Source: Agarivorans litoreus
GTDB taxonomy: Bacteria > Pseudomonadota > Gammaproteobacteria > Enterobacterales > Celerinatantimonadaceae
DNA length: 64,000 nucleotides
Direction of reading: 5' to 3'
NCBI RefSeq assembly: GCF_019649015.1
Contig: NZ_BLPI01000001.1
Location: forward strand, 3,963,001 to 4,027,000
Numbering within the stretch: the stretch's first letter is position 1; each line of letters opens with the position of its first letter. The notes beneath the pieces are model-generated. The model was given only the letters and a program-made list of their open reading frames with translations, did no database searches and was not told the DNA's origin. Of the stretch, positions 1 through 64,000 are shown piece by piece. The position numbers and the translations under genes were made by a program.

Positions 1-482
1 TTGGCTGTGCTTATGCTTTCCCCGAAGCAGAAGTAGACGCGGTTGATATTTCGGAAGATGCCCTAGCAGTAGCCGAGATTAATATTCAAGGGCATGGCTT
101 AGAGCAACAAGTTACGCCTATTTTGTCTGATGGCTTAAATGAGTTGAAAGGGCATACTTATGATCTTATTGTCAGCAATCCGCCTTATGTTGATGCTGAA
201 GACATGAGCAACTTGCCACATGAGTTTATGCATGAACCTGAGTTAGGTTTGGCATCGGGTTTTGATGGCTTAGAGTTAACTAAAAAGATTTTGGCTGATG
301 CCGCAGATCACTTAACTCCAAATGGTTTGTTAATTGTAGAAATTGGCAATAGCCAAGTGCATATGCAGCAACAGTTTCCCGATGTTCCGTTTACATGGAT
401 AGAGTTTACCAACGGCGGGCACGGAGTATTTATTATTAGCCGCGAGCAATTGCTTGCTTGCCGCTCGCAATTTGAACAGTAA
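1..482 (+). CDS. prmB: Ribosomal protein uL3 glutamine N5-methyltransferase, 5'-truncated by window edge
   Basis: PrmB methylates a glutamine of ribosomal protein uL3 using S-adenosylmethionine. The reading frame is open from base 3 to the stop at 480-482, so the gene starts before the window and only its C-terminal part is seen. The visible part begins in the SAM-binding fold ([17 protein letters not shown]) and carries the NPPY glutamine-methyltransferase motif at about bases 178-191, followed by [16 protein letters not shown] and PDVPFTW blocks that I recognise from enterobacterial PrmB and that separate it from PrmC. aroC follows after 11 bases, as in E. coli, so the two are probably cotranscribed. 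Confidence 0.95.
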
Positions 483-493
483 GGATAGAATTA

Positions 494-1582
494 ATGGCAG
501 GAAACAGCATTGGCCAGCTCTTTCGCGTAACAACCTTTGGTGAAAGCCACGGTGTTGCACTGGGTTGTATTATTGATGGGTGTCCACCGGGACTAGAAAT
601 TAACGAAGCAATGATTCAAAAAGATTTGGATCGTCGTAGACCGGGTACATCACGCTATACCACCCAGCGTCGTGAACCTGACCAAGTTAAAATTCTTGCA
701 GGTGTATTTGAAGGAAAGACTACCGGTACCTCGATTGGCTTAATGATTGAGAACACCGATCAGCGTTCTAAAGATTACTCCAATATTAAAGATATGTTCC
801 GCCCTGGCCATGCAGACTATACCTATCATCAAAAGTACGGTACCCGAGATTACCGCGGTGGTGGTCGCTCTTCTGCGCGTGAAACCGCGATGCGGGTAGC
901 GGCGGGTGTAATCGCTAAAGAATATTTGAAGCAACATCACGGTGTAGAGATCCACGGTTACTTAAGTGAACTGGGCCCAGTAAAAGCTGAGAATATCGAC
1001 TTTTCTCAAATTGAGCAGAACCCGTTTTTCTTTCCAGACGAAAGCAAGTTGGAAGAGCTTGATGAGTTTATGCGAGCGCTAAAAAAAGAAGGTGACTCAA
1101 TTGGCGCGCGTTTAAGTATTGTTGCTAAGCAAGTTCCAGTTGGCTTAGGTGAGCCAGTATTTGATCGTTTAGATGCTGATATTGCGCATGCACTCATGGG
1201 CATTAATGCAGTTAAAGCGGTAGAAATTGGTGACGGCTTTGCGGTAGTTAACCAACGTGGTAGTGAGCACCGCGATGAAATGACCCCTGAAGGCTTTAGT
1301 TCTAACCATGCCGGTGGTGTGTTGGGGGGCATTTCGTCAGGTCAAGATGTGGTAGCTCACATTGCCCTAAAGCCCACTTCAAGTATTACTGTACCTGGGC
1401 AAACTATTGATAAATATGGCAAGCCGGTAGAAGTTGTGACCAAAGGACGCCACGATCCATGTGTTGGTATTCGCGCGGTACCGATTGCTGAAGCGATGTT
1501 AGCGATTGTGTTAATGGATCATTGTTTACGCCAGCGCGGCCAAAACGGCGCTGTAGCGACAGAAACCCCGATCCTGCGTTAG
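494..1582 (+). CDS. aroC: Chorismate synthase
   Basis: AroC converts 5-enolpyruvylshikimate-3-phosphate to chorismate, the last common step of aromatic amino acid, folate and ubiquinone synthesis; it needs reduced FMN. The 362-residue protein is of normal length and opens with the signature [18 protein letters not shown], with the conserved His at residue 19. The second signature, [18 protein letters not shown], and the C-terminal region [18 protein letters not shown] are intact. It lies just downstream of prmB and ends at a strong intrinsic terminator. The ATG start is fixed by the N-terminal motif. Confidence 0.98.
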
Positions 1583-1602
1583 GCATAAAGCTTTTAATAG
1601 TA

Positions 1603-1634
1603 AGCCCTTAAATGTTGCATTTAGGGGCTTTTTT
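1603..1634 (+). terminator. Intrinsic terminator after aroC
   Basis: A 12-pair arm (AGCCCTTAAATG paired with CATTTAGGGGCT, one G-T pair) closes a three-base loop and is followed by a run of T. It ends the prmB-aroC transcript. Confidence 0.85.
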
Positions 1635-1662
1635 ATAGCATAGCGAGAAGTAGAGAATAGCG

Positions 1663-2175
1663 ATGCTGGATGACGTAAAGCAGCTTATTTTACTGTTTAA
1701 TGAAACCTTTGCTGATTTTAATACTGAGCTAGTTGCTGGAGAGGATGAACCGATTTATCTGCCAGCAGGTGAAGATAGGGTTAAGCACCAAATAGTGTTT
1801 GCTCATGGTTTTTATGCCAGTGCCTTACATGAGATTGCTCATTGGTGCATAGCTGGTGAGCAGCGTCGACAGTTAGAAGATTACGGCTATTGGTATGAGG
1901 CAGATGGGCGAAACCAACAGCAGCAATTGGACTTTGAAAAAGTGGAGTATAAGCCACAAGCCGTGGAGTGTGGCTTAGCGCGTGCTGCAGGACGTACTTT
2001 TCAAGTGAGTGTTGATAACCTATCTGGCTTTCAAAGTGACCGCCATGCATTTGCTGCTGCGGTTGAGCAGCAGTATCAGCTATATTTGCAGCAAGGCTTC
2101 CCTGCAAGGGCTCAAAAATTCATGACGGTGTTAAACAAGGCAAACCAAGCATTGGTTGAGGTTGCAAATGATTAA
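1663..2175 (+). CDS. epmC: Elongation factor P hydroxylase (YfcM family)
   Basis: EpmC hydroxylates the lysyl-lysine modification on elongation factor P, the last step of the pathway begun by EpmA and EpmB. The 170-residue protein resembles YfcM along its length: DEPIYLPAG at 28-36, then FAHGFYASALHEIAHWCIAG, whose HEIAH (residues 56-60) supplies probable iron ligands, and GYWYEADGR further on. It overlaps the next gene by 8 bases, and its neighbours (yfcL, mnmC, aroC, prmB) match the E. coli yfcM locus. epmA, epmB and efp are not in this window. Confidence 0.93.
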   Translation: MLDDVKQLILLFNETFADFNTELVAGEDEPIYLPAGEDRVKHQIVFAHGFYASALHEIAHWCIAGEQRRQLEDYGYWYEADGRNQQQQLDFEKVEYKPQAVECGLARAAGRTFQVSVDNLSGFQSDRHAFAAAVEQQYQLYLQQGFPARAQKFMTVLNKANQALVEVAND

Positions 2176-3343
2176 ATTGGGTTTGATTGTAAATCCCATT
2201 GCTGGTGTTGGTGGTAGCGTTGCGCTAAAAGGCTCTGATGGGGTGAGTGAACAGGCACTTGCTAAGGGTGCAACAAAGAAAGCCAACTTGCGCGCTGAAC
2301 AAGCTTTGCAGGCGCTAAGCCAAGTTCAACAAGCGTTTATTATTTACACCGCGTCTGGCGAAATGGGTGAAGACTTGTGTCAAAAGCTATCGTTGCCTCA
2401 TGAAGTGATTTATCAAGCTAATCAACCCTCAGATGCGCTTGATACTCAACAAGCCGCGCAGCAGCTGGCTAAGCTTGGTGTAGAGCTACTGGTGTTTGCG
2501 GGCGGAGATGGTACCGCTAGAGACGTGCTCAGTGCTGTGGGCGAGGGGACTAAGTGTTTAGGTATTCCAGCTGGTTGTAAGATTCATTCTGGCGTTTATG
2601 GTGTGACACCTGCTGCTAGTGGCATTGTTATTGAGAAGCTAGTTAAAGGCGAAATGCTAAGCCTTAAAAGCGCCGATGTAATGGATATTGATGAGCAAGC
2701 TTTTCGCCAAGGTAGAGTGCGTGCTAAGTGTTTTGGTGAGATGCTGGTGCCCGATGAATTGCGTTATGTTCAGTCGGTTAAGCAAGGTGGTATTGAATCT
2801 GAAGAGTTGGTTTTACAGGATATTGCCGCTGAAGTGATAGAGTTGTTAGAAGAAGAGCAGTTTATCGCAGGATCAGGCTCTACCGTAGCCACCATTATGC
2901 AGGAGTTATCACTGCCTAATACTCTTCTAGGAGTAGATTTGGTTAAAGATCACCAAATCGTCCAAGAGGATTTGACCGAAGCTGAGCTGATTAATAGAAT
3001 AAGCAACGTAAAAACTAAGCTATTGATTACACCCATTGGTGGTCAGGGACATTTATTTGGCCGTGGCAATCAACAACTAAGCCCTGCGGTTATTCGTAAG
3101 CTTGGCCGGGAAAATATTGTAGTTGTAGCAACAAAAACTAAACTTAAATCTTTGCATGGACGCCCGTTGATTGTTGATACTGGCGATACAGAACTAGATA
3201 AGCACTTATCTGGAAGCATCAAGGTAATTACTGGTTACCGAGATTATATTATGTATCGAGTATCGAACCCTGAAAATGAGGTTACCGATGCTCAAGAATT
3301 ATGTCACCCTGTTGCAGACTTACCTGAACAGCCACGACACTAA
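2168..3343 (+). CDS. ATP-NAD kinase family protein (COG3199-like)
   Basis: This is a predicted NAD kinase-like or diacylglycerol kinase-fold enzyme. The GGDGT nucleotide-binding motif is at residues 112-116, preceded by an N-terminal KLGLIVNPIAG strand-loop typical of the fold. A TTG lies four codons upstream, but the ATG at 2168 places the protein start on the family motif and gives an 8-base overlap with epmC. At 391 residues it is longer than the canonical NadK (about 290), and it belongs to a separate family often found beside epmC and yfcL in marine gammaproteobacteria. Its real substrate is not shown by the sequence. Confidence 0.85.
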   Translation: MIKLGLIVNPIAGVGGSVALKGSDGVSEQALAKGATKKANLRAEQALQALSQVQQAFIIYTASGEMGEDLCQKLSLPHEVIYQANQPSDALDTQQAAQQLAKLGVELLVFAGGDGTARDVLSAVGEGTKCLGIPAGCKIHSGVYGVTPAASGIVIEKLVKGEMLSLKSADVMDIDEQAFRQGRVRAKCFGEMLVPDELRYVQSVKQGGIESEELVLQDIAAEVIELLEEEQFIAGSGSTVATIMQELSLPNTLLGVDLVKDHQIVQEDLTEAELINRISNVKTKLLITPIGGQGHLFGRGNQQLSPAVIRKLGRENIVVVATKTKLKSLHGRPLIVDTGDTELDKHLSGSIKVITGYRDYIMYRVSNPENEVTDAQELCHPVADLPEQPRH

Positions 3344-3587
3344 TCTAAATGCTCCACCAAAACATGTTATTCAATACCTAAGTGATCATCTTGGGGTTGT
3401 TGCAACATTAACCGAATTAAGCGGTCGCCCAATGGTGCATTGCTTAAAATCACAAATGCATATTGCCTTGTTGGATGCTCACTTTGACGGTGAAACAGAC
3501 GAAACTATGCAATCGCAGGTAGAGGCTTTATGGCGCGATGCTATTTCGTTTGCGGATAGTCAACAGCAAGTTTCTGCTGTAGCCTAA
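3288..3587 (+). CDS. yfcL: YfcL family protein
   Basis: A 99-residue protein of unknown function. I assign it to YfcL on size, on a weak match around the segment YLSDHLGVVATLTEL, and on position next to epmC and near mnmC as in E. coli. Two in-frame ATGs exist, at 3276 and 3288. The second is chosen because a GAGG lies six bases before it (3278-3281). The gene overlaps the end of the NAD-kinase-like gene and ends just before a bidirectional terminator. No catalytic motif or membrane segment is visible. Confidence 0.7.
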   Translation: MLKNYVTLLQTYLNSHDTNLNAPPKHVIQYLSDHLGVVATLTELSGRPMVHCLKSQMHIALLDAHFDGETDETMQSQVEALWRDAISFADSQQQVSAVA

Positions 3588-3604
3588 GTGATTAAGTGAA
3601 GAAT

Positions 3605-3637
3605 TAAAAAAGCAAAGCTTCGGCTTTGCTTTTTTAG
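3605..3637. terminator. Bidirectional intrinsic terminator between yfcL and the GGDEF gene
   Basis: AAAAAAGCAAAGC pairs with GCTTTGCTTTTTT across a TTCG tetraloop. A and T tracts on both sides let it serve the plus-strand yfcL transcript and the minus-strand gene ending at 3654. Confidence 0.9.
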
Positions 3638-3653
3638 TTTGTTTGCCTGAGTA

Positions 3654-4625
3654 TTAATCAGGTGTTTTATGAGCAAACAGACTGGTTTGGTTTCGACCAT
3701 TGTGTTTACTTTGATATAAGGCTTGGTCGGTGTTAGCTAACCAGTCTTTAGCACTGGCGGTTTGATCATCTAGCTCTGCCACTCCCAAGCTTACTGTAAA
3801 TGGAATTTCTACCCCATCTACTACTGGTTTTAAGGCCTCAATAGCGGTTCGTAAGCGTTCACAAAATATTTTGGCATGTTCTGAATCTGTATCGGTTAAA
3901 ATAACGCCAAATTCTTCGCCGCCATAACGCCCTGCAATATCGGTTTTACGCATTACCTTGCGTAAGGTATCACCCACTAAAGTAATAATTTTATCGCCTG
4001 CCGGATGACCGTAGGTATCATTTACTTGTTTAAAGTGATCAATATCAAACATCACTAGAGAGCTAGGCGCGGTGTTTCGTACAAAGCGATTAAACTCCTG
4101 GTCTAATCTATCTTGCCAGTATCCTCGGTTATATAACTGAGTAAGTTTGTCGGTACGGCTTAATATCTTTAGCTCTTCATTGACCTTCTGCGCCTCAAGT
4201 TTATTCACTGCGTTATCGGTAACATCATAAATAATCAAACTAATATGGGTAACGATACCGGTTAATGAAGTAAGTGGGATAATGGTGATGTTTTGGTACA
4301 TAAAATCTACCGTGCCAGTGATTGGACGATAGTTTTTAAAGGGGAATACGTGCGGCCGCTGTTCCCAGGTAGTAAATGCGCGGTTCTTCAGAAAGAACAC
4401 CGAATCAATTTTGTGGCGCAGCCAATCTTCTGGAAGCTGAGGAAATAGCGAGAACAGCTTTTTACCTTGGGCTTGGTCGGGACGCAGGCCACTATGGGTT
4501 TCCATGAAATTGTTCCACACTTGTACTTGATAGTCTTTATCGAGCACTACTAGGCCGACATCGATAGTTTGTATCATGTCCAGCATCCAGTGGAACTCGT
4601 TCATTTCATTTTGATGTTGGCTCAT
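3654..4625 (-). CDS. PAS-GGDEF diguanylate cyclase
   Basis: This protein is predicted to make cyclic di-GMP in the cytoplasm. Residues about 12-140 form a PAS-like sensor (IDVGLVVLDKDYQVQVWN), followed by a short helix and a GGDEF domain from about 155. The active-site motif GGEEF is at residues 235-239, and the inhibitory site RxxD (RKTD, 226-229) sits five residues before it, so product feedback is likely. There is no signal peptide or membrane segment. Its start overlaps the stop of the upstream response-regulator gene by four bases (ATGA), so the two are translationally coupled and likely act in one pathway. Confidence 0.93.
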   Translation of the reverse strand: MSQHQNEMNEFHWMLDMIQTIDVGLVVLDKDYQVQVWNNFMETHSGLRPDQAQGKKLFSLFPQLPEDWLRHKIDSVFFLKNRAFTTWEQRPHVFPFKNYRPITGTVDFMYQNITIIPLTSLTGIVTHISLIIYDVTDNAVNKLEAQKVNEELKILSRTDKLTQLYNRGYWQDRLDQEFNRFVRNTAPSSLVMFDIDHFKQVNDTYGHPAGDKIITLVGDTLRKVMRKTDIAGRYGGEEFGVILTDTDSEHAKIFCERLRTAIEALKPVVDGVEIPFTVSLGVAELDDQTASAKDWLANTDQALYQSKHNGRNQTSLFAHKTPD

Positions 4626-5668
4626 TGGTGCTCAAATAAGTAAGAAATTTTGTTATTTAGAGTTGGCAGTGAATCTTCAGTAATCAGCAATAATAAGTCA
4701 CATTGAATGTTGTGCTTTTCAATAGTGTAGTTGATTTCAATTGCCAAAGTTTTTTGCCAGCGATGGGTATTACTGTTTATTAAGTCGCCGATATTACAAT
4801 GTTGTCCCAATACCACGGGGTGGCCTTGTGAAAAGCCAACATCTAGTTGGTCGGATACACCTTTTAGACAAGCACCAATAAGAATGTTGGCAATGTCCAT
4901 GAGCACCTCTAGTTGCCCGTTGTCGTCTAACTCGCCTTTGTAATTCATCAACTTAGACATATCAGCAAAACTAGAATCGTGGAATAAAAGCAGTGCTTCT
5001 CCGGCGATACCTGAGCCAATAAAACCTTGGCAAACCGCCGACATTGCTTCGTTTTCTTCAACCGAAGTGAGCGCCATATGCAATTCACTGGTTTCAAGAA
5101 TATTAACGTTGGGGATGGGTAAAACGATAAATGCATCGAGTAAGCGCGCTAGCAAGTCAGCAGCTCGTCCCATGGCTACGTTGGCAATCTCTTGGTAGTG
5201 GTCTCTAAAGTCGACAATTTTTGGTGAAAGCGTATCGTTGACCGGTGCCGGCATTTTATCTAAAGCGGCTAAGTCGTTTTCAAGTTCAAGCAGTTGCTGT
5301 GATTCAACAATCCCGTAGGCAACCAAGATTTCGCCAATTTTAGCTTTGTTAGTAGGCTTTTTAATGAAGTCGAGGGCACCGAGTTGTTTAACCCGGGTGT
5401 AGGCCTCTGGCTGAACATCGCCAGATACCACGATAATAAGCGCCGGTAAATCGTTCTTCTGAACTTGTTCTAGTACTTCATAACCGTCCATTACAGGCAT
5501 ATTCAGATCAAGGAAAACTACGTCTCCTTTACCTTGACGGATCAGGTCAACCCCTTCTTGGCCATCTTTGGCGAAGCTTATCTCTACATCCCAGCCAGGT
5601 GGAAGGCTGCGGGCCATTTGTTTTCTTGCGAGGTTGGAATCATCGCAAATGAGAATTGGTAACGACAT
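4622..5668 (-). CDS. Response regulator with C-terminal CheC/CheX-like domain
   Basis: A two-domain cytoplasmic protein of 348 residues. The receiver domain (about 1-120) has the acidic pair D9-D10, phosphoacceptor Asp54 in FLDLNMP, and the conserved Lys near residue 104 (IKKP). The C-terminal part (about 155-345) contains LMDIANILIGACLKGVSDQL, which resembles the CheC/CheX phosphatase-fold helix that carries paired Glu and Asn residues. This suggests that it senses or removes phosphate on chemotaxis-type receivers, or on its own Asp54. The downstream GGDEF gene is translationally coupled. No histidine kinase lies nearby. Confidence 0.85.
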   Translation of the reverse strand: MSLPILICDDSNLARKQMARSLPPGWDVEISFAKDGQEGVDLIRQGKGDVVFLDLNMPVMDGYEVLEQVQKNDLPALIIVVSGDVQPEAYTRVKQLGALDFIKKPTNKAKIGEILVAYGIVESQQLLELENDLAALDKMPAPVNDTLSPKIVDFRDHYQEIANVAMGRAADLLARLLDAFIVLPIPNVNILETSELHMALTSVEENEAMSAVCQGFIGSGIAGEALLLFHDSSFADMSKLMNYKGELDDNGQLEVLMDIANILIGACLKGVSDQLDVGFSQGHPVVLGQHCNIGDLINSNTHRWQKTLAIEINYTIEKHNIQCDLLLLITEDSLPTLNNKISYLFEHQ

Positions 5669-5957
5669 AATTTACTATTAACTCTCCTTGTATGCTGACA
5701 GTATGATGCTAAATGCCAACCTTGCTAAGTCTCAATTGATAAAAAACAGAGATTTGTATGTCGCGCTTTGAGGTGATTCACAAAAACTGTTTTGTAGTTC
5801 AGTGTAAAGATAAGTTTAGTCGAGAAGTTATTGATTATTCGTTAAAGTTTCAAACTTGTGCTGGCTGTCTGTTATGCTGCTGGGTCAAAACATAAAAATA
5901 AATCTATAAATAGCGGTAACGCTAGCAAACGGAAATGGGTTATCTAGAGGAACTAAA

Positions 5958-6530
5958 GTGAAACCAGCAAGATGGATCAGGCAAGGAGTAGTGGCTGTTT
6001 GTGTACTGTTTTCTGTATGCGCACAGTCTGCCTCGGTGCAAAGCAGTATAGAGTATTATGATATTAGCGCGCATGATTTAAACCAGCTACGTAATCAGCT
6101 AAAAGCGCAAGGCCCAGAAAAACAGGGCTATCGCTATAGTATTGCGGCGCAATATAGAATGAATTGGACGCCCAAGGTGCAAGTTCGCAACGACCGTTGT
6201 GAAGCCCTTAAACCAGAGCTGCAGTTAAGTGCTGATTTGGTTATGCCACGCTGGATAAGCCAAAGTAAGGCTGATTTTGCGGCTCAACAATCTTGGATCG
6301 GCTACATCGCAGCTGCTCAGCAGTACCATCAAAAAATAACCCGTTTAATTGAGCAAAGTGTTGACCGTTTTGTTCAGCAAACCCAAGGCTTAAGTGCAAC
6401 CGAGTGCGACAAACTGGAAGCGTTAATAAATGCTAAGGGAAGGGCGGCACTGGCCAGTGCCCAACAAAAGGTTCGTACTTATCAGCGCCAAACACGTCAT
6501 GGCGAGTCTTTAGGTTTAATAATACCTTAG
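5958..6530 (+). CDS. Secreted DUF922 family protein lacking the HExxH motif
   Basis: The start is a GTG with an AGAGGA ribosome site 7 bases before it, followed by a signal peptide (hydrophobic about 9-22, likely cut after AQSA). The rest resembles DUF922, annotated as putative secreted Zn-dependent proteases: EYYDIS, a GYRY-W block and a central Cys81-Glu, then LVMPRW. In the family the helix after this usually has an HExxH-type site. Here the aligned stretch is HQKIT (124-128), so the Glu and second His are missing. It is probably a periplasmic protein without protease activity. It faces mnmC tail to tail. Confidence 0.78.
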   Translation: MKPARWIRQGVVAVCVLFSVCAQSASVQSSIEYYDISAHDLNQLRNQLKAQGPEKQGYRYSIAAQYRMNWTPKVQVRNDRCEALKPELQLSADLVMPRWISQSKADFAAQQSWIGYIAAAQQYHQKITRLIEQSVDRFVQQTQGLSATECDKLEALINAKGRAALASAQQKVRTYQRQTRHGESLGLIIP

Positions 6531-6545
6531 CCGATAGTTTAAGTG

Positions 6546-6579
6546 TGAATTAGCCAAGGCTGTTGTCATGGCTAATTCA
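6546..6579. terminator. Hairpin between convergent DUF922 gene and mnmC, possible terminator
   Basis: TGAATTAGCCA pairs perfectly with TGGCTAATTCA over a 12-base loop. There is no clean T-run on either side, so termination is an inference from its place between convergent genes. Confidence 0.4.
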
Positions 6580-6632
6580 GGTAAGTGAAAAACTAACTTC
6601 TCGTTTTACACCTGTCCTAATTACACTTAATA

Positions 6633-8663
6633 CTATCGTCGATACCTTAGTTTTAGGGGCCGATTTTTAACTAGGCGCCTGTTCCAGAAGCGGTGGGGAT
6701 GCATACAATTTAAGCTGCTTTGTTTTAATGGTAAGGGCTCGTTGCATAATTGAGCAGCTAACAGCTCTGTTGCAAATGGGGCACTGCATATTCCTCTTGA
6801 ACCAAAACCAATAGCAACAAATACACCACTATAACTTGGTGGAGCTACTTCTTGCCATTGTTGCTGGTACTGTTCACTAAACAATTGCTCTAAATCTGGC
6901 AATTGGCCTATCAATGGAAAATGGTCGCGCACTGCACAACGGGTTGCTGCTCGGCCTGGTATCTCAGCTAATTGCAGCTGTTCATTCCATGGTTGGGGCT
7001 GACACTTTCTAATCGCCGCTAAGTTTTCTTCTGCTTCGTTCGCTTTTAGCTCAAGGCTTAAGTCGTTACGAATGTAACTGGCACCAATGCAATGCTGTTG
7101 TTGGTTGGCAGGGGTTAAATAGCCTTCGTAACACAATACTTTACTAAGCTTACTCAATTGCGGAGTAGTATCGATATGGCTAACTTGTCCGCGCACTGGG
7201 GTAATGGGTAGCTGCTCCGCTTGGGGCAATGTCAATAGATGGTGAGAATGGCAGAAAACGACATTGTTGTGTTGTTTTACCTGCGAGCCAAAATGTAGGC
7301 TACAGTGTTGGCTTTCACGTTCAAATTGGGTTAACTCATGTCCGTAGTAAATACTTAACAGGCCCGATTGCTTCGCTGCTTTTAGAATGGTTTGCACACA
7401 TTGTTTTGCATTCACCCAGCCTGCGTGGGGGTAAAATAAAGCCTCATTATCTAAGCTCACTCCTGCGAGCTCGCTGGCGGTAGACTTATCTACCGAGTAA
7501 ACCAAATTTTTCGGGTAGCCAGCTTGAGCAATATTGAGATTTTTTGCTTGAGATTTTTCGTTATAACCCAGTTGCAATAAGCCACAGTAATCGTGTTCTA
7601 CTTCTAGTTGCTGTTGTGCCAATTGCGCCAACACTTGATGATGATAATTAAAGGCATGCTGAAAAAACTCACTAACGTGAGGTTGGTTCGGGCTAAGTAA
7701 AGGATACACCGCACCCTGTCTATTGCCGGAGGCTTCTAAAGCAGCAGCACTGTTTCTTTCATATAAACTAACTTTTATTCCACGCTTAACTAAAGCATAA
7801 GCAAGGCTAACACCAGCAATACCCGCGCCGATAATTGCGATGTCTTCTCCTGCTTTAATCCCATGGCGTCTATATAGTCGGGAGTTTAGGCTTTGTGGTG
7901 TAGAGTGTTGTTTAAAACGACCCACTAACATGTCACGCTTTCGTCCAAAGCCTTTAGCTTTTTGCGTATCAAAGCCTACTTCAATTAAACCTCTTCTCAC
8001 AAAGCCTGCTGCGGTAAAGGTGGCTAAGGAAGCGTCATCAGCCGAGAGTACAGCCATGCCCTCGAATAATTTTTGTGTCCACATGTCAGGATTTTTGCTG
8101 GGAGCGAAGCCATCCAAAAACCAAGAGTTAACCAAGCCTCCGCTGATGTTTGGGACTTCTGGCAGGTTGTGGTGCACATCGCCGATCCAAATATCTAAGG
8201 TAATGGGGACTGGATGTTGAAAGGCAATTCGATGACATCCTGGCGTCATAATTTGAGGGTAGAATGCAATTAGCTGTTCACTGAAGTTTTTAAGCTCAGG
8301 CCATTGTATTAAGGCTTGGCTTAGATCATTTAGTGATAAAGGGTGCTTTTCAAAGCTAATAAAATGTAGTCGAGTTAACGCCGTATCGGGGTTTGTTTCG
8401 AGAAATTGTTGGTAATGCTGCCATGCTGCCAAAAAGTTTAAGCCAGTGCCAAAGCCGGTCTCGGCAATAACGTAGCTAGGGCTTTGATGGTTTTTCCAGC
8501 GCTCAGTGAGTTGATTTTGTTCAATAAAAACGTAACGACTTTCGGCCAAACCATTGTCTACAGAAAAATAGACATCGTCGTAATCGGTAGCCACAGGGGT
8601 ACCTTCAGGATTCCAATGAATTGTGGCTGTTGTGGTGTTATTCACATTATCCGATGAAGACAA
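6633..8663 (-). CDS. mnmC: Bifunctional tRNA mnm5s2U biosynthesis protein MnmC
   Basis: MnmC finishes the 5-methylaminomethyl-2-thiouridine at tRNA wobble position 34. The FAD-dependent C-terminal domain removes the carboxymethyl group and the N-terminal domain then methylates the amine. The 676-residue protein shows both: the SAM-binding AETGFGTGLNFL and the WFLDGFAPSKNPDMW block in the N-terminal 250 residues, then the Rossmann FAD motif IIGAGIAGVSLAYALVKRG from about 276. The length fits the fused enterobacterial form. It diverges from fabB, so a shared intergenic region of about 114 bases carries both promoters. Confidence 0.97.
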   Translation of the reverse strand: MSSSDNVNNTTTATIHWNPEGTPVATDYDDVYFSVDNGLAESRYVFIEQNQLTERWKNHQSPSYVIAETGFGTGLNFLAAWQHYQQFLETNPDTALTRLHFISFEKHPLSLNDLSQALIQWPELKNFSEQLIAFYPQIMTPGCHRIAFQHPVPITLDIWIGDVHHNLPEVPNISGGLVNSWFLDGFAPSKNPDMWTQKLFEGMAVLSADDASLATFTAAGFVRRGLIEVGFDTQKAKGFGRKRDMLVGRFKQHSTPQSLNSRLYRRHGIKAGEDIAIIGAGIAGVSLAYALVKRGIKVSLYERNSAAALEASGNRQGAVYPLLSPNQPHVSEFFQHAFNYHHQVLAQLAQQQLEVEHDYCGLLQLGYNEKSQAKNLNIAQAGYPKNLVYSVDKSTASELAGVSLDNEALFYPHAGWVNAKQCVQTILKAAKQSGLLSIYYGHELTQFERESQHCSLHFGSQVKQHNNVVFCHSHHLLTLPQAEQLPITPVRGQVSHIDTTPQLSKLSKVLCYEGYLTPANQQQHCIGASYIRNDLSLELKANEAEENLAAIRKCQPQPWNEQLQLAEIPGRAATRCAVRDHFPLIGQLPDLEQLFSEQYQQQWQEVAPPSYSGVFVAIGFGSRGICSAPFATELLAAQLCNEPLPLKQSSLNCMHPHRFWNRRLVKNRPLKLRYRR

Positions 8664-8693
8664 AACTTTACCTCGAGTTTTACTAGAAAATTT

Positions 8694-8712
8694 AAGCGTA
8701 CACGTGTACTCT
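8694..8712. promoter_or_regulatory. Candidate FabR operator upstream of fabB
   Basis: The stretch AAGCGTACACGTGTACTCT contains a perfect 12-base palindrome at 8698-8709 (GTACACGTGTAC). It closely resembles the FabR sites I know from E. coli fabA and fabB (AGCGTACA...TGT). FabR represses unsaturated fatty-acid synthesis genes. fabR itself is not in the window. Confidence 0.62.
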
Positions 8713-8725
8713 CATCCGACCAGAT
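8709..8725. promoter_or_regulatory. Candidate FadR site upstream of fabB
   Basis: The 17 bases CTCTCATCCGACCAGAT keep a full right half-site (CGACCAGAT) of the FadR operator and a weaker left half, about 10 of 15 specified positions. It abuts the FabR-like palindrome. In E. coli FadR activates fabB from a site next to FabR, though with the two sites in the other order. Confidence 0.4.
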
Positions 8726-8777
8726 TAGGCTGCAAAATCGGTAACATAGCAGCAAATACAACCCGTGAGACCATCTG

Positions 8778-9995
8778 ATGAAAAGAGCAGTTATCACCGG
8801 GCTAGGCATTATATCTAGTATCGGTAACAATAAAGAAGAAGTATTAGCATCCTTACAAGCAGGTAAATCGGGAATTACCCATTCGCCTGAGTTTGCCGAG
8901 CAAAACTTACGTAGCCAAGTATGGGGTGATTTGAAAATTAACCCTGCTGAGCATGTTGATCGCAAAACCATGCGTTTCATGGGAGACGCTGCAGCATTTT
9001 CTTACCTTTCAATGCAACAAGCTATAGAAGATGCCAAGCTCGCTGAAGATCTAGTATCAAACGAGCGCACAGGTTTAGTTGTTGGCTCTGGCGGTGCGTC
9101 GTCTAAAAACCAAGTGGAAGCGGCTGATATTTTGCGCACTAAAGGTGTACGCCGTGTTGGTCCTTACATGGTGCCTAGAACCATGTCGAGCACCACTTCA
9201 GCTTGCTTAGCGACACCGTTCAAAATCAAAGGCGTAAACTATTCAATTAGCAGTGCTTGTGCAACCAGTGCTCACTGTATTGGCCATGCTTTAGAGCTTA
9301 TTCAATTAGGCAAACAAGATGTTGTTTTTGCTGGTGGTGGTGAAGAGCTTCACTGGACCTTAGCGATGGAATTTGACGCTATGGGCGCCTTGTCAACTAA
9401 ATACAATGACACTCCAGAATTGGCATCACGTACTTATGATGCAGACAGAGATGGCTTTGTTATCTCTGGCGGCGGCGGCATGGTTGTAGTTGAAGAACTT
9501 GAGCATGCGCTTGCACGTGGTGCCAAAATCTATGGTGAAATCGTAGGCTACGGTGCAACGTCTGATGGTTACGACATGGTAGCTCCTTCTGGTGAAGGCG
9601 CGGTGCGTTGTATGCGTCAAGCTATGCAAGGGCTAGAAGGCGACATCGATTACGTAAATACTCATGGTACTTCAACGCCGGTAGGCGATGTGAAAGAGTT
9701 AGGCGCTATTCAAGAAGTGTTTGGTGGAAACAGCCCATTAATTAGTGCAACTAAAGCGATGACTGGTCACGCATTAGGCGCGGCAGGTGTTCACGAAGCT
9801 ATTTACTCCTTGCTGATGATGGAAAATGACTTTGTTGCACCAAGCATTAACATCAATACCTTGGATGAAAAAGCAGAAGGCTTGAACATTGTGGCTAATG
9901 AAGCCAAGAGCGCGAAGTTAAATCGTGTAATGTCTAACAGCTTTGGTTTTGGTGGTACTAACGCTACGCTTGTAATCGAACGTTTCCAAGGCTAA
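8778..9995 (+). CDS. fabB: 3-oxoacyl-ACP synthase I
   Basis: FabB condenses malonyl-ACP with acyl-ACP and is the elongation enzyme needed for unsaturated fatty acids. The 405-residue protein has the nucleophile Cys161 in [12 protein letters not shown], and the two catalytic histidines in [11 protein letters not shown] and [12 protein letters not shown]. These motifs and the length mark the FabB rather than the FabF subgroup. The promoter region carries FabR- and FadR-like sites, so repression and activation by lipid state are likely. It ends at an intrinsic terminator and is transcribed alone. Confidence 0.97.
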
Positions 9996-10010
9996 ATCAA
10001 TTTTGTTTGA

Positions 10011-10040
10011 AAAAAGCTGCCTTTAGGCAGCTTTTTTTTT
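10011..10040 (+). terminator. Intrinsic terminator after fabB
   Basis: AAGCTGCC pairs with GGCAGCTT over a TTTA loop and is followed by nine T. Confidence 0.9.
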
Positions 10041-10107
10041 ATCGAATTTATAACGCGTGTTAAGATTGCCCACCTCAAAAATTAGGTAGCCTCCAATAGC
10101 ATACGCA

Positions 10108-11232
10108 ATGAAGATAGTTGTCGACGAAAATATCCCCTTTGCTCAACAAATTTTAAGCCAACATGGTGAAGTTGTGGCTGTAGATGGCCGAACTATGCAG
10201 CCGCAGCAGTTAGTTGATGCTGACGCCTTATTAGTTCGCTCAGTGACCAAGGTTAATCAGCAGCTACTTTCTCAAGCTAACAAATTAAAGTTTGTTGGCA
10301 CCGCCACCATTGGCACCGAACATGTAGAGCAAAACTACTTAGTAGAGCGAGGCATTGCTTTTGCCAGCGCTCCCGGCTGCAATGCAATTGCTGTAGGGGA
10401 GTATGTAGCTACCGCTTTGTTAGCTGCCACAGATTATCGCCAGCAATCACTAGCTGGAAAAACCATTGCAATTGTTGGTGCCGGAAATACCGGTTCACAA
10501 GTGGCAAAGCGTGCTGCAGCTATAGGTATGCAAGTAATGCTTTATGATCCACCACTTGCTGAGCATGGGAAATTAACTGAGTCAGTAAGCTTTGAACAGG
10601 TACTTGGTGCAGACGTTATTAGTTTACATGTACCATCTATTGCTTCAGGTCGGCACCCCACGTATCACCTATTTAATCAGCAGGTACTAAGCAAACTCAC
10701 ACCAGAACAGATTTTGGTTAATGCCTGCCGTGGAGAAGTCATAGATAATCAAGCCTTGCTAGAAATTGCAGCGCAAGGGCAATCACCGCTATTAGTATTA
10801 GACGTATGGGAAGGTGAACCCACTATACTTGAGCCGCTAGTGAAGTATGCCTTTATTGCCACTCCGCATATTGCTGGTTATAGCTTAGAAGGGAAAATGC
10901 GTGGCACCAGTATGGTGTATCAAGCCATGTGCCAAGCATTAAAGATTGAAGCTAACGATTTAAGTGAGCAGCTATTACCCGAGCCTGAGTTTTCGCAAAT
11001 CTCCCTCAAAGGAGAGTTAAGTGATTCTCAGCTAACAAAACTGACTCAACTGGTGTACAACATTTTTGCTGACGATCGCCGCTTTCGCCAGCATGGAGCA
11101 AGCCCTACAGGGTTTGATAAGCTCCGCAAATTTTATCCGCAACGCAGAGAGTTTTCTGCGCTGCAGGTGGTTAATCAACATAAGCAAGCAAACCTAGGTG
11201 CGCTTGGTTTTAACATTCAAGAGAACAAGTAA
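10108..11232 (+). CDS. pdxB: Erythronate-4-phosphate dehydrogenase
   Basis: PdxB oxidises 4-phospho-D-erythronate in the deoxyxylulose-dependent vitamin B6 pathway. It is a D-2-hydroxyacid dehydrogenase of 374 residues: the NAD-binding GAGNTGSQVAKRA is at about 122-134, the catalytic Arg is in NACRGEVIDN and the catalytic His in ATPHIAGYS. A C-terminal dimerisation region of about 90 residues, ending near SPTGFDKLRKFYPQRREF, is specific to PdxB. Its stop overlaps the start of usg by one base (TAATG), so it is translationally coupled to that gene as in E. coli. Confidence 0.97.
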   Translation: MKIVVDENIPFAQQILSQHGEVVAVDGRTMQPQQLVDADALLVRSVTKVNQQLLSQANKLKFVGTATIGTEHVEQNYLVERGIAFASAPGCNAIAVGEYVATALLAATDYRQQSLAGKTIAIVGAGNTGSQVAKRAAAIGMQVMLYDPPLAEHGKLTESVSFEQVLGADVISLHVPSIASGRHPTYHLFNQQVLSKLTPEQILVNACRGEVIDNQALLEIAAQGQSPLLVLDVWEGEPTILEPLVKYAFIATPHIAGYSLEGKMRGTSMVYQAMCQALKIEANDLSEQLLPEPEFSQISLKGELSDSQLTKLTQLVYNIFADDRRFRQHGASPTGFDKLRKFYPQRREFSALQVVNQHKQANLGALGFNIQENK

Positions 11233-12257
11233 TGCAACAGTTTCATAATGTCGCAATTATCGGGGCAGAAAGTGAGCAAAGCCAGCAGTTGCTAAGCCTA
11301 CTAGAGCAACGAGAGTTTCCTGCTGCGCAGATTTTCCCTTTAAACATCGAAGTAGCAGAAGAGCTCGACGAAGAAGAGCAGGAAAGTCGCTTAAAGTGGC
11401 AAGGTCAAAGCCTTGAAATTGCTGAAGCACAGTTAGTTAATTGGTCGGAGGTGAGTGTAGCTTGGTTGCTCTGTGGAGAAGAAGCGGCCGTTGATATGGC
11501 TGAACAGGCCCGCCAACTTGGTTGTGTGATTATCGACATGGTGCATGCCAACAAAGAGGCATACTCATGGGTGCATTCAGCGGTTAACCCCGAGCAAGTG
11601 GCAGAAGGTTTGTCTGAGCGTTGGCTAAATTGCCCAAGTAGTTTAGCCGGACAACTAGCCTTGCTATTACATATAATCCAACAAGATGTTGAGTTAGAAC
11701 GAGTAGAAGTAAATGCCATGCTGAGCGCGGCGAATAAAGGCAAGCCAGGTGTTGATGAGCTAGCAGGGCAAACAGCGCGTTTGCTAAACGGTTTGCCGGT
11801 TGAGCCTAAACTGTTTGCCCAACAACTCGCGTTTAACCTATTGCCTGAGCAAGGCGAGGAAGCATTACTAGGTGCTAGCCAATTTGAGGCTGAGTTAAGT
11901 GAACAGTGTAGAGCGATGTTGCAGTCTCCTGAGCTTAACATCAATGTAAGTGCGCAACATGTTCCGGTATTCTACGGTGATACTTTGTCACTGCATTTAT
12001 ACGGAACCTATTCCTTGGATTTGCTAAGCATTAAAGAGTGGTTAACGAATCATCAAGCCTTTGAACTGGTAGAAGATGAACTGGTTACGCCGGTAAGTAA
12101 TATCGCTAACAGCGAATCGATAGTTCTAAGCCGTTTACGCCAAAATCCAAATACAGAAAATGGTGTTAACTTAACTTTAATGGCCAATAACCCGCAATCA
12201 GGTGTGGTAGCGAACGCCGCTTCAATCGCTGAAACCTTAATAAAACAATATATTTAA
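11232..12257 (+). CDS. usg: Aspartate-semialdehyde dehydrogenase-like protein (Usg)
   Basis: A 341-residue paralogue of aspartate-semialdehyde dehydrogenase placed exactly where usg lies in E. coli. The NADP-binding start (NVAIIGAESEQSQQLL) and the region of the catalytic Cys (LNCPSSLAGQ) are recognisable. The motif that in true enzymes reads G-H-S/T, with the catalytic His, is GDT in the context PVFYGDTLSLHL, so the base is missing. The nucleotide-binding loop is also altered (GAESEQ for GxxGxxG). It is probably not an active semialdehyde dehydrogenase; its role is unknown. It is translationally coupled to pdxB. Confidence 0.9.
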   Translation: MQQFHNVAIIGAESEQSQQLLSLLEQREFPAAQIFPLNIEVAEELDEEEQESRLKWQGQSLEIAEAQLVNWSEVSVAWLLCGEEAAVDMAEQARQLGCVIIDMVHANKEAYSWVHSAVNPEQVAEGLSERWLNCPSSLAGQLALLLHIIQQDVELERVEVNAMLSAANKGKPGVDELAGQTARLLNGLPVEPKLFAQQLAFNLLPEQGEEALLGASQFEAELSEQCRAMLQSPELNINVSAQHVPVFYGDTLSLHLYGTYSLDLLSIKEWLTNHQAFELVEDELVTPVSNIANSESIVLSRLRQNPNTENGVNLTLMANNPQSGVVANAASIAETLIKQYI

Positions 12258-12322
12258 GCAAATTGTGTTTAGATAATTGTCAATGCGCCGATAACTCTAG
12301 TTGAGGAAAAGCGTAGTAAAAT

Positions 12323-12362
12323 GCGATCTAGGCGTAAACTGTTAGTTGTTTCGCTAGATCGC
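12323..12362. repeat. Inverted repeat in the fimV leader
   Basis: GCGATCTAG (12323-12331) and CTAGATCGC (12354-12362) are perfect 9-base arms around a 22-base loop, about 80 bases before fimV. It could be an operator or an mRNA hairpin. There is no T-run. Confidence 0.5.
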
Positions 12363-12441
12363 TGATTGTTAGCTGGTTATATTAAAGCAATAACAAAGGA
12401 TTGAAGCGATTCAGTCTTCAGGAAGAAAACAAGGAAAAACT

Positions 12442-14703
12442 ATGGGGCGGAAGATTTCCCTCGTTGCATTGTCGGCTGTTTTATCATTTTCAACTCTCAG
12501 TACAGCCATCGCACAAGAAACGGGTACCTTTTATGTCGAGCTAGTAGGGCCAGATGAAGTTGTTGGTGAACCTGAACAGCAAACATACGGGCCGGTGCGT
12601 AGCAATGACACATTATGGGCTATTGCCAGTTTAAATCGTCCTTCCCGTTCAATTAGCGTCTATCAAATGATGTTCGCAATATTGAATAAAAATCCGCAAG
12701 CCTTCAATAATGGCAATATCAACTCTATTATTAGCGGTAGCTACCTAACTCTTCCCACTACAGATGAAGCGCAAGCTGTAAGTCATCAAGCTGCGGTAAG
12801 AGCCTTAGCGCCGAAAAAAACCAACAAAGTGGTTGTAAATAAGCCGGTGGCACAAACAACGACCACAACGACTACGCCAGTTGCTACGCCTAAGGCGGTT
12901 ACTCCCGCTCGCCCAATGGCAGATGCTGGAGCCTTAGAGAAAACCCAAAAAGATTTAGACTCCTTACGTGATCGCCTAGAAACGAGAATTGACGAGCTAG
13001 AGCAGTTAAAACGCCAAGAGTTTGATGTACTAAAACAGCAAATGGATCAATCTAGCCAACAAATGGTGGGTCTGGCTGAAGTAAATCATCGCATGAAAAT
13101 GCGAATTCAAGAATTAAGTGACGAGCTAGCCAGCATCCGCGAAGAATTGAACGAAAACCGCCGCAATCAAACGCAAATTCTACAATTGCTTGAAAAACCA
13201 AAAGTTGAAGCCAACGAGATGGACAAGCGAAATAATGCAGGTTTCTTCTCATCCCCGTTAAACATTGGTTTGGCGATATTTATTCCAATTTTGCTTGTTG
13301 CGCTTGTGATTACCTTGCTATTTAGACGTAAGGCCAAAAAAGAACTTGAAGAGCAAGATAAAGAAATGGCCGAATCAACCATCAATCTGATGGATGATGA
13401 AAATGATGAGTTTTCGCAGTTGTTTAGTGACAACTTAGACCCTGAGGATGAGCAAACCGAGGATTTAAATAGTCAGTTTGAGGAAGATGAGCCTGACCTT
13501 AGTGTTGATGAAAGCATTCCTGAGCCTAATAGTTTTGAAGACGATGTAGATGATTTAGAGCCAGAAATTGAAGAAGCGAGTTTTGAGGACTTTGCAGCTG
13601 CACAAGGTGATGGAGAGCCTATCACTGAGATTTCATTAGATGATAGTGAAATGGCTGCCTTGGACGCTTTTGAGTCTGATGACTTAGTGCCGTCTCTAGA
13701 TGATAAGTTTGAAGAAGAAGTTAGTGAAGAAGATACAGACTCGATAATTAGTGCTGACGATTTGGCTGCTGCGTTATCTATGGATGATGAGCAAGACTTA
13801 TTTGAAGTAAGTGAAGACAGTCCTGCTGATGACGATGAACTTTCATTCGAAGATGCGCTAAAACAGCAACAAGAAATGGAAGCAGAGTTATCTGAAGTTA
13901 GCGAGCAAGAAAAGGTTGATTTAGACAACATCGACCTGTCCGGTGAGCTGGATGAAGATGACTTAGCTAGCATAGAAAAACCTAGTACTCTCGAAGATGC
14001 CGCGGCAGATTTGGAAGCCTTAAGTCTTGCAGAAGAAACCAGTGAAATTGAGCAGCCGGACGTTGCGGAAAGTTTAGAACCCGAAGCTTTTGACTTAGAC
14101 GATGACTTTGTTGATTTAACTGAACTTGAACTTGAAGACCCCTCTATCGAGGCGGAAGAGGATGCCGCAGCTGATAATGTTACAGATATTGCCGGTTTCG
14201 ATAATGAAGTTGTAGACATAGAGCTAGAACCTATTGCTGAAACTGAAAACACTGTTATTGAAGCTGATAGTGATGGTGAGGATGAAGTTTCAGATGACGA
14301 TATTGATAGCATGTTTGCTAGCTTTGGCGCTGATGCATTTAATGAAGATGCTCAAGCAGCGGAACAGGAAGATCTTCCCTCACGCAGCGATATAGAAGAG
14401 CGAGAGTTTGTCGATATCGATATGCTTTTAAATGATGCTGATGAAGAAAATAACGATGAAGTCGACCCATACGATAGCCCTAGCTTAGATGTGGAGCTAG
14501 ATTCGTTCCCTGATGTACTCCCGCAAGAGCAAGCTGTTGATGTGGATGTAAACGCAGAAATGGCCTCCAAACTTGACTTAGCTAGAGCCTACTTGGAAAT
14601 TGATGATCAAGATGGTGCAAAGAAAATTCTGGAAGAAGTTTTAATTAGTGATGATAAAAGCTTGAAAAAGGAAGCTGAAGAGTTACTTTCTCGCTTTAGC
14701 TAA
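12442..14703 (+). CDS. fimV: FimV/HubP family polar pilus-assembly protein
   Basis: FimV/HubP proteins are inner-membrane landmarks that bind peptidoglycan and organise the cell pole, type IV pili and chemotaxis arrays. The signal peptide ends near A24-Q25. A LysM-like segment follows (about 48-110), then a Thr-rich linker, a coiled coil (about 165-250), a membrane segment (about 272-294) and a long acidic cytoplasmic region. The C-terminal tetratricopeptide-like motif (DLARAYLEIDDQDGAKKILEEV) is the FimV C-terminal domain. At 753 residues it is on the short side. Position between usg and truA is conserved in vibrios and pseudomonads. It ends at a terminator. Confidence 0.93.
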   Translation: MGRKISLVALSAVLSFSTLSTAIAQETGTFYVELVGPDEVVGEPEQQTYGPVRSNDTLWAIASLNRPSRSISVYQMMFAILNKNPQAFNNGNINSIISGSYLTLPTTDEAQAVSHQAAVRALAPKKTNKVVVNKPVAQTTTTTTTPVATPKAVTPARPMADAGALEKTQKDLDSLRDRLETRIDELEQLKRQEFDVLKQQMDQSSQQMVGLAEVNHRMKMRIQELSDELASIREELNENRRNQTQILQLLEKPKVEANEMDKRNNAGFFSSPLNIGLAIFIPILLVALVITLLFRRKAKKELEEQDKEMAESTINLMDDENDEFSQLFSDNLDPEDEQTEDLNSQFEEDEPDLSVDESIPEPNSFEDDVDDLEPEIEEASFEDFAAAQGDGEPITEISLDDSEMAALDAFESDDLVPSLDDKFEEEVSEEDTDSIISADDLAAALSMDDEQDLFEVSEDSPADDDELSFEDALKQQQEMEAELSEVSEQEKVDLDNIDLSGELDEDDLASIEKPSTLEDAAADLEALSLAEETSEIEQPDVAESLEPEAFDLDDDFVDLTELELEDPSIEAEEDAAADNVTDIAGFDNEVVDIELEPIAETENTVIEADSDGEDEVSDDDIDSMFASFGADAFNEDAQAAEQEDLPSRSDIEEREFVDIDMLLNDADEENNDEVDPYDSPSLDVELDSFPDVLPQEQAVDVDVNAEMASKLDLARAYLEIDDQDGAKKILEEVLISDDKSLKKEAEELLSRFS

Positions 14704-14723
14704 AACTTGGCAATACGGGAAAA

Positions 14724-14750
14724 GGCAGTGATAACATCACTGCCTTTTTT
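14724..14750 (+). terminator. Intrinsic terminator after fimV
   Basis: GGCAGTGAT pairs with ATCACTGCC over AAC and is followed by six T and a further T-rich stretch. Confidence 0.9.
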
Positions 14751-14844
14751 GTTTTTGCTATTAACGGGTATCGCTGATAAAGCGGTGACTTTGAGCTGCC
14801 ATTTTTTTATCATAGCCGCCAAAGATACTATCTAGTGGTAATTT

Positions 14845-15633
14845 ATGCGCATCGCTTTAGGCATCGAATACGATGGTGCCGGATATTTTGGTTGGCAACG
14901 CCAACGAGACGTTCAGTCAATTCAACAAGAGCTAGAAGCTAGTTTATCTATTGTGGCTAATAGTCCTATAGAAGTGCAATGCGCTGGAAGAACTGACGCT
15001 GGGGTGCATGCTACAGGGCAAGTAATACATTTTGATTCGCCAGTTGAGCGTAAGATGGCAGCATGGACACTGGGCGTAAATGCAAACATGCCGAAAAACG
15101 TTGCAGTGCGTTGGGCTAAACCAGTTAGTGACGAGTTTCATGCGCGTTTTAGCGCTACCGCTCGTCGCTATCGCTACGTTATCTATAACAGCCAGTTTCG
15201 CCCCGCAATCCTTAATCAAGGTCTGAGCTTTTATCATCAGCCGCTAGATATTGAGTTGATGGAACAAGCAGGGCAAGCACTGCTTGGAGAGCAGGACTTT
15301 ACCTCTTTTCGCGCTGTGCAGTGCCAGAGTCGCAGTCCATACCGCCGAGTTGAACACTTAAAAGTAAGCCGCTACAACGATTATGTAGTGGTGGATATTA
15401 AAGCGAATGCTTTTGTGCATCACATGGTTAGAAATATTGTTGGTAGTTTATTGAAAGTAGGGCAGCAAGAGCGGCCCGTGGAGTGGATAGCTGAATTGTT
15501 AGCACTGAAAGATCGCACTCAAGCAGCGGCCACAGCCAAAGCAGCTGGTCTGTATTTGGTACAAGTTGATTACCCCAAGGAATTCGACTTACCTAATTTA
15601 CCCATTGGGCCGTTGTTTTTGCCAGCAAGTTAA
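14845..15633 (+). CDS. truA: tRNA pseudouridine(38-40) synthase
   Basis: TruA makes pseudouridine at positions 38-40 of the tRNA anticodon arm. The 262-residue protein has the catalytic Asp51 in [11 protein letters not shown], the start [19 protein letters not shown], and the RNA-binding [14 protein letters not shown] block. The late motif [12 protein letters not shown] is intact. The ATG at 14845 leaves no extension before the first strand. It stands between fimV and accD, with a terminator upstream and about 130 bases before accD, so it probably has its own promoter. Confidence 0.97.
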
Positions 15634-15767
15634 AAAAAACTGTACGATAATGAAGGGTTAGACCAGTTTTATGTAAAATATTGTGGCTAATTGTGGTTTA
15701 ATTGCCGCCATTCAATGCATTCTGTTATCACGGCGATTTAATCGCCTATTGAGAAGTAAGGTTCCCG

Positions 15768-16700
15768 ATGAGTTGGTTAGAGAAAATTCTTCCGAAAAGT
15801 AAAAGTGCTTCTGGCAAGCGACGCAATATTCCAGAAGGTGTATGGACCAAGTGTGCTTCCTGTGAGCAAACTTTATACCGTGCAGAGGTAGAACGTAACC
15901 ACAATGTTTGCCCTAAGTGCGACCATCACATGCGTATTGGTGCTCGTGATCGCTTAGAAGCCTTCTTAGATAAAGATGGTCGTGAAGAATTAGCTGCAGA
16001 GTTAGAGCCTCGCGATAAACTTAGGTTTAAAGACAGTAAAAAGTATAAAGACCGTATTGCTAGCGCTCAGCGCAATACCGGTGAGAAAGACGCATTAGTA
16101 GTAATCAAAGGTGAGTTGAAAGGCTTGCCTGTGGTGGCTTGTGCATTTGAGTTTGCCTTTATGGGGGGCTCTATGGGCTCGGTAGTGGGTGCACGCTTTG
16201 TAGCCGCAGTAGATAAATGCCTAGCAGAAAACCGCGCCTTGATTTGTTTTTCTGCTAGCGGTGGTGCGCGCATGCAAGAAGCCTTGTTCTCGCTAATGCA
16301 AATGGCGAAAACTTCGGCGGCTTTGGCTAAAATGCGTGAAAAAGGTTTACCGTATTTCTCAGTGCTTACGGATCCGACCATGGGCGGTGTATCTGCCAGC
16401 TTTGCAATGCTGGGTGATATTAATATTGCCGAGCCAAAAGCGTTAATTGGTTTTGCTGGTCCTCGCGTTATTGAACAAACCGTTCGTGAGAAACTACCCG
16501 AAGGATTCCAACGCAGTGAGTTTTTGCTCGAGAAAGGCGCTATCGACATCATTATTGACCGCCGTAACATGCGTGATCGTATTGCTGAAATGGCTTCAAA
16601 AATGATGGGCATTGTAAGCACTGATACAGAGGTGTTGGTTGAGCCTATCGATGCTGATGAAGATTTAGGACCGACTATTTCTGCCAACGAAAAAGAATAA
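15768..16700 (+). CDS. accD: Acetyl-CoA carboxylase carboxyltransferase subunit beta
   Basis: AccD is half of the carboxyltransferase that makes malonyl-CoA for fatty-acid synthesis; its partner AccA is elsewhere. The N-terminal zinc finger is complete (C29, C32, C48, C51). The crotonase-fold core contains [20 protein letters not shown] and [17 protein letters not shown], which bind CoA. Length is 310 residues. folC starts one base after its stop, the usual accD-folC arrangement, so they are cotranscribed. Confidence 0.98.
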
Positions 16701-16701
16701 T

Positions 16702-17973
16702 ATGTCGTTAAAGAAAGAAGCTCAAAGCCGGTCTCTTGCAGACTGGCTTTGTTATTTGGAAGCTCAGCATCACAGTGCTATAGACCTAGGGCTAGAGCGA
16801 GTAGCTAAAGTGGCAGAGTATGCGAAACTTCGTCATTTAGATGCTACGGTGATTACGGTGGCGGGCACTAATGGTAAAGGGTCTACCTGTGCGCTACTTG
16901 AACAGATTTTGGTTGCGCAAGGGTATCAAGTCGGTGTTTATAGCTCACCACATATCCTTGACTATCGAGAGCGAGTCAGAATAAACGGTCAACTGCCCGA
17001 AGCCGATGCATTTTGCCAGTCATTTTCTGCTATTGAAGAGCTTCGCCAAGAAACCAGCTTAAGTTATTTTGAGTTTGGTACGCTAGCTGCCGTTTGGATG
17101 TTTGCCCAGCAGCCTTTGGATTATGTCATTTTAGAAGTCGGCTTAGGCGGACGTTTAGATGCTACCAATATTGTTGAGCCCGATGTGAGTGTGGTTACAA
17201 CCGTTGCAGTTGATCATGTAGATTGGTTGGGTGACGACATACAGCAAATTGGTCGCGAGAAAGCCGGTATATTTCGTGAAAACGGTAAAGTGGTAGTAGG
17301 GGACAGTAATATAGTTGCCAGCGTCTTGGAGTGTTCGGCACAACTCAACTGTAATCAATTAGCCGCAGGGAAAGAGTATCAGCTAGAACAAGAGGCGGAT
17401 AGCTGGGCATATCGTGGCGTAAAGCTGACTTACCAAGGTCTGCCTTATCCTCGTTTGCCTTTAGTGAATGCGGGCACTGCTATTGCTACCTTAGAACACC
17501 TTGGGCTTGAAATACCTAGCGCCGATTTGTCGAAAGCAATCAAAGAGTGGCAACTGGCTGGTCGCTTGCAAGTCATTTCTGACAAGCCTTTGGTCGTGGT
17601 AGATGTGGCACATAATCCGCAGTCTGCTAACTACTTAGCCTCTCAATTACCCTCGCTAGCTAATGGCCGTAAAGTTATTGCGCTGTGCGCGATGCTGGGT
17701 GACAAAGATATGCAACAGTCGGTACAACCCTTAGTGGGCATGGTAGAACAATGGCATATTAGCGGTTTAGCGGGACCTCGTGGTGACGATGGTAGTGCAT
17801 TGGCGAGTTGCCTCGCTTCTCAAGCAAACCTAACTCGTTACCCGCAATTATCTCAGGCTTATTCTGCTGCCCTCAAACTATTAGACGATAACACCATGTT
17901 AATTGTGTTTGGTTCTTTTTTTACCGTGGCCGAGATATTAGAATTGTCTTCTTCAGCAACAGCAGAGAGTTAA
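16702..17973 (+). CDS. folC: Bifunctional dihydrofolate synthase/folylpolyglutamate synthase
   Basis: FolC adds glutamate to dihydropteroate and then extends the polyglutamate tail of folates. The P-loop TVAGTNGKGSTCALLEQ is at about 54-70, and the Mur-ligase-type features YSSPHILDYRERVRING, LEVGLGGRLDATN, and VVDVAHNPQSANYL are in order. At 423 residues its length is normal. It lies between accD and dedD with gaps of 1 and 2 bases, forming the accD-folC-dedD-cvpA-purF cluster known in enterobacteria. Confidence 0.97.
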   Translation: MSLKKEAQSRSLADWLCYLEAQHHSAIDLGLERVAKVAEYAKLRHLDATVITVAGTNGKGSTCALLEQILVAQGYQVGVYSSPHILDYRERVRINGQLPEADAFCQSFSAIEELRQETSLSYFEFGTLAAVWMFAQQPLDYVILEVGLGGRLDATNIVEPDVSVVTTVAVDHVDWLGDDIQQIGREKAGIFRENGKVVVGDSNIVASVLECSAQLNCNQLAAGKEYQLEQEADSWAYRGVKLTYQGLPYPRLPLVNAGTAIATLEHLGLEIPSADLSKAIKEWQLAGRLQVISDKPLVVVDVAHNPQSANYLASQLPSLANGRKVIALCAMLGDKDMQQSVQPLVGMVEQWHISGLAGPRGDDGSALASCLASQANLTRYPQLSQAYSAALKLLDDNTMLIVFGSFFTVAEILELSSSATAES

Positions 17974-17975
17974 CA

Positions 17976-18545
17976 TTGACTGCACAGTTTAAAAACCGCT
18001 TAGTGGGCACCATCTTCTTGGTCGCGTTGGGAGTAATCATTATTCCTGATATTCTTGATGGAAAAAAAACGCGAGTTGAAGAAGAGTTCAATGCGATCCC
18101 TTTTGCGCCAAAAGTTGACTCACTCCCCCCTCTGCTTATCGACTTGCCCAATGAACAAGAGTTCGTTACTGAGGTTGCAGGTGATGAAAGTAGCACAAAG
18201 CAAGCAGCTAGTTCGGAACAGGCAACGAGCACTTCGACAGTTAGTGAAACAAAGCCAGCCACTGAACCAGTGGATGCACCACAGCTTGAATTTGCCAAGC
18301 CGGCCTATATTGTTCAACTGGGCACGTTTAAAAACTCTCAGAATGTTACGCGTTTGGTTGCAAAGCTAAGAGAAGCCGGTTTTCAAGCTCACTCATATCC
18401 AGAACCTGCTGTAGAAGGCGAGTTAAACAGGGTGTTTGTAGGGCCCAATGTATCTAAAAAAACATTAGAACAGCAACAAAGTAAATTGAAGGAACTCACT
18501 GGCTTAAGCGGAAAAATTCGCGAGTTTGATCCTTTGTTTCAATAA
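17976..18545 (+). CDS. dedD: DedD cell-division protein with SPOR domain
   Basis: DedD is an inner-membrane protein that binds denuded septal peptidoglycan through its C-terminal SPOR domain. The start is an unusual TTG two bases after folC. It is favoured because the product then begins MTAQFKNRLVGTIFLVALG, which aligns residue for residue with the start of E. coli DedD. A membrane segment covers about 8-25, an acidic Ser/Thr/Pro linker follows, and the SPOR domain occupies about 108-189 (YIVQLGTFKNSQNVTRLVAKL). cvpA follows about 77 bases later. Confidence 0.93.
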   Translation: MTAQFKNRLVGTIFLVALGVIIIPDILDGKKTRVEEEFNAIPFAPKVDSLPPLLIDLPNEQEFVTEVAGDESSTKQAASSEQATSTSTVSETKPATEPVDAPQLEFAKPAYIVQLGTFKNSQNVTRLVAKLREAGFQAHSYPEPAVEGELNRVFVGPNVSKKTLEQQQSKLKELTGLSGKIREFDPLFQ

Positions 18546-18622
18546 GTATGAAAAAATACATGTACGCATTTTATTTTTGTTTCTGGTAGAATTCGCAGCG
18601 TTTTTCAACAAGTAGAAAATTT

Positions 18623-19114
18623 ATGGCTTGGGTAGACTACGTCATCATCGGCGTAATAGTATTGTCGGCATTAATTAGCTTGGTTCGCGGCTTCGTTAAA
18701 GAGGCTCTGTCGCTGGTCTCTTGGGTAGCGGCTTTTTTCATCGCATCGCAGTTTTATCACGACCTATCCAGTTACTTCACTCTCATTGAAAACCCCTATT
18801 ATCGCAGTGGTATAGCCATTGTTTTGCTGTTTATAGCCACCCTTATACTTGGTGCGCTGGTTAATTATTTATTTAGTCACTTGGTCAACTCAACAGGTTT
18901 AACCGGTACCGATAGAGTACTAGGGATTTGTTTTGGGGCTATCCGAGGGGCGCTAGTGGTAAGCGCTTTGCTGTTTGTATTATCGTTTACCGGTTTTCCA
19001 GAATCCTCATGGTGGAAAGGGTCGTTATTGATTCCTGAGTTCACTGTGATTGTTCAATGGTTTTTTGAGTTTTTAAAAGATTCTTCTAGTTTTTTAGATA
19101 ACTACCAATCTTAA
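18623..19114 (+). CDS. cvpA: CvpA family membrane protein
   Basis: CvpA is a small inner-membrane protein needed for colicin V production in E. coli and linked to envelope homeostasis. The 163-residue product has about four membrane segments, with the family start [21 protein letters not shown] and the sequence [18 protein letters not shown]. It stands directly upstream of purF (14 bases), as in E. coli, so the two are probably cotranscribed. I found no clear PurR operator in front of it. Confidence 0.95.
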
Positions 19115-19128
19115 TAAGGAAAAGCTTC

Positions 19129-20652
19129 ATGTGTGGTATTGTCGGCATTGTCGGTGCTAGTCCCGTTAACCAAGCGATTTATGATGCGCTAACAGTTTTA
19201 CAGCATCGTGGTCAGGACGCTGCGGGTATCGTTACTATTACCGAAGGCATGTTTAAACAACGCAAAGCCAACGGATTGGTAAGAGATGTGTTCGAAGTTA
19301 AACACATGCAGCGTTTACGTGGTAATTTGGGTATTGGCCACGTGCGTTATCCAACCGCAGGTAGCTCTAGTGCAGCAGAAGCTCAGCCTTTTTATGTTAA
19401 CTCTCCATTTGGTTTAGCCTTGGCTCATAATGGCAACTTAACCAATGCTAAAGAGCTGCGTGAAGAGATGGCGAAGCGTGCTCGTCGTCATATCAACACT
19501 ACGTCTGACTCAGAGGTGCTGCTTAATGTACTAGCTCATGAGCTAGATAACATTGTTGAAGATGAACTATGTGAAAAACAAGTGTTCGCAGCGGTTAGTC
19601 GTGTGCATAAGAAAGTTCGCGGTGCCTATGCGGTTGCGGCCTTAATTATTGGCCAAGGCATGGTGGCATTCCGAGATCCTAACGGTATTCGACCTTTAGT
19701 GCTTGGTAAAAAAGTAAGTGACGAAAATCCAGAAAAGATGGAATATATGGTTGCTTCAGAAAGTGTTGCTCTTGATGCAGTTGGTTTTGAGTTTGTGCGT
19801 AGCGTAGCACCTGGTGAAGCGGTGTACGTGACGGAAAATGGCCAGTTATTCACTCAGCAATGTGCAGAAAATGCGGCTCACAACCCGTGTATTTTTGAGT
19901 ATGTATACTTTGCTCGCCCTGATTCAATCATCGATAAAATTTCGGTATATGGTGCTCGCGTTAACATGGGTACCAAGTTAGGCGAGAAAATTGCTCGCGA
20001 ATGGGATGATTTAGATATTGATGTTGTGATCCCAATTCCTGAGACATCCTGTGACACGGCTTTACAAATTGCCATGCATCTCGATTTACCGTATCGCCAA
20101 GGCTTCGTTAAAAACCGTTATATTGGCCGTACCTTTATTATGCCGGGTCAAACGCAACGCCGTAAGTCAGTTCGCCGTAAACTAAACGCGATTGATGTAG
20201 AGTTTAAAGGCAAAAACGTACTGTTAGTTGACGACTCGATTGTTCGTGGTACCACTTCAGAGCAGATTATTGAAATGGCGCGTGAAGCAGGCGCAAACAA
20301 GGTTTACTTTGCATCAGCATCTCCTGAAATCCGTTTCCCTAACGTATATGGCATTGACATGCCTTCGGCTAACGAGTTAGTTGCTCATGGTCGAGAAGTT
20401 GACGAAATTTGCCAGTTGATTGGTGCTGACGGTCTAATTTTCCAAGACTTAGAAGACCTAATTGTGGCTTGTCGTGAAAGCAACCCTGAGATCCAAACTT
20501 TTGAGACCTCAGTATTCAACGGGAAATATGTAACTAACGATATTGACCAAGACTACTTGAACTATTTGGATCAGCTACGTAACAATGATGCAAAGGCTGT
20601 TCAGGCTCACGAAGAAGTGGCAAGTCTCGAGTTACACAACGAAGACAATTAG
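19129..20652 (+). CDS. purF: Amidophosphoribosyltransferase
   Basis: PurF carries out the first committed step of purine synthesis, turning PRPP and glutamine into phosphoribosylamine. After removal of Met the nucleophile Cys2 (MCGIVGIVG) heads the glutaminase domain. The phosphoribosyltransferase motif [17 protein letters not shown] is near residue 365. At 507 residues it matches the E. coli enzyme (505). There is no propeptide before Cys2, as in the enterobacterial type. It ends the folC-dedD-cvpA-purF cluster at a terminator. Confidence 0.98.
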
Positions 20653-20678
20653 CATCGAAAAGCGTTATTAACACCTGA

Positions 20679-20706
20679 AAAAGCACCCAATTAGGGTGCT
20701 TTTTAT
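20679..20706. terminator. Bidirectional terminator between purF and the ATP-grasp gene
   Basis: AAAAAGCACCC pairs with GGGTGCTTTTT over a short loop. A and T tracts on both sides fit convergent transcription. Confidence 0.88.
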
Positions 20707-20725
20707 TTGAGTGCAAGATGTAAAT

Positions 20726-21682
20726 TTACCTAGAGAACTCTGTTTTACTAAACTCTACTCGCTCAAGCGGGTCGTGTTTGACTCCTTCAGCAACTATTTT
20801 TTCTACAAGTTTCAGGCGTGGCAGAATGCCCTCGCCGTTTGCGATTTGAATTGCTAGGCCAGGCCGAGCATTTAACTCTAACAGCATAGGGCCATTGGAT
20901 TTGTCTAAAACCATATCCGTGCCGAGATAACCCATTCCAGACATTTCGTAACAGCTAGAAGCTAACTCAAGCAGACGTTGCCAATGAGGGACAACAAGCT
21001 CTTTAAGCGGTCGGTCTGTATCGGGGTGTTTTTCGATAGGTCTATCAAATTGCACAGCATGTAACGCTCGTCCTGAACCAATGTCGATGCCTACGCCAAC
21101 AGCGCCTTGGTGCAAGTTAGCTTTACCGTCTGAGGCCGCTGTAGAAAGCCGCATCATTGCCATAACAGGGTAACCTTGAAAGACGATGACTCGAACGTCT
21201 GGCACACCCTCAAAACTAAACCCATCAAAACAAGAGTCAAATTCAATTAAGGCTTCGATTACTGCCACATCTGGGCTGCCACCTAGTGAGAACAAGCCCG
21301 CTAATATATTAGAGCAGTGACGCTTAACATCTTCTTCGTGAGCGGGAGCGCCGCTGGGTTTAAAAAATACCCCAGACTCTTGTTTAGTGATAACTAAAAT
21401 TCCTTTACCGCCCGAGCCTTTAGCCGGTTTAATCACAAAACCAGGGTGTTTGTGTAATAAGGGAATGATTGATTGAATGTCATGCTGAGTTCGCACCACG
21501 CCAATAAGTGCAGGTATGGTGACATTATCACGCTGAGCAATGATTTTGGTTTTAAGTTTATTGTCTACCAGCGGATAAAGCTTACGTGGGTTATAGCGAC
21601 TAATATAACCAGTATTGCGCTGATTCATCCCCATTATGCCCTTGCGAGCAAGTTTAAAAGGGCTAGTGAATTGACTAAGCAT
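20726..21682 (-). CDS. RimK-like ATP-grasp ligase (alpha-L-glutamate ligase-like)
   Basis: A 318-residue ATP-grasp enzyme of the family named alpha-L-glutamate ligase-like (TIGR02291 type). Family signature GIMGMNQRNTGYISRYNPRK is at about 14-33. The ATP-binding loop is FVIKPAKGSGGKGILVI and the metal-binding end is PMLLELNARPGLAIQIANG. Such enzymes join an amino acid to a peptide or protein carboxylate, but the substrate of this family is unknown. It is the last gene of a three-gene operon, overlapping the 7TM gene by one base (TAATG). No signal peptide is present, so it acts in the cytoplasm. Confidence 0.9.
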   Translation of the reverse strand: MLSQFTSPFKLARKGIMGMNQRNTGYISRYNPRKLYPLVDNKLKTKIIAQRDNVTIPALIGVVRTQHDIQSIIPLLHKHPGFVIKPAKGSGGKGILVITKQESGVFFKPSGAPAHEEDVKRHCSNILAGLFSLGGSPDVAVIEALIEFDSCFDGFSFEGVPDVRVIVFQGYPVMAMMRLSTAASDGKANLHQGAVGVGIDIGSGRALHAVQFDRPIEKHPDTDRPLKELVVPHWQRLLELASSCYEMSGMGYLGTDMVLDKSNGPMLLELNARPGLAIQIANGEGILPRLKLVEKIVAEGVKHDPLERVEFSKTEFSR

Positions 21683-23211
21683 TAGCCCTCCCTATCCGCA
21701 AGGGGTTTAAAGCGGCGCAATTCTAGTAGGCGGTATCCAGTGTAGTTACCAAGAATTAAGATAATACCTAAAACAATAAATTGAATACCCATAAAGTTAA
21801 AGGTTAAGTGGCGAACGTAGTCGTTGTTCATCGCTAGAAAAGCAAGAACGGCTACCAGTAGGCTGCCACCGCCTTGCATTAAAACTTCTTTTGGCCCTTC
21901 TTCTTCCCACAGAACAGACATTCTCTCGATGGTCCAAGAAAGAATGATCATCGGGAAGAAAGTGATTTTCAAGCCCTCAGTTAAACCTACTTTAAAGCTT
22001 ATTACACTGAAAATAGAGATGATACCGATCACCGTAATAATCACCGCTGATATTCGCGAGACTAAGAGTAAGTTCAGGTGGGATAGGTAGCCACGAATCA
22101 CTAAGCCAGTGCCAACTACTAGCAAAAATCCGATTAAACCTGTGATTAATGAAGTTTGCATAAATGCCATGGCGATAAGCACTGGCATAAAGGTACCTGA
22201 GGTTTTTAGGCCTACAAGTACGCGCAGCAAAACCACGATTAAAACCCCAATTGGAATAAGCAAAATGCCTTTAAATAGTGCTTGCTCTTCTAGGGGGAGA
22301 CTATCAATAGAGAAATTAAGAAAATCTGCTTCACTAATTTTAGGGGCAACGGCTGACTGTGCACTTTGCTCGACCAGTAACATAGAGAAGGTTACTTGAG
22401 AGTTTCTACCACCAACAACTTCTAGCAGACTATTGCCATTGTATTCCCATAACAGTGTATTTTCAGGCCGGCCTTGAGTACCAGTTGCTAAATCAAATAT
22501 CTGCCAGTCATTTTCATCTTTAAATACCTGAATATATTCAGTAATGCCTTGGCGACGACGACCATCTTCTAATTGTAAACCTCGTACTATTCGAGCTGGA
22601 ACATGTGCATTATTTAACAAATCCACCACTAAGCGATTCTTGGGTTTGTAATCTAAAATTAAGCCTGTGTTTTGGCTTTTGCTGGCGGTTTCATCCGTTA
22701 GAGCTTTGATCAGTTCTCTGGTAAAACTGTATGCATCGGCAGAGACTTCTTCAGCTTGTTTAGCTAGGTGATTAGCTGCCGTGAAGTATGGTTCGGGATA
22801 TTCAGTAAACGGCGTATCAGGCATTTGTGGCTGATATATATCTACTGCTTTAGGATCAACTAAAAAGTCTACCTTGTAGTACATTTCTTGATGACCATCG
22901 GCAGTACGTTTAGTCCAAATAGCGCGAGGATTATCTTGGTCGTTAACAAACGATAAGCCATAAGCTAATGACGCTGTAGATTCATGAATACGAGTGTAAC
23001 CACGTTGGGTTAGTGGTAATGCTAGCACTGCTTCAACGCTTTCGCCTTTAGCATCAAATTCTACTTTCGCTTCAATTGACCAAATTTGGCGTTTTTCTCC
23101 AGGAAGCCACGGTACTTCAAATTGGATATGGCGATACAGTGTCATGCTTATTCCTATCAGCATGCACAGAGTGACAATGAAGTAAAATATATTGCGAGAA
23201 CTCATGGGCAT
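21682..23211 (-). CDS. Inactive transglutaminase fused to seven-transmembrane region
   Basis: A 509-residue inner-membrane protein. One membrane segment near the N-terminus (about 7-25) is followed by a periplasmic part of roughly 300 residues, and then by about seven membrane segments to the end. The periplasmic part ends in a transglutaminase-like region (RLVVDLLNNAHVPARIVRGL); in active enzymes a catalytic Cys precedes this helix, and no Cys is present here. This matches the family named inactive transglutaminase fused to 7 transmembrane helices. It overlaps its two neighbours by one base each, so the three products are made together. A second ATG two codons in (23205) is an alternative start. 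Confidence 0.88.
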   Translation of the reverse strand: MPMSSRNIFYFIVTLCMLIGISMTLYRHIQFEVPWLPGEKRQIWSIEAKVEFDAKGESVEAVLALPLTQRGYTRIHESTASLAYGLSFVNDQDNPRAIWTKRTADGHQEMYYKVDFLVDPKAVDIYQPQMPDTPFTEYPEPYFTAANHLAKQAEEVSADAYSFTRELIKALTDETASKSQNTGLILDYKPKNRLVVDLLNNAHVPARIVRGLQLEDGRRRQGITEYIQVFKDENDWQIFDLATGTQGRPENTLLWEYNGNSLLEVVGGRNSQVTFSMLLVEQSAQSAVAPKISEADFLNFSIDSLPLEEQALFKGILLIPIGVLIVVLLRVLVGLKTSGTFMPVLIAMAFMQTSLITGLIGFLLVVGTGLVIRGYLSHLNLLLVSRISAVIITVIGIISIFSVISFKVGLTEGLKITFFPMIILSWTIERMSVLWEEEGPKEVLMQGGGSLLVAVLAFLAMNNDYVRHLTFNFMGIQFIVLGIILILGNYTGYRLLELRRFKPLADREG

Positions 23212-23918
23212 TAATCCTTAAATGTCGGCTTCGCTTGGGTAAATTTTTGGCTTATATCTACCACGCTTATGTCTTTTAGAAAGCTACGTCCTAGTAGCAC
23301 CGGATAACTAAGGTGGCGGCGATCGGTTAAAGTAAACTGTGCGTTTTCTGAGATAGGGCCTAATTTCACTAACATGGAAACAACCGGACGTTTGTCGACT
23401 TTGTTGGTTGACGATTGAGCTACTTCGGCAGTGCGTACTACTGGTCGCTCGATAATAATATCGGTGTCAATGGTTTTATGGCGCATGTTAAAGCGTACCC
23501 AGTTTTTACCGTCACGTTCAAACTTTACAATATTGGTGGCATTAAGTGATGAGGTAGCTGCGCCGGTATCTATTCGCGCTTGAAAGGCTTGTTTTTGTTG
23601 TTCCAAGCTGACCCATTCTGATTCGCCTAATACCGTCTTATTGCCAAGCTTGTAATTAGTTTGTTTGCAGTTTTGGGGAGGTGACTTTGATGCAACCGGA
23701 GCTGGCACTATGGCAACTACTTTTTCTTCCAGTTGATCAAAGCGTTGCTGTTGTGCAGTTAATTGCTGTGAAATTGACTCGCACTGGTTTAATACTGACG
23801 TTTGCTGGGCCGAAAGCGCTGATAATTGTTCAAGGGTATGGTCGTTATATTGAGAGGCTTGTTGGTTTGCACAAGCAGTAAGTACAAGAGACAATGAAAT
23901 TATCGAAAGCTTTTTCAT
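23211..23918 (-). CDS. Retropepsin-like lipoprotein (RimK-associated protease family)
   Basis: A 235-residue exported lipoprotein. The lipobox LTAC places the acylated Cys at residue 16. A helical, probably coiled-coil stretch (about 28-70) follows, then a retropepsin-like fold with the aspartic protease motif DTGA at 117-120 (ARIDTGAATSSLNA) and a late strand VLLGRSFLKDI. Databases often name this family ATP-dependent zinc protease, but the visible motif is that of an aspartyl protease. It is the first gene of the operon with the 7TM and ATP-grasp genes, 72 bases downstream of cmoB. Confidence 0.85.
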   Translation of the reverse strand: MKKLSIISLSLVLTACANQQASQYNDHTLEQLSALSAQQTSVLNQCESISQQLTAQQQRFDQLEEKVVAIVPAPVASKSPPQNCKQTNYKLGNKTVLGESEWVSLEQQKQAFQARIDTGAATSSLNATNIVKFERDGKNWVRFNMRHKTIDTDIIIERPVVRTAEVAQSSTNKVDKRPVVSMLVKLGPISENAQFTLTDRRHLSYPVLLGRSFLKDISVVDISQKFTQAKPTFKD

Positions 23919-23990
23919 AGTTCAAATCCATTAGGCAAAAGTAAAAATTGCAGTTTAAGTAATTGTTTTAGCATAGCGTATGAAAACTGT

Positions 23991-24965
23991 TTAGTCTGGA
24001 TTAATTGCAATTAAAACAGCACGTTTGGGAGCCGGTAGCCCCTCTACAGTTTTCGAATTATCATTGGGGTCTAAGTAGTCTGCAAGCGACTCGTGAGTCA
24101 TCCACGACGTGCTTCTTTGTTCCTCTGTAGAGGTTATGTCAACATCGACAATTCGTACGTCGATAAAGCCAACTTTTTCTAGCCATAATTGCAGCGCTGC
24201 AGTGCTCGGTAAAAACCAAACATTGGGCATTTTCCCATAACGGCCGGCAGGCACTAGCACTTGGTTCTCATCACCATCCACGACTAAAGTTTCAAGCACC
24301 AGCTCGCCCCCTTTGTGCAGTTGTTCTTTTAGCTGAATAAGGTGATCCATTGGCGAGCGGCGATGATAAAGTACCCCCATAGAAAATACCGTATCAAAAG
24401 CGCGTAATTTGGGTAACTCTTGAATACCTAGGGGTAACAAATGAACCCGTTGGTCATGGTTAGCAAAGTTTCGAATGGCTTCAAATTGCATGAGGAATAG
24501 GGTGGAAGGGTCGATACCTACTACAAACTCCGCATCATCTCCTAGCATTCTCCACATGTGATAACCACTGCCGCAACCTACATCCAATACGTAGCGATGT
24601 TTTAACGGAGATATATGCTTACGGATACGTTCCCATTTCCAATCGGAACGCCATTCCGTGTCAATATTGATGCCGTACACATCAAACGGACCTTTACGCC
24701 AAGGGTGCAAGTGACGTAGTAAGCTCTCAATTTTTTTTCGCTCACCATCAGGCATTTCTTCAGCCTTACCAATACTGACTTTCTCTTTAAGTTCAATGTT
24801 ATGGGTTGTTTGCTGAGGAAGCTTATTGAGTATACGTTGCCAGCGGGGGAAATCACCATGAGCATGTTCTTTTTGCCAGTCGCCTAGCTGAGCTGGCAAG
24901 GTGTACAGCCAATGTTTGAGGCGGTTCTTGGCAATTATCTGGTAAAAATCTGAGAAGTCTATCAT
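23991..24965 (-). CDS. cmoB: tRNA U34 carboxymethyltransferase
   Basis: CmoB transfers the carboxymethyl group of carboxy-SAM to 5-hydroxyuridine at tRNA position 34, giving the cmo5U wobble base. The 324-residue protein has the SAM fold motif [17 protein letters not shown] and the family blocks [20 protein letters not shown] and [13 protein letters not shown]. The supplier of carboxy-SAM, CmoA, is encoded 6 kb away at 31117-31845 rather than next to it, with five genes between them. Confidence 0.97.
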
Positions 24966-25091
24966 TAGTTACAAGAGCTTGATATTACGTGGGTATATTT
25001 CGCTAATTGTAGCAAGCTTTAGTGTCTGTTGGTGATAAAGCATGTTAGATATTTAGTTAAAATTACTATTTGTTCATTAAATCTTCTAACT

Positions 25092-25820
25092 TCAATCATC
25101 TATTTGTATCCAAGCGATTTGATGCCCATTTGAATTTACCCATTGGCCGCTATCACACACATCGATGGCTTTGCTGGCAATGATTAAATTATCTTGTAAA
25201 TGAAGCTGTATTCCGAGCTGCTTGAACTTATCGGTAGCTTGTTTTGTTAGAGGCTCAGTCAAGTAGGCGAATAGTATGAGAGGGCTACGCTGAACGATAA
25301 AATCATCATCTAATGCGCTAATTAGTTGTTGGTTGTTATAGGTTGTTATGCTCGCAAGCGCCAGTGTTTGCTTTTGATAACGGGTAAGAGCCAAATAAGG
25401 CGAAGGGACAAGTTGGCCTTGATTCGAATTATAAGCATTAAACCATTCGAAGCGAGTGTCTTGCCAAGCATAAGATAAGACAAAGTCACCCTTCCTGTTT
25501 GAATTAAAGCTTATCTTTTTATCTATAAGCGAATAAGTTCTATAGTTTTGTTCCTGAGCGCCGATATTTAAAGAGGGAAGAGTTGTCAGCAAGATACTAT
25601 CATTAATGATAGAAACGGCTTGTTTTGGAAGTTTCTCAATTTGAGTCATTACCGCTGCCTGAGTCGCGCCAATGGTTAGAGCAGATTGCGAGCAGTCATT
25701 GATAACTAATGAGTCGTAATCCAACTGTTCCACCTGTACAGCGGCATGCACTTGGGTAAACAGGCTAAGGAGAGCGGCTAAAACTGATGCTTTTTCTATC
25801 AAAATCATAATTAAATACAT
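25092..25820 (-). CDS. Secreted protein of unknown function
   Basis: I do not recognise this 242-residue protein. Its N-terminus is hydrophobic and looks like a signal peptide ending near VHAA (about residue 27), so it is probably periplasmic. Two cysteines remain in the mature part, in NDCSQS (about 43) and DVCDSG (about 229), and could form a disulfide. The rest is mixed alpha/beta with many Tyr and Gln residues and no visible catalytic motif. An ATG four codons in (MILIEK) could be the true start. It diverges from the chemoreceptor gene. Confidence 0.6.
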   Translation of the reverse strand: MYLIMILIEKASVLAALLSLFTQVHAAVQVEQLDYDSLVINDCSQSALTIGATQAAVMTQIEKLPKQAVSIINDSILLTTLPSLNIGAQEQNYRTYSLIDKKISFNSNRKGDFVLSYAWQDTRFEWFNAYNSNQGQLVPSPYLALTRYQKQTLALASITTYNNQQLISALDDDFIVQRSPLILFAYLTEPLTKQATDKFKQLGIQLHLQDNLIIASKAIDVCDSGQWVNSNGHQIAWIQIDD

Positions 25821-25917
25821 AGGGTTAGTGTAAGCACAATTGATGCTAGCACAAATTTAGAGTAACAAGGCAAATGGTCAACAATAAATACAGCAGGAAG
25901 CTGGCAAGGGGTATTTG

Positions 25918-27783
25918 ATGGGTAACTTATCGATTAAACAGCGTTTAATCTTAACAATCTTAATCTTGTTAGCGGTGTTAAGTGGTGTGCAAGCTTGGTT
26001 TCAAGCAAGAACATTATCTCAAGAAACGCGTTTAGATATTGCCGGGGACGCCAAACAACTAGCTCAAGCTGCGACCGATCAGGTAAGTTTGTGGTTTGAG
26101 TCTAAGCTTGCTATCGCAAAAGGGGTGTCGTCAACTCCAGGTTCTTCGAACTTTGTATCTGATTTGGTACAAGCCAAGCAAAGTGGTGATTTCATCTATT
26201 TTTATTTTGGCAGTAGTCAAGGTGAAATGACCATGCATGATCCCAGTGAAACCTTACCAGATGGTTACGACCCCCGAACACGCCCTTGGTACAAAGGTGC
26301 ACAAGCAAACGGTTCTTTTATCTCTGATCCTTACGTTGATGCCACTTCTGGGCAAATGGTTATTTCGGTCGCTCAGCGTGTTAATGGTGGGGTTTACGCT
26401 GGCGACTTGGGTTTAGATGTTGTAACTAAACGGGTGTTAAATTTGGCCAGTGAACAGGTCTACCCGGTGATTGTTGATCAACAAGGATTAGTGGTCATTC
26501 ACAGCGATACTAACCTTGTCCTTAAAAAAGCTACAGAACTAGCCCCCGAATTGAGTGCTGATTTTATTGAACAAACTGGTCGTTCTGCAGCAATGAGCGA
26601 GCTTCAGGTGAGTGGTAAAGATAGCTTTGTAAGTATTACCCCTATTGATGGTACCGACTGGTATTTAATATTTGTTTATGACAAGGCATTGGCTTTAGCG
26701 CCAGTTAAAGCGATGGTGCAAAGTTCGGTTATTTTTGCAGTTATTTTATTTGTGATTATTGCAGTGGTGATGCTTAAGGTTATCAGTACGATGCTTAAGC
26801 CCATTGAAGTATTAGGTGAGGCGATTAACGAACTCTCCTCTGGAGATGGTGACTTAACCAAACGAATTAACATGCAGCGTAATGATGAAATAGGTGCATT
26901 AGCCGATGGGATTGATCAATTTATCGATCAGTTACATGGATTGATGAAAGACATCGCGCAAGATGCGGACCGTTTACAGCAAGCTGCCGCGCTTACAAAC
27001 AGTTCAACTAGCGAGTCAAACTTGCAGATTGAGCGCCAGCAAGCAGAAGTTACTCAAGTCGCAACTGCAGTTAATGAGATGGCAGCTACTGCTAATGAAG
27101 TTGCTAATAATGCTGAGCAAACTGCCGAGGCAGCACGCGAATCTGCTGATTCTTGTGAGCAAGGTAAGGTATTGATTGGACGAAACCAACAGCAAGTAAA
27201 TAGCTTGGCCGGGCAGCTAGATGGCGCGGCTGAAACCGTGCAAGAGCTGGAGAGAAATACCCAGGAAATCAGCGATATTCTATCGACTATTCAGGGTATT
27301 GCCGAACAAACCAACTTATTGGCGCTAAATGCTGCTATTGAGGCTGCACGAGCAGGTGAGCAAGGACGTGGCTTTGCAGTTGTTGCAGATGAAGTTCGTA
27401 ATTTGTCGCAACGTACTCAAAGCTCAACTGAAGAAATTAAAGCAATGTTAGAGCGATTACAGGGGAATACCCATAGCACTGTACAGACCATGGATGAGAG
27501 TCAGCAATTGGTTAAAATCAGTGTGGAAGAAGCCACTAAAGCAGCAGAAATGTTAGAAAAAATAACTAATTCAATCACTCATATTAGTGATATGGCCACT
27601 CAAATCTCCAGTGCCGCCGAGGAACAAAGAGCCGTTACCGAAGAAGTAGGGCGAAATACTCAAGGGATTCAAGATGCATCCCTAGAATTAGCAGAACAAG
27701 CTGCTGGAAGCTCGCAAAGGGCTACCGAGTTGGATGAAATTGCTGATAAGTTACATAAAGAGGTCGGGGCGTTTAAAATATAA
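25918..27783 (+). CDS. Methyl-accepting chemotaxis protein with dCache sensor
   Basis: A 621-residue membrane chemoreceptor. The ATG at 25918 is preferred over the TTG before it because of the AAGGGG ribosome site. A first membrane segment (about 8-28) is followed by a periplasmic dCache domain; [11 protein letters not shown] and the [14 protein letters not shown] block are typical for binding amino acids or other small ligands. A second membrane segment (about 262-285), a HAMP domain and a long coiled coil follow, with the signalling hairpin [21 protein letters not shown] see no C-terminal CheR-docking pentapeptide. It is transcribed alone. Confidence 0.95.
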
Positions 27784-27796
27784 ACGCGTTGATATT

Positions 27797-27822
27797 AAAA
27801 GGCCTGCCAAAGCAGGCCTTTT
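27797..27822. terminator. Bidirectional terminator between chemoreceptor and chrA
   Basis: AAAAGGCCTGC pairs with GCAGGCCTTTT over a four-base loop between convergent genes. Confidence 0.9.
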
Positions 27823-27825
27823 GCT

Positions 27826-28992
27826 TTATCTCAAGAATAGTAATCCCGCACCGCCGAGGCATATTAACATTACGTACAATGGCAACTTAAACACTCGCAA
27901 TAAGCAAAAGCCTAATAAGGCTAATACTACCTCTACATTAGAGTGGATGGCGCTGGTAAAAATAGGTTGATACAGAGCCGCTACAAGTAAGCCAACCACT
28001 GCGGCGTTCACCATTTGCATTGCTGCTGAGAACTTCGCCTTGTTGGCTAAGGCTTGCCAGGCATCAACAAAGGCTAAAACCAATAGAAAACCGGGTAGAA
28101 AAATCGCGATAGTGGCGACTAAAGCATACATAATAGGGCTAGATTCACCAACAATGGCTCCTAAGTAACTCGCAATGGTGAACATTGGGCCCGGTATAGC
28201 TTGGGCTGCTGCATAGGCGGTTAGAAACTGCTCTTGGTTTACGTCGTTAACTAATGTTTGTTGCAGCAGTGGCAGAACAACATGACCACCACCAAATACC
28301 CAACTGCCTGCTTGATAAAATTGACTAAAACTTGCCGCTAGCTGTGGTAGATCAAAAAAAGACAGTAAAAGCAAAGCACCAAATACCAGTAAGTAAGGCA
28401 GTTTAATGGTGCCGGATGGTTTATTTTGTTTGGGTTCTAAGGGCTTAAGTGCGAGTAGTTTCTTGTGCAAGAAAAAACCTGCAATTGCCGCAATAGCCAA
28501 ACACAGTAATTGAGTACTTAAATTTGGAAGCAATAACAAAGCAGAAGTAGTGATAAAACAAGCACTACTTAAATATAAATTACTACAAAACTGACCGTAC
28601 ATTTGGCGAACAGCATCAACTACAACAACCAAAGCCGCAATTTTCAAACCTGCGATTAGCCCCAACACTAAGGGATTATTATTGCTATAGCTTGCCGCTA
28701 GAGCCAAGGCTGTCATTAGGGCTGCAGAGGGCAGGGTAAAGCCGATAAAAGCCGCTATTGCACCTAGCTTTCCGGCACGGCGTAAACCTATAGCAAAACC
28801 CACTTGCGAAGAGCCTGGGCCGGGTAGGAACTGGCTTAAAGCAACCAAGTTTGCATATTCTTGCAGACTCATCCAGTTTCGGTTATCAACAAACTCTTGT
28901 TTAAAAAATCCAATATGTGCAGCAGGGCCACCAAAACTGACTAAACCCAAGCGAAGAAAGGTGATAAATATTTCAATTATTGCTGTCATCAT
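27826..28992 (-). CDS. chrA: Chromate transporter, ChrA family
   Basis: A 388-residue membrane protein with two homologous halves, the long-chain ChrA type that exports chromate by proton exchange. The first half has FGGPAAHIGFFKQEFV and LSQFLPGPGSSQVGFAIG; the second half repeats the pattern with FGGGHVVLPLLQQTLV and AAAQAIPGPMFTIASYLG. About ten membrane segments are visible. Two adjacent ATGs (28992 and 28989) are the likely start; an upstream in-frame TTG has no reason to be used. Chromate itself need not be the natural substrate in marine bacteria. Confidence 0.93.
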   Translation of the reverse strand: MMTAIIEIFITFLRLGLVSFGGPAAHIGFFKQEFVDNRNWMSLQEYANLVALSQFLPGPGSSQVGFAIGLRRAGKLGAIAAFIGFTLPSAALMTALALAASYSNNNPLVLGLIAGLKIAALVVVVDAVRQMYGQFCSNLYLSSACFITTSALLLLPNLSTQLLCLAIAAIAGFFLHKKLLALKPLEPKQNKPSGTIKLPYLLVFGALLLLSFFDLPQLAASFSQFYQAGSWVFGGGHVVLPLLQQTLVNDVNQEQFLTAYAAAQAIPGPMFTIASYLGAIVGESSPIMYALVATIAIFLPGFLLVLAFVDAWQALANKAKFSAAMQMVNAAVVGLLVAALYQPIFTSAIHSNVEVVLALLGFCLLRVFKLPLYVMLICLGGAGLLFLR

Positions 28993-29138
28993 TCTTACTG
29001 TAATAAGCAAAAATGAGATTATATGAAGCTTTTGTTACAGGAATGTTTCCCCTAGCAAATTGTTTAGCATGTACTTAGTTGCTGCAGTCAAATAAGCTTA
29101 ATTGGCATTGAACGAATTAAAGGAATAGGTCGTTTTTC

Positions 29139-30578
29139 ATGAGTGCTAATAATAATGCCTTAAAGCATTGGCTATTAATCTTCGGTATCTTACTGATGCA
29201 AGCCTGTAGTAGTAAGCCTGAGTGGTATCCTTGCGAAGGGGCGCTAACTGACTTAGACCAGTTACTTAGCAGCGAGGTGGGAACGCTCAATGCCAAGCGT
29301 ATTGCTAAGCATCCTAGCTTGCGCTACGACCGTTTTATTTACAACTTTATTAGTGAGCGAGATAGCGGCTCAAATGTTAGCCAGCAAGATCTTATCGCCT
29401 ACATGAGCGATGCAGCTAAAACTGGCTTACTGCTGGAGTGGCAGAACCTAAACAGCCAACAAATGGGTGAATGGAAACAGCGTTATCCAGAGTATTCAAC
29501 AGATACTTTTATTGAAAGTTGTGTGGCTAAAGCTAAGCAGCAATATTTAGCTCAATCAGCGCAAAGCGCAGAACTGCTTAATCGCTTATTACCAGATGAT
29601 GATTACTCAGATATCGCAAAGTTTTTTGGCATTTACCCACTTAGCTCAAAAGCATTTGCCAGTGCAGTTAAAAAAGAACAGCAGAGCTTAAAAGAGCAAT
29701 GGGAGCAAGCATCACTAAAAGCCTATTCTGGGTTTAAGCAAGACCAAGCAGTACTTTATACCCCTAAAGCGCTTAAACATGGCTTGGCAATGCCTTTAAG
29801 CTTGAATCACTTAGGGCAGTTAAGTAATGAGCAGCAAGGTCAGCACTTGCTGAATAAGTTTGCGCCACAGTGGCTAATAGAAAATTCGAGTCAAGACAAT
29901 CTGCCAGGTAAGCCGGTTTGGCAGGGCGAGCAGTTGCAAGTAGATACCGATACAGCCACTAGCTTCTCACTTGTTAGCTATGGTAGATACCAGCAGCAAA
30001 CCACCATTCAACTTAATTATGTTATGTGGTTTAAACAGCGGCCAAAACTAAGCGCTGTTGATTGGGTAGCAGGGCAGCATGACGCTGTGGTTTTTCGTAT
30101 TCACTTAACACCTCAGTTAAACATACTGGCTTACGATAGTATTCATCTTTGTGGCTGCTGGTATACCCTCATGCTGCCAAATGGCCAAGCGTATCAAGCT
30201 GTGCAAGATAGTGCCCAAGAACCAGTATTGATGCATAGGGTGGATACGCAAACTAAAATGCGCATTAGTATTAGTGCCGATACGCATCAAATTGTGGGAT
30301 TATCTCCGGCCGAAGAAAATACTGAGCTAAAAACCATTGAGTACCAGTCTTTAGCTTGGCAACAATTAAATTTATTGGCTAAAGCTGATCTGACACAAAG
30401 CGTATTTGATAGGCAGGGCTATGTTTATGGCTCGCAGCGCTTGGAGCGTTGGTTTTTTTGGCCAATGGGAGTAAAACAACCGGGCAGTTTACGCCGCTTT
30501 GGTGACCACGCCATAAGCTTTGTTGGCGAACGGTATTTTGACCAAGCTTACTTGTTAGAAGATTTAGGTGTGCAATAA
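29139..30578 (+). CDS. Lipoprotein of unknown function
   Basis: I do not recognise this 479-residue protein beyond its export signal. The lipobox LMQAC puts the acylated Cys at residue 23. The first half is helical and Gln-rich, with many LSQ/LKQ stretches. The second half is beta-rich and has a paired-Cys motif in YDSIHLCGCWYTLML (about residues 333-347). The C-terminus is Arg/aromatic-rich (GYVYGSQRLERWFFWPMG). A ribosome site AAAGGAAT lies upstream. It stands alone between chrA, from which it diverges, and the HIT gene 58 bases on. No enzyme motif is visible. Confidence 0.65.
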   Translation: MSANNNALKHWLLIFGILLMQACSSKPEWYPCEGALTDLDQLLSSEVGTLNAKRIAKHPSLRYDRFIYNFISERDSGSNVSQQDLIAYMSDAAKTGLLLEWQNLNSQQMGEWKQRYPEYSTDTFIESCVAKAKQQYLAQSAQSAELLNRLLPDDDYSDIAKFFGIYPLSSKAFASAVKKEQQSLKEQWEQASLKAYSGFKQDQAVLYTPKALKHGLAMPLSLNHLGQLSNEQQGQHLLNKFAPQWLIENSSQDNLPGKPVWQGEQLQVDTDTATSFSLVSYGRYQQQTTIQLNYVMWFKQRPKLSAVDWVAGQHDAVVFRIHLTPQLNILAYDSIHLCGCWYTLMLPNGQAYQAVQDSAQEPVLMHRVDTQTKMRISISADTHQIVGLSPAEENTELKTIEYQSLAWQQLNLLAKADLTQSVFDRQGYVYGSQRLERWFFWPMGVKQPGSLRRFGDHAISFVGERYFDQAYLLEDLGVQ

Positions 30579-30636
30579 TGCCTTACTCTTCCTTTAGTAC
30601 CTTGCTAACTAGTTAAAATATTTAGGAATAAAGACT

Positions 30637-31056
30637 ATGAGTTACGATAACAACAATATCTTCGCTAAAATCTTACGTGGTGAAATGAGCTGTTTAAAAG
30701 TTTATGAAGATGAGCACACCTTGGCGTTTATGGATATTATGCCGCAAGCAGATGGCCACACCTTAGTTATTCCTAAAGAAGCGGCTGAGACCTTACTCGA
30801 GCTGTCTGATGACGCTGCCGCTGCCACCATAAAAACGGTGAAAAAAGTGGCTAAAGCGGTTAAGCAGGCCATGGATGCTGACGGTGTAAGTTTAGTGCAA
30901 TTTAATGGTGCAGCTGCTGGGCAAACGGTTCCTCATATTCATTTCCATATTATTCCTGGCTCCTTAGCGGAAGCGCGTAGTCACGCTAGAAACATGGTGG
31001 ACAATGAAAGCCTGCAACCTTTTGCAGATAAAATCTCAGCCTTATTGGCGAGTTAA
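30637..31056 (+). CDS. HIT family nucleotide-binding protein
   Basis: A 139-residue histidine-triad hydrolase of the HinT-like group, which usually acts on nucleoside phosphoramidates or similar phosphoesters in the cytoplasm. The triad is H100, H102, H104 in VPHIHFHIIPG. The N-terminal blocks IFAKILRGEMSCLKVYEDE and DIMPQADGHTLVIPK are typical. It has its own upstream gap and faces cmoA tail to tail. Confidence 0.93.
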   Translation: MSYDNNNIFAKILRGEMSCLKVYEDEHTLAFMDIMPQADGHTLVIPKEAAETLLELSDDAAAATIKTVKKVAKAVKQAMDADGVSLVQFNGAAAGQTVPHIHFHIIPGSLAEARSHARNMVDNESLQPFADKISALLAS

Positions 31057-31070
31057 TTACATAATAGCTA

Positions 31071-31099
31071 AAGCCTGCACTTTGCTTGAGAGCAGGCTT
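31071..31099. terminator. Hairpin between convergent HIT gene and cmoA, possible terminator
   Basis: AAGCCTGC pairs with GCAGGCTT over a 13-base loop. No T-run follows, so a terminator role rests only on its place between convergent genes. Confidence 0.35.
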
Positions 31100-31116
31100 G
31101 GCTAACCAGCTCCAGG

Positions 31117-31845
31117 TTATTTAATGGCCACTAATGAGCCAAAATTAAAACATTGAAACCAAAGCTCACTGGCCGAAAAACCCGCGTCGGCAAAACGTTG
31201 TTTATGTTGCTCAATAGTGTCTGGCACCAATACATTGTCTAACGAGCTGCGTTTTTGGCTTATTTCCAATTCGCTATAGCCATTGGCTCGCTTGAAATCT
31301 AGATGAAGCTCGCTAATTAAGCCTTGAATACTTGCTTGGCTAAAGTGAAACTTTTCGCTCACAATCAATATTCCGCCAGCCTTCATGCCTTTGTGGATTT
31401 TTTTCAGCAATGTTAAACGTTGCTCTTGGGCAACAAACTGTAGAGTGAAGTTAAGTACTACTACAGACGCCTCACTTATTTCAATATCGCAAATATCCTC
31501 GCAGATAACGGCAACTGGCACAGAACCACGAAAAGCATCTAAATGTTTTTGGCAGCGCTCAACCATGGCAGGGGAGTTATCTACGGCAACAATCTCTACG
31601 TTTTCTTGTTTTACTGCACGACGCATTGCAAGTGTGGCTGCGCCTAAAGAACAGCCTAAATCATATAGCTTGCTATTAGGCTGGTGGAACTGTTCCGTTA
31701 AATGTCCAATGGTGGAAATGATGTTGCTATAACCAGGCACTGAACGTTGAATCATGTCGGGGAATACTTCTGCAACTTGATCATCAAATTTAAATTCGCC
31801 CAGCTGTGTAATGGGTTGAGAGAAAAGTTTATCTTTGCCTTGCAT
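31117..31845 (-). CDS. cmoA: Carboxy-S-adenosyl-L-methionine synthase
   Basis: CmoA makes carboxy-SAM from SAM and prephenate, the donor used by CmoB for tRNA cmo5U34. The 242-residue protein has the SAM-binding [19 protein letters not shown], and the family blocks [20 protein letters not shown] and VSEKFHF. The start ATG follows a GGAG-containing leader. It is divergent from aspS, as cmoA is near aspS in enterobacteria, but cmoB is not adjacent here. Confidence 0.97.
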
Positions 31846-32092
31846 GGCGGAGTCTCGTAGAAAACGTGTGTGAATTAAGCGCTAATAATCGTAAAGCGAG
31901 CTATTGTAACCAGCAAATTCCTGCTTGTCTTTGGCAAATTTAAGTCCTTCGCTAGATTTATTGCTCTATCACTATTCTTATTTGTAGTCGCTTTCCTTTA
32001 TACTATCGCCCTTTCACTGAACAAAGCTAACAAGAGCTTTGCTCAAGATGATTATTCGCTGAAATTTTAAAACGTAAAACGGGAAAGGCCAA

Positions 32093-33853
32093 ATGCGCAC
32101 TGTTTACTGTGGACAAGTAACCAAAGAGCTAGTTGATCAAGAAATAAATTTAGTGGGTTGGGTAAATCGACGCCGTGATTTGGGCGGTGTAATCTTTATC
32201 GATTTACGTGACCGTGAAGGCATTGTGCAAGTGGTGTTTGATCCGGATCGTGAAGACGTATTTAGCACAGCAAATAGCTTGCGTAATGAGTTTTGTGTTC
32301 GACTAAAAGGTCGCGTGCGTGCTCGTCCAGATAGCCAGATAAATAGCGACATGCGTACCGGCGAAGTTGAATTGTTAGGTTTAGAGCTTGAGATTCTAAA
32401 CCGTTCAGCACCATTGCCATTAGATAGCAATCAAGATAACTCGGAAGAGCAGCGCTTAAAATACCGCTACTTAGATCTACGTCGCCCTGAAATGAGCGAG
32501 CGTATGGTGTTCCGTGCCAAAGTAACCGGCTTTGTTCGTCGTTTTATGGAAGACAATGGCTTCTTAGATATTGAGACGCCAATTCTTACTAAAGCTACGC
32601 CAGAAGGTGCGCGTGATTACTTGGTGCCAAGCCGCACTCACAAAGGTCAGTTTTTTGCCTTGCCTCAATCGCCGCAAATCTTTAAGCAATTGCTAATGAT
32701 GTCGGGCATGGATCGTTACTACCAAATCGTAAAATGTTTCCGTGATGAAGATTTACGTGCTGACCGTCAGCCTGAATTTACTCAAATTGATATCGAAACC
32801 TCGTTTATGAGCTCGGACGAAGTAATGGCTGTTACCGAGCAAATGGTTCGTGAGCTGTTTGTTTCAATGTTAGACGTAGATCTTGGCGAGTTCCCGCAAA
32901 TGACTTACGCAGAAGCAATGCGTTTGTACGGTTCAGACAAGCCTGACTTACGAAACCCTATGCAGTTGGTAGATGTTGCTGACTTAGTTAAAGATGTTGA
33001 GTTTAAAGTATTCTCAGGTCCTGCAAATGACGAAAAAGGCCGTGTAGCGGTATTACGTGTACCTGGTGGCGCAACACTTTCTCGTAAGCAAATTGATGAT
33101 TACGGCAAGTACGTAGGTATTTATGGCGCTAAAGGTCTGGCTTGGATGAAGGTTAATGACCTAGAAGCTGGTATGGAAGGCTTACAATCGCCTATTCTTA
33201 AGTTCTTAAACGAAGAGGTTGCACAAGGCATTATGGAGCGCACTGGTGCACAAAACGGCGACCTAATTCTGTTTGGTGCAGACAAAGCTAACGTTGTATG
33301 TGAAGCGATGGGCGCACTTCGTTTGAAAGTGGGTGAAGACTTAGGCCTAGTATCTGATGAGTGGAAGCCACTTTGGGTTGTAGATTTCCCAATGTTTGAA
33401 GAAGTGGATGGTCAGTTCCACGCGATTCACCACCCATTCACTGCTCCAGTGGCCGGTGTATCGGCCGAGCAACTGGCTGCGTCTCCAGCAGGTGTGCTAT
33501 CTAATGCCTATGATATGGTGCTAAACGGTTGTGAGCTGGGTGGTGGTAGTGTGCGCATTCACAAACAAGATATGCAAGCTGCGGCCTTTAAAGTGCTAGG
33601 TATTAGTGATGAAGAAGCACAAGAGAAGTTTGGATTCTTGTTAGAAGCTCTACAATACGGTGCTCCACCACACGCAGGTTTAGCCTTTGGTTTAGACCGC
33701 TTAGTGATGTTGATGACCGGCGCAAGCTCAATTCGTGATGTAATGGCTTTCCCTAAAACTGCCACAGCAGCTTGTCCACTAACCAGTGCGCCAAGTGCAG
33801 CTAACCCGGTAGCACTCGAAGAGTTAGCATTAAATGTAAAACTGCCTAAGTAG
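32093..33853 (+). CDS. aspS: Aspartate--tRNA ligase
   Basis: AspS charges tRNA(Asp). The 586-residue bacterial-type enzyme shows an N-terminal anticodon-binding OB fold, class II motif 2 ([20 protein letters not shown]), an inserted GAD domain (about 290-420), the HHPFTAP loop and motif 3 ([15 protein letters not shown]). The ribosome site GGGAAAGG lies just before the ATG. It is monocistronic, between cmoA and a strong terminator. Confidence 0.98.
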
Positions 33854-33867
33854 CTTTTACGTATATA

Positions 33868-33898
33868 AAAACAGGCGAGCATTTGGCTCGCCTGTTTT
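33868..33898. terminator. Bidirectional terminator after aspS
   Basis: AAAACAGGCGAGC pairs perfectly with GCTCGCCTGTTTT over a five-base loop. It also ends the minus-strand GGDEF-EAL transcript. Confidence 0.92.
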
Positions 33899-33923
33899 GT
33901 ATCTATTAATTCTTACATACCAG

Positions 33924-36398
33924 TTAACTTGTGTGACTAGAGTGACTCGGCGTTTGAGGAATTTTGAACAAGGGATGCAAGTGCAAAACATTGCCATCTT
34001 TATCTAGTAATGCGCCTTGTTCGTTACATTGTTGATAAAAGGCCAAGGCTTCTTGCTTAGTTTGTGGTCTACCAAAAAAGTAACCTTGTACTTTGTCAAA
34101 GCCGTTTTTCTTTAGCCAATTGGCATGCTCTAAAGTCTCCACCCCCTCTACCAATATCTCGTAATCGAGCGTATCCATCAGTCTGCGCATACTTAGCACA
34201 ATATTTTGGGTAGGGACTGAGGTTATGGCGTTATGGCCAAATTCGCGATCAAATTTGATTTTGTCACAAGCGAGGTTGCTTAGATAACTTAAAGAAGTGA
34301 AGCCTTTACCAAAGTCGTCAAAGGCTACGCGAATACCGGCGGCTCTAATCTCGTTAAGTTGAGTTTTAACTTGCTGATAGTTTTGCACTGCTACGCTTTC
34401 GGTAATCTCAAGCTCAAGGTAGTTACTTCCTACGTTAACAGTCTTAAACTTGCTGATGAGTTTTTGAGCAAATTGCTTATCTTCAAATTGACGACCGCTA
34501 ATATTAAAGGCGATAGTTACATCTTCATAACCTTTACCGGTAAGCTCTTCAAGTAAGGCTAAGGACTTGTCTATCACCCAATAACCTAAAGGTAGAATGT
34601 GTCTACCGGCTTCAACAGTATCAAGGAACTGGCCTGGATTCATTAGGCCTTGAGTCGGGTGATTCCATCTCAGTAATAGCTCAAAGCCGGTCACTCGCTG
34701 ATGCTGCATAGAGACTTGGGGTTGTAAATATAGCTCTAGTTCATTGTTGCTCATGGCATTTTGGAACTGGTTTTCAATGGTGAACACCATGTCGTTTTGG
34801 CGAGCTAGCTCGATATCAAAATGGGTACAACAGTTTCTACCCTTACGTTTCGAAGAATACATGGCTAAGTCAGCATATTTTACTAATAGTTGCGGCTCGT
34901 ATTCGGCTTGTTTGGCCGTAGCAATACCAATACTTAGCGTTACCTTCATTGATATGCCGGAAATCGTAATGTCGCGAGATATCTCTTGGGCCAGGCTATA
35001 AGCAAAACCTAATACACTGTCTTTGTCTTTTTGATTGATAAGTAGGGTAAATTCATCGCCACCGAGTCTGAACGTGCTTGAGGCGAATTGGCTGAGTCGC
35101 ATAATACGTTTGGCTACCTGTACTAATAGTAAGTCTCCAAAGTCATGGCCTAAGGTATCGTTAATCGTTTTAAAGTTGTCGAGATCAATGTAAATAAGGC
35201 TGAGTTCTTCGCCTTGCTTGGCTGCTTCTTCTAATGCTTCACTAAGTTGCTTCAAAAAAGCAGTTCGATTAGGTAGCTCTGTGAGTGGATCTTCCATGGC
35301 CATTTTCTCTAGAACTTTGGTATTTGCAGCGATGCTTGAGCGCATTTCTGCAAAGCTGTTGGCGAGTTCTATGGATATCTGATCTAAAGAATCAAATTCA
35401 TCATTAAACAAGTGCAGCTTGTTTTGTGGCTTATAGCTTTCGTTTTCTAAAATAGTCGGCAAGCTGGCTGTGTGGTAGCGCAGCTTAGCTAGTGGGCGGC
35501 GCATCAGCAAAAGGCCGATCGCGATGGCCAAGGCCATGGTAAACAATAGCAGCATAGTTAGCTGGTTTTCGAAGCGAGTTTGTAAGAAAACTTGTTCGCT
35601 CCAATCCTTTAGAATCACCAACTTAAGGGTGCTATTTGAACTGTCTTTAATCGGGTAGAGCTTCCCAACAATCGTTTTATCTTCTACTTTAAACTCCATA
35701 TTGTCGTGATGCCGATACTCTATGGCGCTATCGAACCATTGCTGGCTTAATACCTGAGTATTGGTGGCTAGCAACATACTTTTGTATAAGGGGCGGTCTA
35801 AATCGACGATTGCCAGTTCAATATCATCGCGTTGGGTTACGTTAATTAAGGCATCTGCCAATTCAAGTTGAAAGGCTAAAACCCCTTGCTCTGCGTTGCG
35901 GGTTCTAATTGGCAGAGAAATCCATAAATGACATACCTCGAAACATTCGATGAGGCGCATGGGTTTAGAGCGCCACGTAACTTGTTCAAGTAGCTCTTTT
36001 GGTGGGGGAGAGTCTAGTACATTGCAAGCATAATTATCGATGGCGAATACTGTACAACCGTTGGCTATTGGCATTAACCATTGTAAATCTGGTAACTGCC
36101 TATTGAGGTAACGCTCCAAGTCTTGCATGCTTTCTGCTTGGCTCAGAAGGGTTTGAGCTTCGAAAATGTAAGTGATGCTATCGCTTAAACGTTCTATTTG
36201 GTCGTTAAATTCTAAAGCGTAGTTATCTAAATAGCTTAATTTTAATTGGGCTTGTTGTTTTTGATAGTGCTCCATTGCGGTTAAACCAAAAATGGAGACG
36301 ACAATGCCCGCCGCGAGAATGAGCACCAAAGTGAGTTTTAGTCGCACACTAATGTAGCGATTTTTTAGATCCACCAAGGGGAACTTGCTTAACTTCAT
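33924..36398 (-). CDS. Membrane-bound GGDEF-EAL protein
   Basis: An 824-residue inner-membrane c-di-GMP enzyme and the last gene of a three-gene minus-strand unit. A first membrane segment (about 22-44) and a second (about 285-305) frame a periplasmic sensor of some 240 residues with several Cys (CTVFAIDNYAC, CFEVCH) that does not match a named domain I know. Short HAMP-like linker, then a GGDEF domain with an intact GGDEF (about 445-449), then an EAL domain in which the signature is ELL (about 572-574) but DDFGKGF and the C-terminal VQGYFFGRP are kept. Both cyclase and phosphodiesterase activity are possible. Confidence 0.93.
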   Translation of the reverse strand: MKLSKFPLVDLKNRYISVRLKLTLVLILAAGIVVSIFGLTAMEHYQKQQAQLKLSYLDNYALEFNDQIERLSDSITYIFEAQTLLSQAESMQDLERYLNRQLPDLQWLMPIANGCTVFAIDNYACNVLDSPPPKELLEQVTWRSKPMRLIECFEVCHLWISLPIRTRNAEQGVLAFQLELADALINVTQRDDIELAIVDLDRPLYKSMLLATNTQVLSQQWFDSAIEYRHHDNMEFKVEDKTIVGKLYPIKDSSNSTLKLVILKDWSEQVFLQTRFENQLTMLLLFTMALAIAIGLLLMRRPLAKLRYHTASLPTILENESYKPQNKLHLFNDEFDSLDQISIELANSFAEMRSSIAANTKVLEKMAMEDPLTELPNRTAFLKQLSEALEEAAKQGEELSLIYIDLDNFKTINDTLGHDFGDLLLVQVAKRIMRLSQFASSTFRLGGDEFTLLINQKDKDSVLGFAYSLAQEISRDITISGISMKVTLSIGIATAKQAEYEPQLLVKYADLAMYSSKRKGRNCCTHFDIELARQNDMVFTIENQFQNAMSNNELELYLQPQVSMQHQRVTGFELLLRWNHPTQGLMNPGQFLDTVEAGRHILPLGYWVIDKSLALLEELTGKGYEDVTIAFNISGRQFEDKQFAQKLISKFKTVNVGSNYLELEITESVAVQNYQQVKTQLNEIRAAGIRVAFDDFGKGFTSLSYLSNLACDKIKFDREFGHNAITSVPTQNIVLSMRRLMDTLDYEILVEGVETLEHANWLKKNGFDKVQGYFFGRPQTKQEALAFYQQCNEQGALLDKDGNVLHLHPLFKIPQTPSHSSHTS

Positions 36399-36473
36399 TG
36401 GCTATTCCATTGATTTAGCATAAGGCAATAAGTGACTAATTAATTGCTTACTTACTAAGCATAGAGTGAAATA

Positions 36474-37667
36474 TCAAAAGCGGTAACTTAGTTGCATCGC
36501 AAATAATCGCCAATAACGTTCAGGATTGTTGGCTCGAGTGGGGTTTAGGTCTCGAACAGGAGGAATCATAGAGGTGCCTGTAAACCAATGATGTTCCAGT
36601 TTTAGCTGAAAATTGCGATGGAAATTCCACGTTGCTCCAATGGTAAAGTCATCGAGATCGCGTAAGTTGGTTTCAATGTCATCATCAATAAAATGGCTGT
36701 TATCGTAGCGAGCGAGCAAATTCCACTGCTGATTTATAATGAAAATACCTTGCAGATAATAGGCATTCATATCGATGCTGCCATCAAAAATTGGCGCTAA
36801 AGGTTTAGCTGCATCGTTTTTTCCTTCAGCATAAGTGCCACCGCGTCGCATGGTAAATTCACCCGTTAGCTCGTAGCGCTGTTGCGAGTACTGTAATGAA
36901 GCAATGTACTGGTCGGTATCAATAGTGAAATCGAAAGGTAAACGCACCGGACTAGCCGGAGGTGCCAAATCTATCGAATCTTTTAAATGCATTTTTAAAC
37001 GACGATACTCTAGGCCCAAGTACCAATTGGCGTTGGGGCGAGCTGAAAAGTGTATTGAACTATTCCACTCACTTTCAAAAGTGCCACCTTGGTCTTGTCC
37101 AAAAAAGCGCCGACTAAAGCTTTCATCAAAGGCTTCTTTACCAATGGATGCCGCGAATGTGTATTGTTGGCCACTTAGCGTGAAATAGTCTACATCTAAC
37201 CTTACGCCATCGGCCCTTAAACTCTGTTCTTTAAGGATGTGTGGGTAAACCGATAGCGGCAGTACAATACTGGGGCGAGTAAAGGGAACGTCTCGAGTTT
37301 CACCATAAATCCCATTGGATATTTTGAAACGGCCAAACTTAAAGCCAACTTCCCAGTCTTCGTTGGTTGGAACTTTGTAGTTAAGACTTAAATAATCTAC
37401 ATCTAAACCAGATTCAAACCAATCGCCGCTTTCTTGGGCAATCACCAAGCCAGACACAGACCAATCTGGGTTGATGTACCAAAAACCTCGAAGCCCCGCT
37501 TCAAATAGTGGGCCGCTATCACCTGAGTTATAACCGTAATAATTATTTGCGTTTACATCGATATAGCTGGCAGAAACAAAGCCGCCCCAAGAGATGTTAC
37601 CTTTAGCCTGAGCGGGAAAAATAACGACGCTTAAACTAGTCAACAATAGTAGAATGAAGTTCTTCAT
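36474..37667 (-). CDS. Predicted outer-membrane porin-like beta-barrel
   Basis: A 397-residue exported protein. The signal peptide ends at PAQA (about 21). The mature part consists of alternating hydrophobic strands rich in aromatic residues and ends in a terminal Phe (QLSYRF), the usual beta-barrel assembly signal. It is about the right size for a 16-strand barrel. I do not see a specific substrate family. AGAGGTGA before the ATG is a good ribosome site, and its start overlaps the end of the binding-protein gene by 32 bases. A GGDEF-EAL gene follows 75 bases after it. Confidence 0.8.
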   Translation of the reverse strand: MKNFILLLLTSLSVVIFPAQAKGNISWGGFVSASYIDVNANNYYGYNSGDSGPLFEAGLRGFWYINPDWSVSGLVIAQESGDWFESGLDVDYLSLNYKVPTNEDWEVGFKFGRFKISNGIYGETRDVPFTRPSIVLPLSVYPHILKEQSLRADGVRLDVDYFTLSGQQYTFAASIGKEAFDESFSRRFFGQDQGGTFESEWNSSIHFSARPNANWYLGLEYRRLKMHLKDSIDLAPPASPVRLPFDFTIDTDQYIASLQYSQQRYELTGEFTMRRGGTYAEGKNDAAKPLAPIFDGSIDMNAYYLQGIFIINQQWNLLARYDNSHFIDDDIETNLRDLDDFTIGATWNFHRNFQLKLEHHWFTGTSMIPPVRDLNPTRANNPERYWRLFAMQLSYRF

Positions 37668-38100
37668 TGCTCACCTCTTGGCTGGTGTATCCAATAGCGT
37701 TGGGATTATTTTTTATGGTGTCTAACATTTCTTGTTCAGAGTTCACGATGGTTGGAGCAATCGCAGTGCCCGTGTAAATTTGGCGTTCCCAAATTCGGGT
37801 TAGCTGATAGGGAAACAATTTGAGTGCGTCTAAACAAAACTGTTTATGTAACTCCTTGTTGTCATCCATAACGACCAGTTCGATGATTTGACCATCAGGC
37901 CAGTTTTTTTGTCTTAGTGAGAAAATGGCACGGATCTGCTTAGCACTTAGCTCAGCCTGTTGGCTTGAGTGAGTAAGTAGCCACACCTCGGCATGAATGG
38001 GTATGCTAATACTGACTAAAGAGAATAACGCAACAATTTTTACAGCAATCGCCTGCCGTTTTAAAAACTGAGATAATTTGCGCCAATAAATTACAATCAT
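37636..38100 (-). CDS. Short PstS-like periplasmic binding protein
   Basis: A 154-residue protein with a hydrophobic signal segment (about 20-37, cut near IHA). The rest resembles one lobe of the phosphate-binding-protein fold: LSAKQIRAIFSLRQKNWPDGQ, then LTRIWERQIYTGTA, and a final NPNAIGYTSQEV, a pattern common in PstS-like proteins. At this length it lacks the second lobe of a full PstS (about 320 residues), so it is unlikely to serve a transporter, and no permease is nearby. It begins the unit with the porin and GGDEF-EAL genes, and may sense a ligand for them. Confidence 0.78.
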   Translation of the reverse strand: MIVIYWRKLSQFLKRQAIAVKIVALFSLVSISIPIHAEVWLLTHSSQQAELSAKQIRAIFSLRQKNWPDGQIIELVVMDDNKELHKQFCLDALKLFPYQLTRIWERQIYTGTAIAPTIVNSEQEMLDTIKNNPNAIGYTSQEVSNEELHSTIVD

Positions 38101-38491
38101 AGCCTTCCGTGGTTAGCTCATAACTATTGTGTTAAAGATTATGTCTTTAAATATAGGCTAATTTTTTCAATAAGTTAAGCTAAATGGTTTTTTTGTTTGG
38201 TATTGTTTAAATATCCAGCAGGATGTTTTGGCTTTGTTGTTACTTTTATTAGTGTTATCAATAGCAAACGTAGCTCCATTAGTTATTTGCCAGTATATTT
38301 ATGCAATATTTTTGTATAAAATTAAATTTTGTGTCGAGGTTTTTTATATAAGGTTGCTGTTTAATTGGTTTGCCAGATAAGCTTCTTGTTAGTGAAGTTC
38401 TTTATCGAACTAGATCATTGTTCAATTAATCCTAGGCCCTAGGTAGTGGTAGCGTTTATCATTTTGGCTAAATCAAACTTAGGGGAATTCG
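38101..38491. other. AT-rich intergenic region before yebC
   Basis: About 390 bases between divergent units. It is rich in T and A runs and must contain the promoters of yebC and of the binding-protein/porin/GGDEF unit. A near-palindrome CCTAGGCCCTAGG lies at 38431-38443. I see no RNA gene or plausible small coding region. Confidence 0.6.
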
Positions 38492-39238
38492 ATGGCGGGT
38501 CACAGTAAATGGGCCAATATTAAGCACCGTAAAGCAGCCCAAGATGCTAAACGCGGTAAATTTTTTACTAAGTTTATTAGAGAGTTAACGGTAGCAGCTA
38601 GAGAGGGAGGTTCAGATCCCGACGCTAACCCTAGGCTTCGCGCCGCTATTGATAAGTCTTTGTCGAACAATATGACGCGCGACACTATTAATCGTGCAGT
38701 ACAACGAGGTGCCGGTGAACTCGACGGACAACAGTTGGAAACGGTTATTTACGAAGGCTATGGGCCTGGAGGGACAGCGGTTTTAGTGGAAACCATGACA
38801 GACAATCGCAATCGCACGGTATCAAGTGTTCGGCATGCATTTTCTAAAAGTGGTGGTAACCTTGGCACCGATGGTAGCGTATCATATCTTTTTGAAAAGA
38901 AAGGGGTGATATCCTACCCAGCAGGTAGTGACGAAGACGCTATTTTGGAAGTGGCTTTAGAAGCAGGCGCCGATGATGTACTAAGCCACGACGATGGAAG
39001 CGTTGATGTGTATACAAGTTCTGAGGAATTTGGTCGAGCTAAAGATGCGCTAGATGCATCTGGCTTATTGGCTGTAAACTCTGAGGTGACTATGCTTGCT
39101 TCAACACAGGCCGAACTAGACACCAACACCGCACCTAAGCTACTGCGGCTAATAGACATGCTAGAAGATGATGATGATGATGTTCAAGAGGTCTATCACA
39201 ACGGCGAGATATCAGATGATGTTGCAGCGCAACTTTAA
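38492..39238 (+). CDS. yebC: YebC/PmpR family protein
   Basis: YebC proteins are conserved regulators; recent work in several bacteria links the family to relief of ribosome pausing, older work to DNA binding. The 248-residue protein starts [23 protein letters not shown], the family signature, and continues with [21 protein letters not shown] and [17 protein letters not shown] run of five Asp (DDDDD) near residue 226 reflects GAT/GAC codons. ruvC follows after 6 bases, as usual, so they are cotranscribed. Confidence 0.97.
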
Positions 39239-39244
39239 TAAACC

Positions 39245-39766
39245 GTGAGTATTATTTTAGGCATTGATCCCGGCTCGCGGATCACCGGGTACGGACTAGT
39301 TAAACAAGCCCATGGGCGAATAGAGTACTTGGGTAGTGGCTGTATTCGCACCAATGAAAAAGAATTGCCACTTAGGTTAAAACAAATTCACGCAGGAGTG
39401 AGTGAAATTATCACCCAGTTTTCACCTGATGAGTTTGCTATAGAACAGGTTTTTATGGCTAAAAATGCTGATTCAGCCTTAAAGCTTGGCCAAGCTCGTG
39501 GCGCGGCTATTGTATCAGCGGTAAGCCAAGATTTGCCGGTGGCGGAGTATTCGGCGCGGCAAATAAAACAGGCAGTAGTGGGCACTGGTGCTGCAGATAA
39601 ATCTCAAGTTCAACACATGGTAACCCAACTTTTAAGCTTGTCGGCAAGCCCACAAGCAGATGCTGCTGATGCCCTTGCTGTTGCTTTATGTCATTGCCAT
39701 ACCAGACAAAGCTTAATAGGTATGGCCGGTAAAGTACGAGGTACAGTGAGGCGTCGGTTACGTTAA
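39245..39766 (+). CDS. ruvC: Holliday junction resolvase RuvC
   Basis: RuvC cuts Holliday junctions in concert with the RuvAB branch-migration motor. The start codon is GTG. The 173-residue protein has the first catalytic Asp in [14 protein letters not shown] (D7), a Glu in [21 protein letters not shown], and the acidic pair in [17 protein letters not shown]. It follows yebC as in many gammaproteobacteria, but ruvA and ruvB do not follow; lon comes next. Confidence 0.97.
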
Positions 39767-39823
39767 TTTATTGTATGAATAAACAACAGTCAGAAGTTTT
39801 TTTTGAATTATTCTGCGTAACTA

Positions 39824-39851
39824 ATTGAAACCATCAAGTTTGACCCAATAT
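39824..39851 (+). promoter_or_regulatory. Candidate sigma-32 heat-shock promoter of lon
   Basis: ATTGAAA at 39824-39830 and CCCAATAT at 39844-39851 with 13 bases between them match the sigma-32 consensus (CTTGAAA, 11-16 bases, CCCCATNT) in all but one position of each box. The pair lies 41 bases before the lon start, and lon is a classic heat-shock gene. Confidence 0.65.
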
Positions 39852-39891
39852 ATTGCTGATAGAGATTATTAGCTAAGGTAAAGAGGACGAC

Positions 39892-42240
39892 ATGACCTTA
39901 GAGCGTTCAGAACGTTTCGAAATTCCCGTATTACCGCTACGCGACGTGGTGGTGTATCCACACATGGTTATCCCATTGTTTGTTGGTCGTGAAAAATCCA
40001 TTCGTTGCTTAGAAAGTGCAATGAGCCAAGACAAGCAAGTATTGCTGGTGGCTCAAAAGGACGCAAGCAATGACGACCCACTGGTTGATGATTTATACAC
40101 GGTAGGTACCGTTGCTAATATTCTTCAATTACTTAAGCTGCCTGATGGTACCGTTAAAGTACTGGTTGAAGGTAGTCAGCGCGCTAAGCTCGAGCAAATT
40201 GTTCAAGAAGATGAGTATTACGTCGCCGCTGCGGAGTATGTAGTTTCTGCTCAGCCAGACGAAAAAGAGCAAGAAGTGATGGTGCGCTCTGCGATTAGTC
40301 AGTTTGAAGGCTACATCAAGCTCAATAAAAAAATTCCGCCAGAGGTGCTTACATCAGTATCGGGAATTGACGACGCTGCTCGTTTAGCCGATACCATGGC
40401 TGCGCACATGCCTCTTAAATTGGAAGATAAACAGTCGGTGCTTGAAATTGCCAGTATTCCAGAACGCCTTGAATACCTAATGGCGATGATGGAATCTGAA
40501 ATCGATTTGCTACACGTAGAGAAAAAGATCCGTGGACGTGTCAAAAAGCAAATGGAAAAAAGCCAACGCGAATATTACTTAAACGAGCAAATGAAGGCTA
40601 TCCAAAAAGAGTTGGGTGAGTCTGAAGATGGGCAAGACGAATTTGAGCAGCTTTCTCAACGCATTGATGAAGCTAAAATGCCTGAAGAAGCAAAAGAGAA
40701 AACTCTTGCGGAACTTAACAAGCTCAAAATGATGTCGCCAATGTCGGCTGAAGCCACAGTTGTGCGCGGCTATGTTGATTGGATGCTTAGTGTTCCTTGG
40801 GTTAAACGCTCAAAAGTGAAGCGTGATTTAGCCAAAGCCGAGCAGGTGCTGAATCAAGACCACTACGGTTTAGATAAAGTAAAAGAGCGTATTTTGGAAT
40901 ACTTGGCCGTGCAGAGTCGAGTTAACAAGCTAAAAGGGCCTATTTTATGTTTGGTTGGTCCTCCAGGCGTAGGTAAAACTTCACTGGGCCAATCTATCGC
41001 CAAATCTACTGGCCGCAAATATGTGCGCATGGCGCTGGGCGGCGTACGTGATGAAGCTGAAATTCGTGGACATCGCCGAACGTATATTGGTTCTATGCCG
41101 GGTAAGCTGATTCAAAAAATGTCTAAAGTGGCAGTGAAAAACCCACTGTTTTTGCTTGATGAAATTGACAAAATGGCGTCTGACATGCGCGGCGACCCTG
41201 CCTCAGCACTGTTAGAAGTGTTGGACCCAGAGCAAAATAATAGCTTTAACGATCATTACCTAGAAGTTGATTACGACTTGTCGGATGTAATGTTTGTTGC
41301 AACTTCTAACTCAATGAATATTCCAGGTCCATTACTTGACCGTATGGAAGTGATTCGCTTGTCTGGTTACACCGAAGACGAAAAACTCAATATTGCAAAG
41401 CAGCACTTAATTAGCAAACAGATCAAGCGTAATGGTTTGAAAGAGCATGAGATAGTTATCGAAGACAGTGCAATTATCGGTATTATCCGTTACTACACCC
41501 GCGAGGCTGGTGTACGTAGTCTAGAGCGAGAAATCTCTAAACTTTGTCGTAAAGCTGTTAAAGAAATTCTGTTAAATAAAGACACCAAAAAAGTAGAAAT
41601 TCGCCAAGATAACTTAAGTGAATACCTCGGTGTTCAGCGTTGTGATTACGGCAAAGCCGACGAAAACAACCGAGTAGGGATGGTAACCGGTCTTGCTTGG
41701 ACTGAAGTCGGCGGAGATCTGCTAACCATCGAAACAGCATCTGTACCCGGTAAAGGCAAGCTAACTTATACAGGGTCGCTCGGGGATGTAATGCAAGAGT
41801 CTATCCAAGCTGCTATGACAGTGGTAAGAGCTCGCGCGGATAAGTGGCGTATAAACAGCGACTTTTACGAAAAACGCGATATTCACGTACATGTACCCGA
41901 AGGCGCAACACCTAAAGATGGACCAAGTGCCGGTATTGCAATGTGTACCGCATTAGTTTCTAGCCTAACCGGTAATCCGGTAAAAGCTGAAGTCGCGATG
42001 ACTGGAGAGATTACATTACGAGGTGAAGTATTGCCGATTGGTGGCTTGAAAGAGAAGCTATTGGCTGCGCATCGTGGTGGAATTAAAACCGTTCTTATTC
42101 CAAAAGAAAATGAACGTGATTTGGAAGAGATACCAGAAAATGTTATTGGCGACCTAAAAATTATTCCAGTTCGCTGGATTGAACAGGTTCTGGAAGCGGC
42201 TTTAGAGCAAAATCCTGAAGGCTTTGAAGTAAAAGCTTGA
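39892..42240 (+). CDS. lon: ATP-dependent protease Lon
   Basis: Lon degrades misfolded and regulatory proteins in the cytoplasm. The 782-residue protein contains the N-terminal substrate domain, an AAA+ module with Walker A GPPGVGKT at 356-363 and Walker B FLLDEIDK, and a C-terminal serine protease domain. The catalytic Ser is residue 679 in PKDGPSAG, the same number as in E. coli, with the Lys in GLKEKLLAA. A good AAAGAGGA ribosome site precedes the ATG. hupB and ppiD follow as usual, but clpX, which commonly precedes lon, is not here. Confidence 0.98.
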   Translation: MTLERSERFEIPVLPLRDVVVYPHMVIPLFVGREKSIRCLESAMSQDKQVLLVAQKDASNDDPLVDDLYTVGTVANILQLLKLPDGTVKVLVEGSQRAKLEQIVQEDEYYVAAAEYVVSAQPDEKEQEVMVRSAISQFEGYIKLNKKIPPEVLTSVSGIDDAARLADTMAAHMPLKLEDKQSVLEIASIPERLEYLMAMMESEIDLLHVEKKIRGRVKKQMEKSQREYYLNEQMKAIQKELGESEDGQDEFEQLSQRIDEAKMPEEAKEKTLAELNKLKMMSPMSAEATVVRGYVDWMLSVPWVKRSKVKRDLAKAEQVLNQDHYGLDKVKERILEYLAVQSRVNKLKGPILCLVGPPGVGKTSLGQSIAKSTGRKYVRMALGGVRDEAEIRGHRRTYIGSMPGKLIQKMSKVAVKNPLFLLDEIDKMASDMRGDPASALLEVLDPEQNNSFNDHYLEVDYDLSDVMFVATSNSMNIPGPLLDRMEVIRLSGYTEDEKLNIAKQHLISKQIKRNGLKEHEIVIEDSAIIGIIRYYTREAGVRSLEREISKLCRKAVKEILLNKDTKKVEIRQDNLSEYLGVQRCDYGKADENNRVGMVTGLAWTEVGGDLLTIETASVPGKGKLTYTGSLGDVMQESIQAAMTVVRARADKWRINSDFYEKRDIHVHVPEGATPKDGPSAGIAMCTALVSSLTGNPVKAEVAMTGEITLRGEVLPIGGLKEKLLAAHRGGIKTVLIPKENERDLEEIPENVIGDLKIIPVRWIEQVLEAALEQNPEGFEVKA

Positions 42241-42278
42241 GTCAATGCAAATAAACGATATTCAATCGCAAAATAGTA

Positions 42279-42320
42279 CTTGCCAGCCTTGTTCAAGGGC
42301 TATAGCCTAAGGCTGGCAAG
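42279..42320. repeat. Strong hairpin between lon and hupB
   Basis: CTTGCCAGCCTT (42279-42290) and AAGGCTGGCAAG (42309-42320) are perfect 12-base arms around an 18-base loop. No T-run follows, so it is not a standard terminator. It may be a repeat of the REP type, an mRNA-stabilising hairpin or an attenuating structure. Confidence 0.7.
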
Positions 42321-42452
42321 GAAGCCGTTGATAATTATATTGATGGTATTATTTAACTAAATGTAGACTGACGAACCTCATTCTGAGCCGTATTTATAAG
42401 GGATGCTTCCCTGCGGTAAGAAGAAAAGGAATAACAACAAGGGGAACCAATT

Positions 42453-42725
42453 GTGAATAAAGCTCAACTCGTAGATAAAATCGCTGAAGGCGCTGACATT
42501 TCTAAGGCCGCTGCAGGTCGTGCGCTCGATTCTTTCATTGACGCGATTTCAGAGACACTAAAAGAAGGCGACAACGTTGCTTTGGTAGGTTTTGGTACTT
42601 TCCAAGTAAAAGAGCGTTCAGCTCGCACTGGTCGTAACCCTCAGACTGGTGCAGAGATTCAAATTGCTGCTGCTAACGTACCGTCGTTTAAAGCAGGTAA
42701 AGCGTTAAAAGACGCAGTAAACTAA
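42453..42725 (+). CDS. hupB: DNA-binding protein HU-beta
   Basis: HU is an abundant nucleoid protein that bends DNA. The 90-residue protein has the family layout: N-terminal helices ([20 protein letters not shown]) and the DNA-binding arm with [20 protein letters not shown]. The start is a GTG with AAGGGGAA before it, chosen because the first residues match HU proteins. It lies between lon and ppiD as in most gammaproteobacteria. Confidence 0.98.
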
Positions 42726-42750
42726 CTGTCAGACGCAATTGCGATCTGTC

Positions 42751-42778
42751 AAAGGCGCATCCATTCGATGCGCTTTTT
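42751..42778 (+). terminator. Intrinsic terminator after hupB
   Basis: GCGCATC (42755-42761) pairs with GATGCGC (42767-42773) over CATTC, flanked by AAAG and TTTTT. Confidence 0.85.
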
Positions 42779-42809
42779 CATTATTTAATGTGGTAAAGAG
42801 TAATTAAGC

Positions 42810-44678
42810 ATGTTGGAAAAGCTCCGTGAAGGAAGCCAAGGTCCGGTAGCCAAAATCATCCTAGGTTTGGTCATTTTATCTTTCGCTCTGGCGGGTGTAG
42901 GTAGCTACATCGCAAGCCCAAGTGAGCAATTAGCAGCCGAAGTTAATGGTGAGTCCATTAGCCGTGCAGAGTTTGATCAAGCTTATCAAAACGAGCGTGC
43001 TCGCTTAGAAAGCCAGTTTGGTGCTGCGTTTAATCAGCTAGCTGCTGACCCAAGCTATATGGCGCAGTTTAGAAGTAACGTATTAGACCGAATGATTGGT
43101 GAGCGTTTGCTAGACCAAGCTGCAGAAAGCTACGGCTTACGAGTAAGCGATGCACAAGTTAAGTCTCAAATTTTAGGCATGCAAGAATTTCAAGTTGATG
43201 GTCGTTTTGATAACGAGCGTTACTTAGCTGTTCTTTACCGCGCCAATCTCCAACCTGCTCAATTTCGCGACATGATTCGCAACGACCTAACTCGTCGTCA
43301 ATTGCAGCAAGCTTTATTAGGTAGTGAGTTTGCATTGCCAAGTGAAGCAGAGTTACTGGTTAAGCTTAATCAACAAACTCGCGACGTGCGCTACGTTACG
43401 GTCCCTGTTGTTCAGTTTGCTAACCAAGAAGCGCCAAGTGAAGAAGACTTACTGGCTTACTACGAAGAACGTAAAAACACTTTCCGCACTGAAGAGTCGG
43501 TAGATGTAGAGTACATCGTAGTTGATGCAGAGGAAATTGCTGCAAGCATTGAAGTTAGCGATGAAGATATACAGCAGTTTTATGATGCTAACCAGTTAAC
43601 TTATTCACAACCTGAGAAGCGTAAAGTTGCCCATATTTTAGTTGCTGATCAAGCTAAAGCTGAAGAGCTTTTAGCTAAAATCAATCAAGGTGAAGATTTC
43701 GCTACGCTGGCCGCAGAAGAATCTGAAGATACCTTTAGTGGTCAGGAAGGCGGAGAACTAGATTGGTTTGAAAGTGGCGTAATGGCACCTGAGTTCGATG
43801 CTGCTTCTTTCGCACTTGCGAACACCGGCGATGTTAGCCAGGTGGTTAAAACCGAATTTGGTTTCCACATTATTAAACTGTTAGACGTACAAACTTCACA
43901 AGCTAAACCTTTAGAAGATGTGAAACAGCAAATTAGTCAGCGCTTGCAACAAGAACAAGCACAAGATACGTTCTATGAGCAAGCTCAGCGTCTTGCGGAA
44001 GTATCTTTCGAGATCCCTGATTCATTAATTGATGTTGCTAGCGAAACAGGCTTGAAAGTTGAAACTGTTAAAGGTTTAACCCGTACTACTGCTACTGGAG
44101 CGTTGAGTGAGCCGCAAGTAGTTAATCAACTATTTAACTTAGACTTTATCGCTGAAGGTCTAAATAGTGATGCCATTCAGTTATCAGATAACAGTTCAAT
44201 AGTCGTCCGTGTTATGGCTCATCAAGCTTCAGAAGTAAAACCTTTTGAAGAGGTTAAAGCTCAAATCAACACCGCGCTTATTCAATCGCGTTCAGCCAAG
44301 GCTGCACAAGATTATGCCGATAGTTTAATTGCTGCGCTTGAGAGTGGTGAGGGCTTAGATGCCTTGCTTTATGAGCAAAATCTAAAGATTGATTCTAAGT
44401 TTAAAGTGAGCCGTGATAGTCAAGAGTTTGAACCACAAGTGGTGCGCCACTTATTTATGATGGCAAAACCTTCAGAGCAAAAAGTGGCAAGCCGTATCAC
44501 TACGATGAGCGGCGACCAACTAGTTATTCAATTAACCGCAGTTAACGAAGCAGAAACTGTTGATGCCAGTGAAACTAATCAATGGTTACAACAACTTAGC
44601 AATGTTAAAACAGAAGCGAGTTATCAAGTATTGATTGATGTCTTAAAAAGCAAAGCAGAAATCCAAAACTTGTTGTAA
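42810..44678 (+). CDS. ppiD: Periplasmic folding chaperone PpiD
   Basis: PpiD is anchored in the inner membrane near the Sec translocon and helps fold exported proteins. The 622-residue protein has a short cytoplasmic start, one membrane segment (about 15-34), a SurA-like N-terminal chaperone region, and a parvulin domain (about 263-360) with KRKVAHILVADQAKAEELL and TEFGFHIIKLLD. In E. coli the PpiD parvulin domain has little isomerase activity. It follows hupB and is terminated by an intrinsic terminator. Confidence 0.95.
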   Translation: MLEKLREGSQGPVAKIILGLVILSFALAGVGSYIASPSEQLAAEVNGESISRAEFDQAYQNERARLESQFGAAFNQLAADPSYMAQFRSNVLDRMIGERLLDQAAESYGLRVSDAQVKSQILGMQEFQVDGRFDNERYLAVLYRANLQPAQFRDMIRNDLTRRQLQQALLGSEFALPSEAELLVKLNQQTRDVRYVTVPVVQFANQEAPSEEDLLAYYEERKNTFRTEESVDVEYIVVDAEEIAASIEVSDEDIQQFYDANQLTYSQPEKRKVAHILVADQAKAEELLAKINQGEDFATLAAEESEDTFSGQEGGELDWFESGVMAPEFDAASFALANTGDVSQVVKTEFGFHIIKLLDVQTSQAKPLEDVKQQISQRLQQEQAQDTFYEQAQRLAEVSFEIPDSLIDVASETGLKVETVKGLTRTTATGALSEPQVVNQLFNLDFIAEGLNSDAIQLSDNSSIVVRVMAHQASEVKPFEEVKAQINTALIQSRSAKAAQDYADSLIAALESGEGLDALLYEQNLKIDSKFKVSRDSQEFEPQVVRHLFMMAKPSEQKVASRITTMSGDQLVIQLTAVNEAETVDASETNQWLQQLSNVKTEASYQVLIDVLKSKAEIQNLL

Positions 44679-44703
44679 GCTTATTGCTTACGTAAGATAC
44701 TGA

Positions 44704-44729
44704 AAAAAGGACGTTTTACGTCCTTTTTT
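44704..44729 (+). terminator. Intrinsic terminator after ppiD
   Basis: AAAAAAGGACGT pairs with ACGTCCTTTTTT over a very short loop, with the T-run overlapping the stem. Confidence 0.85.
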
Positions 44730-44745
44730 AGTTTTGGAGAACATC

Positions 44746-45105
44746 GTGAAGAAATCCATTGTGCTGCTTATTGCACTTGTGGGCATTGGTTTAGGTGTAA
44801 TGTCTTTTGTTTACTTTGCTTATCCCGAGTTAGTGGGCATCGAGCGAAGCCATGAAATAAACCCTATTGTAGGCACTTGGGAAGCTGAACATGATTTTTA
44901 TGGCAAGAAAGAGCGCCTAGTATTCTCAGAAGATGGCCAAGTTAAATCTGGCAGCCGGGTAGCAACCCAATACAAAATAAATGGCAATCGAGTGGTGGTG
45001 ACCTCAGCGGATAAAGTGATTGAATATCGAATTTCAAAAGATGGTCAAACATTGGATGCATACTTGCCAAGAGCAGGACGTATTCGTTATCAAAGAATTA
45101 ATTAA
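44746..45105 (+). CDS. Small membrane-anchored protein, possibly DUF2850-like
   Basis: A 119-residue protein. The GTG at 44746 is chosen because GGAG (44736-44739) lies six bases before it; a TTG four codons upstream would include that ribosome site. A membrane anchor (about 4-24) is followed by a short beta-strand domain with IVGTWEAEHDFYGKKERLVF and YKINGNRVVVTSADKVIEYR. The GTW start and repeated hairpins suggest a lipocalin-like or DUF2850-like fold; this is a weak match from memory. It sits between two terminators, so it is transcribed alone. Confidence 0.65.
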   Translation: MKKSIVLLIALVGIGLGVMSFVYFAYPELVGIERSHEINPIVGTWEAEHDFYGKKERLVFSEDGQVKSGSRVATQYKINGNRVVVTSADKVIEYRISKDGQTLDAYLPRAGRIRYQRIN

Positions 45106-45138
45106 AAAAGCCCTTAACAGAAGCTGTTAAGGGCTTTT
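45104..45138. terminator. Bidirectional terminator between the small membrane protein gene and fabV
   Basis: AAAAGCCCTTAACAG pairs perfectly with CTGTTAAGGGCTTTT over AAG between convergent genes. Confidence 0.92.
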
Positions 45139-45157
45139 GTAGTTTTTATGCTCGGTA

Positions 45158-46360
45158 TTAGTCTAGAGTCACTACTTCAAATGGTACCTCGGTAGCTACA
45201 TCTGCATCGTAATCAACACCCGATACACCAAAGCCAAATAGTTTCAAGAATTCAGCCTTATAGTATTCGTAGTCAGTGTGTTCTTTTAGGTTTTCTGTAG
45301 TGATTTGTGGCCATAAATCAACGCAGGCCTGTTGAATGTCTTCACGTAACTCCCAGTCATCTAAACGCAGGCGGTTGTGGTCATCAACCGGCGCTTGCTC
45401 ACCCTCCAAATATAGACGCTCATTAAACAGACGGTATATTTGCTCCATGCAACCTTCGTGTAAACCTTGTTCCTTCATGATTTTGAACACCATCGAAATG
45501 TATAAAGGCATTACCGGGATTGCTGAACTAGCTTGAGTAACAACACTCTTAAGTACCGCTACATTAGCAGAGCCATGTTTACTGCTTAATTTTTGATTTA
45601 GTGCAGTAGCGGCACGATCTAAGTCCATTTTGGCTTTACCCAAAGCACCATCCCAATAGATTGGCCATGTTAGAGCTGTACCAATGTAACTGTAAGCAAC
45701 GGTTTTACAACCTTCCGCTAGCACGCCGGCTTCATCTAAGGCGTTAATCCAAAGCTCCCAGTCTTCACCACCCATTACCGTTACCGTATCAGCGATTTCT
45801 TGCTCGGTTGCTGGCTCTACGCTCGCTTCGATAATGGTATCTTTATTGGTATCTACCGCTGTCGCTGTGTAAGTTTCACCGATAGGCTTTAAGCTAGAGC
45901 GAATCAGTTCTCCACTGTCGGGGAGTTTACGAACTGGTGACGCTAGCGAATAAACCACAAGGTCGATTTGCCCAAGATCTTGTTTAATTAAGTCAACAGC
46001 TGCTTGTTTTGCTTGATGCGAGAAGGCGTCACCATTGATACTTTTAGCATAAAGGCCGGCTTCATGCGCTTTTTGGTCAAATGCAGCAGCATTGTACCAA
46101 CCTGCGGTACCAGGTTTTTTTTCAGTGGCAGGCTTTTCGAAAAATACGCCAATTGTTGCGGCATCGCTACCAAAAGCTGCCGCTATGCGCGATGACAAAC
46201 CATATCCGCTTGAAGACCCAACCACCAATACTCGCTTAGGACCATTACTTACTTTTCCTTGCTGTTTGGTGTAATCGATTTGCTCTTGTACATTAGCCGC
46301 ACAGCCTAGTGGGTGAGTGGTGGTACAGATAAAGCCTCGGATCTTGGGTTTGATGATCAT
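45158..46360 (-). CDS. fabV: Trans-2-enoyl-ACP reductase FabV
   Basis: FabV reduces enoyl-ACP with NADH in the last step of each fatty-acid elongation cycle and replaces or duplicates FabI in vibrios, pseudomonads and relatives. The 400-residue protein starts [20 protein letters not shown], has the nucleotide-binding [17 protein letters not shown], and the active-site Tyr235-x8-Lys244 ([10 protein letters not shown]), exactly the FabV spacing. FabV is naturally less sensitive to triclosan than FabI. It diverges from the acyltransferase gene over a promoter region with repeated TAGCGCTAAA boxes. Confidence 0.97.
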
Positions 46361-46411
46361 AGTACTTCCTTTAAAGTGTCCGATAATAAGGCGCTGAATA
46401 CATGATTGTTA

Positions 46412-46454
46412 TAGCGCTAAAAAATGCAATGATTCTAGCATGTTTAGCGCTAAA
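46412..46454. promoter_or_regulatory. Paired direct repeats in the fabV/acyltransferase promoter region
   Basis: TAGCGCTAAA occurs at 46412-46421 and again at 46445-46454, starts exactly 33 bases apart, or about three helical turns. Each copy contains the 8-base palindrome TAGCGCTA and is followed 2-3 bases later by TGCA. The layout suggests a dimeric regulator binding on one face of the helix, just upstream of fabV. No regulator is assigned. Confidence 0.5.
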
Positions 46455-46655
46455 GGTGCATTTACCCTAGCTGATCAGAGCAGTTTAAAGTAGCTAAAGA
46501 TAGTTCTGCTAGGGTGACTTGCTTACAGGCCGTGCTTGTTACGATATAAATTTATTATCAAAAGAACTATACATTATCTTATTTAGGTAGTATCAATAAC
46601 ATAACGCGATAAAAAGATAAGATAGAAAACACTTAAGGGAATAAGGGTTAAGCTT

Positions 46656-47519
46656 TTGAAAAGTAAAATATTGCCGACCAGCATCAAAGGAAAGGTGGTT
46701 GGTTTACCCACCAGCAAAACCACTCAACATGCCGCTAAAAAGAAAGCGACTGAAATTGCCCAGCATTATGAAACTTACTTCCATCCTATGGTGGCATTAA
46801 GTGATGACGATGTGCAAAGTGTCTACCGTCTTCGTCACGACGTTTATTGCGAAGAGTTAGGTTTTGAACCGACTAATGACGAAAGAGTAGAGCGAGATGA
46901 ATTTGATGATTACTCCGACTATTGTTTAGTGCGACACAAGTCTTCAAATACCTTTGCCAGTACTGTAAGAGTTGTTGCTCCATCCTGTGCGCAATTACTA
47001 CCTTTGGAAAAATACTGCGAGGGTGCTATCACGGATGAGGAGTTACATCCGCAAAATTTTGCTCGAGAAGACGTTTGTGAAATTTCTCGTCTAGCATTAA
47101 GAGCAACATTTAGACGTCGTAAAACCGATAAGTTTAAAGACTCTGCGGTAGGTGGGATTAACATCAACGAGCTCTATGAAGAAGAGCTGCGCTGCTTTCC
47201 TTTTATCACTGCCAGTATGTATCTAGCCGCTACAGTGTTGGTAGAGCGCCATAATATCAAACATGCTTATGTGATGATGGAGCCTCGCTTAGCTCGAAGC
47301 ACCGCGCTCTTGGGCATTAAATTTCAACAAATTGGCCCGGTAGTGGAGTACCATGGACAACGTGCGCCTTACTATATTACGGCAGAAAAGATTCGCAGCG
47401 ATCTACCCATTACTCTTAAGCCACTTATGGACATGATCGAGCGTGAGGTTAATGCTTCTCTTTCTACCTCGCAAATAGTTGGCGCGCAGGAAAGTATGCT
47501 TTATCGAGGAAACTCTTAG
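46656..47519 (+). CDS. PEP-CTERM/exosortase-associated (FeeM-like) N-acyltransferase
   Basis: A 287-residue cytoplasmic protein of the group annotated as PEP-CTERM/exosortase system-associated acyltransferase, related to N-acyl amino acid synthase FeeM and LuxI-type autoinducer synthases. The start is TTG with AAGGG 8 bases before it. The family-like block VYRLRHDVYCEELGFEP is at about 55-71, with the acidic DEFDDYSDYCLV after it and CEISRLALRATFRRR as the later conserved block. No exosortase or PEP-CTERM protein is visible in the window. It converges on sapF with only 9 bases between. Confidence 0.8.
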   Translation: MKSKILPTSIKGKVVGLPTSKTTQHAAKKKATEIAQHYETYFHPMVALSDDDVQSVYRLRHDVYCEELGFEPTNDERVERDEFDDYSDYCLVRHKSSNTFASTVRVVAPSCAQLLPLEKYCEGAITDEELHPQNFAREDVCEISRLALRATFRRRKTDKFKDSAVGGININELYEEELRCFPFITASMYLAATVLVERHNIKHAYVMMEPRLARSTALLGIKFQQIGPVVEYHGQRAPYYITAEKIRSDLPITLKPLMDMIEREVNASLSTSQIVGAQESMLYRGNS

Positions 47520-47528
47520 TATCTTTCG

Positions 47529-48308
47529 TTATTTGCGAAAGGCATTTTGATAGGCATTTATCAGTCGTTGGCTCAGTTCGTGTTCGGGCTGAGTAAAAAA
47601 TTCTTCAGTGCTTTTAAACTCAACAGCTTTGCCTTGCTGCATCACCAATACTTTGTCTGAAAAATGTCGAACTAAACCTAAATCGTTTGAAACAAAGATA
47701 TAGCTAATGGCAAATCGTTGTTGAAGCTCAAGCAGTAGGTTAATGATTTGGGCTCTAACCGAGACATCAAGCGCTGCAATACTTTCATCGATAACGATGA
47801 TTTTGGGGCTTAAGATAAGTGCTCTAGCAACAGCGATGCGTTGTTTTTGTCCACTCGACAACATACTTGGAAAAAATTCTATGTGCTCTTCTAACAAGCC
47901 TACCAATTTTAGTGTCGCAATAACTTTTTGTTGCTGTTCTTGTTGAGAAAGCGCAGTGTTTAGAATAAGGGGCGCAGATAAAATTCGGCCTATACTGGAG
48001 CGTGGGTTTAGTGAACTATTTGGATCTTGAAATATCATTCTAATTAGGCGGCATCGGCGAGTATAGTCGCCAAATTTTAAAGCTTCACCATTAATGAAAA
48101 TATCGCCTTTGCTGGGTCTATTTATCCCGGCCAGTACTTTGGCTAAACTAGATTTGCCAGAGCCTGACTCACCAATCACCGCTAAGCTTTCCCCCATGTT
48201 GAGCTCAAAACTAATATTATCGATGGCAGCGAAACGCTGTCTGCTTAACCATCCTTTGTGAATGTATACGTGCTGGGACAAATTTTTAACATGTAGTAAG
48301 TTAGCCAT
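47529..48308 (-). CDS. sapF: Peptide ABC transporter ATP-binding protein SapF
   Basis: One of two ATPases of the Sap transporter, which takes up peptides and in some bacteria protects against antimicrobial peptides or supports potassium uptake. The 259-residue protein has Walker [13 protein letters not shown], the ABC signature [15 protein letters not shown] and Walker [13 protein letters not shown]. Its start overlaps sapD by 8 bases. It is the last of five minus-strand sap genes. Confidence 0.93.
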
Positions 48309-49308
48309 TGTTGTCTACCTTCTTTTCTAGATTTAAGGGGTAGTGGCAAGCATATTGATGACCTTTCACTTTCTTTAATTTGGGTTGAGTAACACATTTA
48401 CGCTGTGCTTTAGGGCAGCGCGGTCCTAGCCTACAACCGATGGGTAAATGTTGGAGTGCAGGAATAGAGCCCGGCAAGCCAGGCAACATCGCTTTATGCT
48501 TGAAGGGCTTATTAATCTGTGGCGCAGAGCTTAGCAGGGCTGATGTATAAGGGTGCCGAGAGTTTCCGATCACTTGATCCGAACGCCCAACTTCCACCAT
48601 TTGACCACAGTATATGACGCTGATGGTATCCGCTAAGTCTGAGAGTGTATTCAAGTCATGACTAATTAACAAAATAGCGGTGTTATTTAGTTTATTCAGT
48701 TTATGTAGTAAACGTAAGATTTGACTTGCAGTTGTCACTTCCATCGCCGTAGTGGGTTCATCAGCCACCAGTAACTTGGGTTGACCCGCAATAGCCATTG
48801 CAATCATAACTTTTTGGCAAAGTCCGTCAGATAGTTCGTAAGGATAACTGCGCATCACTTTATGGTGATCTTTAACTCCTACTTTATGCAGTAAAGCTTG
48901 GGCTTGCTTTTTTCGCCATTGGAAACGTCTCCAAAATCCACCTTTAATATTGTGGCAGGGAATGGCTTCCTCAATTTGTTTACCAACCTCTTCTGAGGGG
49001 TCTAAACATGAGCTAGGCTCTTGAAATATCATTGCTATTTCATGGCCTAGCACTTTGCGTCTCTGGCGAGTTGTTAGAGACATTAGGTCAACATCGCCTA
49101 AGCGCATGCGGTCAGCTTTAATCGTCCAGCTTGGTTTCGTAACCCCTAACAATGCTTTGGCAATTAAACTTTTCCCCGAGCCTGATTCACCAACCAATGC
49201 CTTAATTTCGCCCTCAGCCATGGTAAGACTTACGCGGTCTACCGCTTTAACGACTCCCGCTGGAGTCTCAATTTCAATGGTAAGGTTGCGAATATCTAAT
49301 AAAGCCAT
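48301..49308 (-). CDS. sapD: Peptide ABC transporter ATP-binding protein SapD
   Basis: The second ATPase of the Sap transporter. The 335-residue protein has Walker [17 protein letters not shown], the unusual signature [15 protein letters not shown] (SapD type), Walker [14 protein letters not shown], and a C-terminal Cys-rich segment ([15 protein letters not shown]) typical of oligopeptide ABC ATPases that may bind a metal cluster. It overlaps sapC by one base and sapF by eight, so expression is coupled. Confidence 0.95.
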
Positions 49309-50195
49309 TAGTCGACTCCTTGAATCATCGCTTGGCGCAGGCCTTCACCCACCATATTCACACTAAGAATACTGGTCATAATCACAAAGCCTGGTAGTGT
49401 CACCGTCCAAGGCGCTGAGAACAACAAATCTTTGCTTCCGCCTAGCATAGCCCCCCATTCTGGCAGTGGAGCTTGAGCCCCTATGCCGATGAAACCAAGG
49501 GCTGTGATATCGATAAGTGATGAAGAAAAACTGCGACTAATTTGAAATACGATTGAGTCAGCAATATTAGGTAACACACCATTTTTGAGAATACGGTAAT
49601 TAGTGGCGCCATCTAGGCGAATAGCAGTGATGTACTCTTTTTGGATTTCTGTTGAAACAGCAATATAGGTAAAACGAATAAACTGGGGAATTTGTGCTAG
49701 CGCAATCGCAATTAGCGTATTTTCTAAGCCCGTACCGAGAAAAGACACCACCATAATTGCGATTAATAATGACGGAATAGATAGAGCTGTATCCATAACG
49801 TGGTGTAACACACTGGACTTAATGCCACGGCTCATGCCTGACAAAATTCCAATTGGAATGCCGATAAGCGCAGCAATGCTTACTACAAGAAAACCGCCAC
49901 CAAAAGTGAGTTGGCAGCCGTAAATCAAGCGACTTAATACATCTCTACCTAAATCATCGGTGCCGAAAAAATTATCGACATGCCCCAAACGATTCCAAGA
50001 AGGTGGTTGCAGTAAATTATCACCTTGGAAGTCAAGGGGGTATGGTGCGATTAATGGGCCCAATAATGCAAGGGCTAAAAAGCCCAGCAATACCCAGAAG
50101 CCGATCATTGCAATCGAGTTGTCTCTAAAGCGATTCAGTACCTGTTGTAGGGCACTGGAAATAGTCGTTTCAGAAAATACATTAGTGCTGAGCAT
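49308..50195 (-). CDS. sapC: Peptide ABC transporter permease SapC
   Basis: Inner-membrane permease of the Sap system, 295 residues, with about six membrane segments. The OppC-type features are present: the N-terminal loop [19 protein letters not shown] and the cytoplasmic EAA loop region (REY...[13 protein letters not shown]-type). It overlaps sapB by 14 bases. Confidence 0.95.
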
Positions 50196-51147
50196 AAACT
50201 TCTCTTCGGCGCAGTGGGTGTATAAGCGCAGTAAACAAATCTGTTATAACGAAAGTGATAATGACGAGGGTAGACACTGCCAGCATACCACCTTGAATAG
50301 CAATGTAATCTTGCTGATAAATACTAGATATTAGCCAGCGGCCGATACCTGGCCAAGCAAATACTACTTCTAAAACCATTGCCATGGTTAACACGTTACC
50401 AAACTGCAGTCCTAGGCTGGGCAGTATAGGGGGGAGGGCGTTATGTAAGGCATGGCGAGTAACTATTTGTCGCTTAGACAAGCCCTTTGTAGCGGCAGCT
50501 TTAATGTAGTTCTCACTCATTACTTTAGCCATAGAGTTGGATAGCTGGCGAATAACCTCTGTAGTGGGCACTACAGCCAGTACTAGGGTTGGCAAAGCTA
50601 AGTGGCTTAATATGCTCATAAGCGCTGGCCAGCGGGCTTGAGGCTCTAACCACATCACGTCAATAATGCCAAAACCTGTCACTTGAGGGATTTCTAATAG
50701 CAAGTCATAACGACCTGATACGGGGAACCAGCCCAACATCAAGGATGAGTTCATCACTAACAGCAGAGCCAACCAAAAAACCGGAATGCTGTAACCCACC
50801 ATTGTTACACTTAAGATGAGGTTTCTAATCCAGTGTTGATGGTAAATTCCCGCCAAGGTACCCAGCGGGATCCCAATAATAAACGACAGCAGAAAAGCAG
50901 AAAAGCAAAGCTCTAAGGTGGCGGGGAGAAAACTTACTAGTTCATCAAATACCGGCTTGCCGCTAATGCTGGATACACCCAAGTCGCCATTGATGTTTTG
51001 AAAAACAAACAACGCGTACTGTTTAAACCAAAAGTCTTGTGATTCAACCAACACGTTTTGATTCTGTTGAAAAATAAACGCAATCAAATTAATGATTAAG
51101 AAGGTAATCACTAATAAGTTAATGCGTCGAATCAAATATCGGAGCAT
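50182..51147 (-). CDS. sapB: Peptide ABC transporter permease SapB
   Basis: Second permease of the Sap transporter, 321 residues with about six membrane segments. The start MLRYLIRRINLLVITFLIINL is OppB-like, and the EAA loop reads SENYIKAAATKGLSKRQIVTRHALHNA. Compared with E. coli SapB the length is the same. It begins 3 bases after sapA, so the two are cotranscribed. Confidence 0.95.
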   Translation of the reverse strand: MLRYLIRRINLLVITFLIINLIAFIFQQNQNVLVESQDFWFKQYALFVFQNINGDLGVSSISGKPVFDELVSFLPATLELCFSAFLLSFIIGIPLGTLAGIYHQHWIRNLILSVTMVGYSIPVFWLALLLVMNSSLMLGWFPVSGRYDLLLEIPQVTGFGIIDVMWLEPQARWPALMSILSHLALPTLVLAVVPTTEVIRQLSNSMAKVMSENYIKAAATKGLSKRQIVTRHALHNALPPILPSLGLQFGNVLTMAMVLEVVFAWPGIGRWLISSIYQQDYIAIQGGMLAVSTLVIITFVITDLFTALIHPLRRREVYAQH

Positions 51148-51150
51148 GGT

Positions 51151-52749
51151 TTACTTCCTATAGGCGTTATTAAAAGAAACGCCTCCATATGGATTCCAAG
51201 TAATACCGTGAACACTGTCATTATACGAATACATTTTTAATGCATGGGTTAAAGGTAAAATGGGCACGTCTTGTTCAATTATTTTTTGGATCTTGTAATA
51301 GTTTTTCACTCGGTCAGCAAGTCGCGTTGAGGCGGTTGCAGCGTTGAGGAGTTGTTCAAAGTGACCATTACACCAGCGGCTAAAGTTATATCCTTGTTCT
51401 ACCGCATCACATGAGAACTGCTGTCGAAAGAAGTCATCGGGGTCACTGTTATCGGTAGACCAACCAACCAATAATAAATCGTAGTTTACTTCGGGAGCAC
51501 GTAAATAACGGCGCAGAACCTGCCAATCTAGTAGGCGTACATTTACCTGATAGCCGTCATTAACCAGATCGTTGCGGATTAACTCGGCAGTTTTGCGAGG
51601 TTGGGGGTTGTAGCTTTTGGCCTCATTTAATACCCATAACTCGATTGGCTGTTGTTTGGCTTTTTCAATGTAGGGGTAAACTCGGTGATCCTGCTCGGGG
51701 GAGCGAGATTGATGGCGGTAAGCCCAAGAAGAAGGTGAAAGAACACCGTTGGCAATGTCTGCTGTTGATAAATAGACCGAATCCAAAATCCGTTGCTTGT
51801 TTACCAGCCCGGCTACATTTCGGCGAATTCGAACGTCGGCAAAAGGAGGCTTTTGAGTATTAAATGCTAAATAAGAAACATTGAGTCCAGCCTGCACGGA
51901 GACTAACAGTTCTTCGCGAGATTTAAGCACTTCAAGCTGGTTTGCTGCCGGTTGAGCCATAATGTCACATTGGCCTGTCAGTAATTTAGCTAAACGAATC
52001 GAAGACGTAGGGGTTATGTCAAATACCAACTGTTGCATTGGCGGTGCCCCACGCCAATGCAACCAGTGGCGGTAATATCGAATAAAATGATCTTTACGTT
52101 GATTGACATAGTAAAAGGGGCCGCTGCCAATCGGCAATTGATCAAGTTGTTCTAGTTGGTCTGATTGGCTTAATTTTTCAGCGTATTCTGCAGACAAAAT
52201 AACTGCATAATCACTTGCAAGATTAGCCAAAAATGCTGCGTCAGGTCGTTTTAGCTCAAACTCAACACTACTATCAGATAGCTTGGTGAGTTTTTTAATA
52301 TTTTTGCCAAAGCCAATATTATTAAAAAAGGGATAATCACCTTCCGCTAAAATGTATAAGGGGTGGTTGGTGTCTAAAATTCTTTCAAAGCTTAGCATTA
52401 CGTCATCGGCATTTAAGTTGCGCGACGGGCTAAAGTAATCGGTTTTATGAAAATGAATGCCTTGGCGTAACTCGAAACGGTACCGCAATCCGTCATCGCT
52501 TATTTGCCAGTTATTCGCAACGCCTCCTATTAACTGCTGAGTTATCGGATCAACTTCAACTAAGCGATCGTATAAATGTCGCGATGTCACCGCAATCGCA
52601 TTGATTGAGCTTTCAAGTTGTGGATTAAAAGTATGCGGCGCGGTTTCGGTACAATAGACTAAACCAAGCTTTTTTACGTCTTTTTGCTGGTCGCAGCCAA
52701 GTAGCAAAAAAGCTAGACACATCACTGTGCCAATTGAGAATGCATTCAT
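51151..52749 (-). CDS. sapA: Peptide-binding lipoprotein SapA
   Basis: Substrate-binding component of the Sap transporter, family 5 of the extracellular binding proteins (532 residues). The N-terminus has a lipobox, FLLLGC, with acylated Cys at residue 19, so the protein is membrane-tethered here. Binding-protein signature blocks include HTFNPQLESSINAIAVTSRHLYDRL and LRYRFELRQGIHFH. The first of five sap genes, it sits behind pspF, from which it is separated by about 72 bases, as in E. coli. Confidence 0.93.
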   Translation of the reverse strand: MNAFSIGTVMCLAFLLLGCDQQKDVKKLGLVYCTETAPHTFNPQLESSINAIAVTSRHLYDRLVEVDPITQQLIGGVANNWQISDDGLRYRFELRQGIHFHKTDYFSPSRNLNADDVMLSFERILDTNHPLYILAEGDYPFFNNIGFGKNIKKLTKLSDSSVEFELKRPDAAFLANLASDYAVILSAEYAEKLSQSDQLEQLDQLPIGSGPFYYVNQRKDHFIRYYRHWLHWRGAPPMQQLVFDITPTSSIRLAKLLTGQCDIMAQPAANQLEVLKSREELLVSVQAGLNVSYLAFNTQKPPFADVRIRRNVAGLVNKQRILDSVYLSTADIANGVLSPSSWAYRHQSRSPEQDHRVYPYIEKAKQQPIELWVLNEAKSYNPQPRKTAELIRNDLVNDGYQVNVRLLDWQVLRRYLRAPEVNYDLLLVGWSTDNSDPDDFFRQQFSCDAVEQGYNFSRWCNGHFEQLLNAATASTRLADRVKNYYKIQKIIEQDVPILPLTHALKMYSYNDSVHGITWNPYGGVSFNNAYRK

Positions 52750-52821
52750 GGGAAGCTGATATCCTGATAACTGCTTGATAATTTACCATTAACCATCTGC
52801 TTATCTCAACCAATGAAAGGC

Positions 52822-53802
52822 CTAGCCTTGAGTATTAATGTGATGTTTTTTGATTAAACCCCTTAGTTGATGGTAGCTGATCTGTAAGGCTTTAGCGCAG
52901 GCCGTTTGTTTGTAATGATTATTCTCTAAGGCTTTAATGATCAATTGTTTCTCAAAGTTAGTCACTTGTTGATTAAAGCTGAGTTGTTCAAGGCCTAATT
53001 GTTGGTGGCTTTTTGCTGGTGTTAGGGGACGCCATGGAGAAGCAAATGGGTCTAAGTTTATAGCATCAACTAAACCTTGGTGGTCGCTGTTCTCTACCAC
53101 CGCCCGCTCTACTACGTTTTTAAGTTCACGAATATTGCCAGGCCAAGAATAATTATTTAGTTGTGTTAGCACCGTTTGGCTAAAACTAGGGACGCGGGAA
53201 AAATTGAGCTCTCTGGCCATTTTGTGAGCAAAATGCTCGGCTAATAGCTGAATATCTTCAACGCGGTGGCGTAATGGCGGTAAGGTAATCACCGCGAAGG
53301 ATAATCGGTCTAGCAAATCAGCTCTAAAATCCCCTTGCTCTACTAATTCTGGAAGATCTTGGTTAGTGGCACACACTAATCGAACATCTACCTCAATGGG
53401 TTTATTACTGCCGAGGCGCTCAATTTTGTTGTATTCGATAGTACGTAATAGCTTTTCTTGCACTTCATTTGGCATGTTGGCCAGTTCATCTAAGAACAAG
53501 GTACCTTTATCCGCTTGTTCAAATCGGCCAATACGTTGCTGAGAAGCTCCGGTATATGCGCCGGCTTGATGGCCAAATAGTTCTGACTCAATTAAATTCG
53601 GGTTCAAGCTTGCGCAGTTTAAGCTTAAATAGTGTTTGTCCCAGCGCTCCGACAAAAAATGTAAGCGCTCGGCAATTAACTCTTTACCCGTGCCGCGTTC
53701 ACCAATAACCAGTACAGGTCGGTTTAGCGGAGCTAAGAGTGATACCTTGTCTAACACCTCCAAAAAACTAGGTGCCTTACCTAATAGGCTAGGGGAATCC
53801 AT
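52822..53802 (-). CDS. pspF: Psp operon transcriptional activator
   Basis: PspF is a sigma-54-dependent enhancer-binding protein that turns on the phage-shock operon and is held inactive by PspA. The 326-residue protein lacks a receiver domain, as PspF does. The AAA+ domain has Walker A GERGTGKE, the sigma-54 contact loop GAYTGA, and a Walker B FLDELANM. A Fis-type helix-turn-helix lies near the C-terminus (YKQTACAKALQISYHQLRGLIKK). It diverges from pspA over 172 bases that hold its binding sites and the sigma-54 promoter. Confidence 0.96.
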   Translation of the reverse strand: MDSPSLLGKAPSFLEVLDKVSLLAPLNRPVLVIGERGTGKELIAERLHFLSERWDKHYLSLNCASLNPNLIESELFGHQAGAYTGASQQRIGRFEQADKGTLFLDELANMPNEVQEKLLRTIEYNKIERLGSNKPIEVDVRLVCATNQDLPELVEQGDFRADLLDRLSFAVITLPPLRHRVEDIQLLAEHFAHKMARELNFSRVPSFSQTVLTQLNNYSWPGNIRELKNVVERAVVENSDHQGLVDAINLDPFASPWRPLTPAKSHQQLGLEQLSFNQQVTNFEKQLIIKALENNHYKQTACAKALQISYHQLRGLIKKHHINTQG

Positions 53803-53901
53803 TTGGTCTCTCTGACTAAAAGTTGGTTAATATAACTATATAGTCATCATTGAGTTTTGTCATTTATCTATAAAAATGATAAATATCAGTGCTTTGATAA
53901 C

Positions 53902-53918
53902 TTGGCATGCGACTTGTA
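53902..53918 (+). promoter_or_regulatory. Sigma-54 promoter of pspABC
   Basis: TTGGCATGCGACTTGTA matches the sigma-54 consensus (YTGGCAYGRNNNTTGCW) in all but two positions. The GG (53904-53905) and G of the -12 element (53916) have the required 10-base spacing between doublets. It lies 57 bases before pspA, between pspF and pspA as in E. coli. Confidence 0.8.
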
Positions 53919-53974
53919 ATTAATTGTTTCGAAAACATACATTGATCTTTATTCGACCTTATTAGGAGTCCCCC

Positions 53975-54643
53975 ATGGGAATGTTTAGCCGCTTAACAGA
54001 TATTATTAACTCCAACATCAGCACCATGTTGGATAAAGCTGAAGATCCGCAAAAGATGCTACGCCTTATCATTCAAGAAATGGAAGACACCTTGGTGGAA
54101 GTGCGTGCTAGTACTGCAAAAGTATTGGCCGATAAAAAACAGCTGATACGTAAAATTGAACATTTGGAAGAGCAAGCTGAAGATTGGCAGGCTAAAGCTG
54201 AACTTGCCTTAAGCCGCGAACGAGAAGATCTAGCACGCTTGGCTTTAGTTGAGAAAAAACACTTACAAGAGTCAATTAAGCAACAGCAAAAAGAGCTAGG
54301 CTTAGTGGATGATAGTTTATTGCAGTTGCAGCAAGAGATTGAGCAGCTAGAGCTTAAATTAAGCGAATCAAGAAATCGTCAAGCTGGTTTATTAGCTCGT
54401 CAAACCACAGCCAAAAACCGCCATGCGGTAAGGCAACAACTAGATAACGAACGCGCGTTAAAAACGCGAGAAAAATTTGAGCAGTTTCAAGCTAAGATAG
54501 ACCAACTTGAAGCACGCGCAGAAGTATTTGGTAAGGAAGGCGATAATAACCCTGACTTAAACAAGCAATTTGCTGAGTTAAGTGCTGACGCTGAGATTGC
54601 CGACGAGCTAGACAAGCTTAAAGCCAAGTTAGAGCAAAAATAG
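53975..54643 (+). CDS. pspA: Phage shock protein A
   Basis: PspA is a peripheral membrane protein of the ESCRT-III superfamily that seals damaged inner membrane and inhibits PspF. The 222-residue protein starts GMFSRLTDIINSNISTMLDKAEDPQKML, the family amphipathic helix plus helix 1, and is almost entirely coiled coil. It is expressed from the sigma-54 promoter and is followed by pspB after 8 bases. Confidence 0.97.
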   Translation: MGMFSRLTDIINSNISTMLDKAEDPQKMLRLIIQEMEDTLVEVRASTAKVLADKKQLIRKIEHLEEQAEDWQAKAELALSREREDLARLALVEKKHLQESIKQQQKELGLVDDSLLQLQQEIEQLELKLSESRNRQAGLLARQTTAKNRHAVRQQLDNERALKTREKFEQFQAKIDQLEARAEVFGKEGDNNPDLNKQFAELSADAEIADELDKLKAKLEQK

Positions 54644-54651
54644 GAGAGTTT

Positions 54652-54876
54652 ATGCTTACCGTATTGGTGACGCCGTTAATTTTGTTTATGGCCATAGTGG
54701 CCCCACTGTGGCTTATTTTACATTACAAGAGTAAGCGTCAGGTAGAACATGGGATAAGTGAACAGGAGCGTGAGCAGCTAAATGCTTTAGCTACTCGAGC
54801 CAAAGATATGTCAGCGCGCATTCATGCTTTAGAGAACATTTTAGACGAAAGCGTGCCGCATTGGAGGGAGCGCTAA
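54652..54876 (+). CDS. pspB: Phage shock protein B
   Basis: PspB is a small inner-membrane protein that with PspC relieves PspA inhibition of PspF. The 74-residue protein has one membrane segment (about 6-26) and a short cytoplasmic coiled coil, and its end is WRER. Its stop overlaps the pspC start by one base (TAATG). Confidence 0.93.
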   Translation: MLTVLVTPLILFMAIVAPLWLILHYKSKRQVEHGISEQEREQLNALATRAKDMSARIHALENILDESVPHWRER

Positions 54877-55250
54877 TGTTTGATAAACCGTTATATCGTG
54901 ACCCACAAAAAGGTAAAATTGCCGGGGTGTGTGCTGGTTTAGCACATAGCCTTGGCGCCGAAACATGGTTAATTCGAATAATTGCTGTGACTTTGGCTAT
55001 TACGAACCTAGGACTATTTCTTATTGTCTACGGCGCCGCGTGGTTATTTATGGATAAACGACCCAGCAACTTAAGAGGAGATGATGGGGTAATCATTAAG
55101 TCAAAAGTATGGCAAAGTGGAGATACACCTAGTCAAGCAGTTAGTGAGCTAGAGCATCAATTTGATGATTTTGAACAGCGTTTACGCAAAGTAGAAAAAG
55201 TAGTGACAGCACGAGATTTTGAGCTTCATAGTCAGTTTAAAAACCTCTAA
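54876..55250 (+). CDS. pspC: Phage shock protein C
   Basis: PspC is an inner-membrane protein that senses stress and recruits PspA. The ATG at 54876 is chosen: it follows a strong GGAGGGAG ribosome site (54863-54870), and the product begins FDKPLYRDPQKGKIAGVCAGLAH, the PspC domain. Membrane segments lie around residues 35-60. The C-terminal 40 residues are a coiled-coil-like helix. The operon stops here; no pspD or pspE is visible. Confidence 0.94.
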   Translation: MFDKPLYRDPQKGKIAGVCAGLAHSLGAETWLIRIIAVTLAITNLGLFLIVYGAAWLFMDKRPSNLRGDDGVIIKSKVWQSGDTPSQAVSELEHQFDDFEQRLRKVEKVVTARDFELHSQFKNL

Positions 55251-55280
55251 TTCGAGTACAGCATGGATACCTAGTTCAAA

Positions 55281-55328
55281 TTAACTCAAGTGAATCTTAA
55301 ATGACGCTTGGGTTAAGCTTACTTTTTT
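55281..55328 (+). terminator. Possible terminator after pspC
   Basis: TTAACTCAAG (55281-55290) pairs with CTTGGGTTAA (55307-55316) over a 16-base loop, followed within 7 bases by TTTTTT. The long loop makes this weaker than the others in the window. Confidence 0.45.
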
Positions 55329-55506
55329 GGTTAGACTAAAGGTGTATAAGATAATTGGACAGTCTAACTCACTGGTCAGATAGGGAAATAGGAGTGCTTT
55401 TGCGTTTAGTATGGATTGTTGGAGAGGGCGGGATGTGGTGTTGCTGTGAGTTTTTACAGGCCCTACAGCTGCTTTCGGCATCACTAAATGAGCAAGCGGC
55501 AACAAC

Positions 55507-56979
55507 ATGCGCATAGAGTTGAACTGCCAACAAAGTACCGAAGTTTTCAGCGCGGTTCTTGGCGTTTTAGTTAAACATGGCTTAGCGCTACAAGCCATGC
55601 AAAGTGTCGACACCGGACACTTGTTTCTTCACCTTACCGAATTAGAGCTTGCTCTAACACAGCAATTGCTTAGTGAATTTCGTTGTTTAAAAGGTGTTTC
55701 TGATGCACGTATCGTGTCGGCCTTGCCTTCTGAAGTTGAACATAAAGAAGTACAAATTCTGTTAGACAACGTCCCTTACCCTGTGGTGCTGATTGATAAA
55801 TCTGGAGAAATCCGTCAGTTTAATCAGGCCTTTGAGCAATCCTGCGGTGATACTCCTCATCCTCTTACCAATAGTGATATAAGCAGGTTTTTGCGTGGCT
55901 TTAGCGTGCAACGCTGGTTTGGTAGTGGTTCCGGTAAGCGAGAGCTAGTAGAAATTCAGCTAAGTGGTCGAGTCTACATGGCTGATATTATTCCGCTGTC
56001 AGAAACTGCGCTGTTTTCGCATCTACCCGGCGCGATCATGCTGTTTAAGTCAGCCCATTGGTTAGAGGCTAGCTTCGACTTATCGCAAATTGAACTTGGG
56101 ATTAGCGAAGGGCGTTTAGTTGCAACTAGCGATGAGACCAGCAACGTTCTTAATAGCTTAAAACGTTTAGTTGAACACCCAATGCCAACGCTATTGTTCG
56201 GAGAAGCGGGAGTGGGTAAGCGCTTTTTAGCACGTTTGTTAAACGAGCTTTCTATGGGCAGTGATGAACGCTTTCACGCGGTAAGCTGCCATAACCAAGA
56301 ATATAGTTTGTCTGAGCAACTAGCAGAAATTGCTGCTGAACAGCCTAATACGGTGTTGTTAAGCAATATTGAAAAACTAAAGAGCTGTGAAGTTGAAGAT
56401 GCGGTTAGCTCTCTAAGCGCGCCTCAACTCGGGATTAAACACCTGCTTTTTTCTAGCCGCTATACGCCTGAACAATTGGCCGCGCTATGGGGAGGCGACT
56501 GCTATTACTCGCTAATTAAAAACAGCATTAATGTTCCGCCACTTCGTCAGCGAAAAGAAGACATTGTGCCATTGGCACAATCTTGGTTAGATTTTCAGTA
56601 CGCTAAACACCAAGAAGTTCCGCCACCTTTAAGCAGAGAAGTAAAGCGCTACTTAAGTTCATTAAGCTGGCCGGGCAATATCCCTCAGCTATATCAAGTG
56701 CTGCAAGACTCCTTAGATATTGGCAGTATGAAAAAATGGCAAGTGAGTGACATTAAATATCATCATGAAAAAGTGGTAGATAATGTCAGTATTGAGAGCT
56801 TGCTGCAGCAAGATTACCACTCTGCGATGGGGGAGTTCGAACACTTGCTGTTAAGTTATCATTATCCTCAGCACCCTAGCTCGCGACTATTGGCGAAAAA
56901 GTTAGGTTTGTCTCATACCGCCATCGCCAATAAACTACGCGAACACAATATTCGTAATAAAACCGACTTAGACAATTAA
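55507..56979 (+). CDS. tyrR: TyrR-like regulator of aromatic amino acid genes, divergent AAA+ core
   Basis: TyrR controls genes for aromatic amino acid synthesis and uptake. Order of domains in the 490-residue protein is normal: an N-terminal ACT-like domain (MRIELNCQQSTEVFSAVLGVL), a PAS domain (about 85-135, VPYPVVLIDKSGEIRQFN), an AAA+ domain (about 205-410) and a C-terminal helix-turn-helix (SSRLLAKKLGLSHTAIANKL) close to E. coli TyrR. The AAA+ core is degraded: Walker A is GEAGVGKR, the Walker B acids are replaced in LLSNIEKL, and the arginine of the DLYYRLN motif reads DCYYSLIKN. ATP hydrolysis is doubtful. Its position near psp genes is the enterobacterial one. Confidence 0.85.
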   Translation: MRIELNCQQSTEVFSAVLGVLVKHGLALQAMQSVDTGHLFLHLTELELALTQQLLSEFRCLKGVSDARIVSALPSEVEHKEVQILLDNVPYPVVLIDKSGEIRQFNQAFEQSCGDTPHPLTNSDISRFLRGFSVQRWFGSGSGKRELVEIQLSGRVYMADIIPLSETALFSHLPGAIMLFKSAHWLEASFDLSQIELGISEGRLVATSDETSNVLNSLKRLVEHPMPTLLFGEAGVGKRFLARLLNELSMGSDERFHAVSCHNQEYSLSEQLAEIAAEQPNTVLLSNIEKLKSCEVEDAVSSLSAPQLGIKHLLFSSRYTPEQLAALWGGDCYYSLIKNSINVPPLRQRKEDIVPLAQSWLDFQYAKHQEVPPPLSREVKRYLSSLSWPGNIPQLYQVLQDSLDIGSMKKWQVSDIKYHHEKVVDNVSIESLLQQDYHSAMGEFEHLLLSYHYPQHPSSRLLAKKLGLSHTAIANKLREHNIRNKTDLDN

Positions 56980-56996
56980 GCATACTTTTGTGTTAG

Positions 56997-57021
56997 CCAC
57001 CGAAGCTAAGGCTTTCGGTGG
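56997..57021 (+). terminator. Hairpin after tyrR, possible terminator
   Basis: CCACCGAAGC pairs with GCTTTCGGTGG (one bulged T) over TAAG, 17 bases after the tyrR stop. No T-run follows, so it may need Rho or be only a stabilising hairpin. Confidence 0.4.
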
Positions 57022-57231
57022 TTATCTAGCTATATCTGCAAACAGTTAAATTGGTCGTAAACTTACTGCTTTGTTTCGAGTGTTAAGCCAACCCTTTGCA
57101 AAATTAAAGCTTTTAGTAAAAACAGTCCTGAAATAGCCCTTGAAAATGCGATCGGTGGTTTACCCGTGCGCTGGTTTTGCTATGATGCGGCAAGCAAAAA
57201 AATAAACTAATGCAACGGAGACGCAAACACA

Positions 57232-58338
57232 ATGAACACTTATAAGATCGCCTTATTGGCCGGCGACGGCATCGGCCCAGAAGTAATGAAACAAGCGGTC
57301 AAAGTATTAAAAGCAGTTGAAGCGCGTAACCCTGAAGTAGCATTTGAATTAAACGAAGCACTATTTGGTGCAGTAGCCTACTTCGAAACGGGTAAATCTT
57401 TCCCTGCTGAAACCATCGCTATTTGTGATGAAGCAGACGCAATCTTAAAAGGCACCATTGGCCTTAACCACGAAGATTCTAAAAAAATTCCAGTAGACGA
57501 GCAGCCAGAGCGTGGCGCGCTACTGCCTTTACGCCGTCGTTACAATACCTATGCTAACTTTCGTCCGGTGTACTTACCTCAAGAATTAGCTCACTTCTCG
57601 CCACTTAAGCCTGAAGTTATCGGTGAAGGTATTGACCTTATGATTATCCGCGAGCTAGTGGGTGGTCTGTACTTTGGTGAGAAAGAAGTAGGCAAAGACG
57701 ACAACGGTAAGCGTTATGTTCGTGAAGTACTTGAGTACGACGAAGACCAAATTCGCGATATTCTAAAAGTAGGTTTTGAAACTGCTCAGCGTCGTAAAAA
57801 AGTGCTGCATAACATCCACAAAAGTAACGTACTTAAATCAAGCGTGTTGTGGAATGAGATCCTAGAAGAAGTAGCAGTAGACTACCCAGATGTGGAAGTT
57901 AAGCACATTTTGGTTGATGCGGCGGCTACTTACTTATGTTTAAACCCTGGCCAATTTGACGTAATGGTTATGGAAAACATGTTTGGTGATATTTTAAGTG
58001 ACCAGGGCGGCGGTATTTTAGGTTCATTAGGCCTTATGCCTTCAGCGTGTGTGGGTCCAGAGAAGTCTTACTACGAACCTTCTCACGGCAGTGCTCCAGA
58101 TATCGCGGGCAAAAACATTGCTAACCCATATTCAATGATCGGCTCTGTAGCATTAATGCTAGAAATGAGCTTTGGCATGGAGCAAGAAGCGAAGAACCTA
58201 TGGCACGCAATGAAGTCGGTGTTTGCCAACGGTTACGGTACGCCAGACTTAGCCAAAGGTGAAGATGCAAAACTTATCGATACCGACGCCTTTGGTGACA
58301 TGGTAGTTGATGAGCTAAACAAAGCACCACGTGTCTAA
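57232..58338 (+). CDS. LeuB-like isocitrate/isopropylmalate dehydrogenase
   Basis: A 368-residue beta-decarboxylating dehydrogenase. The signature LMIIRELVGGLYFGEKE is the isopropylmalate type (RELxGGIYFG), unlike the REN of isocitrate or the corresponding motif of tartrate dehydrogenases. The metal-binding segment MVMENMFGDILSDQGGGILGSLGLMPSA is intact, and substrate-binding arginines lie in RGALLPLRRRYNTYANFRP. Neither leuA, leuC nor leuD is nearby and the loop has extra residues, so it may be a second LeuB-like enzyme acting on another 2-hydroxy-3-carboxylic acid. It is transcribed alone, with a terminator after it. Confidence 0.8.
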   Translation: MNTYKIALLAGDGIGPEVMKQAVKVLKAVEARNPEVAFELNEALFGAVAYFETGKSFPAETIAICDEADAILKGTIGLNHEDSKKIPVDEQPERGALLPLRRRYNTYANFRPVYLPQELAHFSPLKPEVIGEGIDLMIIRELVGGLYFGEKEVGKDDNGKRYVREVLEYDEDQIRDILKVGFETAQRRKKVLHNIHKSNVLKSSVLWNEILEEVAVDYPDVEVKHILVDAAATYLCLNPGQFDVMVMENMFGDILSDQGGGILGSLGLMPSACVGPEKSYYEPSHGSAPDIAGKNIANPYSMIGSVALMLEMSFGMEQEAKNLWHAMKSVFANGYGTPDLAKGEDAKLIDTDAFGDMVVDELNKAPRV

Positions 58339-58354
58339 TTCGTAGAATGCCAAA

Positions 58355-58378
58355 AACCAGCCTACGGGCTGGTTTTTT
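58355..58378 (+). terminator. Intrinsic terminator after the LeuB-like gene
   Basis: AACCAGCC pairs with GGCTGGTT over TACG, preceded by A's and followed by TTTT. Confidence 0.9.
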
Positions 58379-58453
58379 GTTATAGCGCTTCAATCAGTCA
58401 GTGCGCAATGCATGGTTAAGTGCATTGTAAAAACCAAGCTGGATTTAACTACC

Positions 58454-59632
58454 ATGAAAAAATCAACCAAAATAGTGAGTGCTGGTCGCGATAAAAAGTG
58501 GACCCAAGGCTTAGTAAACCCTCCGGTATCTCGTGGGTCTACCGTTGTATTTAACAGCGTTAAAGAGATGAAACAAGCCACCGCTAAACGTCATGACAAA
58601 ACCTTGTTTTATGGACGTAGGGGCACCCAAACGCACTTTGCCTTTCAAGAGGCTATGGTGGAAATAGAAGGCGGTGCAGGCTGTGCCTTGTATCCTTGTG
58701 GTACGGCTGCAATTAGTGGCGCGTTATTGTCTTTCTTGAAGCAAGGTGACCACCTGCTTATGGTGGATACTGCCTACGAACCAACTCGCGACCTTTGCGA
58801 CAAATTGCTTAGCCGTTATGGCATAGAAACCACCTATTATGATCCGATGATAGGCGGTGCTATCAGCGAGTTAATTCAAGCCAATACCAAGGTGATTTTC
58901 TTGGAGTCTCCAGGCTCTTTAACCATGGAAGTGCAAGACTCTCCAGCGATTGTCGCGGCTGCGCGAGCGGCAAACCAAGATATCGTGGTGATGTTAGATA
59001 ATACTTGGGCATCGCCAGTTAACTTTAGTCCTTTTGATTTCGACATCGATATTTCTATTCAAGCGGCCACTAAGTACATTGTGGGGCATTCAGACGTAAT
59101 GTTAGGCACCGCGGTGGCTAATCAACGTTGTTGGGATCAACTGCGCGAAAACTCTTATTTACTGGGTCAGTGCACTTCGCCAGACGATATCTATTTAGCA
59201 ATGCGCGGAATGCGTACCTTGGGTGTGCGTTTGGCACAGCATCAAAAAAATGCTTTAGAAGTGGCTAATTGGTTAGCTCAACGCGAGGATGTTGATCATG
59301 TTCGCCATCCCGCTTTGGCAAGCTGCCCTGGTAATGCGTTTTTTGAACGTGACTTTCAAGGTTCTTGTGGTTTGTTCTCCTTTGTCATGAAAGGTGGCAA
59401 TCAAGCGGCATTAACCGCGCTATTAGATGGAATGGAACATTTTAAGATGGGCTATTCTTGGGGCGGTTACGAAAGCTTGATCATGGGAGTGAATGGGGTA
59501 GAGAAGCTACGCACTGCTACTCAATGGAAGGCTGAAGGTACCTTGATTCGTGTTCATATTGGCCTTGAAGACACCAGTGACTTAATCGCCGATTTAGACG
59601 CTGGCCTTGCGCGATTTAACGCTGCCTTATAG
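58454..59632 (+). CDS. metC: Cystathionine beta-lyase
   Basis: MetC splits cystathionine into homocysteine, pyruvate and ammonia in methionine synthesis, using pyridoxal phosphate. The ATG at 58454 is preferred to one 14 codons upstream because MKKSTKIVSAG then aligns with the start of E. coli MetC. At 392 residues the length matches. The PLP Lys is in SIQAATKYIVGHSDVMLGT, and FYGRRGTQTHFAFQEAM, AYEPTRDLCDKLLSRYG and VFLESPGSLTMEVQD are in order. It is transcribed alone. Confidence 0.95.
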   Translation: MKKSTKIVSAGRDKKWTQGLVNPPVSRGSTVVFNSVKEMKQATAKRHDKTLFYGRRGTQTHFAFQEAMVEIEGGAGCALYPCGTAAISGALLSFLKQGDHLLMVDTAYEPTRDLCDKLLSRYGIETTYYDPMIGGAISELIQANTKVIFLESPGSLTMEVQDSPAIVAAARAANQDIVVMLDNTWASPVNFSPFDFDIDISIQAATKYIVGHSDVMLGTAVANQRCWDQLRENSYLLGQCTSPDDIYLAMRGMRTLGVRLAQHQKNALEVANWLAQREDVDHVRHPALASCPGNAFFERDFQGSCGLFSFVMKGGNQAALTALLDGMEHFKMGYSWGGYESLIMGVNGVEKLRTATQWKAEGTLIRVHIGLEDTSDLIADLDAGLARFNAAL

Positions 59633-59655
59633 TGGTTTATTTTATCGCTGTTTAT

Positions 59656-59680
59656 AAGTCGCCTTAGGGCGACTTTTTTT
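59656..59680 (+). terminator. Intrinsic terminator after metC
   Basis: AAGTCGCC pairs with GGCGACTT over TTAG, followed by seven T's in all. Confidence 0.9.
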
Positions 59681-59777
59681 GGCCAATTGTCACAATTTGA
59701 TAACATTTTCCCAATCGGCTTGTTGCTTGAAATTTGCTTTGTTAGCGTTAATACATAATTAAAGCAAAGGAATGCAC

Positions 59778-60851
59778 ATGTTACTTCAAGCAACTTTAAA
59801 ATGGTCCACAACGCTGTTATTAGCGTGTTTACTTACTGCCTGTGGAGGAGGAAGTGATGGAGGAACGTCTTCACCGCCTTTAACCGGCGCGCAACTATTT
59901 AACCAAGCCGATCCCGCTGGTAATCAATTTTCTTGTAGCACTTGTCATGCTTCCAGTGAAAATGCGCAAGGCTTAGATGCGCTGCAACTGCATCGGCCGG
60001 CGCATTCTTTGTTAAACGCTACCCGCCGAAATGCCTTTTATAATGGTACGTTTAGCGAAGTGATTGATGCTGTAAACAATTGTCGAGTTGATTGGATGGA
60101 TGCAAGCCCTTATGTTAGCGACAGTAATGATTGGTTGGCATTAGAAGAATACTTAGCAGGCTTGAGCGATAGTGGTGATGCAACAGAAATTGCTTTTAAT
60201 CAAGTCGCTGCGGTTAGTGATTTTAGTGCAGCGGATATAAGCGCTGGGCATGAGCTATTTAATCAAACTTGTGCTACTTGCCATGGACAAAATGCCGCAG
60301 GGACCGGGCTAGCAAGAACGCTTGTGAGCAGCGGCTTAAGTGCTCAACAAGTGGCTAATAAGGTACGTAATTCTGGGCCAACTACCAGTAGTTATTTCAC
60401 CAACCTCTCTGGTGGCAGTATGCCGTTTTGGAGTGAGCAACGGCTCAGCGATCAGGAGCTAGTAGACATTGCTAGTTATGTTGAGAGCATTAATGGGCCG
60501 CAAAGCTTTAGTTGTAATGCTAGCGACCACCCTAAAGTTGGCCAAGTCGCCATGTTAAGCACACTTTCTCACAATGTGAGCGGGCGGGTAGAGATCATCG
60601 ACAATTGTACAATTGAAGTCACCGAGTTCAATTACGATGGTGGTGGCCCAGACGTACTATTTTATGGTGCTCCAAGCAGCAATTATACCCAAGGTGGTTT
60701 TGCTATCGGCGATATTATTAATGGCCCGATGTATAACAACGATACCTTAAGGTTAAGCTTAGCCAACGCCCAACAGTTAGATCAGCTAGCCGGCATTAGT
60801 GTATGGTGTCGAGATTTCAGCGTAAGTTTTGGCGACGGTTTATTTAATTAA
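59778..60851 (+). CDS. Diheme cytochrome c lipoprotein with C-terminal DM13 domain
   Basis: A 357-residue exported redox lipoprotein. The ATG at 59778 is chosen because AAAGG then lies at correct spacing; an earlier ATG at 59772 is too close to it. The lipobox is LLTAC with acylated Cys22. Two c-type heme motifs are CSTCH (53-57) and CATCH (about 165). The C-terminal 100 residues (about 255-357) look like a DM13 domain, with EFNYDGGGPDVLFYGA and ISVWCRDFSVSFGDG as its signatures. DM13 has been proposed to carry electrons through a conserved Cys. It is transcribed alone. Confidence 0.88.
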   Translation: MLLQATLKWSTTLLLACLLTACGGGSDGGTSSPPLTGAQLFNQADPAGNQFSCSTCHASSENAQGLDALQLHRPAHSLLNATRRNAFYNGTFSEVIDAVNNCRVDWMDASPYVSDSNDWLALEEYLAGLSDSGDATEIAFNQVAAVSDFSAADISAGHELFNQTCATCHGQNAAGTGLARTLVSSGLSAQQVANKVRNSGPTTSSYFTNLSGGSMPFWSEQRLSDQELVDIASYVESINGPQSFSCNASDHPKVGQVAMLSTLSHNVSGRVEIIDNCTIEVTEFNYDGGGPDVLFYGAPSSNYTQGGFAIGDIINGPMYNNDTLRLSLANAQQLDQLAGISVWCRDFSVSFGDGLFN

Positions 60852-60864
60852 ACACTAGGGGCTG

Positions 60865-63642
60865 TTACTCACAAGGCTGAGGTTTCCCAATGCCATAACC
60901 TTGAACAAAATCTACGCCTATTTCTTCTAACACTGCGTGGATTTCCGCATCTTCTACAAACTCAGCTACGGTTTTCATATTCATTAAATGTGCAATGGCA
61001 TTAATTGACTCAACAATGGCGCGGTCGGTAGGTTGTTTAACAATGTTGACCACCAAACTGCCGTCAATTTTTAGGTAATCGACCGGTAGGTTTTTTAAAT
61101 AACCAAATGACGAAGCACCACTGCCAAAATCGTCTAAGGCAAAACGAACCCCAATTGCTTTCATTTCTCGAATAAACTCAAGAGCCCTTGAGAGCTGTGA
61201 TATTGCTGCGGTTTCGGTTATCTCAAAGCAGATGTTTCTAGGGTTAACTTGTGAGCTTCGTAAGAGCTCTTTAACCCGATTTACAAATTCGTCATTACTT
61301 AGGCTAAGACCCGATAGATTTATCGATACCACGGTATCACCTTCGGGGAAGTATTGTTGATAGCGCTCGAATACCGTTTTTAAAACCCACTGGTCAATAA
61401 TGGTTATTACACTGTGCTTTTCTGCAGCAGGGATAAATAGATTAGGAGGAATGGTTTTACCATGTTCATCGCGGTAGCGGATTAAAATCTCATAATGTTT
61501 GTGGTTGTCTTGTTGGCCTATTGGCGCAATAACTTGCTTGGCTAAGTAGAATTGGTTTTGCTCTATTGCTTGGGCAACATTGGCGATGTAGCCCATTTGT
61601 TGTTCTTCATTAAATAACTCATCATCGTTTAGATTGGCAACATAAACCCGCCCACGGCCGGCTTCTTTGGCTTTGTAACAAGATAGGTCGGCTTTACTAA
61701 GTAACTCGGTGTCGTTTAATGCGCCAGTAATCGGCACCATGCCAATGCTCACACCTACGTTAAATAGCCGTTGATTCCAGTGAAAGCGGTAGCTATCAAC
61801 TTGTGCAATAACTGTTTCGCACAATTGCTGGGCATCGCTCAGGCTTTTATTTGGCAATATTAGGCCAAACTCATCACCGCCTAAGCGGCCAACAATATCT
61901 TGGTGAGTGGTACAGCGTTTAATCACGGTGGCTACTTCTGCCAACATCGCGTCACCGATAAGATGGCCTGCAGTATCGTTAACCAACTTAAATCGGTCTA
62001 AATCTAAAAAGCATAAAAAGCCACTAACAGCTTGCTGCTGAGATTGTTGCACATAAGTTTTAAGTTTCTCATTAAAACTAGAACGATTGATTAAACCTGT
62101 TAATTCATCGTAAGCGGCCTGATAAGCAAGCTTTTTACTCAACAGGTGTTCTTCAGTAATTTCTTTGCTAATGCCACGATAACCAATGTATAAGCCATGT
62201 TTATCAAATACCGGCTTACCATTAAGCAGGAATATTTTTATGTCTTTACTGGTAAGTTTTAGCTTAAAAGTTAAATTATTGATGGGCTGCTGGTAGGCAA
62301 GGGCGGCTTCATATTCAAGCCACGGAAAGCTTATGTTGGGGTCATGTTTGCACAGCTCTGCCAAGGTTTTACCAATAAGTTGATTGGGCTCTTGTCCATA
62401 CAGAACTTGGGTTTCGCCAGATATATAACTAAGGCGTTGCTCGGTATCTGTTTCCCAGAAAACATTCGCACCAGCATTAGCTAAATCTCGGTAGCGGGTT
62501 TCATTCTCCGCTAAAATTTGGCGGGTGATACTGCCGCGCCTAATAACTTCGGCGAGTAAGATGATGATCAAAATGCTCACGATAAATGCCGACACAACTA
62601 GGCGAACCATCAACTTGTATTTCTCGTAAAAGGTTTCTTCTTTGTTGATGATTAAAGCGCCGTCGGGCAGGGAATTGAGTTTAAAACTGTGTTCGTTTAG
62701 TTGCTCCCAGTTAAATACCCACTGGCTACGCGCTAAGGTAATGGGTTCAATGCTTTCTATCGGTTCGTTGCTTAGAATGCGTTTTACTAACTCGGCTGCT
62801 CGCATTGCATGTTGTCGGCCATCAAGCTCATCAGCCCCCACCGCGCCAAACTTGAGTGTGGTTATGGCAATGGTGTAAATCGGGTTATTAGTCCAAGTAG
62901 CCAGCTGCTCGGTGCCTTGGTTCCAACTTAGTAGCGCATTGTTTTGATTTGGGTTGGTGAGTTGCCCCAGTAACAACACCGGCACATTGCTGGAGAATTG
63001 GCTGAATACTTCGCTGATATCATCTAAAGATAGTTCTTCAATGACATGAATGTTACTTGGCGCGCCTGGTTTGCCAAATACTGTGCGTGCTTTGGCTAAA
63101 TTGGCTAAGCCTGTGGCACTTTTGTCAACAATTAGCACCAGCTCATCAACTCCGCTTTGGCTTTTGATGCTGGTTATTGTGCTGGCAATATCGCGGTTTT
63201 CAAATACCCCGGTCATATTTGGAGCATTGAGAACGTCTTCCGTTACTTGGTTAATGCCTAAATAAACGATGGGGGTGCTAGTGAAGAACTCGTTTCGATG
63301 GTGACGGATTAAGTTGAAAGCAGGGTCATCGGAAATAACAATAACATCTAGTTCAGTGCTGGAATATTTGGTCTTGAGATACTTCAAAAAGCTTAGGTTG
63401 AACTCACCTTGTGGATAGCGTTTAGCATCTAAGTATTCGTGGAATAATCGAGTATCTTGATCTTCTTTGAACGAGCTGTCTAAGCCCTTTTTTAGGTATC
63501 CTGTCCAAAAATGCTCTGCATGGTAAGAGTGGATAACTAACACATTATTGTTAGCCTGAGCGGCAAAACTTAAGGCTGCAAATAGTGCAAATAAAGGCAA
63601 TATACTTTTTAACAGATATTTTAGGGTAATCGAGTTTTTCAA
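60865..63642 (-). CDS. GGDEF-EAL protein with ABC-type substrate-binding sensor and PAS
   Basis: A 925-residue inner-membrane c-di-GMP protein. The signal/first membrane segment (about 10-28) leads to a periplasmic domain of the ABC_sub_bind type (VIHSYHAEHFWTGYLKKGLD, about 34-310). A membrane segment lies at about 345-368, a PAS domain at about 380-500, a GGDEF domain with intact GGDEF (about 587-591), and an EAL domain whose motif is EIL (about 717) but which keeps DDFGSGAS and DYLKIDG. Dual activity is possible. The gene converges on the cytochrome gene with 13 bases between their ends. Confidence 0.93.
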   Translation of the reverse strand: MKNSITLKYLLKSILPLFALFAALSFAAQANNNVLVIHSYHAEHFWTGYLKKGLDSSFKEDQDTRLFHEYLDAKRYPQGEFNLSFLKYLKTKYSSTELDVIVISDDPAFNLIRHHRNEFFTSTPIVYLGINQVTEDVLNAPNMTGVFENRDIASTITSIKSQSGVDELVLIVDKSATGLANLAKARTVFGKPGAPSNIHVIEELSLDDISEVFSQFSSNVPVLLLGQLTNPNQNNALLSWNQGTEQLATWTNNPIYTIAITTLKFGAVGADELDGRQHAMRAAELVKRILSNEPIESIEPITLARSQWVFNWEQLNEHSFKLNSLPDGALIINKEETFYEKYKLMVRLVVSAFIVSILIIILLAEVIRRGSITRQILAENETRYRDLANAGANVFWETDTEQRLSYISGETQVLYGQEPNQLIGKTLAELCKHDPNISFPWLEYEAALAYQQPINNLTFKLKLTSKDIKIFLLNGKPVFDKHGLYIGYRGISKEITEEHLLSKKLAYQAAYDELTGLINRSSFNEKLKTYVQQSQQQAVSGFLCFLDLDRFKLVNDTAGHLIGDAMLAEVATVIKRCTTHQDIVGRLGGDEFGLILPNKSLSDAQQLCETVIAQVDSYRFHWNQRLFNVGVSIGMVPITGALNDTELLSKADLSCYKAKEAGRGRVYVANLNDDELFNEEQQMGYIANVAQAIEQNQFYLAKQVIAPIGQQDNHKHYEILIRYRDEHGKTIPPNLFIPAAEKHSVITIIDQWVLKTVFERYQQYFPEGDTVVSINLSGLSLSNDEFVNRVKELLRSSQVNPRNICFEITETAAISQLSRALEFIREMKAIGVRFALDDFGSGASSFGYLKNLPVDYLKIDGSLVVNIVKQPTDRAIVESINAIAHLMNMKTVAEFVEDAEIHAVLEEIGVDFVQGYGIGKPQPCE

Positions 63643-63942
63643 ATTGGCTCCCTGCCTTAGGATTCTAGTGATTTTGCCAGTGTATAGTTATCAACATAAA
63701 TGGGTCTAAGCCGCTTGATATTAACTCTTTGTCTTGAATATTCGCACAAAGAGTATGAAAAATCGTCCTTTTTGTCGCTGGTTCTGTAACAAAGCGTGAA
63801 CTCAATTATCACTTTGTTTGGCCGCTAAATTATGTTGTTAGTTAAGCGCAATAATTGCTGCGATAAATTGACTTGCTCTTGGCTATGCCTATGCAGTTTA
63901 GTCGGTTAGGATAAGGGGAATTCTAATTATCTAGGGATCTAG
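63643..63942. promoter_or_regulatory. Intergenic region with an inverted repeat, before DUF808
   Basis: This 300-base region separates two divergent genes. ACTCTTTGT (63724-63732) and ACAAAGAGT (63746-63754) are perfect 9-base arms around 13 bases that contain the palindrome GAATATTC. A second weaker pair (AACAAAG ... CTTTGTT) lies at 63788-63818. I see no RNA gene or small coding region. Confidence 0.5.
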
Positions 63943-64000
63943 ATGGCTGGTTTAAGTTTAATCACTTTACTCGATGATATTGCTGCAGTATTAGACGATG
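63943..64000 (+). CDS. DUF808 family membrane protein, 5' end only
   Basis: The last 58 bases read MAGLSLITLLDDIAAVLDD from an ATG with a possible AGGGA ribosome site 6 bases before it. This matches the N-terminus of YedI/DUF808 inner-membrane proteins (MAGSSLLTLLDDIA in E. coli). The rest is beyond the window. Confidence 0.8.
   Translation, partial: MAGLSLITLLDDIAAVLDD

Follow-up and report, generated by a model that had tools for sequence, protein, structure and literature searches.

A gene of Agarivorans litoreus, lying in the 64,000-nucleotide stretch of DNA analyzed here (the window), encodes a lipoprotein in which a diheme cytochrome module is joined to a C-terminal DM13 domain. This cytochrome-DM13 fusion is a real, conserved, and uncommon architecture. 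Judged from its sequence, the protein is most likely an electron relay of the cell envelope with a Cys-ligated heme, and DM13 would form the specific end of the relay, by either electron transfer or docking. The features of the gene and its surroundings are listed in Table 1.

Table 1. Features of the fusion gene and its flanks (positions in the window; residues in 357-aa numbering).
Feature	Position	Strand	Basis or remark
Terminator-like hairpin between the upstream Cys/Met-metabolism gene and the fusion	59656..59675	+	Consensus match only
CDS, 357-aa diheme cytochrome-DM13 lipoprotein	59778..60851	+	ORF, RBS-like motif, same-genus copies
Signal peptide and lipobox LTAC	59778..59843	+	Sequence; codon of predicted lipid-attachment Cys22 at 59841-59843
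Cytochrome domain 1, SoxA/TsdA-like	59880..60176	+	PF21342, 28.4 bits; SoxA profile matches
Heme 1 motif CSTCH (Cys53, Cys56, His57; residues 53-57)	59934..59948	+	Sequence; invariant in 12 rows
Cys102, predicted distal ligand of heme 1	60081..60083	+	Invariant in 12 rows; on TsdA-type Cys by hhalign
Cytochrome domain 2, class I (cbb3-III-like)	60225..60491	+	PF13442, 50.2 bits; PF00034, 44.2 bits
Heme 2 motif CATCH (Cys165, Cys168, His169; residues 165-169)	60270..60284	+	Sequence; invariant in 12 rows
Met215 of MPFW, predicted distal ligand of heme 2	60420..60422	+	Invariant in 12 rows; on TsdA-type NMPL
DM13 domain	60513..60848	+	Pfam core 60555-60836; PF10517, 64 and 61 bits; AF2 model
His265, near-universal in DM13	60570..60572	+	108/112 distinct DM13 domains
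Cys277, predicted disulfide partner of Cys246 (60513-60515)	60606..60608	+	Cys co-occurrence, 112 domains
Cys344 of SVWC, near-universal lone Cys	60807..60809	+	110/112 distinct DM13 domains
PAS/GGDEF/EAL protein gene, 925 aa, convergent	60868-63642	-	Weak ABC-substrate-binding match

The ATG at 59778 has the sequence AAGGA six bases 5' of it. An alternative ATG at 59772, which would give a 359-aa version, directly follows the AAGGA, and this codon is Leu and not Met in two Agarivorans copies (L006, L007). A sequence-only reading had described a lipid anchor, two CxxCH motifs, and a C-terminal DM13 domain in one polypeptide. All three were recovered as LTAC with Cys22, CSTCH and CATCH, and a match to PF10517 when Pfam was run (61.1 bits, E 1.9e-16, cut-off 25), with SVWC near the C-terminal end of the 357-aa protein. 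In 359-aa numbering (minus 2 for the 357-aa protein), Pfam placed DM13 at 262-355, Cytochrome_CBB3 (PF13442, 50.2 bits, cut-off 27) at 155-237, and SoxA-TsdA_cyt-c (PF21342) at 97-133, the last just above its cut-off of 27 with 28.4 bits and covering only profile positions 48-84 of 88. DM13 had been put at residues 250-357; its presence stood, and its extent was revised to 246-357 by alignment, with a Pfam core of 260-353.

Among the 12 aligned fusion rows, 11 keep Cys22, and only L143, a copy that looks damaged, does not; the residue following Cys22 is Gly, not Asp. By the Lol sorting rule, the residue after the lipid-carrying Cys decides the membrane, and Gly leads to the outer membrane; the fusion lipoprotein is therefore predicted to be sorted to the outer membrane. 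The reading frame, both CxxCH motifs, and SVWC are intact in all six Agarivorans genomes, the other five copies being 67-97% identical. As nothing is broken across these six genomes, we concluded that the fusion is not due to chance. The genome search found a single DM13 match in A. litoreus, the fusion gene itself (64 bits), and none in 14 control genomes. The A. litoreus genome encodes three members of PF01578, the cytochrome c assembly family, and covalent attachment of both c-type hemes is predicted.

When 148 genomes of the order were searched with the whole protein, 31 matched at E ≤ 0.001. A match along the protein was seen only in the six Agarivorans genomes (68-100% identity). Four genomes (G044, G072, G082, G134) matched in DM13 alone at 46-52%, and the remaining ones in the cytochrome part alone, except for G091, which matched with the N-terminus alone. 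Surveys detected DM13 in 39 of 369 genomes of Gammaproteobacteria and in 37 of 398 genomes of a sample of the whole phylum Pseudomonadota. We read 66 loci from two Pseudomonadota surveys and earlier searches (three are duplicates; 11 DM13 places per survey, with open frames of 130-260 aa and one of 33, are not among them). CxxCH was present in the DM13 frame at seven of these loci, all from Agarivorans, and lacking at 59, and no fusion beyond Agarivorans occurred among the DM13 loci read in the two Pseudomonadota surveys.

The alignment of the DM13 subfamily against named genomes yielded 57 loci, 49 of them without CxxCH. Two CxxCH motifs in the DM13 frame were found at seven: L088 (Agarivorans) and L108, L126, L134, L137, L140, and L141, which stem from MAGs, one deltaproteobacterial, one of Polyangiaceae, one of Kofleriaceae, and three loosely named. 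A Halieaceae MAG carries a copy with one CxxCH (L143:4092-5228), which lacks the first heme motif and a portion of DM13, perhaps by decay or misassembly. In the phylum to which the Polyangiaceae MAG L126 belongs, DM13 occurred at 24 places in 22 of 282 genomes. The diheme fusion made up 11 of these places, in 11 genomes (including L126 as the centre genome, L137, and L140), and 13 were without CxxCH. The sequence-only reading had proposed other genomes as the place to look for the same fusion, and it was found there, in both the five other Agarivorans genomes and the 11 of 282 of this distant phylum.

The cytochrome part was identified as a module of the TsdA/SoxA type. PF21342 reached 33 bits over profile positions 2-83 in the fusion of L134, and 22.9 bits, below the cut-off, in that of L108. 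A profile of eight fusion domain-1 rows matched SoxA in the PDB (1h31, E 7.3e-8; 2c1d, E 4.1e-7), and Cys102 was aligned with SoxA cysteines; TsdA was not among the PDB matches of this profile. With the whole fusion protein as a single-sequence query, TsdA appeared with E values between 0.029 and 0.054, well behind other cytochromes. When the fusion was aligned by hhalign with three proteins of the TsdA type from its order, both domains were covered (96.6% probability, E 6e-10), and both CxxCH motifs, Cys102, and Met215 fell on their TsdA-type counterparts. Of these three proteins, L026 matches the solved TsdA at E 6.5e-50 and shares 58 and 50% identity with the other two. The full-length AF2 model (35 rows; pLDDT 80, pTM 0.62) was weak between domains, and residues 206-216 were below 50. 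All eight Foldseek matches of this model at E ≤ 0.001 were TsdA/TsdBA, and VIA aligned 164 residues with 4v2k (Z 8.8) with an rmsd of 6.0, which is large; SOD structures matched the DM13 part with an equal Z. Thus, the two-domain diheme layout with the His/Cys and His/Met positions of TsdA was found by hhalign, Foldseek, and VIA.

The heme ligands of TsdA are His80/Cys123 and His191/Met236 according to the available text of PMC4423706. Since the invariant Cys102 falls on the heme-ligating cysteine of TsdA, heme 1 of the fusion is probably His/Cys-ligated, and heme 2 is probably His/Met-ligated. The label cytochrome c given by the sequence-only reading was right for the c-type heme motifs and too general for a TsdA/SoxA-like module with a probable Cys-ligated heme. 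The same available text names Arg119 and Ser127 as active-site residues of TsdA and describes Arg119 as kept without exception in TsdA and SoxA. The fusion has Ala98 and Trp106 at these positions, four residues before and four after the heme-ligand Cys within one ungapped hhalign block, and the combination of Ala98, Cys102, and Trp106 was present in all 18 fusion rows read. Because of these two replacements, the fusion protein is probably not a thiosulfate dehydrogenase. As far as residues can tell, the module shares the structural plan of TsdA and falls outside the TsdA family by its active site, and the fusion points to a branch of the SoxA/TsdA Cys-ligated modules that lacks the thiosulfate active site.

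Like TsdA of Allochromatium vinosum (4v2k/4wq7), the fusion has a SoxA-like N-terminal domain with a heme-1 Cys and a class I C-terminal domain with Met; unlike TsdA, it lacks Arg119 and Ser127 and is a lipoprotein with a DM13 tail. Domain 1 matches both domains of SoxA (1h31, 2c1d), but the fusion combines one SoxA-like with one class I domain, is without the catalytic Arg, and is surrounded by Cys/Met-metabolism and GGDEF/EAL genes and not by sox genes.

Within the L126 phylum, the domain-1 profile (E ≤ 1e-6) matched at least 24 places in at least 20 of 188 genomes among the best 26 candidates per genome. The best seven matches (E < 1e-36), two of which had been in the search profile, were all fused, and the other 17 (E 2.5e-18 to 8.9e-7) were unfused. 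All 17 unfused relatives keep the domain-1 Cys, and 16 are without both Arg and Ser; the remaining one, L192, has both TsdA residues and resembles TsdA. In the class to which A. litoreus belongs, the profile matched in 4 of 274 genomes, and the three besides the own genome were weak, with one CxxCH each. A related family was noticed in the L126 phylum (L181-L191, L194-L197), whose members are diheme proteins with a SoxA/TsdA-like Cys, no DM13, and no TsdA Arg. Unfused proteins such as L181, L186, and L189 share the two CxxCH motifs and the domain-1 Cys with the fusion but lack DM13 and stand on the opposite side of the diheme tree, where the support is only 75/59.

The conserved Cys of SVWC noted by the sequence-only reading proved to be Cys344. 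Over 112 distinct DM13 domains, it was kept in 110, Gly269 in 111, and His265 and Trp343 in 108 each. In the two domains without Cys344, the residue is Tyr (L092, which keeps the Cys246/Cys277-type pair) or the contig ends first (L141). A Cys within 24 residues upstream of His265 was present in 62 of 62 rows with Cys277 and in none of the 50 rows without it. As the two occur together or not at all, Cys246 and Cys277 probably form a disulfide and Cys344 is probably a lone cysteine. The 62 rows form one subfamily, so this pattern stands for few independent events.

The AF2 model of DM13 was confident (pLDDT 95, pTM 0.88). Foldseek gave no match at E ≤ 0.001 (best E 0.05). With VIA, the best 50 rows were Cu,Zn-SOD or SOD-chaperone structures (rmsd 2.8 over 99 residues), with a Z of 8.6, which is at the edge of the range that common fold arrangements give. 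The modeled barrel may thus bear a weak likeness to the Greek-key fold of Cu,Zn-SOD; if it is SOD-like, the strand order of the model would place His265, in loop 1-2, and Cys344, where strand 7 ends, at one end of the barrel. No DM13 was recognizable by sequence among the solved structures (best E 0.061 for the single sequence, 0.58 for the profile).

Pfam names PF10517 'Electron transfer DM13', and the electron-transfer role is given as a prediction in the available text of PMC7189620 and PMC4140639. The domain has been called so by association, as far as the available literature goes, also in cuticle proteins of insects and in a protein accessory to a sensor system of staphylococci. SaeP of Staphylococcus aureus and insect Knickkopf combine DM13 with a membrane anchor, as the fusion does; unlike in the fusion, no c-type cytochrome domain is mentioned in the available text on them (PMC7189620, PMC4140639). 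In the DM13 literature, as far as its text was available, we found no redox activity measured for any DM13 and noticed no cytochrome c-DM13 fusion; Iyer et al. (2007), to whom the proposed role is credited, may mention one. As the fusion carries two spectroscopically visible hemes on the same chain, the question of electron carrying by DM13 is open to stopped-flow measurements or titration with point mutants, and the fusion of the distant bacteria is a natural construct for this.

The reading we favor, at a little under an even chance, is that of a lipid-anchored relay sorted to the outer membrane with DM13 as its redox or docking end. It builds on the observed domain composition, conservation, TsdA-like layout, and lack of TsdA catalytic residues. 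The ligation of the hemes, the membrane and its side, the direction of electron flow, and any redox role of DM13 are predicted. Domain 1 would hold a low-potential His57/Cys102 heme (about -185 mV for the His/Cys heme 1 of TsdA in the available text of PMC6879331), and the His169/Met215 heme of domain 2 would have a higher potential. With a TsdA-like packing, electrons would move fast from one heme to the other, and heme 2 could exchange electrons with soluble c-type cytochromes. The C-terminal DM13 would be the specific end of the relay, where the conserved His265/Cys344 site would either exchange electrons with the hemes or dock a redox partner. Besides the TsdA-type matches, the occurrence in a distant phylum, and the conserved His265/Cys344 site, the gene context of other DM13 proteins is in line with such a relay.

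At 23 of 61 DM13 loci (57 from the named-genome scan and four from the order search, with one duplicate pair), a gene for a GMC oxidoreductase is found upstream of DM13 in the same orientation. Against the relay, the other 38 show no GMC gene, although some flanks are short. At 20 of the 23 loci, the GMC gene comes after genes that match a thioredoxin-like protein and a Gluconate_2-dh3 Tat protein, both matches lying in one frame in L144; L008, L010, and L096 end before any preceding genes could show. The gene order at the 20 loci (e.g., L098:1288-5336) is thioredoxin-like protein, Tat protein resembling gluconate dehydrogenase subunit 3, GMC dehydrogenase, and DM13 lipoprotein. Pfam detected no cytochrome domain in the four proteins of the L098 operon (L098:1000-6300); the thioredoxin-like protein contains a CxxCH string, and the DM13 lipoprotein is the last gene. 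The third subunit of gluconate dehydrogenases is normally a cytochrome c. Like the fusion, the DM13 lipoproteins of Colwellia have DM13 and a membrane anchor, and in the L098 protein Pfam finds DM13 alone. The association with GMC dehydrogenase operons favors a redox role for DM13; the 23 loci belong mostly to Colwellia relatives, so the linkage represents few independent events.

Other observations count against the relay, in addition to the weak inter-domain part of the full AF2 model and the lack of a measured DM13 redox activity in the available literature. The ORFs neighboring the fusion at seven loci beyond the genus contained no CxxCH, and Pfam revealed no redox or other partner common to the loci among 14 neighbors (L108, L126, L134, L137, L140, L141, and L143). 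The families were IgGFc_binding, Spond_N, molybdenum/FAD dehydrogenase (two L134 ORFs), sigma factor, inositol-phosphate synthase, LysM, phosphomannose isomerase, phosphotransferase, MMPL, CorC-like, and SIMPL, and two neighbors had no matches. Redox genes were seen only at L134, where the dehydrogenase pair lies on the other strand. In Catenovulum and relatives, a close DM13 lipoprotein stands alone. We looked for the diheme half elsewhere in 12 genomes of Catenovulum, Psychrosphaera, and other DM13 carriers and found no split pair; 11 of them had weak diheme matches only (best E 1.0e-7), none spanning heme 1 or Cys102. As these genomes lack a matching diheme protein, DM13 does not need the diheme module. 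The sequence-only reading had taken the fusion as direct support for electron carrying by DM13. This was too strong, since the fusion is an association, most of the DM13 proteins read are without CxxCH, and the DM13 of Catenovulum stands alone; the fusion supports an electron-carrying DM13 by association only.

Between MPFW and the first Cys of DM13, the 18 fusion rows have anywhere from 31 to 69 residues, which argues against a fixed heme-DM13 geometry. This variation fits a second explanation, which we regard as plausible though clearly short of an even chance: DM13 would carry no electrons itself and would serve as a docking or ligand-binding domain that holds the cytochrome at a partner, a polymer, or the envelope. 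The many DM13 proteins without CxxCH agree with it, a shared fold proves no function, and Knickkopf, with DM13 and DOMON, acts in the organization of chitin in the insect cuticle (available text of PMC4140639). However, the near-universal His and lone Cys suggest a site for reaction or ligand holding more than a surface for binding, and the recurrent GMC dehydrogenase operon also speaks against pure docking.

A more far-reaching proposal, rather unlikely in our view, is that DM13 would be an SOD-like barrel with a His265/Cys344 redox center (metal or thiol) and that intramolecular exchange with the Cys-ligated heme would make the fusion a new kind of cytochrome. The free DM13 lipoprotein of Colwellia relatives would then replace the cytochrome subunit of a gluconate-dehydrogenase-like complex, and the fusion would have arisen twice, or once and then been split or rebuilt.

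We consider it quite unlikely that the protein is a sulfur- or thiol-oxidizing enzyme, in which the Cys102-ligated heme would perform S-S chemistry as in TsdA or SoxA on Cys344 of DM13 as the thiol substrate, similar to SoxY for SoxA. The module does have a catalytic-type Cys with a lone DM13 Cys on the same chain, and TsdA works via a cysteine S-thiosulfonate (available text of PMC4423706), but Arg119 and Ser127 are replaced in all 18 fusion rows read, and domain 1 is closer to the N-terminal than to the catalytic domain of SoxA 1h31 (19.6 vs 12.9 bits). An ordinary thiosulfate dehydrogenase with a decorative tail, as the domain order and fold would allow, is highly improbable, since the catalytic residues are not kept, and each of the three TsdA-type proteins from the order is encoded by a gene of its own, next to another cytochrome gene, and is only 25-28% identical to the fusion where the match spans both domains. 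There is likewise very little to be said for a vestigial or unused gene retained by Agarivorans: within the family the fusion was seen only there, with no match in three sister-genus genomes that have other genes at the site, but the six copies show no frame damage and keep the heme-motif residues, Cys102, Met215, and the DM13 Cys and His invariant at identities down to 67%.

For the origin of the fusion, the trees disagree. In the diheme tree (with 15 of the 17 unfused rows of the L126 phylum; L192, L193, and L143 left out), all 20 fused rows lie on one side, with the weak support given above. The DM13 tree, built from 72 Cys277-subfamily rows over 117 columns without L141 and L143, groups Agarivorans with DM13 proteins that stand alone in Catenovulum, one Psychrosphaera, and one MAG (support 99/98), and a single clade of fused DM13 was rejected (p-AU 1.3e-5). 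Either two fusions in the same order took place or one fusion was later lost, split, or rebuilt. Under either origin, a functional linkage of the diheme module and DM13 is suggested.

A gene of the isocitrate/isopropylmalate dehydrogenase family and the Cys/Met PLP gene are adjacent in all three sister-genus genomes, where other genes come after them. This pairing is old, because it is kept where the fusion is absent. An operon of the fusion with the upstream Cys/Met PLP enzyme, and with it a link to sulfur, was rejected in view of this old adjacency and of the intervening terminator-like hairpin, whose consensus has two matches in the region vs 1.8 expected by chance. The other five Agarivorans genomes (L003-L007) likewise have the GGDEF/EAL gene after the fusion. 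Further upstream in the window, at 52822-56979, there is a phage-shock-like cluster followed by a putative TyrR-like regulator gene; the genes of the cluster are presumably PspF-, PspA-, and PspC-like.
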